Assembly (NCBI GenBank): GCA_017546085.1
Contig: JAFYXQ010000053.1
Location: 1-34,131 of the forward strand
Source of the DNA: Alphaproteobacteria bacterium
GTDB lineage: Bacteria > Pseudomonadota > Alphaproteobacteria > Rs-D84
DNA length: 34,131 bases
Direction: 5' to 3'
Numbering within the stretch: position 1 is the first letter of the stretch; each line of letters opens with the position of its first letter. Shown piece after piece: positions 1 to 34,131 of the stretch. The position numbers were made by a program, and so were the translations under genes. The notes beneath the pieces are model-generated. The model saw only the letters and a program-made list of their open reading frames with translations. It searched no databases and was not told the DNA's origin.

Positions 1-1035
1 GGCGTCTGTCATTTGATAACCAGCAGACAGACCCAATACATATTCATCGAATCCATCTTCCATGTCTTCAACAACCTTTAACAAGCCATTCTTAACCTGC
101 TGCTGTTTTGCGGTCAATGTATCCATTGCGCCTGCAACGATCGCCGGGTTCATAGAAACCGCCGCCTTGGCTTGTTCCTGACTATAACCGTTTTGCATCA
201 TGGTTCCAATCGCGGCCTTGGTTGCAGATTCTGTTGAAATCGCGTTCAAACCAGATGCCAAGCCATCAACACCGTTGTCAGAATGATGCTTAAATGTAAA
301 GCTTGCGCCAAACGACCATTTGTCGTTCATTTGATAGAATGCCTTTAAGCCCGCGTTAACCTCGGTTGCAGATTTCAAATCAACAGAAATTTCGTTTGAG
401 AAGCCCAACATTGTCAAGGTTGCCCTATCCAATATGCCAGCACCTAACTTGCTTGCATCGATTGCCTTGACTTCAATACTGTTGTTGTCGTTGCCAAATG
501 TGCGCAGAACTTCTGCAAATCCAGCAACGCTGAATTTTTCCCATTGTTTACCAACCTGTGTTCCAACATGGAATCCCCAGCGGCCGTTTGAATAATTGTC
601 GTATGTAAAACCATCAACATCATATGAACCGGACATTTCGCTGATACCACCCAACTGTGCGTCAGCATACAAGTCCCAAACATAACCATTCAAATCCAAT
701 GCGCGATATTTTAATCCCGCACGCCCCAAATGCATACCCTTGCGATCAATGTCGCCGTCGTGGGTATAGCCAAATTTACCATACAATTCCAAGTTATCTA
801 AAATACCGTATCCCAATTCTTCGTGGAAACGCCAGATTGGAAATTCAGTTGCGCCATCATGATTTTTTGTCTGATGTGCGTTCGAATCGTCTGCGATTTT
901 GTACATTACACCCGCAGATGTTTTGGAATATACCGCGCCCTTGGTTGGCATATATAACGGATTTTCCAAATTCGCAGCATATGCCGGTGCAGTTAATACT
1001 GATAAAGCAACCGCTGCCTTTAAAGTTTTTTTCAT
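1..1035 (-). CDS. Outer-membrane beta-barrel-like protein (3' end beyond window)
   Basis: A continuous frame of 345 codons runs from an ATG at 1033-1035 to the window edge with no stop, so the C-terminus is missing. The start is preceded by AAGGAG at about 1045-1050. The N-terminus MKKTLKAAVALSVLTAPAYA is a clear Sec signal peptide, with cleavage predicted after residue 20. The mature part alternates aromatic and small polar residues, with repeated Gly-Tyr/Trp-Gly turns (for example GYGILDNLELYGKFGYTHDG and KWSFGASFTFKHH), as in transmembrane beta strands of outer-membrane proteins. An Ala/Gln/Met-rich stretch around residues 260-315 looks like a non-barrel insertion. No named porin family is recognised. 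The gene is divergent from the paralogue pair at 1296-2496. The assignment is from composition and signal peptide, not from a family motif. Confidence 0.75.
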   Translation of the reverse strand, partial: MKKTLKAAVALSVLTAPAYAANLENPLYMPTKGAVYSKTSAGVMYKIADDSNAHQTKNHDGATEFPIWRFHEELGYGILDNLELYGKFGYTHDGDIDRKGMHLGRAGLKYRALDLNGYVWDLYADAQLGGISEMSGSYDVDGFTYDNYSNGRWGFHVGTQVGKQWEKFSVAGFAEVLRTFGNDNNSIEVKAIDASKLGAGILDRATLTMLGFSNEISVDLKSATEVNAGLKAFYQMNDKWSFGASFTFKHHSDNGVDGLASGLNAISTESATKAAIGTMMQNGYSQEQAKAAVSMNPAIVAGAMDTLTAKQQQVKNGLLKVVEDMEDGFDEYVLGLSAGYQMTDA

Positions 1036-1119
1036 CTGTTAACTCCTTGGTTTTGATGAATTTCCGCACCCCCATTATTGGCAAGATGCAGGTTCATATC
1101 CATGTCGCCCATTCTTGGC

Positions 1120-1180
1120 AACAACATGTTGTTACGATACGAACATCTGTATTCTTGCACGCATATAGGACAGATGTCAA
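1120..1180 (-). promoter_or_regulatory. Promoter with inverted repeats for the outer-membrane protein gene
   Basis: Reading leftwards, TTGACA (1180-1175) is followed after 18 bp by AAGAAT (1156-1151), a plausible sigma70 pair. An 8-bp inverted repeat, ACATCTGT (1143-1150) and ACAGATGT (1170-1177), brackets this promoter. A perfect 14-bp palindrome, AACAACATGTTGTT (1120-1133), lies in the expected 5' leader. Both could be regulator sites. The elements are seen directly; their function is inferred. Confidence 0.4.
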
Positions 1181-1206
1181 AAAATCTTTTTTCTTGACAA
1201 GGGGAC

Positions 1207-1239
1207 TTGAAATATATACGCGCGCGACCTATATATAAT
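1207..1239 (+). promoter_or_regulatory. Probable promoter of the 1296-2496 gene pair
   Basis: TTGAAA (1207-1212) is followed after 17 bp by TATATA (1230-1235), which runs into TATAAT (1234-1239). A stronger -35, TTGACA at 1194-1199, also lies upstream but is badly spaced for these -10 boxes. The first gene starts at 1296 behind AAGGAG. Confidence 0.45.
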
Positions 1240-1295
1240 TGCTGTGGGGGATGACATAGCAAATTTGTATAACTTTATTAAGTAAGGAGTTTGAT

Positions 1296-1955
1296 ATGAC
1301 AGCACAGGAAAATGCAAATAAAATTCAACATGAATTGATTATTAATATCAGCAAGGATTTGGCACAAAAATTAAACCCACAATTAAGAAAAGAAATGGTT
1401 GATGCATATTTAAAGCTTTTTTCTGCAATGGCATGGAAAAATTGGACCGAAAAGAAACCATTGGGTCAGGCATGGCAGAATGCGCTGACGCAGTGTGATG
1501 ATGTTCTGAAATCAGAAAATGCAAAAAATCCTGCTGTTGAGTATATGAAGATTTTTGCAAACGCATACAAAAAACATCAATCTAAGGTTATCATGCTAAA
1601 TAAAAACAGCGAAAATCTTATTAATAAAACTGACGAAAAAATTCAAAAAATACGCGAAAATTCTGATTCGCAAATAAAACAGTCAATCGCAAAGATTAAG
1701 GCACTGATTGCGTTTCACGTCAAAGCAATCGACAAGAAAAATCAAATCGGCAAAGAAAATACGATAAAAAAATCTGAAAATGATTTGCAGTGGGGCAACG
1801 CACAAAATCCGCAAATGAACGAATTAAAAACAGCAGAATCAACCGCAACGAACAAACCTGACAAAGCACAGCAATTAGATAATGCAAAAAAGATGCTGCA
1901 AATGATGATAACAAAGTTTTTGTTCAATCAAAAACAAACCGTAAATAGAGGATAA
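1296..1955 (+). CDS. Hypothetical protein, first of two tandem paralogues
   Basis: 219 residues starting at an ATG with AAGGAG at 1284-1289. There is no signal peptide or membrane segment, so it is probably cytosolic or an effector-like soluble protein. The first ~110 residues resemble the next gene: both have a leucine-rich start, an LFS..(8)..NW segment, a basic KKPLGQAW/GEKLMDAW segment, and an NPAVEYM/NPAVLYA motif followed by basic residues. From residue ~105 the protein becomes Lys/Gln/Asn-rich and helical, with a heptad-like pattern suggesting a coiled coil, and ends in a polar tail. I do not recognise the family. It is followed after 4 bp by the paralogue, and both are probably read from one promoter at about 1207-1239. 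Confidence 0.75.
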   Translation: MTAQENANKIQHELIINISKDLAQKLNPQLRKEMVDAYLKLFSAMAWKNWTEKKPLGQAWQNALTQCDDVLKSENAKNPAVEYMKIFANAYKKHQSKVIMLNKNSENLINKTDEKIQKIRENSDSQIKQSIAKIKALIAFHVKAIDKKNQIGKENTIKKSENDLQWGNAQNPQMNELKTAESTATNKPDKAQQLDNAKKMLQMMITKFLFNQKQTVNRG

Positions 1956-1959
1956 AAAA

Positions 1960-2496
1960 ATGGACAAGGATTTTGAAAAAATATCAGCACTATTAAACGG
2001 CGAACAAATTGATTCTTATTACAAGAATCAATTAACCGATGCCGACAAGGCACAGATAGATAACGCTATTGAAACATTATTTTCTGGTCTATCCCTCGAT
2101 AATTGGTTAAAGGGTGAAAAATTGATGGATGCATGGAAAGCCGCGCTGGACACAATTCGTGAAATGATTTTTTCAATTCGTTTACAAAATCCTGCTGTAT
2201 TATATGCACGTCAGGCCGTATTTGAACATCGTAAAAAGTGGCATATAAAAATAGTTTATTCACCACATGGCCATGAAACAATTAATTGTTCGCCTGAAAA
2301 ACACGAACAATATCAAGAAAACGCCAATGAAAAGATTCAAAATGGTATGGAAATGTTGCGCAAAAAATTTTTAGAATTCGAATCCGGAACACCGAAACAA
2401 CAACCTGAAAAAAAACAGATTCACAAAACAACAAATCTACAAATGGTCATGACACGCGAAAACGAACATGAACGTACCCGTGAACGCGAAATATAA
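1960..2496 (+). CDS. Hypothetical protein, second of two tandem paralogues
   Basis: 178 residues. The ATG lies 4 bp after the upstream stop, with an AGAGGA ribosome site overlapping the end of the first gene, so the two are translationally close. The central NW..GEKLMDAWKAAL block and the NPAVLYAR motif align with the preceding protein, showing an old duplication. The C-terminal third is charged, and the last residues are a run of Glu/Arg/His (EREN-type low complexity). No signal peptide or membrane helix is visible. Function is unknown. No terminator is visible between it and ackA; ackA has its own promoter at 2512-2540. Confidence 0.75.
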   Translation: MDKDFEKISALLNGEQIDSYYKNQLTDADKAQIDNAIETLFSGLSLDNWLKGEKLMDAWKAALDTIREMIFSIRLQNPAVLYARQAVFEHRKKWHIKIVYSPHGHETINCSPEKHEQYQENANEKIQNGMEMLRKKFLEFESGTPKQQPEKKQIHKTTNLQMVMTRENEHERTREREI

Positions 2497-2511
2497 CCAA
2501 CCAGTTTACGG

Positions 2512-2540
2512 TTGAAATCGTTTAAAACCTTTGCTAATCT
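2512..2540 (+). promoter_or_regulatory. Promoter of ackA
   Basis: TTGAAA (2512-2517), a 17-bp spacer, then TAATCT (2535-2540). A TG one base before the -10 (TGC) makes it an extended -10 promoter. It lies 31 bp upstream of the ackA start codon. Confidence 0.55.
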
Positions 2541-2570
2541 ATCCGGCGAAGAAGAAAAAAAGGATTTCAA

Positions 2571-3812
2571 ATGTATATACTTGCACTGAATTGCGGTTCT
2601 TCGTCCCTGAAATATCAAGTCTTTGACGCAGACACCAAAACCGCCATCGTTGGTGGTAATGTTGAAAAAATCGGATTACCAGATTCTTTTGTTACACAAA
2701 AATATCCTGATGGAACAAAACAGAAAAAAGAATGCAGTATGCAAAACCATAACGAAGCATTAAATGTTGTTATGTTTATGCTGCGCGAGGCATCTGTGGA
2801 CATGAACGAAATTAAGGGCGTCGGGCATCGTGTTGTATTGGGGGGTGAAAAATTTGCATCATCCGTTGAAATTAATGACGAAGTCATCAAGACAATTGAA
2901 GAATTATCCGCAATTGCACCATTACATAATCCTGCTGCACTGGTTGGCATCGTCGCAGCACAACAGTTATTACCAAACGCAAAACAGGTTGCAGTATTTG
3001 ACACAGCATTCCATCAGACAATGCCTGATTATGCCTATCGTTATGCAGTTCCACGCGCGTGGTACAGCGAATTGGGGGTTCGTAGATACGGATTCCACGG
3101 AACAAGCCATCTGTATGTTTCAAAGCGCGCTGCAAAAATGTTGGGCAAACCTGCAGATGAATGCAATCTGATTACACTGCACATTGGTTCGGGGGCGTCC
3201 GCAACCGCAATTCGCAATGGTGTTTCTGTGGACACTTCACTGGGGATGACACCACTCGCAGGGTTAACAATGGGTACACGTCCAGGCGATTTAGACCCAG
3301 GTGTTGTTCTGTACGTAATGCAGAGATTGGGCATAAATGCGGACCAGATGCAAAAACATTTAAATAAAGATTCTGGATTGATGGGTATCACCGAATGCTT
3401 TGCGGATCGTCGTGATGTAGAAGGCAACAAGGACACAAATGACCTGTGCCGTTTGGCCATAGACATGGAAGCACACAATGTAAAAAAATACATCGGTGCA
3501 TTTATGGCAGAACTGGGGCATGTTGATGCGTTGGTATTTACCGCAGGTGTAGGGGAAAATGATGATTACTTGCGCGAAAAATTCTGCGAAGGCCTGGAAG
3601 AACTTGGCATCAAACTTGATAAAGAAAAAAATGCCAAGGCCTTGGCACGCAAAGGTGTTGACGAAGCTGTTATCAGCACCGATGACAGTCGTGTAAAAAT
3701 ATTCATGGTTGCAACAAACGAAGAACTGGTTATTGTTGAAGATACAATTGCAATTATGAACGGAACATATAACCCAAATCACTTGGAAATGGATTATTCA
3801 TTTGCAAAATAA
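2571..3812 (+). CDS. ackA: Acetate kinase
   Basis: 413 residues, close to the usual ~400. It catalyses reversible transfer of phosphate between acetyl phosphate and ADP, giving acetate and ATP (substrate-level phosphorylation or acetate activation). Family signatures are intact: N-terminal phosphate-binding NCGSSSLKY (residues 7-15), GHRVVLGGE with Arg87, the FDTAFH segment with catalytic-type Asp144, and GFHGTSH (174-180). The start is an ATG behind AAGGA at 2560-2565. A good terminator follows the stop. The usual partner gene pta (phosphotransacetylase) is not adjacent, so acetyl phosphate must come from a gene elsewhere or from another route. This is a housekeeping metabolic enzyme of the cytosol. 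Confidence 0.97.
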   Translation: MYILALNCGSSSLKYQVFDADTKTAIVGGNVEKIGLPDSFVTQKYPDGTKQKKECSMQNHNEALNVVMFMLREASVDMNEIKGVGHRVVLGGEKFASSVEINDEVIKTIEELSAIAPLHNPAALVGIVAAQQLLPNAKQVAVFDTAFHQTMPDYAYRYAVPRAWYSELGVRRYGFHGTSHLYVSKRAAKMLGKPADECNLITLHIGSGASATAIRNGVSVDTSLGMTPLAGLTMGTRPGDLDPGVVLYVMQRLGINADQMQKHLNKDSGLMGITECFADRRDVEGNKDTNDLCRLAIDMEAHNVKKYIGAFMAELGHVDALVFTAGVGENDDYLREKFCEGLEELGIKLDKEKNAKALARKGVDEAVISTDDSRVKIFMVATNEELVIVEDTIAIMNGTYNPNHLEMDYSFAK

Positions 3813-3823
3813 AAAAACAAACG

Positions 3824-3853
3824 ACATCCCCGAAAATCGGGGATGTTTTTTTA
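3824..3853 (+). terminator. Rho-independent terminator of ackA
   Basis: ACATCCCCG (3824-3832) pairs with CGGGGATGT (3838-3846) around a 5-base loop and is followed by a run of T. It starts 11 bp after the ackA stop. Confidence 0.9.
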
Positions 3854-3934
3854 TATGCTTTTATCAAAACTTTTCCTTGCACTAACTTTTTTATTTTTTT
3901 AGCATGTGTATATATTAAATGAAGGTTAAGTATT

Positions 3935-4681
3935 ATGAATTTTAGACGTCTTGTGGCCAATATAATTTGTGGATTTATTCCAAACAAAAAACTGCGCAGC
4001 AAGGTTCGCGTTGTTCTAAGATATCCAGAAACACATTCATACATAAAGTTTGTACGTAAATGGGCCGAAAAAAATGATGGTGGACTAAAAAAAATTTCTA
4101 TCGCGTTTGGTGTTGGCTGTAAAAATCTTATTGTTATTGCAAATGAAAAAAATGTTTTTAAATTTTCACTTGTAAACGATGGGAAAAAAGCTGCTGAACG
4201 TGAAATGCGTATATCTAATGCTTTTAAAAATATCACACCAATACCATTGCCAAACATGGAACTTATAGAATGGAAAGGTATCACCATTCGACGTCAAGAA
4301 TTTTTCAGCGGAAAATTAATCGGGGATTTTGAACCCGGTTATGTTTTACAAAACCGTGAAAAGGTCGCAAAACAATTGGCAAATTTTTTACATGTTATTG
4401 GAACATCTGATCCAAAAGAAATTCGCGATTTAAAACCAACAAAAACATCCAAACCTGATTTTCTTTATGGCTGGTTCCATAACGATATTGGCCAGAACTT
4501 TATGATGGACGACGAACTTAACATAACAGGTTTTATCGATTGGGAAAACACTGATTTTTGCGACTGGAAACCAACACTTTATGCAGCCGAAAGACACTGG
4601 GACAAAAACGGATATCGCGGTTTAATGGTTGATGTTTTAGCTGAATATTCCAAGTTATTTAACGCCCACAAAAACAAATAA
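3935..4681 (+). CDS. Kinase-fold phosphotransferase (APH/LPS-core kinase-like)
   Basis: 248 residues. The C-terminal half carries the small-molecule kinase pattern of the aminoglycoside phosphotransferase/protein-kinase-like fold: WFHNDIGQNFM with His182, Asp184 and Asn188 (H-x-D-x3-N), then GFIDWEN with Asp202 as the metal ligand. VFKFS (Lys76) and EREMRISNAF (Glu89-Glu91 region) fit the ATP-anchoring Lys and the helix C Glu. The first ~30 residues are an amphipathic basic stretch (FIPNKKLRSKVR) like those at the start of membrane-associated LPS glycosyltransferases and core kinases, which suggests a lipid-linked glycan substrate at the inner membrane face. This substrate guess is inference; an antibiotic-modifying role cannot be excluded. 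It stands alone between ackA and a phospholipase D-type gene. Confidence 0.7.
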   Translation: MNFRRLVANIICGFIPNKKLRSKVRVVLRYPETHSYIKFVRKWAEKNDGGLKKISIAFGVGCKNLIVIANEKNVFKFSLVNDGKKAAEREMRISNAFKNITPIPLPNMELIEWKGITIRRQEFFSGKLIGDFEPGYVLQNREKVAKQLANFLHVIGTSDPKEIRDLKPTKTSKPDFLYGWFHNDIGQNFMMDDELNITGFIDWENTDFCDWKPTLYAAERHWDKNGYRGLMVDVLAEYSKLFNAHKNK

Positions 4682-4724
4682 TAAATATGAAAAAAATCCT
4701 AAATCATTAAAAAATATAATGAAT

Positions 4725-4757
4725 TTGACTTGCAGGTATAAAATGTTTTAATATAAT
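4725..4757 (+). promoter_or_regulatory. Promoter of the phospholipase D-family gene
   Basis: TTGCAG (4730-4735), a 16-bp spacer, then a perfect TATAAT (4752-4757). An overlapping alternative is TTGACT (4725-4730) with TTTAAT (4747-4752). The coding start is about 30 bp downstream. Confidence 0.6.
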
Positions 4758-4787
4758 AAATACAACAATAAAACGAAGGTGTTGGGA

Positions 4788-6377
4788 TTGAATATATTTA
4801 AACGTGTTTTTAGTGTTGTTTTTGCATTGCCATTAATTGGATGCACGACCGTTCCGACCAGTATGAACGATGCAAGACTTGACGACTATACACCAAAGAT
4901 TACATCCGCTGATTTTAATTTCAATCCATACGAAACACCAATTGCAAGAATTTACGAAGAAGAATTATCGTCTGGAAATAACTTGTCCGGCGCAACATTG
5001 ATTGAAGACGGACTGTCTGCGTTTGTTATACGTTCTGCATTTGCACGTATGGCAACAAAAACTATCGATTTACAAACATATATTTACAGCAATGATTTTA
5101 CATCCAAGGTTTTGGTTACAGAATTAAAACGCGCTGCAGATCGCGGGGTCAAGGTTCGTATTTTAATAGATGATTACGGAACAAAATCAGATATTGTCGA
5201 TGTGATGCTGCTGAACCAACATCCTAATATAGAAGTTAAGGTATTTAATACCGTAGCAAATCGTTCTAAGCTGCTATATTACCCACAGTTCTTGGCTGAT
5301 TTTTCACGTTTAAATTCACGCATGCACAACAAATTATTCATTGTGGATAATATCGCATATATTACCGGCGGACGAAATGTTGGCAGTAACTATTTTTACC
5401 CAGAAACCGCTTCAAACTTTTCCGATACTGATGTGTTATTTATTGGCGACATGACACATTTTGCAACTGACAGTTTTGATGAATACTGGAACCATCATTT
5501 ATCAATCCCTGCGACAATGTTCCCAAAATCAAAGTCAAAACGTGATGCAAAACGTTTGCAGGACGAAATGAAGCGCATAACATCAGATAAGGCTGATGCA
5601 ACCCAACGATACAATGATATTATCAATATCGCACAGTCTGATTATAAAAGCAAGAAGTTCGATTTTAGCTGGGGTCGTGGTAAATTCCTTGCAGACCCAC
5701 CACAGAAGGTTGAAATGTCTATGGCAGAAAAGGAAGAATATCGTGGCGATATAATCAATGCGCTAAGACATCTGTGGGACAAAACAGAAAAGTCTGTTTA
5801 TATGTCTGCCGCATATTTTGTGCCCGGTCAAGGCGGGCTTGAACATATGTTACAGGAAGAAAAATTAGGTGTTCATATTACGGTTGTAACAAATTCGCTA
5901 GCATCAACAAATGCACCAACGGTTTATGCAAAATGGGAAAAATATAGAAAGCAATTAATTGAATCCGGTGCAGATGTTTATGAATTTATGGTGTCCGCAG
6001 AAAACCTGCGCGCCAAGGAACATGACCGAGAACGAAAACAGTCCAGTTTTTCTGTTTTGCATAGCAAAACAATGGTTTTTGATGACGATATTTCATGGAT
6101 AGGTAGTTTTAATCTCGACCCGCGTAGCGCATATTATAATACTGAAAATGTTGCAATATTCGAAAGTCGTGATTTCGCGAAAAAATTACGCGAAATGATT
6201 ATCAAAGACACACAGACATCATGGCATGTTACACTTGATGAAAATGAAAATCCAATTTGGACGGGCAGTAGACCAAATGACAAGGTGCCACAAATTCACA
6301 AACATGCACCTGACACCAGCATATTTAGACGTATTTGGAAAAATTTAAGTAATCTTGTTCCTGAAAAATTTGTATAA
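4788..6377 (+). CDS. Phospholipase D/cardiolipin synthase-family lipoprotein
   Basis: A TTG at 4788 is the preferred start because GAAGG (4775-4779) sits 8 bp before it; a GTG at 4779 is in frame but overlaps that site. The resulting 529-residue protein opens with a lipoprotein signal ending in LPLIGC (Cys19), so it should be lipid-anchored in the envelope. Two HKD catalytic motifs are intact: HNKLFIVD (His180, Lys182, Asp187) followed by a GGRN, and HSKTMVFD (His425, Lys427, Asp432) followed by GSFNLDPRS. Length and motif spacing fit the ClsC/YmdC-type cardiolipin synthase branch, which transfers phosphatidyl groups between phospholipids; hydrolytic phospholipase activity is the alternative. 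The gene has its own promoter and shares a bidirectional terminator with the facing gene. Confidence 0.88.
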   Translation: MNIFKRVFSVVFALPLIGCTTVPTSMNDARLDDYTPKITSADFNFNPYETPIARIYEEELSSGNNLSGATLIEDGLSAFVIRSAFARMATKTIDLQTYIYSNDFTSKVLVTELKRAADRGVKVRILIDDYGTKSDIVDVMLLNQHPNIEVKVFNTVANRSKLLYYPQFLADFSRLNSRMHNKLFIVDNIAYITGGRNVGSNYFYPETASNFSDTDVLFIGDMTHFATDSFDEYWNHHLSIPATMFPKSKSKRDAKRLQDEMKRITSDKADATQRYNDIINIAQSDYKSKKFDFSWGRGKFLADPPQKVEMSMAEKEEYRGDIINALRHLWDKTEKSVYMSAAYFVPGQGGLEHMLQEEKLGVHITVVTNSLASTNAPTVYAKWEKYRKQLIESGADVYEFMVSAENLRAKEHDRERKQSSFSVLHSKTMVFDDDISWIGSFNLDPRSAYYNTENVAIFESRDFAKKLREMIIKDTQTSWHVTLDENENPIWTGSRPNDKVPQIHKHAPDTSIFRRIWKNLSNLVPEKFV

Positions 6378-6378
6378 A

Positions 6379-6402
6379 AAAATGCCCAATTGGGCATTTT
6401 TT
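6379..6402. terminator. Bidirectional terminator between convergent genes
   Basis: AAATGCCC and GGGCATTT form a hairpin with A-rich and T-rich flanks on both sides, so it can stop transcription from the PLD-family gene (+) and from the 6401-6730 gene (-). It overlaps the stop codon of the latter. Confidence 0.85.
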
Positions 6403-6730
6403 AATGATGGGATACAATGTGCAATATCAAACTGACCACAAAAGCAATTGTTATCGCAATCATAATAATTTTTTGAAGCCTGTGCGAATTGGCGCCGCCA
6501 CAATGTTCACAATCGCAGTTGCAATCGCGCATAATTAAACACCATGACACAATCAGCATCACACCTGAAAACACAAATAACCACGGTTCCAACCAATGTG
6601 GCAACAAATGAAAATGTGCCACATCTGGCGCAACAAGCCCAATTACCGCCAACCCCATTGGCAGACCACAACAAAAAATATGCGGCAAAATACTTGCGAC
6701 AATCCCTATCTTTACAGCCTTGTTTTTCAT
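6401..6730 (-). CDS. Small Cys/His-rich integral membrane protein (Mer-transporter-like)
   Basis: 109 residues with three predicted membrane helices (about 5-35, 45-67 and 85-105). A CC pair sits inside the first helix in the context HIFCCGLPMGLAVIGL, and a cytoplasmic or periplasmic loop contains four closely spaced Cys (CNCDCEHCGG). His residues cluster between helices 1 and 2 and at the C-terminus (ILHIVSHH). Vicinal Cys in the first helix plus a Cys-rich loop recall the MerT/MerC/MerF family of small metal-ion membrane proteins, but the sequence is not a clear member and no mer or metal-resistance genes are nearby. Metal binding or transport is therefore a hypothesis. Confidence 0.7.
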   Translation of the reverse strand: MKNKAVKIGIVASILPHIFCCGLPMGLAVIGLVAPDVAHFHLLPHWLEPWLFVFSGVMLIVSWCLIMRDCNCDCEHCGGANSHRLQKIIMIAITIAFVVSLILHIVSHH

Positions 6731-6796
6731 ATACTTAACCCTTTTTACGTTGGGGAATTATATATAATTTTATCCGTTTATCAAACAAATAAAAAA

Positions 6797-6824
6797 TTGA
6801 CACTTTTCCTTTTTTTGCTATAAA
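6797..6824 (+). promoter_or_regulatory. Strong promoter immediately upstream of the 6833 gene
   Basis: TTGACA (6797-6802), a 16-bp spacer, then TATAAA (6819-6824). Transcription would start at about 6831-6833, on or just before the ATG, so the message has essentially no 5' leader. Confidence 0.75.
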
Positions 6825-6832
6825 TCACAGCG

Positions 6833-7729
6833 ATGAGTAATGTTGATGAGCAAATTTCGCATACGTACAGTTTCCAAGACCGCGGGCCGGTATATATTTT
6901 TACAAATGAAAATATTGCAGGATATCTAAATACTATTGGTGATTTAAGGGGTAAGAATATTTTGTCTGTTGCTGCATCTGGCGACCAAGCGTTTCACGCG
7001 TATTTGGCGGGTGCAAAACATGTTGATACATTTGATATAAATTCCTTTCAAAACAATATCGTTGAATTAAAATTGCATATGATAAAATATTTGCCGTATG
7101 ATAAATTTATGACATTTTTCTTTGATCAAAACAATTTTTTTAATTGTAAAATTATAGAACCGATTTCAGATAAATTTTCAAAAAAACTATCAGAATTTAT
7201 CCAATATTATTTAAAAGACGGTATTAAAATGATACGATATCGTGCCGCAACCGCTGAAGATTTTAGGATTCGAGATAAGGTACCATATCTATACAGTCCA
7301 GATAAGTATTATAAATTACGCGATTGCCTGCCTGAAAAAATTGATTTTAAACGATGCGACATATCGGAAATACCAAAAAAATTTAATATGCAATATGATG
7401 TGATATTGTTGTCTAATATTTTTGAATATTTATATATGGGATATAATTTATTAAGCACCGAACAGCGAATTGTGCAATTTTATAGGGATACATTATCAAA
7501 AATAGCAGACAAAAACCTGACGCACGAAAGTGGAAAAATTGTGTTTAACTATATGTGGAACACGACCCCTGATGCATGGAATTCTTTTATGGACTATTTT
7601 AATAAAAAAAATTTGATACCAATCAGTTCTACAATTGAAAGAAAGTTTTATGCGCGCGCCGTTGATGCGATATCAAAACCTAATTCGGGTTGGGATGTTG
7701 CGTTAATAATGTCCCAAAAACAAAAATAA
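6833..7729 (+). CDS. SAM-binding protein, BtaA/DUF3419-like
   Basis: 298 residues beginning with ATG at 6833. There is no Shine-Dalgarno sequence and the promoter -10 ends only 8 bp upstream, so translation is probably leaderless. Residues ~40-75 have a Rossmann-like SAM-binding layout: ILSVAASGDQAFHAYLAGA, then HVDTFDIN, then VELKLHMIKYL. The Gly-Asp pair, the acidic FDIN end of strand 2 and the following ELKL helix resemble the DUF3419 family, whose known member BtaA transfers the 3-amino-3-carboxypropyl group of SAM to diacylglycerol in betaine lipid synthesis. A later VILLSNIFEYL segment fits strand 4 of such folds. The remainder is AT-rich and not diagnostic. It could equally be another class I methyltransferase. 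No partner btaB is adjacent. Confidence 0.6.
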   Translation: MSNVDEQISHTYSFQDRGPVYIFTNENIAGYLNTIGDLRGKNILSVAASGDQAFHAYLAGAKHVDTFDINSFQNNIVELKLHMIKYLPYDKFMTFFFDQNNFFNCKIIEPISDKFSKKLSEFIQYYLKDGIKMIRYRAATAEDFRIRDKVPYLYSPDKYYKLRDCLPEKIDFKRCDISEIPKKFNMQYDVILLSNIFEYLYMGYNLLSTEQRIVQFYRDTLSKIADKNLTHESGKIVFNYMWNTTPDAWNSFMDYFNKKNLIPISSTIERKFYARAVDAISKPNSGWDVALIMSQKQK

Positions 7730-7744
7730 AATCAATACTAAAAG

Positions 7745-7904
7745 ACTGGCGTCCCCAGCAGGACTGTATATTCCCATCTGTGGCGCGTCGCCACGATGGG
7801 CCCCTTTCACTTCGCGCACTGCGCTACGTCCCGAACCTGACGCAACATAAAATGTTGCTTGGACGGTTCTTCGTCCTGTGTGAACTGGCGTCCCCAGCAG
7901 GACT
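7745..7904. repeat. 21-bp direct repeat of the tRNA-Arg 3' end
   Basis: Positions 7745-7765 and 7884-7904 are identical over 21 bp. The right copy is the 3' part of the tRNA-Arg gene (CCA end, acceptor strand and part of the T arm); the left copy has no tRNA attached. Duplicated tRNA 3' ends are the usual trace of site-specific integration (attL/attR), but only 118 bp lie between the copies and no integrase is present. It could also be a truncated tRNA copy left by duplication. Confidence 0.85.
7773..7876. other. Chain of hairpins between the tRNA-end repeats
   Basis: This segment is more GC-rich than the flanking DNA and holds successive inverted repeats. CCCATC-GTGGCG (7773-7785, one bulged base) pairs with CGCCAC-GATGGG (7789-7800), a 12-bp stem. 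GCGC at 7814-7817 pairs with 7821-7824. GCAACAT (7842-7848) pairs with ATGTTGC (7852-7858). GGACG (7861-7865) pairs with CGTCC (7872-7876). No credible coding sequence is present. It may be a small structured RNA downstream of the tRNA, a palindromic repeat element, or the remnant of an integrated element. Confidence 0.6.
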
Positions 7905-7961
7905 CGAACCTGCATCTAATTCTTAGGAGGAATTTGTTCTATCCTGTTGAACTATGGGGAC
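7886..7961 (-). tRNA. tRNA-Arg (anticodon CCT)
   Basis: The reverse strand folds as a complete cloverleaf: acceptor GTCCCCA/TGGGGAC, D stem GTTC/GAAC, anticodon stem AATTC/GAATT around loop CTCCTAA, T stem GCAGG/CCTGC around TTCGAGT, discriminator G and an encoded CCA (7886-7888). The anticodon CCT reads AGG arginine codons. Its promoter is at 7973-7999. Confidence 0.95.
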
Positions 7962-7972
7962 GATTGTTGGAT

Positions 7973-7999
7973 TTTATATCAAAAATATCATTTGTTCAA
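7973..7999 (-). promoter_or_regulatory. Promoter of tRNA-Arg
   Basis: On the reverse strand TTGAAC (7999-7994) is followed after 15 bp by TATAAA (7978-7973), placing the start about 5 bp before the mature tRNA. The rest of 8000-8120 holds only AT-rich DNA with no feature I can name. Confidence 0.5.
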
Positions 8000-8124
8000 T
8001 AAATTTATTGTTAACAAACCATGCATTCATGTTGTATTTTTTATGTTCAAGTAATAACAAATTATAAAAATTAAAAGACGGACTGTCCCCTGTTTTTTTA
8101 CTATAAATTCCTATAGTTTTTATA

Positions 8125-8153
8125 TTGCATGTTTTTAAACGCACGTGTATAAT
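8125..8153 (+). promoter_or_regulatory. Promoter of fabH-ihfA
   Basis: TTGCAT (8125-8130), a 17-bp spacer, then a perfect TATAAT (8148-8153), 30 bp before the fabH start codon. Confidence 0.75.
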
Positions 8154-8182
8154 GCCCCTTGTAAAAAAGTAAAGGAAGATTT

Positions 8183-9121
8183 ATGGGAAACAGATTGGTT
8201 GGATACGGTTCTTATTTGCCTGAACGTATAATGACCAACCAGGATTTTGAACGTATTATGGACACATCTGACGAATGGATTACGTCGCGCACAGGTATTC
8301 GCGAACGTCATTTTGCTGCAGATAATGAGACGGTTGTCGATATGGCAACAATTGCGGCGCAACGCGCATTAAAAAACGCCAATCTATCCATTGACGATAT
8401 TGACTTGGTAATTGTTTCCAACGTAACCGCTGAATTAGACTTCCCATCTGTTGGGATTCAGGTTTTGGGACGATTAAATGCAACGAAAAATATTCCTGCA
8501 TTTGATGTTCGTGGTGCATGTACAGGGCTAATATATGCACTGCATTGTGCACGTGGTTTTTTTACAGCCGGCATGCATAATCGCATCATGATAATCGGCG
8601 CGGAAAAAATGACAAGATTTGTTGATATGACAGATCGTTCAACCGCCGTTTTATTTGGTGATGGCGCGGGCGCATTAATTTTTGAGCATTCTACATCCAG
8701 TTATTCAGGCATTATCGACACCGTTGTTATGGCAGACGGCAGCGAATTCGAATGTTTGCACGGGACGCCAGACCACAAAATTCAGATGACAGGTCCTGAA
8801 ACATATAAGAAGGCCGTACAATGCATGCCTGCAGCAGCAGATTATATTATGGAACACGCGGGTATTACGGCCGAAAATGTGGATTGGATTATCCCCCATC
8901 AGGCAAATTTGCGCATAATTCAAAGTTGTGCGGAACGTTTGAATTTTCCACTTGAAAAAATCTTAATCACAGTGGACAAACACGCAAACACCAGCAGTGC
9001 ATCCGGTGTTTTAGCGTTGGCATACGCATTTGATAATGGTATTATCCAGCATGGACAATTGATTTTATATCCCGCCTTTGGCAGTGGCCTGACCTGGGGC
9101 GCAGCATTAATAAGAGTATAA
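8183..9121 (+). CDS. fabH: 3-oxoacyl-ACP synthase III (KAS III)
   Basis: 312 residues, near the 317 of E. coli FabH. It condenses acetyl-CoA with malonyl-ACP to start type II fatty acid synthesis. The catalytic triad is in place: Cys113 in RGACTGLIYAL, His239 in IIPHQANLRI and Asn269 in KHANTSSAS, and the C-terminal GSGLTWGA glycine motif is present. The ATG at 8183 follows AGGAAGA. ihfA follows after 12 bp, so the two form an operon. In many alphaproteobacteria plsX, fabH and ihfA are contiguous; here plsX lies about 8 kb away with rpmF, so the cluster has been broken. Confidence 0.96.
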   Translation: MGNRLVGYGSYLPERIMTNQDFERIMDTSDEWITSRTGIRERHFAADNETVVDMATIAAQRALKNANLSIDDIDLVIVSNVTAELDFPSVGIQVLGRLNATKNIPAFDVRGACTGLIYALHCARGFFTAGMHNRIMIIGAEKMTRFVDMTDRSTAVLFGDGAGALIFEHSTSSYSGIIDTVVMADGSEFECLHGTPDHKIQMTGPETYKKAVQCMPAAADYIMEHAGITAENVDWIIPHQANLRIIQSCAERLNFPLEKILITVDKHANTSSASGVLALAYAFDNGIIQHGQLILYPAFGSGLTWGAALIRV

Positions 9122-9133
9122 AAAGGAAAAAAA

Positions 9134-9424
9134 ATGGCAACGATGACAAGAAATGATTTCGCAGTAAGATTACGTGAAAAGTTTGGTTTAACAACCGCAG
9201 ATGCATATAAGATGGTCGATATTGTGTTTGATGAAATTTGCGAATCCCTGATTAATGGCGAAGAGGTAAAATTCGCAGGTTTTGGGACCTTTAAAATCTT
9301 GGACAAAAATGCCCGCATGGGACGCAACCCAAAAACGGGCGCATCCGCTGTTATTTCTGCGCGCCGCGTTGCAACATTCCGCCCCAGCAACGAATTCCGC
9401 GAACGTGTTGCAAATAAAAAATAA
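9134..9424 (+). CDS. ihfA: Integration host factor alpha / HU-family DNA-bending protein
   Basis: 96 residues of the HU/IHF family. The DNA-contacting beta arm carries the hallmark GRNPKTG, preceded by GFGTFKILDKNARM and followed by ISARRVATFRPS. The arm and flanks match IhfA better than HU, as does its place downstream of fabH. As a heterodimer or homodimer it would bend DNA for promoter architecture, recombination or nucleoid packing. The start has AAAAGGA upstream and a terminator follows directly. The IhfA-versus-HU choice rests on pattern and context only. Confidence 0.88.
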   Translation: MATMTRNDFAVRLREKFGLTTADAYKMVDIVFDEICESLINGEEVKFAGFGTFKILDKNARMGRNPKTGASAVISARRVATFRPSNEFRERVANKK

Positions 9425-9452
9425 AAAAAAATCCCCATTTTTGGGGTTTTTT
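9425..9452 (+). terminator. Terminator of fabH-ihfA
   Basis: An A-rich lead, CCCC (9433-9436), a 6-base loop, GGGG (9443-9446) and six T residues lie immediately after the ihfA stop. Confidence 0.85.
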
Positions 9453-9455
9453 AAT

Positions 9456-9491
9456 AAAAAAAACACCACCGGAAATTACTTACCGATGGTG
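9456..9491 (-). terminator. Terminator of the 9554-9889 gene
   Basis: On the reverse strand CACCATCGG (9491-9483) pairs with CCGGTGGTG (9472-9464) with one mismatch, followed by eight T residues. A second perfect inverted repeat, TTCTGG/CCAGAA (9503-9518), lies between it and the stop codon. Confidence 0.8.
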
Positions 9492-9553
9492 CGCTCCCTT
9501 CCTTCTGGATAACCAGAAACTGTGTGTCCTGAACGCGCAATCAGACCAATACC

Positions 9554-9889
9554 CTAGGCCGCCATTGCAACGCCAGACTTAACTGAACTATCTGCTGCAT
9601 CCATAATTTTCTTCGCCTCTGCAAAGACCATTTCTTTTACGCGCAACGCCAATACTTTCGTTTCCATTGTTTCTGCAGCAATATCAAAATTATCTGTACG
9701 AATCTGTAATGAAACATATGCACCAACCAATGAAGAACGAGATAAATCTTCGATAGAACGTGGGGCATTATTTTGACCAATCTTCAATTCATCCGCCAAT
9801 GATACAATTTGTCTATCTTCGTTAACCCAAACAGTTGTTGTCAGGACCTGATTTAAAGCAATCATTATTTCTTTGATATTTTTTGGCAT
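9554..9889 (-). CDS. Hypothetical 111-residue protein
   Basis: The start ATG at 9887-9889 is preceded by a near-perfect GGAGGGG ribosome site, so efficient translation is expected. The protein has no signal peptide or membrane helix. It is predicted helical, with a mixed N-terminal half (TTTVWVNEDRQIVSLADEL) and an Ala/Glu/Lys-rich C-terminal helix ending in GVAMAA. I do not recognise the family. It is monocistronic: its own terminator lies 62 bp downstream and a long non-coding leader with a 22-bp palindrome lies upstream. It is divergent from mraZ. Confidence 0.8.
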   Translation of the reverse strand: MPKNIKEIMIALNQVLTTTVWVNEDRQIVSLADELKIGQNNAPRSIEDLSRSSLVGAYVSLQIRTDNFDIAAETMETKVLALRVKEMVFAEAKKIMDAADSSVKSGVAMAA

Positions 9890-9939
9890 GCGCGTTTCCC
9901 CTCCTTCCTGGGTGTTGTTGAAAATTATCTTCTTTTATG

Positions 9940-9961
9940 TGTAAATACGAACGTATTTACA
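9940..9961. promoter_or_regulatory. 22-bp palindrome upstream of the 9554-9889 gene
   Basis: TGTAAATACG (9940-9949) and CGTATTTACA (9952-9961) are perfect 10-bp arms around AA. On the reverse strand the palindrome overlaps the spacer of a possible promoter, TTGTAA with CATAAA 17 bp apart, about 50 bp from the start codon. It looks like a dimeric repressor site; the cognate regulator is unknown. The rest of 9962-10150 is AT-rich with no other feature I can name. Confidence 0.5.
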
Positions 9962-10150
9962 AATTTATCTGATAATTTTATTTTGTTGTTTTTGTTTTTC
10001 CCAAAAAACCGCAGATTTCGCAGATTCTCTGGGCTTTAACTCTTTTTCCCTTTGTCTATACAAACATCTTAGAACAAAAACGAATCGCAGGTCAAGCACA
10101 AAATGCATTTATTTAAAAAATATTTTTATTTTTTTATTTTTACATATAAA

Positions 10151-10215
10151 AACCATAAAAACCCATGAATTATTTATAAAATGTCATTGACAACCATAAA
10201 TACCCATGCTACATT
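10151..10215 (+). promoter_or_regulatory. mraZ promoter with two MraZ-box-like direct repeats
   Basis: A 17-bp sequence at 10151-10167 recurs at 10192-10208 with one mismatch, 41 bp apart. Each copy reads AACCATAAAAACCCATG or close to it; on the other strand this is TGGG and TGG half-sites 10 bp apart, the layout of the TGGG-type repeats bound by MraZ in other bacteria. The promoter is TTGACA (10187-10192), 17 bp, TACATT (10210-10215), so the second repeat fills the spacer. This strongly suggests autorepression by MraZ. The elements are seen; binding is inferred. Confidence 0.65.
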
Positions 10216-10271
10216 CAAAATACAGGCAGGCAAATCAACAAGAAATACAAACCAAAAAGATAAATCATAAA

Positions 10272-10721
10272 ATGTCATTATTTCTCTCATCTTATGAAAA
10301 TCGTTTGGATACAAAGGGGCGTATTTCTGTGCCTGCCCAGTTTAGAAATTCTGTGCGAAACGAAGAATTTGCCGGCGTCGTTTTATATCGTTCTTTTACA
10401 AACAATTGTATCGAAGGGCTGTCCATGTCCAGAATGGAACAAATGGCCGCCGCAACCGATAAAATAGGTGTTTTCGACAGTGAAATAGACGATTTATCCG
10501 CAATGTTATTCGCAGATGCACGCCCGTTGGCATTTGATGTAACCGGACGCATAGTTATCCCAGATGAATTGTTAAAACACGCAAACATTACCGACAAGGC
10601 CATCTTTGTCGGACGTGGGAACAGTTTTCAAATATGGAACCCTGACGCGTTTCGTGCGGCACAGAAAAAATCACTTAACAATCTGCAAAAAAATCGCCCT
10701 AATCTGAAAATTGGCGGATGA
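10272..10721 (+). CDS. mraZ: MraZ transcriptional regulator (stand-alone)
   Basis: 149 residues from the ATG at 10272. An in-frame ATG at 10206 is rejected because it lies upstream of the expected transcription start and would add a non-family leader. Family MraZ proteins begin exactly at the MSLFLSSYENRLDTKGR region used here. Both DxxxR AbrB-like motifs are present: DTKGR (13-17) and DVTGR (89-93). MraZ usually heads the dcw division and cell-wall cluster and represses it. Here no rsmH/mraW or ftsL follows; instead a terminator ends the unit and the next gene faces the other way. The gene is therefore an orphan, with autoregulatory sites in its own promoter. Confidence 0.93.
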   Translation: MSLFLSSYENRLDTKGRISVPAQFRNSVRNEEFAGVVLYRSFTNNCIEGLSMSRMEQMAAATDKIGVFDSEIDDLSAMLFADARPLAFDVTGRIVIPDELLKHANITDKAIFVGRGNSFQIWNPDAFRAAQKKSLNNLQKNRPNLKIGG

Positions 10722-10748
10722 CACCATAACAGTTTCCTTTCTTTGAAA

Positions 10749-10771
10749 ACGCCCCGAATGGGGCATTTTTT
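10749..10771. terminator. Terminator between mraZ and the convergent kinase gene
   Basis: GCCCC (10751-10755) and GGGGC (10760-10764) around GAAT are followed by a T run rightwards (strong for mraZ). The leftward T tract is weaker (GTTTTC), so use by the facing gene is possible but less sure. Confidence 0.75.
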
Positions 10772-11324
10772 ATAACACAGATTTTATTTTGCTATATATT
10801 TCCACCGGTGTTGTTGAAGCATCGATTTCATAAAATCTAATTTTTGGCACAACACGCAACCATTCAATTGCCGGTAAGGTTATATCTGTATAATTCTTAA
10901 TTCGGCGCGCTATTATTTCTGCATCCGCATCATCTGCACGCCCTGCCCCATCGCACAGCCGCTTGTTTATTCGCATAATCATTACATCAGTCGGAACTGA
11001 CATATAAATAATGCAAACATCGTATTTATCCGCATAATTTGCAATCAACCATTTTGCCTGATATAAATTTCGCGGAAACCCATCAAGAATAAAATCATGT
11101 TTACCAACAATTTCTGCACGAACCAAATCGCACGTAATATTATCTGGCGCAAAATTACCCGACGAAATAATTTTTATAACATCAGAATTCTTGGGGAATG
11201 CACGCAACAGTGCACCAACGCCAATATACACGTAATTCCCGTCCGCCATTAACATTTGGGACAACGTCCCCTTGCCTGCGCCAGGACCAGCAACCATAAC
11301 AATAATTTTATTTTTAGTTTTCAT
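10770..11324 (-). CDS. Adenylate kinase-like nucleoside monophosphate kinase
   Basis: 184 residues with a P-loop GPGAGKGT (residues 13-20), an NMP-binding region, and LDGFPRN (about 79-85), the conserved substrate-binding signature of adenylate kinases. The LID is of the short, zinc-free type (RINKRLCDGAGRADD followed by RRIKNY). It would interconvert AMP, ADP and ATP or act on a related NMP. It lacks the strictly typical KxxRC/LID spacing of housekeeping Adk, and adk normally lies in the ribosomal protein operon near secY, so this may be a second, divergent enzyme. It is transcribed towards mraZ and lies downstream of rpsA behind that gene's terminator. Confidence 0.82.
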   Translation of the reverse strand: MKTKNKIIVMVAGPGAGKGTLSQMLMADGNYVYIGVGALLRAFPKNSDVIKIISSGNFAPDNITCDLVRAEIVGKHDFILDGFPRNLYQAKWLIANYADKYDVCIIYMSVPTDVMIMRINKRLCDGAGRADDADAEIIARRIKNYTDITLPAIEWLRVVPKIRFYEIDASTTPVEIYSKIKSVL

Positions 11325-11346
11325 AGGTAAATTTTAACATAAAAAT

Positions 11347-11380
11347 TACCGCTTGACAAGAAAGCCAAGCGGTATTTTTA
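11347..11380 (-). terminator. Terminator of rpsA
   Basis: TACCGCTTG (11347-11355) and CAAGCGGTA (11366-11374) form a perfect 9-bp stem with a 10-base loop. On the reverse strand, after the rpsA stop, it is followed by ATTTTTAT. Confidence 0.75.
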
Positions 11381-11395
11381 TTCGAAACACGCAAA

Positions 11396-13084
11396 TTATT
11401 TTTTGCTATTTTCGATTGCAGCGCCCAAGATATCGCCCAAAACAGAACCACTGTCTGCTTCGTTTGCGAATTCTTTAACTGCCTGCTTTTCAAGTGTTAC
11501 CTGCAATGCACGGATTGACAGTTTAACTGTGTTGCCTTCGACAGAAACAACAGAAGCTTCGACACTGTCGCCGATGTTAAATTTGCCGGTATCTTGTTCT
11601 GACTTTTCACGAGACAGGTCTGTGCGACGGATAACGCCGCGAACATCGCCCTGCAAGTCCAAAATCAATTCGTCAGGTGTAATTTCAGAAACTGTTCCGC
11701 ATACAACCGCGCCTTTCTTGATAGAAACAGCGTTGTTTTCTGCACTTTCAGTTAACTGTTTAATACCCAATGTAACACGTTCTTTTTCTGGATTGATGTC
11801 CAAAATTTTCGCAGTTACTTCCTGACCACGAACGAATTTCTTCAGTTCTTCTTCGTCCAGTTTGTTCCAAGACAAATCAGAGATATGAACCATACCGTCT
11901 AATTCAGATGTCAACGCAACAAACAAACCGAATTCTGTTGTGTTTTTGATTGGACCGGTGATAACGTCGCCAACGTTATGAGTTTCTGCAAATTGTTTCC
12001 ATGGGTTTGGCTGCAATTGTTTATAACCCAATGAAATACGACGTTTTTCCTGATCGATACCCAAAACAGTTACAGTTACATCCTGACCGTTTTGCAAAAC
12101 TTTGCTTGGGTGAATGTTCTTGTTTGTCCAAGACAATTCAGACATGTGAACCAAGCCTTCGATATTGTTGCCCAAATCGATGAATGCACCGTAATCTGTC
12201 AAAGATGAAACCTTGCCCGATACTGTATCACCAACGTTGAACGCACGAGATGCTGTTTCCCATGGATCTTCTTCCAATTGTTTTGCACCCAATGAAATAC
12301 GGTGTGATTCTGGGTCGAATTGGATAACCTTGACCTTAATCTTTTCACCAACATGAACCAATTCACGTGGGTGATTTACGCGTTTCCATGACAGGTCTGT
12401 TACGTGTAACAAGCCGTCAATACCGCCCAAATCAATAAATACACCATAATCTGTGATGTTTTTAACTGTACCTTCGAGTACTGCGCCCAATGAAATGTTT
12501 TTCATCGCTTCTTTCTGGGCAGCTGCAATTGTATCAGACTGAATCGCGCGACGTGATACAATTGCGTTTGTGCGCAATGCATCCATTTTCAATACGCGGA
12601 ATTTGTCTTTCAAGCCAATCATAGATTTTGCATCGCGGATTGGTTTGTGATCAACCTGTGATGATGGCATAAATGCAAATACACCATTGATATCAACAGT
12701 AAAGCCACCACGAACAACGTCGATAATTGTACCTTCTGGGTCAACACCTTCGGCAACTGTCTTTTCCAATTCTTTCCATGCCTTTTCAGCACGCGCCTTG
12801 GTATAAGACAAGATTGCAGTACCTTCGCGGGATTCATAACGTTCAACAAAAACGTCGATGATATCGCCAATAGATGGCACAGATGCACCGAATTCTTTTA
12901 ATGGAACGCGACCTTCGGATTTCAAGCCAACATCAACCATTGCGAAATCACCACGGATATCCTTAACTGTACCCTTGGTTGCATAGCCCTGTAATGTTTC
13001 TTGGGAACCATAGTTTGCGTCAAACATCTGGACAAAATCTTCGCCAGATACTGGATTAAATAAATCTTTGGATAAATCTTTCAT
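11396..13084 (-). CDS. rpsA: 30S ribosomal protein S1
   Basis: 562 residues, the usual proteobacterial length, built of six S1 (OB-fold) repeats at about 33-100, 115-182, 200-271, 285-358, 372-445 and 460-525. Repeats 3 and 4 carry the clearest signature, TDYGVFIDLG..GLLHVTDLSW and TDYGAFIDLG..GLVHMSELSW; the sixth (RGVIRRTDLS) is divergent, as in other S1 proteins. It binds mRNA upstream of the start codon and helps load it on the 30S subunit. The start has no strong Shine-Dalgarno sequence, a known trait of rpsA mRNAs, which tend to be self-regulated. It is monocistronic, with a promoter at 13189-13216 and a terminator at 11347-11380. Confidence 0.97.
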   Translation of the reverse strand: MKDLSKDLFNPVSGEDFVQMFDANYGSQETLQGYATKGTVKDIRGDFAMVDVGLKSEGRVPLKEFGASVPSIGDIIDVFVERYESREGTAILSYTKARAEKAWKELEKTVAEGVDPEGTIIDVVRGGFTVDINGVFAFMPSSQVDHKPIRDAKSMIGLKDKFRVLKMDALRTNAIVSRRAIQSDTIAAAQKEAMKNISLGAVLEGTVKNITDYGVFIDLGGIDGLLHVTDLSWKRVNHPRELVHVGEKIKVKVIQFDPESHRISLGAKQLEEDPWETASRAFNVGDTVSGKVSSLTDYGAFIDLGNNIEGLVHMSELSWTNKNIHPSKVLQNGQDVTVTVLGIDQEKRRISLGYKQLQPNPWKQFAETHNVGDVITGPIKNTTEFGLFVALTSELDGMVHISDLSWNKLDEEELKKFVRGQEVTAKILDINPEKERVTLGIKQLTESAENNAVSIKKGAVVCGTVSEITPDELILDLQGDVRGVIRRTDLSREKSEQDTGKFNIGDSVEASVVSVEGNTVKLSIRALQVTLEKQAVKEFANEADSGSVLGDILGAAIENSKK

Positions 13085-13188
13085 AAGAAATTATTCATCA
13101 AAGTTTGCCGTCGCCAACATTTATATTGTACGCGAGGTCTTGTGGGGTTAATCGGACTGATTCTGCGCCCACCCGCAAAATCGAACTG

Positions 13189-13216
13189 ATTATACAGTAT
13201 TTTTCTGTGTTTGCAA
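13189..13216 (-). promoter_or_regulatory. Promoter of rpsA
   Basis: On the reverse strand TTGCAA (13216-13211) is followed after 16 bp by a perfect TATAAT (13194-13189). The resulting leader is about 95 nt. Confidence 0.75.
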
Positions 13217-13252
13217 GGATTTGTTTATATTATCCGCATATAAAAAAACATG

Positions 13253-13281
13253 TTTCTTTGGTGATATATTTATGCTATAAT
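13253..13281 (+). promoter_or_regulatory. Extended -10 promoter of the leader RNA and secreted-protein genes
   Basis: TGCTATAAT (13273-13281) is a full extended -10. A weak -35, TTTCTT, sits 17 bp upstream at 13253-13258. The transcript should begin near 13288. Confidence 0.7.
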
Positions 13282-13287
13282 CCAAGT

Positions 13288-13466
13288 GTTGTGTATTATT
13301 TCACAACGGGGGCGTAGAAACCCTGAAATTTACAGTGTCCGTGGGGACATAAAACACCTCCAACCGATGGGTTGGAGGGGCGCTAAATATATTGAATAAG
13401 CCCGCTATTTTCTGTAAATTATAGTTTCTAACCTCCAACCGCCTTGATTAACAACGCGGTTTTTTG
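13288..13466 (+). ncRNA. Structured leader RNA with mutually exclusive helices and terminator
   Basis: About 180 nt between an extended -10 promoter and a strong terminator, with no plausible coding sequence. Helices seen: GTTGTG/CACAAC near the 5' end (13288-13307); a closing stem TAGAAAC (13315-13321)/GTTTCTA (13424-13430); a second stem AATTTACAG (13327-13335)/CTGTAAATT (13412-13420); inside it TGTCC/GGACA (13336-13349) and CCTCCAACC (13357-13365)/GGTTGGAGG (13370-13378). CCTCCAACC recurs at 13432-13440, overlapping the 5' side of the terminator stem. GGTTGGAGG can therefore pair with either copy, giving an on/off switch. The second copy could also pair with the GGGAGG ribosome site at about 13483-13488. 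It matches no riboswitch class I can name. It may be a cis-acting attenuator for the next genes or a free-standing small RNA. Confidence 0.6.
13437..13466 (+). terminator. Terminator within the leader of the 13496 gene
   Basis: AACCGC (13437-13442) pairs with GCGGTT (13456-13461), extended by TTG/CAA around ATTAA, and followed by T residues to 13465. It lies about 30 bp before the start codon, so the downstream genes depend on read-through or antitermination. Confidence 0.8.
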
Positions 13467-13495
13467 TTTATAACATAAAAAAGGGAGGAACGTAA

Positions 13496-14407
13496 ATGCG
13501 TACATCATTGGTTGTATTGCTGTCGTTGTTTGTTGGGGCCGCACATGCCACGACAGATTTATCGTCGGCGATTGAAAATGTTCGCGCCACATGTGGTGGA
13601 ATCAGTGCAGAATTATCAGATCTGAAGGTCAAGGCCGGAATTGCCACGGGCGTATCAGCCGCGGGCGCAGTTACCGGTGGTGTAGCATTGGGAACCGGTA
13701 TTGCAAAGGCAAAAGTAGATGCAAAAATTATGTGGGAAGAATTGTTGAAGAACGCAGAAAACAATAATGCAGTACTGCCATCATTAAATGAATCCGAGAA
13801 GGCAGAATTTGAAAAATATCTCGAAGAATACGATAGTTCCGTCGATGCTAAAACTAAAATATCTAAATTAAATGAAAAATCCACGAAACTGGGCAACATT
13901 CGTACTGGAACAATGGCTGCATCGACTGCAACAAATATCGCAAGTGCGGTATTGGCCGGCACCAATCGGGTCAAGGGTGATTTGAAACAACAAATCGATG
14001 CATGTTTGGAATCAGTTCGCGTATTATCCGATATTCGTATGCAGGCGCGCATTGACGGCAGCGCAACCGGCGAAGAATTATCAAATGCAGAAAACATTGT
14101 TCGCGCATGCGAAGAATGGGCAACCGTTGATATCAGCAGTATAAATAAAAAGGCCAAGGGTGCCGCAATAACAAGTGGTATTGGTGCGGGCATGGGCGCG
14201 GCAGGTACCGCGACAAGCGCGATTGTTAACAGCGATAAAAAAGATTTTGATTCTGACAAGGAAAAGAAATTAAACATGGCATCCAATGTGCTGGCTGGTG
14301 GGACTGCTGCTGCATCATTAACATCAGCGATATTAAACGGGACACAGATTAAGGCGATTAAACGTGCGGCCGCAGTTGCCGACGAATGCGAGGGGGCGCT
14401 AAACTAA
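13496..14407 (+). CDS. Secreted Gly/Ala-rich protein of unknown function
   Basis: 303 residues with a signal peptide (MRTSLVVLLSLFVGAAHA, cleavage after about residue 18). The mature protein alternates charged helices with three Gly/Ala/Thr-rich, weakly hydrophobic stretches: GVSAAGAVTGGVALGTGIA (about 52-70), a middle one (GTMAASTATNIASAVLAG) and AAITSGIGAGMGAAGTATSAIV. These resemble glycine-zipper membrane-inserting segments. Cys residues are few and scattered, and a last Cys lies near the C-terminus. The ATG has GGGAGGA upstream. The BspA-like gene begins 1 bp after the stop. The family is not recognised; an envelope-associated or membrane-active role is a guess from composition. Confidence 0.8.
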   Translation: MRTSLVVLLSLFVGAAHATTDLSSAIENVRATCGGISAELSDLKVKAGIATGVSAAGAVTGGVALGTGIAKAKVDAKIMWEELLKNAENNNAVLPSLNESEKAEFEKYLEEYDSSVDAKTKISKLNEKSTKLGNIRTGTMAASTATNIASAVLAGTNRVKGDLKQQIDACLESVRVLSDIRMQARIDGSATGEELSNAENIVRACEEWATVDISSINKKAKGAAITSGIGAGMGAAGTATSAIVNSDKKDFDSDKEKKLNMASNVLAGGTAAASLTSAILNGTQIKAIKRAAAVADECEGALN

Positions 14408-14408
14408 A

Positions 14409-15464
14409 ATGAAAATGAAAAACATATTATTTGGATTACTGATTGTTGCGCCGACGATTTCATACGGCAATGGCATTGAAAACAAACAAATACCATTTCA
14501 AATGATTTACGAAACTGTAAGCAATAATAGTACATATGAAACACTGTACAACAGCGATTTTGTTTATTATTTAAAAGAACAGGTGCCTGATCAAAAGTTT
14601 ACAATTGGCAATTTATTCAGTTCCTGTGTGGGATACACAAAAATAGATCAAAATATAGATCTTGAAATGTGTAAGAGTTTTATAAAATCGGTTGTTTACG
14701 AACAAAGAAGATCAATTACGGATCCAAGCAAGGCATTTATTGCCACAACAACGCCGGATACAACTGAATTCAAATTTAGTATTTATGCGGCTGGTAATTA
14801 TACTGTCGATTGTAGTGGTGAAAATCCCGTTCAAAAAATATCAATTACCAATGCGAAAACGGGTCAGGAAATTAAATGTAATTATACCAAACCCGGTGCA
14901 TATAAAATTATAATTGACGGTCGCGCCACGGGGTATGATAATTCTGTTCCCGCAATATCATTTGAAGAAAACCAAAACCTTGCCGGGATTGATGGCAGTC
15001 TGGGCGCAATATTCCCAACATTGGGTAAATCCCAACCGGTGTTCGCGAACACCTTCGCTAATTGCAGTGGCTTAACGGGTCCGATACCTGAAAACCTGTT
15101 TAGCGGGATAAGTGGCGCCCCGGCGGAGCGGATGTTCTTGGGCACCTTCTTTGGTTGCAGTGGGTTAACGGGTACAATACCCGAAAAACTGTTCAGCGGG
15201 ATAAGTGGTGCCCCGGCGGCGCGTATGTTCGCCTACACCTTCTTTGCTTGCAGTGGGTTAACGGGTACAATACCTGAAAACCTGTTCAGTGGGATAAGTG
15301 GCGCCCCGGCGAAGTGGATGTTCTACAACACCTTCACAAGTTGCAGTGGGTTAAGCGGTATTGTTGGGCCATCGATATTTGGCAAAATAACCCCGCCCAT
15401 TACCGAAAAATATGTATCAGAAGAAGAAACGTTTGAATCTAGTGGAATATTGTTTATGGAATAA
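14409..15464 (+). CDS. BspA-like repeat surface protein
   Basis: 351 residues with a signal peptide (MKMKNILFGLLIVAPTISYG). Residues ~120-180 form an Ig/PKD-like segment (FKFSIYAAGNYTVDCSG, then CNYTKPGAYKIIIDGRATGY) of the kind that precedes BspA/DUF285 repeats. Three full and one partial 31-residue repeats follow, starting at residues 215, 246, 277 and 308 with the pattern TFxxCSGLTGxIPExLF and SGISGAPAxxMF. Such leucine-rich-like repeats occur on surface proteins of gut and oral bacteria that adhere to host matrix or other cells. The C-terminus is short and has no visible anchor. Its ribosome site (GAGGGGG) lies inside the end of the preceding gene, so translation is likely coupled. A terminator follows. 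Confidence 0.85.
   Translation: MKMKNILFGLLIVAPTISYGNGIENKQIPFQMIYETVSNNSTYETLYNSDFVYYLKEQVPDQKFTIGNLFSSCVGYTKIDQNIDLEMCKSFIKSVVYEQRRSITDPSKAFIATTTPDTTEFKFSIYAAGNYTVDCSGENPVQKISITNAKTGQEIKCNYTKPGAYKIIIDGRATGYDNSVPAISFEENQNLAGIDGSLGAIFPTLGKSQPVFANTFANCSGLTGPIPENLFSGISGAPAERMFLGTFFGCSGLTGTIPEKLFSGISGAPAARMFAYTFFACSGLTGTIPENLFSGISGAPAKWMFYNTFTSCSGLSGIVGPSIFGKITPPITEKYVSEEETFESSGILFME
15051..15361 (+). repeat. 93-bp tandem repeats in the BspA-like gene
   Basis: Units begin at 15051, 15144 and 15237, with a partial unit from 15330. They are nearly identical at DNA level over long stretches, including silent positions, which indicates recent duplication or gene conversion and a potential for copy-number change. 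Confidence 0.9.
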
Positions 15465-15491
15465 AATCCCCCGTTTGGGGGATTTTTTTTG
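15465..15491 (+). terminator. Terminator of the 13496-15464 unit
   Basis: AATCCCCC (15465-15472) and GGGGGATT (15477-15484) with a GTTT loop, followed by eight T residues, directly after the stop. Confidence 0.92.
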
Positions 15492-15503
15492 CTAAAAAAA
15501 TTT

Positions 15504-15580
15504 TCATTCCTGCGAGGGCAGGAATGACAAAAAAAAGGGGGGGGCGCAGGGATGACACCACTTCGTTAAAACTTCGTGGT
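15504..15580. repeat. Palindromic repeat element with a degenerate second unit
   Basis: TCATTCCTGC (15504-15513) and GCAGGAATGA (15518-15527) form a perfect 10-bp stem around GAGG. This is the common intergenic ATTCCTGC-type palindrome of many proteobacterial genomes. An A8-G8 tract follows, then GCAGGGATGAC (15546-15556), which looks like half of a second copy. CACCAC (15557-15562) and GTGGTG (15577-15582) can form a further stem and lie just past the 3' end of the aldolase gene. Nothing else is seen between 15492 and 15600. Confidence 0.65.
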
Positions 15581-15600
15581 GCGGGCAAAAAGGGTGGGGA

Positions 15601-16548
15601 TTAAGCGACCTTGTTGTCTGAACCCATGATGTTCCTGATTTCATCAATGCATATTTGGGTCATGGTTTCAATTGATGGTTTCAAAAATTCACGTGGATTG
15701 AAATTTTCTGGATTTGTCGCCAATGCCCTGCGTGTCGCGGCAGTAAAACCAAGTCTTAAATCGCTGTCCACATTAATTTTGCAAACGTTCATTTTTGTTG
15801 CACGACGCAGCTGATGTTCATCAATGCCACGGGCACCACTTATTTTACCACCGTATTCATTTATCACGCTTATTAATTTTTGTGGTATGTTTGATGCGCC
15901 ATGCAATACCAACGGAAATTTAGGTAAACGTGTGGCAATATCCGCCAATATATCAAAACGTAATTCTTCGTCATCGCGTTTGCGTTTGTATGCGCCATGA
16001 CTGGTACCAATGGCAATCGCGAGAGAATCTATGTTCGTCGCAGCAACAAATTTTTCAACGTCTGATGGGTTCGTGTAACTCGATTGTGTGCCAAATGTAT
16101 TTTCATCTTCAATACCCGACAGGGTGCCAAGTTCCGCCTCGACTGAAACGTTGTGTTGATGCGCAAAGTCTGCAACCTGTTTGGATAATTCAACATTTTC
16201 TTCGAATGGTAATTTACTGGCATCTATCATGACCGATGAAAAGCCAATTTTGATTGCATGTTTACATGCGTCGAAACTGCCACCATGGTCCAAATGCAGT
16301 GCGATTTTATCGCTTGGTTTTATTTTTGCGCCACGTATCATACCCATTAGCATATCTGCACCCATGTATTTAAGTGCTGATTCAGATACGGCAAGGATAA
16401 TCGGACTGTGTGTAATGCGTGCCGCATTTAATACCGCAAGTAACGTTTCCATGTTGTAAATATTAAACGCAGGCACTGCGTATCCACGAATTAATGCATC
16501 CGCAAAAATATCGTTCGTATTTACTAAGCCTAAATCTGAATACTTCAT
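15601..16548 (-). CDS. fba: Class II fructose-bisphosphate aldolase family protein
   Basis: 315 residues. It is a zinc-dependent aldolase that splits fructose-1,6-bisphosphate to glyceraldehyde-3-phosphate and dihydroxyacetone phosphate, or acts on a tagatose-type analogue. Motifs in order: VPAFNIYNMET near residue 25, LHLDHGG with catalytic Asp87 and zinc-binding His88, SVMIDASKLPFEENV, VEAELGTLSG with metal-site Glu, AIAIGTSHGAYK with a second zinc His, LHGASNIP with the third, and CKINVDSDLR for phosphate binding. The start follows AAAGGAT by 6 bp. It stands alone behind an extended -10 promoter. Substrate choice between fructose and tagatose bisphosphate cannot be read with certainty. Confidence 0.94.
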   Translation of the reverse strand: MKYSDLGLVNTNDIFADALIRGYAVPAFNIYNMETLLAVLNAARITHSPIILAVSESALKYMGADMLMGMIRGAKIKPSDKIALHLDHGGSFDACKHAIKIGFSSVMIDASKLPFEENVELSKQVADFAHQHNVSVEAELGTLSGIEDENTFGTQSSYTNPSDVEKFVAATNIDSLAIAIGTSHGAYKRKRDDEELRFDILADIATRLPKFPLVLHGASNIPQKLISVINEYGGKISGARGIDEHQLRRATKMNVCKINVDSDLRLGFTAATRRALATNPENFNPREFLKPSIETMTQICIDEIRNIMGSDNKVA

Positions 16549-16575
16549 ATAAAAATCCTTTGTCTCGTCCGTTCA

Positions 16576-16584
16576 ATTATAACA
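16576..16584 (-). promoter_or_regulatory. Extended -10 promoter of the aldolase gene
   Basis: The reverse strand has TGTTATAAT (16584-16576), an extended -10 without a clear -35, about 28 bp upstream of the start codon. Confidence 0.55.
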
Positions 16585-16706
16585 TATATTTTTTATTTTT
16601 AGGCGTTTTTTATATTCATTTGCTTGACAGCGATAAAATTTATGGAAAAATAAAAATCAAATCGGGGGTCGGATTGGGAATTTGTAAAACTTGCAAAGGA
16701 AAAAAA

Positions 16707-17045
16707 ATGAAAAAAACTTTGTTTGCATTGATTGCGTTTATTGGGTTGTCTGCATGCGCAGGTTCTTATGATTATTACGACGGAAACGTTCGTTATTATC
16801 AAGATGGCGAAGATTGCATATTCTATTCCACAGAATCTGGATATCGTTATTCACACGACATTCGTTCGCTGGATACAGATAAAAAAATCGTTTATCGCAA
16901 TACTATGTGCCGCGATTTGTACGCACAGGATAATATTAACCAGCCATCACGCACAGAACGTCAGGTTTTAACCCCTGTTGAAAAGAAAGATTGTGCATGT
17001 AAATCAAGTTGCATAAAAACTAAAAAATATGTTTTTGTAAAATAA
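16707..17045 (+). CDS. Small lipoprotein of unknown function
   Basis: 112 residues from the ATG at 16707, chosen because AAAGGA lies 6 bp upstream and because a lipoprotein signal begins there: MKKTLFALIAFIGLSAC, with Cys17 as the lipidated residue. An upstream in-frame extension to 16494 is antisense to the aldolase gene and is rejected. The mature part is rich in Tyr and Asp (SYDYYDGNVRYYQDG), then polar, with five further Cys, three of them in a late cluster (KKDCACKSSC). No family is recognised. A possible -35, TTGACA, lies at 16624-16629, but no convincing -10 follows. A terminator follows the gene. Confidence 0.85.
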   Translation: MKKTLFALIAFIGLSACAGSYDYYDGNVRYYQDGEDCIFYSTESGYRYSHDIRSLDTDKKIVYRNTMCRDLYAQDNINQPSRTERQVLTPVEKKDCACKSSCIKTKKYVFVK

Positions 17046-17051
17046 TTAAAT

Positions 17052-17078
17052 ACCCGCCGATTGGCGGGTGTTTTTTTA
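17052..17078 (+). terminator. Terminator after the small lipoprotein gene
   Basis: ACCCGCC (17052-17058) and GGCGGGT (17063-17069) around GATT, then seven T residues from 17071. It ends at the plsX stop codon; its use by plsX in the other direction is weaker (TATTTAATTATTT). Confidence 0.88.
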
Positions 17079-18167
17079 TTCTTCTGATTTTATGGTCGAA
17101 CGAATGTCCGCCAGCGCACGCGCACGTTCTGCAATCAATCCGTTCAAATTCGCGGCGGTTAAATCAACCGCATATTTAATCGAATTCGCAAATGCCAATG
17201 CATCACTGTTGCCGTGGGTTTTAACAGCAAATCCGCGTAACCCTAAAAATGTTGCGCCCGCATATGAACGTGGGTCTATTTTATGTTTCAAACGTTTAAA
17301 TACATGTATCAAGAAAAACGCACCAATTATTGCAAGTATTGATTTCTTGAAATTTTCAACAACAACACGTTTTACCAACTTTGCGGTACCTTCGACTGTT
17401 TTTAAAACAATGTTGCCGGTAAAACCGTCTGTAACAACAACCTGAACACGGCCAGCACTGATATCATTCCCTTCTACAAAACCGATATAGTCATATGGCA
17501 ATTTATCCTTGTTCTCGGTCAGGATTTTATTTAAGTGTATCAGTGTTTCGTTACCCTTGGTTTCTTCGGAACCAATGTTTAAAACACCTAATTTTGGACG
17601 AGGCATTTTCCCGACAACCTCGGCATAGACACTGCCTAAGATAGCAAAGTCAAACAAGATTGTTTCGTCGCAATGTACATTTGCCCCCAAATCCAAAACC
17701 ACAACGCGACTGTCGCCCGCACCTGATGGTAACATTGTTGTAATTGCAGGACGCGAAATTCCTTCTATGGTCTTTAATGCTAATTTTGACAATGACATCA
17801 AAATTCCGGTATTACCCGCACTAATTACCGCTGATGATTTACCTTCGCGAACATCCTTAATCGCCATGTACATTGATGTATCTTGGGCATGACGCAAAAC
17901 ATCCATAACCTTGTCCGTTGGTTTAATGACATTTGGCGCATGTATAACCTCTACATTACGGGAAACACGCGGGTATTTTGCCATTAATTTGCGCAATTTC
18001 TTTTCATCACCAAAAACACGGAAATGAACACTGTCTTCGCCATTTTGATATAGGTACTGATTCAATCCACCAAGGACCGCGTTTGGCCCCTTGTCCCCGC
18101 CCATGGCATCAATCGAAATAATTTTTTTATCGTCTGACCTTGTATCTATAAAAAGCAGAAAAGGCAC
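17076..18167 (-). CDS. plsX: Phosphate acyltransferase PlsX
   Basis: 363 residues with a GTG start. PlsX makes acyl phosphate from acyl-ACP, feeding PlsY in phosphatidic acid synthesis. The family opening ISIDAMGGDKGPNAVLGG starts at residue 18, and the later AVISAGNTGILMS, the DLGANVHC and GSEETKGNE segments and the VVTDGFTGNIVLKT block are all present. Other PlsX proteins begin two or three residues before IISIDAMGGD; here that spot has no ATG/GTG/TTG codon, so translation must begin at the upstream GTG, giving a ~15-residue leader, or at a rare codon. It lies 42 bp downstream of rpmF, the common rpmF-plsX pairing. fabH is elsewhere. Confidence 0.94.
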   Translation of the reverse strand: MPFLLFIDTRSDDKKIISIDAMGGDKGPNAVLGGLNQYLYQNGEDSVHFRVFGDEKKLRKLMAKYPRVSRNVEVIHAPNVIKPTDKVMDVLRHAQDTSMYMAIKDVREGKSSAVISAGNTGILMSLSKLALKTIEGISRPAITTMLPSGAGDSRVVVLDLGANVHCDETILFDFAILGSVYAEVVGKMPRPKLGVLNIGSEETKGNETLIHLNKILTENKDKLPYDYIGFVEGNDISAGRVQVVVTDGFTGNIVLKTVEGTAKLVKRVVVENFKKSILAIIGAFFLIHVFKRLKHKIDPRSYAGATFLGLRGFAVKTHGNSDALAFANSIKYAVDLTAANLNGLIAERARALADIRSTIKSEE

Positions 18168-18209
18168 AATAATGCGCCCTGCCTTCTGCCTATCTTTGTT
18201 AAAAGTTAA

Positions 18210-18359
18210 TTATTTTGCACCGCATGCAGGACAAACGTGATGTGGACGTTTCTTTTCGCCACATGTTTTGCAAACACCGCATGGCATTACAGATAATGCG
18301 TCATGTGAACGGCGCTGTGCGGAACGTGCTTTACTTGTTTTACTTTTTGGCGTTGCCAT
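18210..18359 (-). CDS. rpmF: 50S ribosomal protein L32
   Basis: 49 residues, read directly from the sequence: MATPKSKTSKARSAQRRSHD at the N-terminus, then a zinc-ribbon with CGVCKTCG and CPACG. The C-terminal half keeps four zinc-type Cys residues plus one extra, so this is the zinc-binding form of L32. The start has AAGGA 9 bp upstream. It is followed by plsX in the same orientation. A promoter is at 18391-18418. The position after rpoC, in the same orientation, is separated from it by a hairpin. Confidence 0.95.
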   Translation of the reverse strand: MATPKSKTSKARSAQRRSHDALSVMPCGVCKTCGEKKRPHHVCPACGAK

Positions 18360-18390
18360 CTTTATATCCTTTTTATGTTATAACTGTCCT

Positions 18391-18418
18391 ATTCTATTCA
18401 AATTCTGACAATTTGCAA
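18391..18418 (-). promoter_or_regulatory. Promoter of rpmF-plsX
   Basis: On the reverse strand TTGCAA (18418-18413) is followed after 16 bp by TAGAAT (18396-18391), about 32 bp before the rpmF start. Confidence 0.65.
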
Positions 18419-18422
18419 GAAA

Positions 18423-18457
18423 AAGTTTTCCGATCTGGGGCATTTGCCCCAGACGGT
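18423..18457 (-). terminator. Probable terminator of the rpoBC operon
   Basis: CTGGGGC (18435-18441) pairs with GCCCCAG (18446-18452), with a flanking CCG/CGG extension. On the reverse strand it lies 11 bp after the rpoC stop and is followed after a short A-rich gap by TTTTT. The gap makes it less typical. Confidence 0.55.
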
Positions 18458-18463
18458 TATTTT

Positions 18464-21400
18464 TTAGATATCCAACAACTGCTGTTGTCCATTGCCTTCG
18501 CGTGCCAAACGTTCTGCTTTTTCTTCTTCTTTGGCAATTTCGCGAACGCGACGTACGTATGCACCTGTTCCAATCGGTATCAAGCGACCAACAATCAAGT
18601 TTTCGTTAATACCGACCAATTTGTCAGTAGAACCACTGATAGCTGCATCAACCAACACCTTGGTTGTCTGTTGGAACGATGCGTTCGAAATAAATGAACG
18701 AGATGTCAATGATGCGCGGGTCAAACCAACAAGGACCTGAGATGCCTCTGCCAATCTGCCACCATCACGAGCAACACGTGCGTTTTCTTCTTCGAAATCA
18801 ACACGGTCAACAACGGCGCCCATCAAGAATCCTGTGTCCCCAGGGTTTATGATTTCAACGCGACGTGTCATTTCACGTATCAAAATTTCAATATGCTTGT
18901 CATTGATTGACACACCCTGCAGACGATAAACCTGCTGAATCTGTTCAACCATAAATGTTGCCAAGGCCTTTTGACCCAAGATGCGCAAGATATCCTGAGG
19001 CACAGGATCGCCATCGACCAGTTTATCAGCCTTGCGTACAATGTCGCCACTGCGGACCAACAAGTTTGTACCCTTTGGTACCGCATATTCAACAGGTGCT
19101 GTACCGTCTGTTGGTTCAATGCGAACTATTATCTTGTTCTTGGCATCTTCAAGTTCAACTGTACCATCAATTTCAGCCAATAACGCTGGGTTTGTTGGAC
19201 GACGAACTTCCAACAATTCATTAACGCGTGGCAAACCACCGGTAATGTCGCCTGTACGTTTTGTCTGAACAGGGATGCGTGCGATAATATCACCAGCAAC
19301 AACCTTGTCCCCGTTGGCAACATTCAACACAGAATAAATTGGTAACAAATATTCTGCAATTTTCTTGCCACCAAGAGAGATAATATCCCCCTTGTCATTA
19401 ACCAATGTGATGGCTGGTTTCAAAGCCTTTTTAGTATTTGTTTTCCAGTTAATAACCTTGCGTGATACGATACCTGTCATGGAATCTACTTCTTCCTGAT
19501 AAGATACATTTTCAACCAGGTCATTAAAGCTTACAATACCGTCTTTTTCAGCGATGATTGTATTTGAATATGGATCCCATTCTGCAACCTTGGCACCCTT
19601 TTCAACAACATCACCATCGTTAACAATCAACATAGATGCATATGGTAATGCAGCGCTGAACAATTCTTTGCCTTCGTTGTCAACGATTAACATTTTTCCA
19701 TTGCGGCTTAATACAACTACACGGCCTGCACTGTTCTTAATCGTATTAACGTCAACTAATTTTACTGTACCCGCAACCGGCACTTCGATAAAGTGGCTTT
19801 CTGCGCCGCCAGATGCAACACCACCAATGTGGAAGGTACGCAATGTCAACTGAGTACCAGGTTCACCAATTGACTGACCAGCAAGAACACCAACCGCTTC
19901 GCCGACGTGTACCAATGCATTACGGGACAAGTCCATACCATAACATTTTGCACACAGACCGTCTGAACAACATGTCAGAACACTGCGTACATCAACGCTT
20001 GGTAAGCCTGATTCATTAATTGCCTTGGATGCAGCCTTGGTAATTAATTCACCCGCAGGAACAATCACTTCCTTGGTCAATGGGTGGATAACATCGTGGG
20101 CCGCGGTACGTCCCAAAACAACATCACCCAATGGTACAGATAATGTAGAACCAGTATAAACAGGTTTCGCTGTAATATAATCTGTTGTTCCACAATCGTG
20201 TTCTGTAACAACTGTGTTTTGTGCCAATTCAACCAAACGACGTGTCAAGTAACCTGCGTCAGCTGTCTTCAACGCAGTGTCCGACATACCCTTACGCGCA
20301 CCGTGGGTGGATGTAAAGTATTCAGACATGGTCAGACCTTCTTTAAAGTTCGAGATAATTGGAACTTCGATAATCGAACCGTCTGGTTTCTGCATCATAC
20401 CACGCATACCTGCCAACTGCTGAATCTGACGTTTGGAACCACGAGCACCAGATAACGCCATCATATAAACGGAATTCCAATCGTTACCCTTGGATTTGCC
20501 CAATGCAGCATATGCCATATCACCCAATTTGTCGGTTGTCTTTTGCCACAAGTCAATCAACTTGTTATAGCGTTCACCACCTGATAACAAACCGTTTTGA
20601 TATTGTTCTTCGATTTCTTCTGCGGCCTTTTCAGATTGTGCAATGATATCTTTCTTTTCTGCAGGGATAACGATGTCGTCGTATCCAATTGAAATACCAC
20701 TGCGTGCAGCCTGTTCAAAACCAGTATCTTTTAACGCGTCTGCTAACAAAATCATTGCTTTGTCGCCACAACGTTCGTATGTGGTTGCCAATAATGCCTT
20801 GATTTCTTTAACCGGCATAACCTTGTTAACCAAGTCAAATGGCATATCATCAGATTTTGGCAACAATTCGCCTAAAATCATGCGACCGGCAGTTGTTTTA
20901 TATGTTTTGCCATTAATACGCGCGACGATTGGGGTATGCAATGTAATCGTCTTGTTTTCCAATGCCAACTTCACTTCGTCCATGTTTGCAAAACGTGGTG
21001 ATTTTTCATCGTGTTCACCGTTAATCAAAGAAATATAGTAAACACCCAAAACCATGTCTTGTGATGGAACAATCATTGGTGCACCGTTCGCTGGCGACAA
21101 TACATTGTTAGATGCCAACATTAATGTACGTGCTTCTAATTGTGCTTCTAATGAAATTGGTACGTGAACGGACATCTGGTCCCCGTCAAAGTCAGCATTA
21201 AATCCAGCACATACCAATGGATGCAGACGAATTGCCTTGCCTTCTATCAATACTGGTTCAAATGCCAACAAAGACAATCTGTGCAATGTTGGTGCACGGT
21301 TCAACAATACTGGATGCTGATAAATAACCTTTTCAAGGATTTCCCATACAATATCTTCGCCATTTTCAACCATTTTACGTGCGGTTTTCAATGTGTTTGC

Positions 21401-22572
21401 ATAATCGCCCGCCAACAAACGTGAATAAACAAATGGTTTGAACAATTCTAGCGCCATTGTTTTTGGCAGACCAACCTGATGCAATTTCAAAGATGGACCA
21501 GACACAATTACAGAACGACCGGAATAGTCAACACGTTTACCCAACATGTTCATACGGAAACGACCTGATTTACCGCGCAGTGAATCAGACAATGATTTTA
21601 ATGGACGACGGTTCTGTGAAACCATTGGACGTGCCTTGTGTCCATTGTCAAATAATGAATCAACAGCTTCCTGTAACATGCGTTTTCATTACGGATGATA
21701 ATATCAGGTGCATGCATTTCCATAAAACGTTTCAAACGGTTGTTACGGTTAATTACACGACGATACAAATCATTCAAATCAGATGCAGCAACATGCCCTG
21801 CATCCAATGTAACCAAAGGACGCATATCTGGTGGGATAACAGGGATAATATCCGGCATCATCCATGCAGGTTCTGTTTTAGAATCCAAGAATGCTTCGAC
21901 CAATTTTAACTGTTTGATAATGGCTTTGCGCTTTGATTCTGATTTTGTTTCGCTTAACTCTGCGCGCAGACGTGTGCGTTCATCGCCCATATCTAAATTA
22001 GAAATAATAGAACGAACACCTTCGGCGCCAATACCAACGTGAAATGCATCCGCACCAAATTCTTCGACAGCTGCCTGATATTCATCTTCGCTGATTACAT
22101 CGTATTGTTTCAAGTTAGTTAAACCAGGTTCAATAACAATGTATGCATCGTATGAAATAACCTGTTCCAATTTTTTCTGTGGAAGGTTGTTTAACAGTGT
22201 CGCAATTTTACCTTCGCGCAGGAACCATGTGTGCGCAACAGGCATTGCTAATTTAATATGCCCCATGCGTTCACGACGAACAGAAGAAGACCCAACTTCT
22301 ACGCCGCAACGTTCACAAACAACGCCACGGAACTTAATTCTTTTATACTTGCCACAGGCACATTCATAATCCTTGATGGGACCAAAAATTTGTTGGCAAA
22401 ACAAACCTTCGGCTTCTGGTTTCATAGAATGATAGTTAATGGTTTCTGGTTTTTTTACTTCGCCATGGGACCAGGACAAAATTTCTTCGGGGGATGCAAT
22501 TGTAATACGCAGGGCATCAAATTGTTCCTTAGTTTCGATTTGTCCAAAAATCTTTTGCAACATATTGCTCAT
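18464..22572 (-). CDS. rpoC: RNA polymerase beta' subunit, interrupted by a one-base frameshift
   Basis: Two overlapping frames encode RpoC. The first (from ATG 22572) gives residues 1-296 up to IIIRNE and then runs out of frame to a stop at 21598. The second carries [12 protein letters not shown] onwards to 18464. The break is at a run of four T (21683-21686, AAAA on the coding strand), where GAAAAACGCATG is expected and GAAAACGCATG is found. Restoring one A gives 1369 residues. In that numbering the catalytic NADFDGDQM has Asp461/463/465 (E. coli 460/462/464), and zinc site 1 has Cys71, 73, 86 and 89 (E. coli 70, 72, 85, 88). All other parts are intact, including the second zinc cluster ([11 protein letters not shown]). 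It is preceded by rpoB and by AAAGGAG. A sequencing or assembly indel is more likely than a true break. Confidence 0.93.
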
Positions 22573-22607
22573 TATATTTTGCTCCTTTCAGTCGCTTTAA
22601 CGAGTTG

Positions 22608-22675
22608 TTAGTGGTTTAGTCCATTAGTGTCGTCAGACCCATCCCCCATTGCGGGGAATGGGAACCAACCACTAA
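22608..22675 (-). promoter_or_regulatory. Folded rpoB-rpoC intercistronic element
   Basis: AACCACTAA (22667-22675, overlapping the rpoB stop) is complementary to TTAGTGGTT (22608-22616), giving a 9-bp closing stem in the RNA. Inside it a second hairpin forms from CCCAT-CCCC and GGGG-ATGGG (about 22638-22662). No T tract follows, so it is not a terminator. It may be an RNase cleavage or translation-pacing element. Confidence 0.5.
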
Positions 22676-25600
22676 TCAATTTTCTTTGGTGTCATTGCCA
22701 GACCCAAACCGCGCAATTCGCGTACGAATACGTTAAATGCCTCTGGTGTGCCGGTTTGGATATCGTCACTGCCGGAAATGATGGATTCGTACATCTTGTT
22801 TCGACCTGCGATATCGTCGGACTTAACCGTTAACATTTCACGCAACAAGTGCGCTGCGCCGTGGGCTTCAAGGGCCCAAACTTCCATTTCACCAAGACGC
22901 TGACCACCCATGTGGGCCTTACCTGATAATGGCTGTTGGGTTACCAATGAATAGTTGCCTGTTGAACGTGCATGAATCTTTTCATCAACAAAGTGATGCA
23001 GTTTCAGCATGTACATTACACCAACAGTTACCTTGCGGGCAAATTTTTCGCCTGTCATACCATCATACAAGTCAAATTGACCCGTTTCTGGCAGACCAGC
23101 TAATTTCAACATATCACGAATATCGTCAGATGTTGCACCGTCAAATGTTGGGGTCGCCATTGGAACACCATCACGCAGTAATGCTGCCTGGGCACGAACG
23201 TCTGTATCTGTCATTTTTTCCAGTTTTTCAGCAGTTTCCTTGCCATAGACCTTGCCCATGATGTTACGCAGGTCATCTGTTACAGCACGTTTAGCCTTAA
23301 CTTCGTCCAAAACAGCACCAATTTGTGCACCCAATGTACGGGCAGCCATACCAAGGTGAGTTTCCAAAATCTGACCAATATTCATACGTGAAGGCACACC
23401 CAATGGATTCAAAACGATATCAACCGGAGTACCGTCTGCCAAGTGTGGCATATCTTCAATTGGTACAACCTTGGATACGATACCCTTGTTACCATGACGT
23501 CCCGCCATTTTGTCCCCTGGCTGCAATTTCATTTTGTGCGCGATGTAAACCTTAACTTCTTTTAATACACCGGCATTCAAAGAATTGCTTTCTGTTGCCT
23601 TGGAAACTTCTGCATCTGCCTTTTCGTTCAACAGTTTCAATTTCAAAACATGTTGTTCACGCAGTTCATCAATTTTAGCCTGGGCTTCCTTGTTTTTGAC
23701 GACCAATTTCTTGACATCAGATGGTTTAATACCTTCGAATACTTCACCAGTCAGTTTCTTGCCAACAAATGGTTTTAAACTGCCTGTTCCTGCTTCGATA
23801 ACCATATTTTCTGCAATTTGGAATACTTGGTCTGCAAATCCCTTTTCAATGATTGCGATTTCTTCTTCGCGGTCCTTGTTAATTTTTTCGATCTTTTGCA
23901 GTTCAATCATCTGGGTGCGTTCATCCTTCTTAACACCATGACGTGTCAAGACGTTAACACCGATAACTGTACCTTCTTCGTTTGGACCAACGCGCAGTGA
24001 AGTATCTTTGACATTCAAAGCCTTTTCACCGAAGATATTACGCAACAACGCTTCTTCTGGGGTCAACAAGGTTTCTGATTTTGGTGTTACACGACCAACC
24101 AAAATATCACCCTGCTTTACGCGCGCACCAACGTAGATAATGCCAGATTCGTCCAAATTCTTTAATGCTTCTTCACCAACATTTGGAATGTCTCGTGTCA
24201 AAGCTTCTGGCCCTAACTGAGTGTCGCGAACCTTGAATTCTTTTTCAACGATTTTTACAGATGTATAAACGTCATCGCGTGAAATCTTTTCTGAAATAAC
24301 GATAGAGTCTTCGTAGTTGTATCCACGCCATGGCATAAATGCAACCAGCACGTTGCGACCCAACGCCAAATCACCATAATTCATTGAAGAACCGTCAGCA
24401 ATGATGTCGCCCGCAGATATGCGATCGCCAACCTTGACCAATGGCTTCTGATGAATCAGTGTTTCACTGTTTGAACGTTCAAATTTTTCCAAGTTATAGA
24501 TATCTACACCTGTTACAACGTTGCGACTGTTCATACATTTTACCACGATACGGTTTGCATCAACAGATTCAACAATACCACTATGTTTTGCAACCTTACC
24601 TGTACGGGAATCACGTGCAACCTCACGTTCAATACCGGTCCCAACCAATGGTGCCTGAACACGCAATAGTGGAACACCCTGACGCTGCATGTTTGAACCC
24701 ATCAACGCACGGTTCGCGTCATCGTTTTCAACGAATGGAATCAGACCAGTTGCAATTGATACTACCTGACGAGGCTCAACGTCGATAAGGTCAATTTCTT
24801 CCTTTGGCACCATGGTAAATTCGCCATCAACACGCGCAGTTACGATGTCTTCTGATAAAACACCATCCTTGGTTGTTGGGGTGTTACCCTGGGCAATTTT
24901 GTGCCCCAATTCTTCATCAGCGGTTAAATACACCATTTTGTCGGTAATTTTGCTGTTTTCAACAACGTAATATGGCGTTTCAATAAAACCATATGGATTT
25001 ACACGTGCATAAGATGACAAGTGGTTAATCAAACCAATGTTGGCACCTTCTGGGGTGTGAATTGGACATAAACGACCATAGTGTGTTGGATGAACGTCGC
25101 GAACATCAATACCCGCACGATCTCGATTCAAACCACCAGGCCCCAACGCAGAAATACGACGTTTATGTTCCAGTTCTGACAATGGATTATATGCGTCCAT
25201 AAATTGCGACAACTGTGATGTGCCCAAGAATTCAGACACCAAGGACATCAATGGTTTTACATTGATTACGTCCTGAGGCTGCATATTAGCAATATTTGGT
25301 GAAGACAAACTTTCACGTACAAGGCGTTCGATACGAACCATACCTGTGCGGAAATTCTGTTCCAACAATTCGCCGACTGTGCGAACACGACGATTTGACA
25401 AATTATCTATGTCATCAACGCTGTCCTTGCGGTCGATAATATTGGTTAATGTTTTCAATACGGCCAAGAAATCCGATTTTGTTAATAAACGTTCGTCTTC
25501 TGGTTTCTTGCCAGAATCAATCTTCAAACGTTTGTTCATCTTGAAACGACCAACCGCAGACAAATCATAGTATGCAGGTTCAAAGCCCTGACGCATAAAC

Positions 25601-26808
25601 AGATTTATCGCCGCTTCCAATGTTGGACGTTCGCCTGGACGAATAATGTTATAGATTTCAATCAATGCTTCTTCACGATTTGTTGTTTTATCCGCAACCA
25701 ATGTATTACGCATATGTGCGCTGATTGTGGTGTTATCAATAGAAATCAAGCTAATTTCTTTGATATTCATTTTATCCAAATCGTTCAGAACTTCTTCTGT
25801 GATTTCTGTGCCTGCTGGGAATACAACTTCTTCGCCTGACATAACAGGGTCAAACAGGTATTCACCAATCAAAGATTCTGGCATCAGTCCAAAATTCTTG
25901 GACGTTTCCATCAATTTCTTCATGCGTTTTGCATTCAGACGATCACCCTTGGATGCGATAACCTTCTTGTCCTTTGGATTAATCAAATCATAATTCAAAC
26001 GATATTTATCAAGTCCTTCGAAACTGGCGGTTTCGCCTGTCCAGAACTTGCCATCAAAAGACAATGGAATGCGTTTATAGAACGCAGATAAAATTTCTGT
26101 ATCAGACATACCACGAATTGTTGGTTTGCGTGGGTCTGATTGCCATTTTTTCTCGTCTTCGAGTGCAGGTAAGCAACGCAACAGAACTGTCGCAGGAATC
26201 TTGCGACGACGGTCGATACGAACATAAATTACGCCCTTGGATTCTTCAAAATCAATCCATGAACCGTGTTCTGGGATAATACGTGCAGTGTATGTAATTG
26301 GATTTCCAGCAACCTTGGATTCCTTGGTTGTTGCAAATACCACACCTTGGGCGCGATGCATCTGTGAAACGATAACACGTTCAACACCTGATGCGATAAA
26401 GCTGCCGCGTTCTGTCATTAACGGCACTTCGCCCATGAATATTTCTTGTTCTTTGATGTCGCGCAAAGTTTTTTTGCCATCTTCGGCGACGTCCCATAAA
26501 ATCAATCTCAGCTTCAATTTCAACTTGCTGGAATATGTCATGTTACGCAACATGCATTCTTTTACGTTGTAAACAGGTTTGTCCAACGTATATTCCACGA
26601 ATTCCAAGTCGGCAATGCCGGCATAATCTTTGATTGGGAACATGGAAGAGAATACATTTTGCAATCCCATATTTTTGCGGGATTGTGGTTCAACATCTGC
26701 CTGCAAGAAATCTTTGTAGGAATTATATTGGATTTCAACTAAATCAGGAAGCGGAGTTTGCAAAAAACTTTTACCAAAAGATTTTCTAAGTTTCTGGATA
26801 ACTGCCAT
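22672..26808 (-). CDS. rpoB: RNA polymerase beta subunit
   Basis: 1378 residues from the ATG at 26808 (MAVIQKLRKSFGKS), chosen because AAGGA lies directly upstream and the family starts here. An upstream in-frame ATG at 26865 would add a 19-residue non-family leader. The rifampicin region is present at about residues 530-560 (QLSQFMDAYNPLSE, then HKRRISALGPGG), with Asp, His and Ser of the resistance hotspots unchanged; AY replaces the QN at E. coli positions 517-518. The normally near-invariant PIETPEGPN reads PIHTPEGAN. The C-terminal catalytic-site block, GDKMAGRHGNKG, is intact. It follows rplL and precedes rpoC, in the standard order. Confidence 0.98.
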   Translation of the reverse strand: MAVIQKLRKSFGKSFLQTPLPDLVEIQYNSYKDFLQADVEPQSRKNMGLQNVFSSMFPIKDYAGIADLEFVEYTLDKPVYNVKECMLRNMTYSSKLKLKLRLILWDVAEDGKKTLRDIKEQEIFMGEVPLMTERGSFIASGVERVIVSQMHRAQGVVFATTKESKVAGNPITYTARIIPEHGSWIDFEESKGVIYVRIDRRRKIPATVLLRCLPALEDEKKWQSDPRKPTIRGMSDTEILSAFYKRIPLSFDGKFWTGETASFEGLDKYRLNYDLINPKDKKVIASKGDRLNAKRMKKLMETSKNFGLMPESLIGEYLFDPVMSGEEVVFPAGTEITEEVLNDLDKMNIKEISLISIDNTTISAHMRNTLVADKTTNREEALIEIYNIIRPGERPTLEAAINLFMRQGFEPAYYDLSAVGRFKMNKRLKIDSGKKPEDERLLTKSDFLAVLKTLTNIIDRKDSVDDIDNLSNRRVRTVGELLEQNFRTGMVRIERLVRESLSSPNIANMQPQDVINVKPLMSLVSEFLGTSQLSQFMDAYNPLSELEHKRRISALGPGGLNRDRAGIDVRDVHPTHYGRLCPIHTPEGANIGLINHLSSYARVNPYGFIETPYYVVENSKITDKMVYLTADEELGHKIAQGNTPTTKDGVLSEDIVTARVDGEFTMVPKEEIDLIDVEPRQVVSIATGLIPFVENDDANRALMGSNMQRQGVPLLRVQAPLVGTGIEREVARDSRTGKVAKHSGIVESVDANRIVVKCMNSRNVVTGVDIYNLEKFERSNSETLIHQKPLVKVGDRISAGDIIADGSSMNYGDLALGRNVLVAFMPWRGYNYEDSIVISEKISRDDVYTSVKIVEKEFKVRDTQLGPEALTRDIPNVGEEALKNLDESGIIYVGARVKQGDILVGRVTPKSETLLTPEEALLRNIFGEKALNVKDTSLRVGPNEEGTVIGVNVLTRHGVKKDERTQMIELQKIEKINKDREEEIAIIEKGFADQVFQIAENMVIEAGTGSLKPFVGKKLTGEVFEGIKPSDVKKLVVKNKEAQAKIDELREQHVLKLKLLNEKADAEVSKATESNSLNAGVLKEVKVYIAHKMKLQPGDKMAGRHGNKGIVSKVVPIEDMPHLADGTPVDIVLNPLGVPSRMNIGQILETHLGMAARTLGAQIGAVLDEVKAKRAVTDDLRNIMGKVYGKETAEKLEKMTDTDVRAQAALLRDGVPMATPTFDGATSDDIRDMLKLAGLPETGQFDLYDGMTGEKFARKVTVGVMYMLKLHHFVDEKIHARSTGNYSLVTQQPLSGKAHMGGQRLGEMEVWALEAHGAAHLLREMLTVKSDDIAGRNKMYESIISGSDDIQTGTPEAFNVFVRELRGLGLAMTPKKID

Positions 26809-26896
26809 CGGTTTTAATCCTTTTTTTTGTGCGTTTTGCAAACGATTGTGGTGTATGTATACCACGACTTTTAATTTTTTTTGACTTTCGTCTTTT

Positions 26897-26940
26897 ACGC
26901 CTTTGTGCCCGCATGGGAAATTGTCCCACGCGGGCGGCGT
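26897..26940 (-). promoter_or_regulatory. rplL-rpoB intercistronic hairpin (attenuator/processing site)
   Basis: GCCCGCATGGGA (26907-26918) and TCCCACGCGGGC (26924-26935) form a 12-bp stem with one mismatch, with an outer ACGCC/GGCGT helix. It lies in the long gap between rplL and rpoB, where E. coli has an attenuator and an RNase III site that tune RpoBC against ribosomal protein output. No long T tract follows. Function is inferred from position. Confidence 0.65.
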
Positions 26941-26993
26941 TTTGTTGCAATTTCTTGCAACGAATGGAACATGTTGTTCCGCGTAAAGTTAAA

Positions 26994-27359
26994 TTATTTC
27001 AATTCAACTTTTGCGCCAGCTGCTTCTAATGCTGCCTTCAATTTTTCGGCTTCATCTTTTGCAACGTTTTCTTTAACTGCCTTTGGTGCTGATTCAACCA
27101 ATGCTTTTGCTTCACCCAAGCCTAAGCCAGTTGCTTCTTTAACAGCCTTGATAACAGCCAATTTGTTTGCGCCAATTTCTGCCAAGACAACGTTAAATTC
27201 TGTCTTTTCTTCAGCAGCAGCCGCAACAGGACCAGCAGCAACAGCAACAGCTGCAGCAGCGCTTACGCCCCATGTTTCTTCTAATGCTTTGGACAGTTCT
27301 ACTGCTTCCAAAACAGTCAATTTTGACAATTCTTCAACTAATTTTTGAATGTCTGCCAT
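26994..27359 (-). CDS. rplL: 50S ribosomal protein L7/L12
   Basis: 121 residues, the normal length. The N-terminal dimerisation helix pair ([27 protein letters not shown]) leads to an Ala/Val/Gly-rich hinge, then a C-terminal domain with [21 protein letters not shown] and [12 protein letters not shown], the factor-binding surface that recruits elongation factors to the stalk. It lies between rplJ and rpoB in the same operon. Upstream, TCAGAAT/ATTCTGA (27387-27405) makes a short hairpin before the ribosome site AGGAG. Confidence 0.98.
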
Positions 27360-27407
27360 TTTTTTACTCCTAATTTTTGTTTTAGGTCAGAATAAAATAT
27401 TCTGATT

Positions 27408-27887
27408 TTATTGTTCTTTTTTTCCATACTCTGCAGAAACGCGTGCAAGACGTGATCCTGGTTCGACCAAGATACGTGCAATTGTGCCACGAATTTCCAA
27501 CAGGGAAGGAAGCTTGGATAATTGCAATACGCCGTCCGTATCCAGAACGTCTGCGTCCATTTTACCGCCCAAGATTGTTAAATTTGGATGTGCATCCGCA
27601 AATTTAGCCAATACTTTGGTAACAGCCAATGCATCTGTTGCAACCGCAACAGCTGTTGGACGTTTCAGCATATCTGAAACAGGTTCGAATTCGGTATCTT
27701 TCAATGCCAATTTCATCAAACGATTTTTAACAACCTTGAATACAGAAACCAATGGGCGCAATTCATTACGCAATGTTTCGAATTCTTTTACTGTCAAACC
27801 GTTATTTTCAATGACGAAAATACCGTTCGCATCTTTCAGGGACGACTGCAACGCTGAAATCAAACCTGATTTTTCTTCGCGTTTCAT
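27408..27887 (-). CDS. rplJ: 50S ribosomal protein L10
   Basis: 159 residues. It forms the base of the L7/L12 stalk and binds 23S rRNA. Family features: an N-terminal KREEKSGLISALQSSLKDANG, the FVIENNGLTVKEFETLRNELR segment, then VVKNRLMKLAL and a GGK central loop, and a helical C-terminus that anchors L7/L12 dimers. AAGGA precedes the ATG. It lies downstream of a long leader that matches the L10 autoregulatory RNA. Confidence 0.97.
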   Translation of the reverse strand: MKREEKSGLISALQSSLKDANGIFVIENNGLTVKEFETLRNELRPLVSVFKVVKNRLMKLALKDTEFEPVSDMLKRPTAVAVATDALAVTKVLAKFADAHPNLTILGGKMDADVLDTDGVLQLSKLPSLLEIRGTIARILVEPGSRLARVSAEYGKKEQ

Positions 27888-27923
27888 CTATTTTTCCTTC
27901 AAGCTTCTGTTTTGTTAACTTAT

Positions 27924-28031
27924 CCATCCGGGATTCCCCGGGATGGGGCTTCGGTTCCTGCCCCAAAGAATTTTTCTTTGTCTATGATGGAAATTAAGCA
28001 GCAGTTTTTTACCACACCATCAGTCTTGGAC
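27924..28031 (-). promoter_or_regulatory. L10 leader (autoregulatory mRNA structure)
   Basis: In the 190-nt gap between rplA and rplJ, the reverse strand contains GTCCAAGACTGATGG (28031 leftwards), then GCTGCTTAAT, then CCATCATAGAC ending at 27980. Ends and middle match the L10 leader of alphaproteobacteria (GTCCAAGACTG, CTTAAT, GTAGAC), which L10-L7/L12 binds to repress rplJL. Two further hairpins follow before the start: GGGGC/GCCCC, and an arm pair in 27924-27946 (CCATCCCGGG with CCCGGATGG). The rest of the gap holds GCGATT/AATCGC just after rplA. Confidence 0.75.
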
Positions 28032-28077
28032 AGAAATCTGTGTGTGCGACTGGGCGATTAAACCCAATCGCAACTAA

Positions 28078-28752
28078 TTATTTTGCATCTACTTTCAGAC
28101 CTGGGCCCTGGGTTGTAGCAATAGAGATACCCAAGATGTACTGCCCCTTGGCAGATGCTGGTTTTACTTTCTTCAACTGGTCAATTAATGCAACCGCATT
28201 TTCAACCAATTTATCTGTTGCAAATGACATTTTACCAATGCCTGCATGGATGATACCTTTCTTTTCAGCACGGTATTCAATCTGACCTGCCTTGGCTGTG
28301 GCAACTGCATCCGCAACGTTATTTGTAACAGTACCCAATTTTGGGTTTGGCATCAGGCCCTTTGGCCCCAAAACACGTGCGATTTTTGACATTTTTGGCA
28401 TCATGTCAGGTGTTGCAATTACACGGTCAAAGTTAATATTGCCCGCAGCAACAGAATCAATCAAATCCTGACCACCAACAACGTCTGCACCCGCTTTCTT
28501 TGCTTCGTCAGCAGCATTTTCTGTAAATACTGCAACGCGAACAGTCTTACCTGTACCGTTTGGCAAAGACAACATGCCACGAATGTTCTGATCTGCCTTG
28601 GTTACATCAATACCCAAACGGATAGCGATTTCCAATGTTTCATCAAATTTCTTGGATGTATATTCACGCAACGCTTCGATTGCTTCAGATAAAGTATAAA
28701 CCTTGTCTGCGTCTAAATTTTTCCAAGTCTGCTGTTTCTTAGTTAATTTCAT
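28078..28752 (-). CDS. rplA: 50S ribosomal protein L1
   Basis: 224 residues. It forms the mobile L1 stalk of the 50S subunit and usually represses translation of rplKA by binding their mRNA. Recognised by the N-terminal YTLSEAIEALREYTSKKFDETLEIA, the central RGMLSLPNGTGKTVRVAVF, GPKGLMPNPKLGTV and the C-terminal GIGKMSF region. It starts 4 bp after the rplK stop, so the two are coupled. A little shorter at the C-terminus than E. coli L1 (234). Confidence 0.98.
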   Translation of the reverse strand: MKLTKKQQTWKNLDADKVYTLSEAIEALREYTSKKFDETLEIAIRLGIDVTKADQNIRGMLSLPNGTGKTVRVAVFTENAADEAKKAGADVVGGQDLIDSVAAGNINFDRVIATPDMMPKMSKIARVLGPKGLMPNPKLGTVTNNVADAVATAKAGQIEYRAEKKGIIHAGIGKMSFATDKLVENAVALIDQLKKVKPASAKGQYILGISIATTQGPGLKVDAK

Positions 28753-28756
28753 GGTA

Positions 28757-29188
28757 TTATTCCTCCACCTTTACGCCCATAGAACGGCACTGACCCGCAA
28801 CAATGTTCATTGCAGATTCAATGGTAGAGCAATTTAAGTCTGGCATCTTCGCTTCGGCGATTTCTTTGATTTGCGCCTGAGAAATCGTCCCAACAAAATC
28901 ACGACCCGGCTTGTGGGAACCAATTTTCAATTTCAATGCCTTTTTAATATAATACGATACAGGTGGCAATTTCATAATGAATTCGAAACTGCGATCTGTG
29001 TAAACAGTGATAATACATGGAATTGGCATTCCTGGTTCTTTATCAGATGTTTTATCGTTAAACTGTTTGCAGAATTCTGCGATATTTACACCAGCAGCAC
29101 CCAACGCTGGACCAATTGGTGGCGCAGGATTTGCCTGTTTTGCAGGGACGACCAATTTAACCAATCCCTTAACTTCTTTCTTTGCCAT
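28757..29188 (-). CDS. rplK: 50S ribosomal protein L11
   Basis: 143 residues, the typical length. The N-terminal domain has the thiostrepton-region signature [23 protein letters not shown], and the C-terminal domain has the rRNA-binding [25 protein letters not shown] followed by GQCRSMGV. It sits on the GTPase-associated centre of 23S rRNA. CGGAG precedes the start. It is first in the rplKA pair, behind a short hairpin-bearing leader. Confidence 0.98.
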
Positions 29189-29216
29189 TTTTCACTCCGT
29201 TTTTTTTCGTTTGTGT

Positions 29217-29244
29217 CGTGGTACGATATGGCGTATCTACCACG
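29217..29244 (-). promoter_or_regulatory. Hairpin in the rplK leader (possible L1 operator)
   Basis: CGTGGTA and TACCACG form a 7-bp stem enclosing a partly paired GATAC..TATC loop, 28 bp upstream of the rplK ribosome site. L1 controls rplKA in many bacteria by binding a stem-loop here. Sequence identity to known L1 sites was not established. Confidence 0.4.
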
Positions 29245-29291
29245 GTTTGCTGTGATTTTACATGATATTTTTCAGAAAACCACAAAAATCT

Positions 29292-29825
29292 TTATACTCT
29301 TTCAACCTGACTAAATTCCAAATCCATACTGGTTTCGCGTCCAAAAACCAAAACAGTTACAGTCATTTTCTGTTTTACATTATCAACATCGGACGCAACA
29401 CCATTGAAACCAGCGAACGGTCCGTCGATAACATGAACTTCCTGACCAACTTCGTATTCAACATCATCCATAACAACTGCGCCTTCTTCGACCTGCTTTA
29501 ACAGGCGACGCGCTTCTTCTTCGCTGACCGCAATCGGTTTATTACGCGCACCCAGAAACATTACAACCTGAGGAATCTGTTTTACCAATGTAAACGTTTC
29601 GTTATTCATAACCATCTGAACAACGATATAGCCCGGGAAAAACTTCTTCTCGCTCTTGACGCGTTTACCACCCTTGATTTCTGTAACTTCGCGTGTTGGC
29701 ACCAAAATTTCGCCAAACAAAGCATTCAAGCGACGTTTGTCAATCTGTTCACGCAAACCGCGCGCAACCTTGTCTTCACAACTTGTATGAACATTAACAA
29801 CAAACCACTGCATTTTTTCTTCCAT
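29292..29825 (-). CDS. nusG: Transcription termination/antitermination factor NusG
   Basis: 177 residues. The N-terminal NGN domain has WFVVNVHTSCEDKVARGL and the central KKFFPGYIVVQM, and the C-terminal KOW domain has VGQEVHVIDGPFAGFNG. NusG clamps RNA polymerase for processivity and couples it to Rho or to ribosomal S10. The first Met (MEEKMQW) is kept because GGAAG sits 6 bp upstream. It follows secE directly and precedes rplK. Confidence 0.98.
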   Translation of the reverse strand: MEEKMQWFVVNVHTSCEDKVARGLREQIDKRRLNALFGEILVPTREVTEIKGGKRVKSEKKFFPGYIVVQMVMNNETFTLVKQIPQVVMFLGARNKPIAVSEEEARRLLKQVEEGAVVMDDVEYEVGQEVHVIDGPFAGFNGVASDVDNVKQKMTVTVLVFGRETSMDLEFSQVERV

Positions 29826-29849
29826 TTTGCACTTCCTTTGCCGTTTATT

Positions 29850-30029
29850 TTAGAAAACCCAACCAACAATTGCGTTCAACACACTGTCAACCACAAAAAA
29901 GAACAGTGCAGCCAACGCAGAAAACACCAGAATCATAATTGTTGCACGAATAACACTGTCGCGCGACGGCCATACAATCTTGAACCATTCGCTGCGGACC
30001 GACTTAAAAAAATCCAGTATTTTCTTCAT
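29850..30029 (-). CDS. secE: Preprotein translocase subunit SecE
   Basis: 59 residues. A short amphipathic N-terminal helix (KKILDFFKSVRSEWFKIVWPSRD) with the conserved E-x-KK/I-x-WPS motif is followed by one membrane helix (IRATIMILVFSALAALFFFVVD). This single-TM form is normal in alphaproteobacteria. SecE clamps the SecY channel in the inner membrane. It lies between tRNA-Trp and nusG, the standard arrangement. Confidence 0.95.
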   Translation of the reverse strand: MKKILDFFKSVRSEWFKIVWPSRDSVIRATIMILVFSALAALFFFVVDSVLNAIVGWVF

Positions 30030-30071
30030 AAAAATCGCCTATGTATTACGTAATAACTACAACTATTCTAT

Positions 30072-30145
30072 TGGCAGGGGCAGAAGGAATCGAACCCTCA
30101 TCCGCGGTTTTGGAGACCGATATTCTACCGTTGAACTATGCCCCT
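30072..30145 (-). tRNA. tRNA-Trp (anticodon CCA)
   Basis: Reverse strand: acceptor AGGGGCA/TGCCCCT, anticodon loop CTCCAAA with CCA at 34-36, T loop TTCGATT, discriminator G and encoded CCA at 30074-30072. It lies just upstream of secE, as in many alphaproteobacteria, and probably shares the transcript. Confidence 0.96.
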
Positions 30146-30200
30146 ATAGATTGTACCGCGCACACATTGTCGCACCACATACCAAACAATAGTCTGCGAC

Positions 30201-30228
30201 AGGATAGCACACGTTTATAAAAAATCAA
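30201..30228 (-). promoter_or_regulatory. Promoter of tRNA-Trp and the secE-rpoC operon
   Basis: TTGATT (30228-30223), a 16-bp spacer, then TATCCT (30206-30201), with TGC before the -10 (extended). The transcript would start about 50 nt before the tRNA. Confidence 0.55.
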
Positions 30229-30315
30229 GTGGAAATATTATAATATTTTTTACACATTCTGGCAAGGACATTTTTAAGATAAAAATATAATTTTTTGAAA
30301 TATGCAAATTTTTTC

Positions 30316-30345
30316 TTGCACTGGGTATATATTTTTTTCTACAAT
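30316..30345 (+). promoter_or_regulatory. Promoter of the virB8-virB9-virB10 genes
   Basis: TTGCAC (30316-30321), an 18-bp spacer, then TACAAT (30340-30345). The first gene starts at 30371 behind GGGGGAG. Confidence 0.65.
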
Positions 30346-30370
30346 CATTCTAATTTAAGGGGGAGATTTA

Positions 30371-31066
30371 GTGGAAAACCGCGTAGAACCGCCAATTTTA
30401 TTATCAAGAATAACTATGTTTATTTTGGCCAGCGCTGTTGTTGTGCTGGGGGTGCTCGCATTTACCATATACAATATGTTCCCGCTTAATCGTCCACAGG
30501 TATTTTTCCTGATGACAGATTTGCGCAACAATCAAGAAATCGAATTACAAGAATTGCCGCCACAGGATGAAAACCTGAATACATATAAACAACTTTTTAT
30601 CACCGAATATATAAAACATCGAAACGAAGTTTTTTCTAATCCAAAGGCAATGATAAAAAAATGGAATAGCAAGGACGGTATCGTCAGAACATGGTCTGAC
30701 AACAAAGTCTATGCCGATTTTGCCAACACCGCCATGTTTAACGCGATAATGCAAGGTGATGCGCCTGATTTTGAATTCGTTTGTGGGGTTGACTTTGTTG
30801 GACTGCCGATGCTTGTATCTACGTCCGAAAAAAAAGACGAAATACGTATTGATACGTATCAGATAAAAATTAAATACCATTGTGAAGATAATACTGGACG
30901 AACCACACCAAAAGATTATACAATCAAACTGAGATTACTGACAGAAGAAGGAAATAAAATAAAATGGACCAACCGCATTGATAACCCATTGGGACTGCGT
31001 GTGATTGGTTATGAAATATTGTCAAAAAACGGCGACCCATTGGACACTGGTTTTTTGGCTGACTAA
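30371..31066 (+). CDS. virB8: VirB8-like type IV secretion inner-membrane protein
   Basis: 231 residues from a GTG with a strong AAGGGGGAG ribosome site. One membrane helix (about 13-38) is followed by a periplasmic domain with the VirB8/NTF2-like order: a helix around ITEYIKHRNEVF, a WNSKDGIVRTWSD turn, FANTAMFNAI, then beta strands (TYQIKIKYHC, DYTIKLRLLT) and a C-terminal GLRVIGYEI strand. VirB8 nucleates assembly of the secretion core in the inner membrane. Similarity is moderate and by pattern, but the following VirB9 and VirB10 genes make the call firm. DotI/IcmL-type proteins share this fold and are the alternative. Confidence 0.8.
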   Translation: MENRVEPPILLSRITMFILASAVVVLGVLAFTIYNMFPLNRPQVFFLMTDLRNNQEIELQELPPQDENLNTYKQLFITEYIKHRNEVFSNPKAMIKKWNSKDGIVRTWSDNKVYADFANTAMFNAIMQGDAPDFEFVCGVDFVGLPMLVSTSEKKDEIRIDTYQIKIKYHCEDNTGRTTPKDYTIKLRLLTEEGNKIKWTNRIDNPLGLRVIGYEILSKNGDPLDTGFLAD

Positions 31067-31085
31067 AAAAAGTGGAAGGATAGGT

Positions 31086-32630
31086 ATGATGTTTGCAAAA
31101 TTATTTAAACTAAAATTGTCTGTTTTTTGTTTGGCTGGAATTTTATCGTTACCTGCATACGCTGAAAATGTTGCTAACGATTATGGAATTCAGGCAGCAT
31201 GGGATAACCCAACCGCAAACATGGCCGCCGGCAGCATTAAACCAGGCTATGCACAGTTAACTTGGTCCCCTGGGGCGGTTTTGCCACTAAAACTGCGCAA
31301 TGGTATGATAACAATGGTTACCTTGCCAAATGGCGAACAAATCGAAAGTGCATATACAGGCGACACAACCCAATTTGATATTCAAGACGGTGCAATCGGC
31401 AGTCGTACATTCTTTATTTCGCCAACACCCAGCAATCAGGGCAACGATACAAACTTAATTGTCAGCGGAAAATCTGGCAACAAATACATATTCTATCTGC
31501 GTGCAGAACCAACAAACGCCAGCGAGATTACATATTCACAGGTTGATGTTATAATGGACGGAAATGCACCATTATCAATGACAGGTGCCGCAACAACCGG
31601 AAATAGCGGTTCTGTGTTTAAAGCGAAAACAGCCCCAACAACCGTTGTTGGCACGGACGGCGAAGATTATGGTTGGATCAAATCCATGAAAATTGATCCA
31701 TCTGAATTCCGTTTTGATTTGGATATATTCGTTCCAAACCCTGATGATTATGTAATTGCACCTGAACGCGTGTGGCGCGATCGTATATTTACATATATCG
31801 ATTTTGGGGACAAGGTTATTTCAATGACACAACGTCCAGTTGTAGCATTGTTGGTCGAAGGTGGCGAATCCCCAGTTGGATTCCGCACAGATGGCGAAGA
31901 CGGTCGTTTATTGATTGTAGAGGCTGTCGGCGACATGATTCTGCGTAGTGGACAAAGAATTGTTTGTATTAAAAAGCGCGAAAAACCATTCTTAATCGCT
32001 GATACCGCTTCGGTTATGGCACTGGCAGAGGCCAATGTTGCACAAAGCATGTTGTCAGGTCAATCGCTGAATAATATTGCATATACAGACAGTATGGCCG
32101 CGATGAGTATGGGAACCAATTATACAGGAACACCGGTATTCGTCGGTGATAACCAAACTGTTAATCCAATGACTGGTGCTGGGTATTATATGCCTGCGGG
32201 ATACGGTATGCCACAAGCACCACAAACACCGCAATCAATGGGCAGCGTTGTAAATATGTTACCACAACAAAGAAATACAGCCGGTGCATATTTGCCACAA
32301 ACAAACATCCCGTTAATAACAAGTAATCAATCCGGGGTTGCGGTTGAATTGGCGGCAGACACATCTATTAAGGCGTTAGAAGATTATTGGACAAAGCTGA
32401 TGGCAAAATTCACAGGTGAAGATGGTCATGGGTTATTAACACCATACAAAGACGAAGTCTTCTTTGCGGTTGATGAACAAGGTGTTGGTGATTTAGGCGC
32501 AGAATCAAAGACTGCACGCATGTATCGCCTGCGCATCGGTCCATTGCCGGATATCGATACTGCACAAACATTATGCGACAAACTGCTGCGCGTTAGTGGC
32601 ACGAGTTGTAATGTTATTCGTTTGCAGTAA
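31086..32630 (+). CDS. virB9: VirB9-like core protein with C-terminal SPOR domain
   Basis: 514 residues from the ATG at 31086 (a second ATG follows at once), with GGAAGGA 6 bp upstream; a frame open back to 31005 overlaps virB8 and is rejected. Signal peptide ends in LPAYA. Residues ~40-170 are the VirB9/CagX N-terminal beta domain (GAVLPLKLRNGMITMVTLPNGEQIES to NTNLIVSGKSGNKYIFYLRA). The C-terminal VirB9 lobe follows at ~205-310 (VWRDRIFTYIDFGD..RPVVALL, then LRSGQRIVCIKK). A Met/Gln/Pro-rich linker leads to a SPOR-type domain at ~417-514: VELAADTSIKALEDYW, then ARMYRLRIGPLPD and AQTLCDKLLRVSGTSC. SPOR domains bind glycan strands stripped of stem peptides, often at the septum. This fusion is unusual for VirB9. 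Confidence 0.85.
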   Translation: MMFAKLFKLKLSVFCLAGILSLPAYAENVANDYGIQAAWDNPTANMAAGSIKPGYAQLTWSPGAVLPLKLRNGMITMVTLPNGEQIESAYTGDTTQFDIQDGAIGSRTFFISPTPSNQGNDTNLIVSGKSGNKYIFYLRAEPTNASEITYSQVDVIMDGNAPLSMTGAATTGNSGSVFKAKTAPTTVVGTDGEDYGWIKSMKIDPSEFRFDLDIFVPNPDDYVIAPERVWRDRIFTYIDFGDKVISMTQRPVVALLVEGGESPVGFRTDGEDGRLLIVEAVGDMILRSGQRIVCIKKREKPFLIADTASVMALAEANVAQSMLSGQSLNNIAYTDSMAAMSMGTNYTGTPVFVGDNQTVNPMTGAGYYMPAGYGMPQAPQTPQSMGSVVNMLPQQRNTAGAYLPQTNIPLITSNQSGVAVELAADTSIKALEDYWTKLMAKFTGEDGHGLLTPYKDEVFFAVDEQGVGDLGAESKTARMYRLRIGPLPDIDTAQTLCDKLLRVSGTSCNVIRLQ

Positions 32631-32654
32631 AACGTAATTAATGGGGTCTTTTCT

Positions 32655-34131
32655 ATGAGCAAAATTAGACAGCGTATTTCAGAATTTCGCAATAGTTTGC
32701 CAAAACGCGTTCAGTGGTTATTGCTGATTGTGGCGTTGGTTATTGTTGTCATATTTTTGACCCTGATGTTATCAAGGAATGCGTCTGATAAGATAAACAT
32801 CAAAGACACACAGACAGTCCAATTGAATATAACACCAAATAAAATTAATTGGACAGATGTGTTGGTCGGTCAGAAACGCGAGGAAAAGATTATTGTATCT
32901 TCACAGGAATTGGTAAAAATAACTGATGTAGATTTATCAAAAAAGATAAACGGTCTTGACGTAACAAATACATGCGTTTTAATGGCAGAAATTAGCGAAG
33001 ATATCACATGTAAAATACCGCTTAGTTATAAACCAACTGATGCGCAGATAACCGAAACTGTTGAATTGGTTATTACATGGCATCCTGTGGATAATGATTC
33101 AATAAAAAAAACAACTAAGATAGAACTGACACTTGGGGCGGCGTTGCCAAAACAAGAGCAAAAAATGCCTGCAATCAAAGAACCTGTGGTCGAACCGGAA
33201 ACTGTGGTCGAACCAGAACCTGTGGTCGAACCGGAACCAGTAGCAGTTCCTGAACCTGAATATGATGTTCAAGAAGAAATTATACAGGATATCGAAACAA
33301 TCGCGCCTGCTATTGATTTCGAAGAACCAACGAAAGTTCCCGCCGTCGCACAAGAGGCATGTTCTGATTTTGCGTTTCCAGGTTATAACAATTCTGGGCG
33401 TCAAATTGGATGGATAAAACCAGACGGTGGCGCATATTATTTTCATCCATTTTCTGACAAGAATTGCGATAGCCCAACAGGTATCTATAACCCAGATAAT
33501 GGGATAATTACAGATATTGATAATGCGGCCAAAACAATCGGTACAGATGCAGAACATATTGGATATGGGACTATTTTATCAGGCGAAATGCCACAATTGG
33601 GCACCGTGGTAAAACCACGCAAGATTAATCGCGCAGTTCAACATGAAATGGCCATTGCGCGTAAAGGTAACGCAGGCAAAGCGATATTAGGCGACGCCCC
33701 CAAACTAACCGTAGAATACGGTTCTAGCAATAAGGGAACTGTAACAAATTCGATACCATATGACAGAAGTTTTGTTCTACGAAAGTATAAACCGATTCCT
33801 GCGACAATTGTTTCTGATATTCGCGCAGATATTGATGCATTAGAGCAAGGTGTGCCAGTGCGTGCAACGGTGGATAGAAATGTATATTCAGATAATGGTC
33901 GCACGGTTATTATTCCAACAGGAACATTATTGATGGGATATGTAACCGGTAAGGTGCCAGGGCCATATCAGGCAATCGGCAGAATGGAAGTAAAATGGTA
34001 TCAATTCATATTACCAAATGGTGTAGAGTTTAATTTTGAGGGCGGACCATTAGATCCGTATTCTGGCGATGCACAGGGGCGTATTGGTGTTCCGGGACGT
34101 GGCAGCACCGATTATTTGGAACAATTTATAA
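32655..34131 (+). CDS. virB10: VirB10-like core protein with an extra Ig-like domain (3' end beyond window)
   Basis: 492 codons are open to the window edge from the ATG at 32655. One membrane helix (about 20-40) is followed at ~54-160 by an apparent Ig-like domain of the ASH/choice-of-anchor type (VQLNITPNKINWTDVLVGQ, later NTCVLMAEI, then ITCKIPLSYKPTD). A Pro/Glu-rich stalk with VVEPEP repeats (163-203), a small Cys-bearing domain (~230-300) and the VirB10/TrbI barrel follow. The barrel has NGRTVIIPTGTLLMGYV, GRMEVKWYQFILPNGVEF and a DPYSGDAQGRIGVPG loop. VirB10 spans both membranes and couples ATPase energy to the outer-membrane pore. It starts 24 bp after virB9; the ribosome site is weak (GGGG). 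Confidence 0.85.
   Translation, partial: MSKIRQRISEFRNSLPKRVQWLLLIVALVIVVIFLTLMLSRNASDKINIKDTQTVQLNITPNKINWTDVLVGQKREEKIIVSSQELVKITDVDLSKKINGLDVTNTCVLMAEISEDITCKIPLSYKPTDAQITETVELVITWHPVDNDSIKKTTKIELTLGAALPKQEQKMPAIKEPVVEPETVVEPEPVVEPEPVAVPEPEYDVQEEIIQDIETIAPAIDFEEPTKVPAVAQEACSDFAFPGYNNSGRQIGWIKPDGGAYYFHPFSDKNCDSPTGIYNPDNGIITDIDNAAKTIGTDAEHIGYGTILSGEMPQLGTVVKPRKINRAVQHEMAIARKGNAGKAILGDAPKLTVEYGSSNKGTVTNSIPYDRSFVLRKYKPIPATIVSDIRADIDALEQGVPVRATVDRNVYSDNGRTVIIPTGTLLMGYVTGKVPGPYQAIGRMEVKWYQFILPNGVEFNFEGGPLDPYSGDAQGRIGVPGRGSTDYLEQFI
33183..33236 (+). repeat. 18-bp tandem repeat encoding VVEPEP in virB10
   Basis: Three copies (33183-33200, 33201-33218, 33219-33236) encode the Pro/Glu stalk. The first and third copies are identical; the second differs at two positions. 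Copy-number slippage would change stalk length by six residues. Confidence 0.85.

Follow-up and report, generated by a model that had tools for sequence, protein, structure and literature searches.

The window analysed here, the whole 34,131 nucleotides (nt) of contig JAFYXQ010000053.1 from an alphaproteobacterium of the order Rs-D84, carries on its forward strand a structured RNA element directly upstream of two open reading frames (ORFs). The first (13496–14407; 303 amino acids (aa), with a signal-peptide-like start) is the predicted controlled gene, and the second (14409–15464; 351 aa), which begins 2 nt past the stop of the first, is probably on the same transcript. Although a first-pass annotation had called the downstream proteins BspA-like, Pfam and PHROG searches returned no match for either of them. 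Relatives of the first protein were found at eight loci in MAGs of uncultured Alphaproteobacteria, six of them titled as deer, goat or sheep gut.

Upstream of the genes, TATAAT (13276–13281) probably serves as the −10 box of a promoter that belongs to the leader itself, judged by box statistics over 171 copies of the element. It is followed by the 5′ hairpin P0 (GTTGTG...CACAAC, 13288–13307) and by hairpin HP1 (GGGG/CCC, 13308–13323), whose 5′ side includes GGGGG (13308–13312) and whose loop holds a segment that we call a1 (TAGAAAC, 13315–13321). Next come a second segment, b1 (AATTTACAG, 13327–13335), and, in the interval between b1 and copy 1, a variable hairpin placed by folding and alignment (TGTCC/GGACA, 13336–13349). 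The core is a set of three strands in which CCTCCAACC occurs twice, as copy 1 (13357–13365) and copy 2 (13432–13440), flanking a single middle strand GGTTGGAGG (13370–13378). Enclosed between the middle strand and copy 2 are hairpin P4 (13379–13404), with the conserved loop AAATATATTGAATAA that we take to be of the kind named UAA/GAN; hairpin HP5 (CTAT/ATAG, 13405–13424), with the segment b′ (13412–13420) in its loop; and the segment a′ (GTTTCTA, 13424–13430). An intrinsic terminator (AACCGC...GCGGTT plus T-run, 13437–13465; stem 13437–13442/13456–13461, T-run 13460–13465) starts within copy 2 and stops some 30 nt short of the ATG (13496), and the sequence GGGAGG (13483–13488) forms the ribosome-binding site.

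We built a covariance model, R1, from 22 copies and pooled 175 records of the element, from which L036 (at a contig end) and three records with identical cores were dropped. The resulting 171 copies are the best-scoring among the matches listed, not a random sample; they include six from outside the order (L100–L105) and leave out one deleted copy (L003/L037). The structure in R1 contains the middle:copy 2 helix, HP1, P4 and HP5, and the letters of copy 1 are in its consensus, whereas a1:a′, b1:b′ and the terminator are absent from it. A −10-like box that matches at 5 or more of the 6 positions precedes 134 of the 171 copies (63/171 in shuffled sequence), its end mostly lying 24–29 nt before HP1, and a P0 hairpin of at least 6 bp is present in 147 of 171 (46/171 shuffled). 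The P4 loop reads AATAA or AATAC in 168/171 copies.

The first-pass annotation had proposed that two CCTCCAACC copies compete for one GGTTGGAGG and that copy 2 overlaps the terminator stem, and both proposals were borne out by the copies. The middle strand pairs with copy 2 over 9 bp in 167/171 copies, a count that arises partly by construction of R1, and with copy 1 over at least 8 bp in 151/171, against 7/171 for shuffled upstream sequence and 18/171 for a neighbouring region. The start of the terminator stem falls within copy 2 in 157/171 copies (43 of 513 shuffles), so that, as in an intrinsic-terminator attenuator, it is mutually exclusive with a conserved helix. Where the middle strand is altered, copy 2 is nearly always, and copy 1 usually, altered to match: the trio CTCCTGACC/GGTCAGGAG/CTCCTGACC occurs in five copies, and further co-varying trios are CCTCTCGC/GGCGAGAGG/CCTCTCGCC and TTTCCAACC/GGTTGGAAG/CTTCCAACC. 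There are several divergent single copies, such as those carrying TGCTGGAAG and GATTGGAAG, in which copy 1 does not match.

Analysis of the segments outside this trio revealed two further helices overlooked in the first-pass annotation, a1:a′ (13315–13321/13424–13430) and b1:b′ (13327–13335/13412–13420). Within a copy the a1:a′ helix averages 7.25 bp and the b1:b′ helix 8.78 bp (n = 171 copies); for each, the observed mean was reached in 0 of 5,000 permutations of the partners, compared with 4,972 of 5,000 for a control region. These four segments are the most variable parts of the element, and self-complementarity is the sole property conserved in them. The covariation score was 0.386, compared with 0.135 on shuffling (0/500; alignment A4, 108 distinct rows). 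Changes on both sides were seen for 4/5 pairs of a1:a′ and for 4/4 of HP1, 5/9 of middle:copy 2, 3/3 counted of P4 and 4/6 of HP5, the last four counts leaning towards the model because their pairs are contained in R1. The covariation that the annotation had asked for was thus found for both of the alternative folds, and comparison among copies shows two such predicted folds, each with covariation of its own.

The window RNA is more stable than 200 of 200 shuffled sequences (−61.5 versus a mean of −42.2 kcal/mol, z −5.1). Its best fold (−66.0 kcal/mol) forms a1:a′, b1:b′, copy 1:middle, the terminator and a further pairing likewise missed before, GGGGG (13308–13312) with CCTCC (13432–13436) of copy 2, all at once. 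Forcing the middle:copy 2 helix gave −47.4 kcal/mol, 18.6 kcal/mol worse; these energies are for the window copy and ignore pseudoknots and kinetics. Because they favour the terminator form, termination is the predicted default, and the fold closed by middle:copy 2 would be the antiterminated state.

The element is real, conserved and far more widespread than the window alone suggests. A DNA search of its own 0.82-Mb genome found 14 places at E ≤ 1, and one of relatives found matches in 24 of 40 genomes. R1 found 11 places in the own genome, of which one is cut by a contig end, one is the deleted copy (E 0.0014) and one a reverse-strand echo (E 0.59); the genome holds about ten copies, mostly before signal-peptide genes. 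R1 matched 172 of the 190 genomes that represented the order, where the numbers of copies per genome are to be read as 'at least'. Across the class, 18 of 386 genomes gave matches, and 14 of these 18 are not members of the order.

When eight own-genome copies were compared, self-pairing was the best or tied for best at both sites in L028, L029 and L031, and at a alone in L030. The second copy on L031, as well as L033–L035, did not stand out in this respect; these copies are more degenerate or have insertions, and their segmentation was poor. A copy-specific code inside the own genome is therefore only partly shown, being clear for about half of the copies. An exact search of the own genome with the a1..b1 pattern of the window copy found only the element itself, once per strand, and no second target elsewhere.

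Several copies have unusual forms. L003 (G000:C3:24943-25020), the deleted own-genome copy, lacks the stretch from the middle strand to a′ and the 5′ strand of the terminator, with a signal-peptide-like gene still present downstream; as a single case, it fits a leader whose output is termination. Two other own-genome copies (L007/L033 and L008/L035) have the strands CTCCTGACC/GGTCAGGAG/CTCCTGACC and contain an additional stretch with a U-tract hairpin between HP1 and copy 1, which resembles the form of sRNA-Xcc1, an RNA discussed below. A divergent own-genome pair (L031:1189-1319 on the reverse strand and 1501-1635 on the forward strand) precedes two related secreted proteins of 162–164 aa, and on L217 the element stands three times in tandem within about 600 bases (161-291, 406-530 and 645-772). 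By eye, the P4 internal-loop strands (GAATA, AAATAA) look swapped around an extra hairpin in L078, L079, L101, L103 and L104. One search pattern found no element on viral contigs; a looser one found it on three IMG/VR contigs (L229:12040-12176, L230:8460-8591 and L231:788-924), which may be prophage ends with host DNA. The followers on L229 and L231 resemble the secreted-protein family downstream of the element, and on L229 an ORF that looks lysozyme-like by eye lies about 2.5 kb from it.

Among the 165 copies that belong to the order, 127 have an ORF with a Shine–Dalgarno sequence beginning no more than 90 nt downstream, and the median distance from core to gene start is 44 nt. By a simple ad hoc rule, 85 of these 127 followers were called signal-peptide-like, compared with 37 of 118 other ORFs of the same loci, a background that includes spurious ORFs (Fisher p 2.9e-8), and with 4 of 22 ORFs of the window; the remaining 42 followers were not called signal-peptide genes. 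The followers as a whole belong to many families and have no common pathway; those without a signal-peptide call include helix-turn-helix-like proteins of about 60 aa (by eye; the one tested had no Pfam match), a UvrD-type helicase and a protein that we take to be ABC-transporter-like. The first-pass annotation had held that occurrence before unrelated genes or alone would speak for a free-standing small RNA (sRNA), and on this point the result is mixed: the followers are of many families, yet most are signal-peptide genes directly downstream, which argues for a leader. As a main reading, the free-standing sRNA is rejected on account of the placement of the element.

At gathering score, an Rfam search of the window returned two tRNAs and no riboswitch or leader family. 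The best match to the element was sRNA-Xcc1 (RF02221), at 28.7 bits (E 0.0059) in the window, at 39.1, 34.5 and 27.5 bits (E 0.0013, 0.016 and 0.73) in 3 of 16 divergent loci and, in a single genome from the order, at 39.7 bits (E 6.3e-6); in none of the window, the divergent loci and the order genomes did the element reach the gathering cut-off of 53 bits. In the reverse comparison, for which 26 of 30 sRNA-Xcc1 loci were used, R1 recovered ten at E ≤ 1; for eight of the ten E was ≤ 0.01, and the best value was 1.9e-10. In both RNAs the closing stem encloses two hairpins, the first of which has an AATA-type loop; a′ and the closing strand follow, and a1 and b1 lie upstream; the Rfam model spans only the 3′ half of this layout (87 positions). 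What sets the order's element apart from sRNA-Xcc1 is its strong copy 1, together with a terminator that overlaps copy 2.

A draw of 397 genomes from the phylum at large contained 57 with sRNA-Xcc1. A 2011 paper reportedly calls the sRNA-Xcc1 of Xanthomonas trans-acting in its title. Many of its loci show an upstream hairpin with a1, then b1 and a hairpin with a T-run, and carry a second pair of matching segments, a2 and b2, at a start codon; permutation over 30 loci gave 18, 0, 0 and 1 of 5,000 for a2, b2, a1 and b1, respectively. Ten follower proteins were tested for domains, nine picked by eye from the 30 loci and one from L102 (an R1 match in another family of the class), and yielded Bro-N in four (including L102), P22_AR and Rha in two each, and KilA-N and SymE in one each. 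Elsewhere, then, sRNA-Xcc1 loci often precede phage antirepressor genes or symE, retaining a2/b2 at the gene start, whereas the order's element has no clear a2/b2. A symE cassette with sRNA-Xcc1 upstream is likewise described for Xanthomonas integrons (PMC12444791). Two loci add side observations: on L122 (24-1193 and 1501-1584) a CRISPR-DR4 array is followed, about 300 bases on, by an sRNA-Xcc1 RNA, and on L116 a sub-threshold match to c4-2 (2890-2958; 34.8 bits, cut-off 41) lies about 1.3 kb from one on the same strand.

The first-pass annotation had left the choice between attenuator and riboswitch open. Its attenuator half is upheld by the covarying competing helices, the promoter-like box, the overlapping terminator and the proximity to a gene start, while a ligand riboswitch gained no positive support. 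Terminator/antiterminator riboswitches and amino-acid attenuators, like the element, set an antiterminator against a terminator by means of an anti-antiterminator strand; the element differs in having no metabolic target genes. We consider it unlikely that the element is an undescribed metabolite or ion riboswitch class, with P4 and its loop as the aptamer core and a ligand selecting the fold. The terminator/antiterminator build, the near-invariant P4 loop, the many copies per genome and the failure of every Rfam family to match at cut-off would suit such a class; against it, a1/a′ and b1/b′ are conserved solely in self-complementarity, the closest relatives are antisense RNAs and the followers share no pathway. 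A T-box was dropped on inspection because the middle-strand UGG is missing in CAGGAG variants.

The layout also resembles that of the C4 RNA of phages P1 and P7 (RF01695), in which a1 and b1 precede a three-stem RNA with b′ in a hairpin loop and a′ before the closing strand (P1 record; PMC5320573 and PMC2864571). In the P1 record the order is a1, b1, c4, a2, b2, then icd and ant. C4 is described as having three stem-loops, with b′ acting at the ribosome site, a′ giving specificity and RNase P cutting at GGW, and Acinetobacter baumannii has 21 related sRNAs (PMC5320573); the list of Weinberg et al. includes c4 and c4-a1b1 (PMC2864571). In C4 the GGW stands where the closing stem begins; the middle strand of the element begins GGT, which may correspond to it. 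As in C4, a1 and b1 lie upstream and are complementary to a′ and b′ (0/5,000 permutations each). No clear counterpart of the a2–b2 target of C4 was found at the ribosome sites of the followers (758 and 118 of 5,000, n = 151), in a test for which the 30 sRNA-Xcc1 loci, with 18 and 0 of 5,000, served as positive control; the weak downstream excess for b′ (118/5,000) nevertheless suggests that a2/b2-like sites could be present in some cases. C4 acts at a2/b2 to block translation, whereas the element has its overlapping terminator. The Rfam C4 model did not match the window or the 16 divergent loci up to E 10, nor did R1 match P1 c4 up to E 1; the likeness to C4 therefore concerns the layout and the functional parts and does not prove membership.

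IsrK of the Salmonella prophage Gifsy-1 is similar in being a terminating or read-through leader with alternative long-range folds, two of which were tested, and with complementary segments within one transcript; unlike the attenuator proposed here, it controls translation of orf45-anrP (PMC4825925). The P4 CI RNA is grouped with it here through the discussion in that paper, not through sequence. In the portions of the open-access literature that were available, we found no report of the element in Alphaproteobacteria, nor of sRNA-Xcc1 as C4-like.

These relatives raise the alternative of a trans-acting antisense sRNA family, in which the terminated RNA or a processed core targets other mRNAs as C4 does ant. 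The relatives carry sRNA annotations, C4 undergoes processing and works via a′ and b′ (PMC5320573), and a2/b2 stand at start codons in sRNA-Xcc1 loci. We nevertheless regard this as improbable for the order's element, because clear a2/b2 segments do not precede the adjacent genes and the exact a1..b1 site of the window copy recurs nowhere else in its genome.

We instead favour, as reasonably likely on the sequence comparisons above, a self-antisense transcription attenuator that terminates by default and is built from a C4/sRNA-Xcc1-like module. In the terminated fold, GGGGG:CCTCC, a1:a′ and b1:b′ would build one long rod, copy 1 would pair with the middle strand, and copy 2 would contribute its 3′ half to the terminator. 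In the read-through fold the middle strand would pair with copy 2 around P4 and HP5 in a C4 RNA-like structure, blocking the terminator and exposing a′ and b′. We infer that the terminated fold is the default because it is 18.6 kcal/mol better for the window copy and copy 1:middle forms first; most transcripts would then stop close to 13465, giving an RNA some 178 nt long. Read-through would require a factor that opens copy 1:middle or favours the alternative fold, and in this way the leader would control the downstream gene. Masking of the ribosome-binding site by copy 2, suggested in the first-pass annotation, is possible, given that CCTCC and GGAGG are complementary; copy 2 is nearly invariant and anti-Shine–Dalgarno-like, and would pair with almost any Shine–Dalgarno sequence.

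A single conserved RNA-binding protein that reads the P4 loop and antiterminates a secreted-protein regulon could operate jointly with the self-antisense attenuator. The loop's conservation (even in the forms whose strands look swapped) and the genome-wide spread of the secreted-gene set speak for such a protein, but as the explanation in its own right we hold it very unlikely, since it leaves the copy-specific a and b segments unexplained.

The self-antisense attenuator would be a module probably of phage-immunity type. It may have descended from, or share ancestry with, phage-immunity antisense cassettes laid out as a1–b1, antisense RNA and a2–b2 at an antirepressor gene; in the order, a module lacking clear a2–b2 and having a strong copy 1 and an overlapping terminator would have multiplied before secreted-protein genes. 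More tentatively, and with considerable doubt, we can imagine an order-wide domesticated cassette that serves as a set of self-switching leaders, for the most part orthogonal and distinguished by their individual a and b codes, which choose secreted or surface proteins independently and are possibly bistable, in a manner resembling phase variation, or answer matching RNAs of related phages.

The analysis connects sRNA-Xcc1, an orphan sRNA of Xanthomonas, with the layout that phages use in antirepressor control, and adds a version that is chromosomal, spread across the order, coupled to a terminator and located for the most part upstream of genes for secreted proteins; it also supplies a covariance model for an element without an Rfam entry of its own. 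The hosts are small-genome gut bacteria in which the element is multi-copy, with differing self-matching sequences. If the proposed reading is true, the copy-specific codes would make specificity directly testable, and the antisense logic of phage immunity would have come into common use for cis-regulation among lineages whose genomes measure about 0.5–1.1 Mb.

Follow-up and report, generated by a model that had tools for sequence, protein, structure and literature searches.

A SPOR domain with an altered glycan-binding residue at the C-terminus of VirB9 in one lineage of alphaproteobacterial type IV secretion systems

Main finding

By descent and fold, the C-terminal tail of the VirB9 protein encoded in the window (the whole 34,131-nucleotide stretch of DNA analysed here) is a SPOR domain. 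Two known parts are joined in one type IV secretion system (T4SS) lineage, and with them comes a telling residue change, an acid standing where SPOR domains that bind denuded glycan have a glutamine. The fusion marks this whole lineage, plasmids included, and is not particular to the gene at hand. A search of the open-licence literature yielded no description of a SPOR domain on VirB9, in keeping with the sequence-only reading of this DNA, which knew of no characterised case.

The virB9 gene and its surroundings

The following features were located in the window, all on the forward strand:

30371..31066, +, virB8 (PF04335, E 3e-6)
31086..32630, +, virB9 with a C-terminal SPOR domain, 514 aa (ORF translation, Pfam)
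31086..31163, +, predicted Sec-type signal sequence, residues 1-26 (read from the translation by eye)
31254..31976, +, CagX/VirB9 domain, residues 57-297 (PF03524, E 6e-22; N-terminal part with pLDDT of about 90 or more)
32028..32276, +, variable linker, approximately residues 315-397, predicted to be disordered (pLDDT mostly below 50; lowest identity and highest pN/pS among the regions compared)
32328..32627, +, SPOR domain, residues 415-514 (PF05036 and predicted fold)
32346..32348, +, Glu421, at the position of the glycan-binding glutamine (RlpA Q270, FtsN Q251; alignment)
32526..32534, +, Arg481-Leu-Arg483, equivalents of RlpA R309 and R311, with the basic patch kept (alignment)
32574..32609, +, Cys497 and Cys508, from the first base of one codon to the last of the other (pair invariant in 31/31 tails)
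32655..34131, +, virB10, truncated where the contig stops (PF03743, E 3e-12)

The 514-aa product scores 78.8 bits against PF03524, for a cut-off of 34.2, and its gene lies between virB8 and virB10, while VirB4 and VirD4 are coded elsewhere in the same genome. It shares the profile, the signal sequence and the gene placement with VirB9, TrbG and CagX of T4SS outer-membrane cores, from which it differs by some 215 extra residues after the CagX domain, made up of the disordered linker and the SPOR domain; a linker-SPOR tail of this kind is absent from the approximately 74 ordinary VirB9s in the sample. As a whole, the T4SS parts found were VirB3, VirB4, VirB8, VirB9, VirB10 and VirD4, with a single VirB9 detected by genome search in the 822 kb draft genome. 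A complete virB10 is available from a relative (L037:7561-9957, 798 aa), and a Stealth-family gene (PF11380; L037:11147-12268) lies downstream of virB10 in this member of the genus.

Three further SPOR proteins are coded in the source genome and were named by inspection as FtsN-like, D-Ala-D-Ala-carboxypeptidase-like and RlpA-like. Its nearest named relatives belong to Candidatus Enterousia, in the order Rs-D84, which comprises gut Alphaproteobacteria with reduced genomes, thought to be partner-dependent (PMC12306168).

The tail is a SPOR domain

On the whole VirB9, PF05036 matches residues 473-512 with 21.1 bits for a cut-off of 21, and only through the second half of the profile. Because this single-sequence score is marginal, the domain was checked by further means. 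The isolated tail reaches 24.9-25.1 bits, and 30 of 31 diverse homologue tails are matched at E 0.01 or better, the best at 4e-9. An AlphaFold2 model of residues 398-514, built from 74 aligned sequences, has a mean pLDDT of 72 and the order E-H-(H)-E-E-H-E, that is, the RNP-like beta-alpha-beta-beta-alpha-beta fold of SPOR domains. Its top Foldseek matches in the PDB are RlpA-SPOR with denuded glycan, RlpA-SPOR, DedD SPOR and CwlC SPOR. VIA-align Z values of the tail are 8.2, 8.1 and 6.4 for RlpA, RlpA and CwlC, respectively (rmsd 2.2 over 76 residues at Z 8.2), and unrelated folds stay at or below 4.4 with one exception. The highest Z, 9.5, belongs to 6ozd, an exported Burkholderia protein of unknown function from which nothing was drawn. 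No relatives were returned by a PDB sequence search with either the whole VirB9 or the tail profile as query; fold comparison alone found some.

In the model of the full-length protein (protein residue = model residue + 24), the N-domain has a pLDDT of about 90 or above and the SPOR domain mostly of 78-92, with one loop at approximately 50; most of the stretch between VirB9 and SPOR falls below 50, and the VirB9 C-domain is poorly modelled. Among homologues the linker differs in both sequence and length. Comparison of sequences from the genus gives the lowest pN/pS in the VirB9 C-domain (0.04), nearly equal values in the SPOR domain (0.23) and the N-domain (0.24), and the highest in the linker (0.38); these values are crude, synonymous sites being near-saturated, but they leave the order of the regions clear. 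The codons of the SPOR tail are under purifying selection.

The sequence-only reading, which had taken 31086-32630 for a VirB9 fused to a C-terminal SPOR domain, is borne out by the two Pfam profiles and by the predicted fold. It had staked this on the tail folding as a SPOR domain and on its not aligning to ordinary VirB9 C-termini; the predicted structure is a SPOR fold, and no such alignment was found. The alphaproteobacterial layout that it recognised is likewise present, with a Trp 14 residues past the strand-1 marker, a YRLR-GP strand 3 and the Cys pair.

Distribution and origin of the tail

The survey of related genomes for the same tail, also proposed from the sequence, found SPOR-tailed VirB9 in 33 of the 34 other genomes of the genus. 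This count includes one genome with an in-frame TAG in virB9 (G019; locus L135:3232-3663) and another (G002) in which VirB9 was matched as two pieces of one open frame. The remaining genome (G022), which is 96% complete, gave zero VirB9 matches; this absence and the TAG of G019 are possible losses or assembly gaps. Wrong joining of two adjacent genes, through assembly or gene calling, might be suspected in a draft fragmented into 62 contigs, but the same fusion is found at the same place not only in these 33 genomes but also in other families and in complete plasmid sequences. Such recurrence in independent assemblies refutes an artefact, which we regard as having practically no chance of being the explanation.

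The tail is present in every sampled family of the order Rs-D84. In the genus, the virB8-virB9-virB10 cluster is near nusG in 72/80 loci and near rplK in 70/80, and therefore occupies a fixed chromosomal locus; in the other families of the order the tail is kept and the neighbour genes differ. At the level of the class, VirB9 was found in 84 of 385 genomes. A tail-profile search placed the tail in seven families outside the order (f8, f27, f37, f53, f56, f78 and f95) at E 4e-36 or better, a match that confirms rather than discovers, most of these sequences being also in the profile. About 74 other VirB9s have no meaningful match to it. The VirB9s of the plasmids of Sphingosinicella (E 1e-7) and Erythrobacter (E 1e-6), which are absent from the profile, do match it, although the Sphingosinicella protein remains below the cut-off of the Pfam SPOR profile with 13 bits. 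A weaker case is the Microvirga plasmid VirB9, whose SPOR-like tail was judged by eye, and an Azospirillum plasmid VirB9 has no SPOR tail.

Concerning the 398 genomes sampled thinly across the phylum, the tail profile found the VirB9-type tail in the genus only (at least 99 bits); many ordinary SPOR proteins also matched, all at 47 bits or less. A maximum-likelihood phylogeny was computed from VirB9 cores, with the tail left off and seven long-branch rows removed. In it, a branch with support 99/96 sets apart the 40 proteins that bear the tail, a number that includes Microvirga. Since the tail-bearers form one VirB9-core clade, a single gain is the simplest reading and the likely one.

Two plasmid members, Sphingosinicella sp. 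BN140058 p1 and the Erythrobacter aureus plasmid, encode conjugation systems with a virB8-virB9-virB10-virB11-virD4 order and a MobA/MobL relaxase. Their VirB9s fall in the same clade as that of the window and have a SPOR-like tail with an acid at the glutamine position; they differ from it in being plasmid-borne, in the nearby relaxase gene and in the weaker SPOR match. One genome with a SPOR-tailed VirB9 (G125; L197, L201) has two further, ordinary tail-less VirB9 genes, and the contig of each of these also has VirB4 and VirD4 matches.

An acid at the glycan-binding position

RlpA holds the glycan through many main-chain contacts and through three side chains, those of Q270, R302 and R309, R311 belonging to the same basic patch as R309; in FtsN, lesions at Q251 (the equivalent of RlpA Q270) and R285 reduce septal localisation (PMC6895207). 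The DamX marker glutamine at the same strand-1 position is Q351. For the VirB9 tails, the residue map was fixed by the RlpA sequence and numbering, and the register by the Trp found 14 residues after the Gln in alphaproteobacterial FtsN-type SPORs.

The tail resembles the SPOR domains of FtsN, DamX, DedD, RlpA and CwlC in its profile, fold and strand-3 arginine pair, and its C-terminal place on a leash is that of FtsN. It differs from them at the Q270 position, and also in its carrier, a secretion-machine ring protein instead of a division protein or wall enzyme. At that position, the diverse chromosomal tails have Glu (30/31) or Asp (1/31), Glu421 being the residue of the window, and all 74 tails of the genus have Glu; the Sphingosinicella and Erythrobacter plasmid tails have Asp, and an alignment by eye puts Ile there in the tail of the Microvirga plasmid protein. 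By contrast, Gln is found in 31 of the 32 ordinary SPORs of the same 19 genomes and in all eight of the closest ordinary SPORs from other parts of the phylum, that is, in 39 of 40 ordinary domains, 32 of which come from the same genomes as the tails; these Gln and acid counts come from related sequences and are not independent, so that a Fisher p-value computed on them is not read as a probability. Because Glu or Asp is fixed across the diverse chromosomal tails, the alignments indicate a position held as an acid, not one that drifts. The arginines are largely kept, with Arg in 31/31 tails at the R311 position; at that of R309, 24 of the 31 have Arg and the other 7 have His. As the marker glutamine was tested for and not found, the tail is not classed as a denuded-glycan-binding SPOR.

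These data bear directly on the functional part of the sequence-only reading, placement of the machine at septal or denuded peptidoglycan. With canonical SPOR function, the tail would bind amidase-processed denuded glycan and thereby bring the machine to the septum or to the new pole. Several observations are in favour of this: the top Foldseek match in the PDB is RlpA with denuded glycan, the R309 and R311 equivalents are kept, the domain is C-terminal on a disordered leash, which can be likened to FtsN, and an amidase is present in 18/19 genomes. Against it stands the acid in 31/31 diverse tails, when Gln is the rule in the ordinary SPORs that these genomes encode. Furthermore, Duncan et al. 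are said to have made, in 2013, the very change Q251E in FtsN, and the protein was reportedly defective in sacculus binding and lost its septal localisation. The aromatic residue of the F274 position is also absent from the VirB9 tails, although it is likewise missing from some FtsN-type SPORs of these genomes, and the F274 change alone was for that reason rejected as a sign of lost binding. Placement at septal or denuded peptidoglycan is weakened by these results, and we now hold it to be unlikely.

A putative tether arm on the ring

In its family, VirB9 forms a ring at the outer membrane, and FtsN carries its C-terminal SPOR domain on a disordered leash. In the reading that we favour, to which we would give about an even chance, this VirB9 would be the ring subunit of a chromosomal T4SS, bearing a SPOR-derived domain on a flexible leash of about 90-100 residues. 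Its many copies around the outer-membrane core would each extend one arm, and, because of this leash, they could get as far as the peptidoglycan layer, or a partner associated with the wall, and fix the machine in the envelope. The acid takes the place of the Gln by which the lactyl carboxylate and the N-acetyl group are read, and it could pair with the kept arginines, which would otherwise hold this carboxylate; for this reason the arm would probably differ from FtsN and RlpA in not reading denuded septal glycan, and its ligand would be either another form of peptidoglycan or a protein. Among the 19 genomes with SPOR-VirB9, VirB4 was found in 18, VirD4 in 19 and Amidase_3 in 18, so that these genomes have both the machine and an enzyme that produces denuded glycan.

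Two points weigh against a tether with a changed ligand. Some canonical binding could survive the Gln-to-Glu change, since R311 is kept in 31/31 tails and most of the glycan contacts of RlpA are main-chain. Also, no solved VirB9 was matched by sequence in the PDB search, and the C-domain of VirB9 came out poorly in the model.

Alternatively, the tail may pack on a neighbouring VirB9, VirB10 or VirB8 as an extra ring or lock of the core complex and bind no wall component. Purifying selection on a tail that has lost the glycan Gln is consistent with such a role, as are the C-terminal VVR-Q residues, strongly kept in the tails and with no known glycan role, and the likewise unusual partners in the VirB10 place, with large beta-flower repeats in several families of the lineage. 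A disordered and variable linker, however, speaks against a fixed position, and the arginines of the glycan side are still conserved; we judge this packing role rather unlikely.

A bolder possibility is a SPOR lineage with a reversed reading, in which the acid would turn the pocket away from free muramyl carboxylates and towards ordinary, peptide-bearing peptidoglycan or a protein, and the domain would anchor a conjugation or effector machine in the wall away from division sites. This we put forward tentatively, as somewhat unlikely; were it true, a secretion system would have captured a SPOR subfamily whose ligand is new, the first of its kind.

How T4SS cores are anchored in the cell wall, and positioned relative to it, is poorly understood, and here one T4SS lineage has a module of wall-binding type inside the ring protein itself. 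Such a machine would be important to the host bacteria, given their supposedly partner-dependent life. With Gln replaced by Glu in nature, the question becomes sharply testable by single residues, and the change cautions that not every SPOR domain should be annotated as a denuded-glycan binder. The tail can further serve as a marker of one T4SS lineage common to the chromosomes of several small-genome alphaproteobacterial families and to plasmids.

Neighbouring genes in related genomes

Downstream of SPOR-VirB9, the virB10 position is occupied in families beyond the order by a very large gene (L170:7347-13001 and L175:7451-10876), the first coding for more than 1885 aa before being cut by the end of its stretch. 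Both are full of beta-flower repeats (PF21785/PF21784) and recall repeat-rich VirB10-type proteins elsewhere. Upstream of SPOR-VirB9, families f78 and f53 have a tandem virB8 pair (L170:4118-5829 and L175:3878-5679), for a single virB8 in the window. Directly upstream of the tandem genes, a 1281-aa open frame (L175:15-3860) gave zero Pfam matches.

Finally, genes resembling those of the R64-like type IVb pilus adjoin T4SS genes, a relation of gene neighbourhood. In a related genome (G073), VirB3-VirB4 are near TcpQ, secretin, PilO, T2SSE and T2SSF genes (L247:11313-19203), and in the source genome PilO and T2SSE are found near VirB3-VirB4 (L242:15393-18947).
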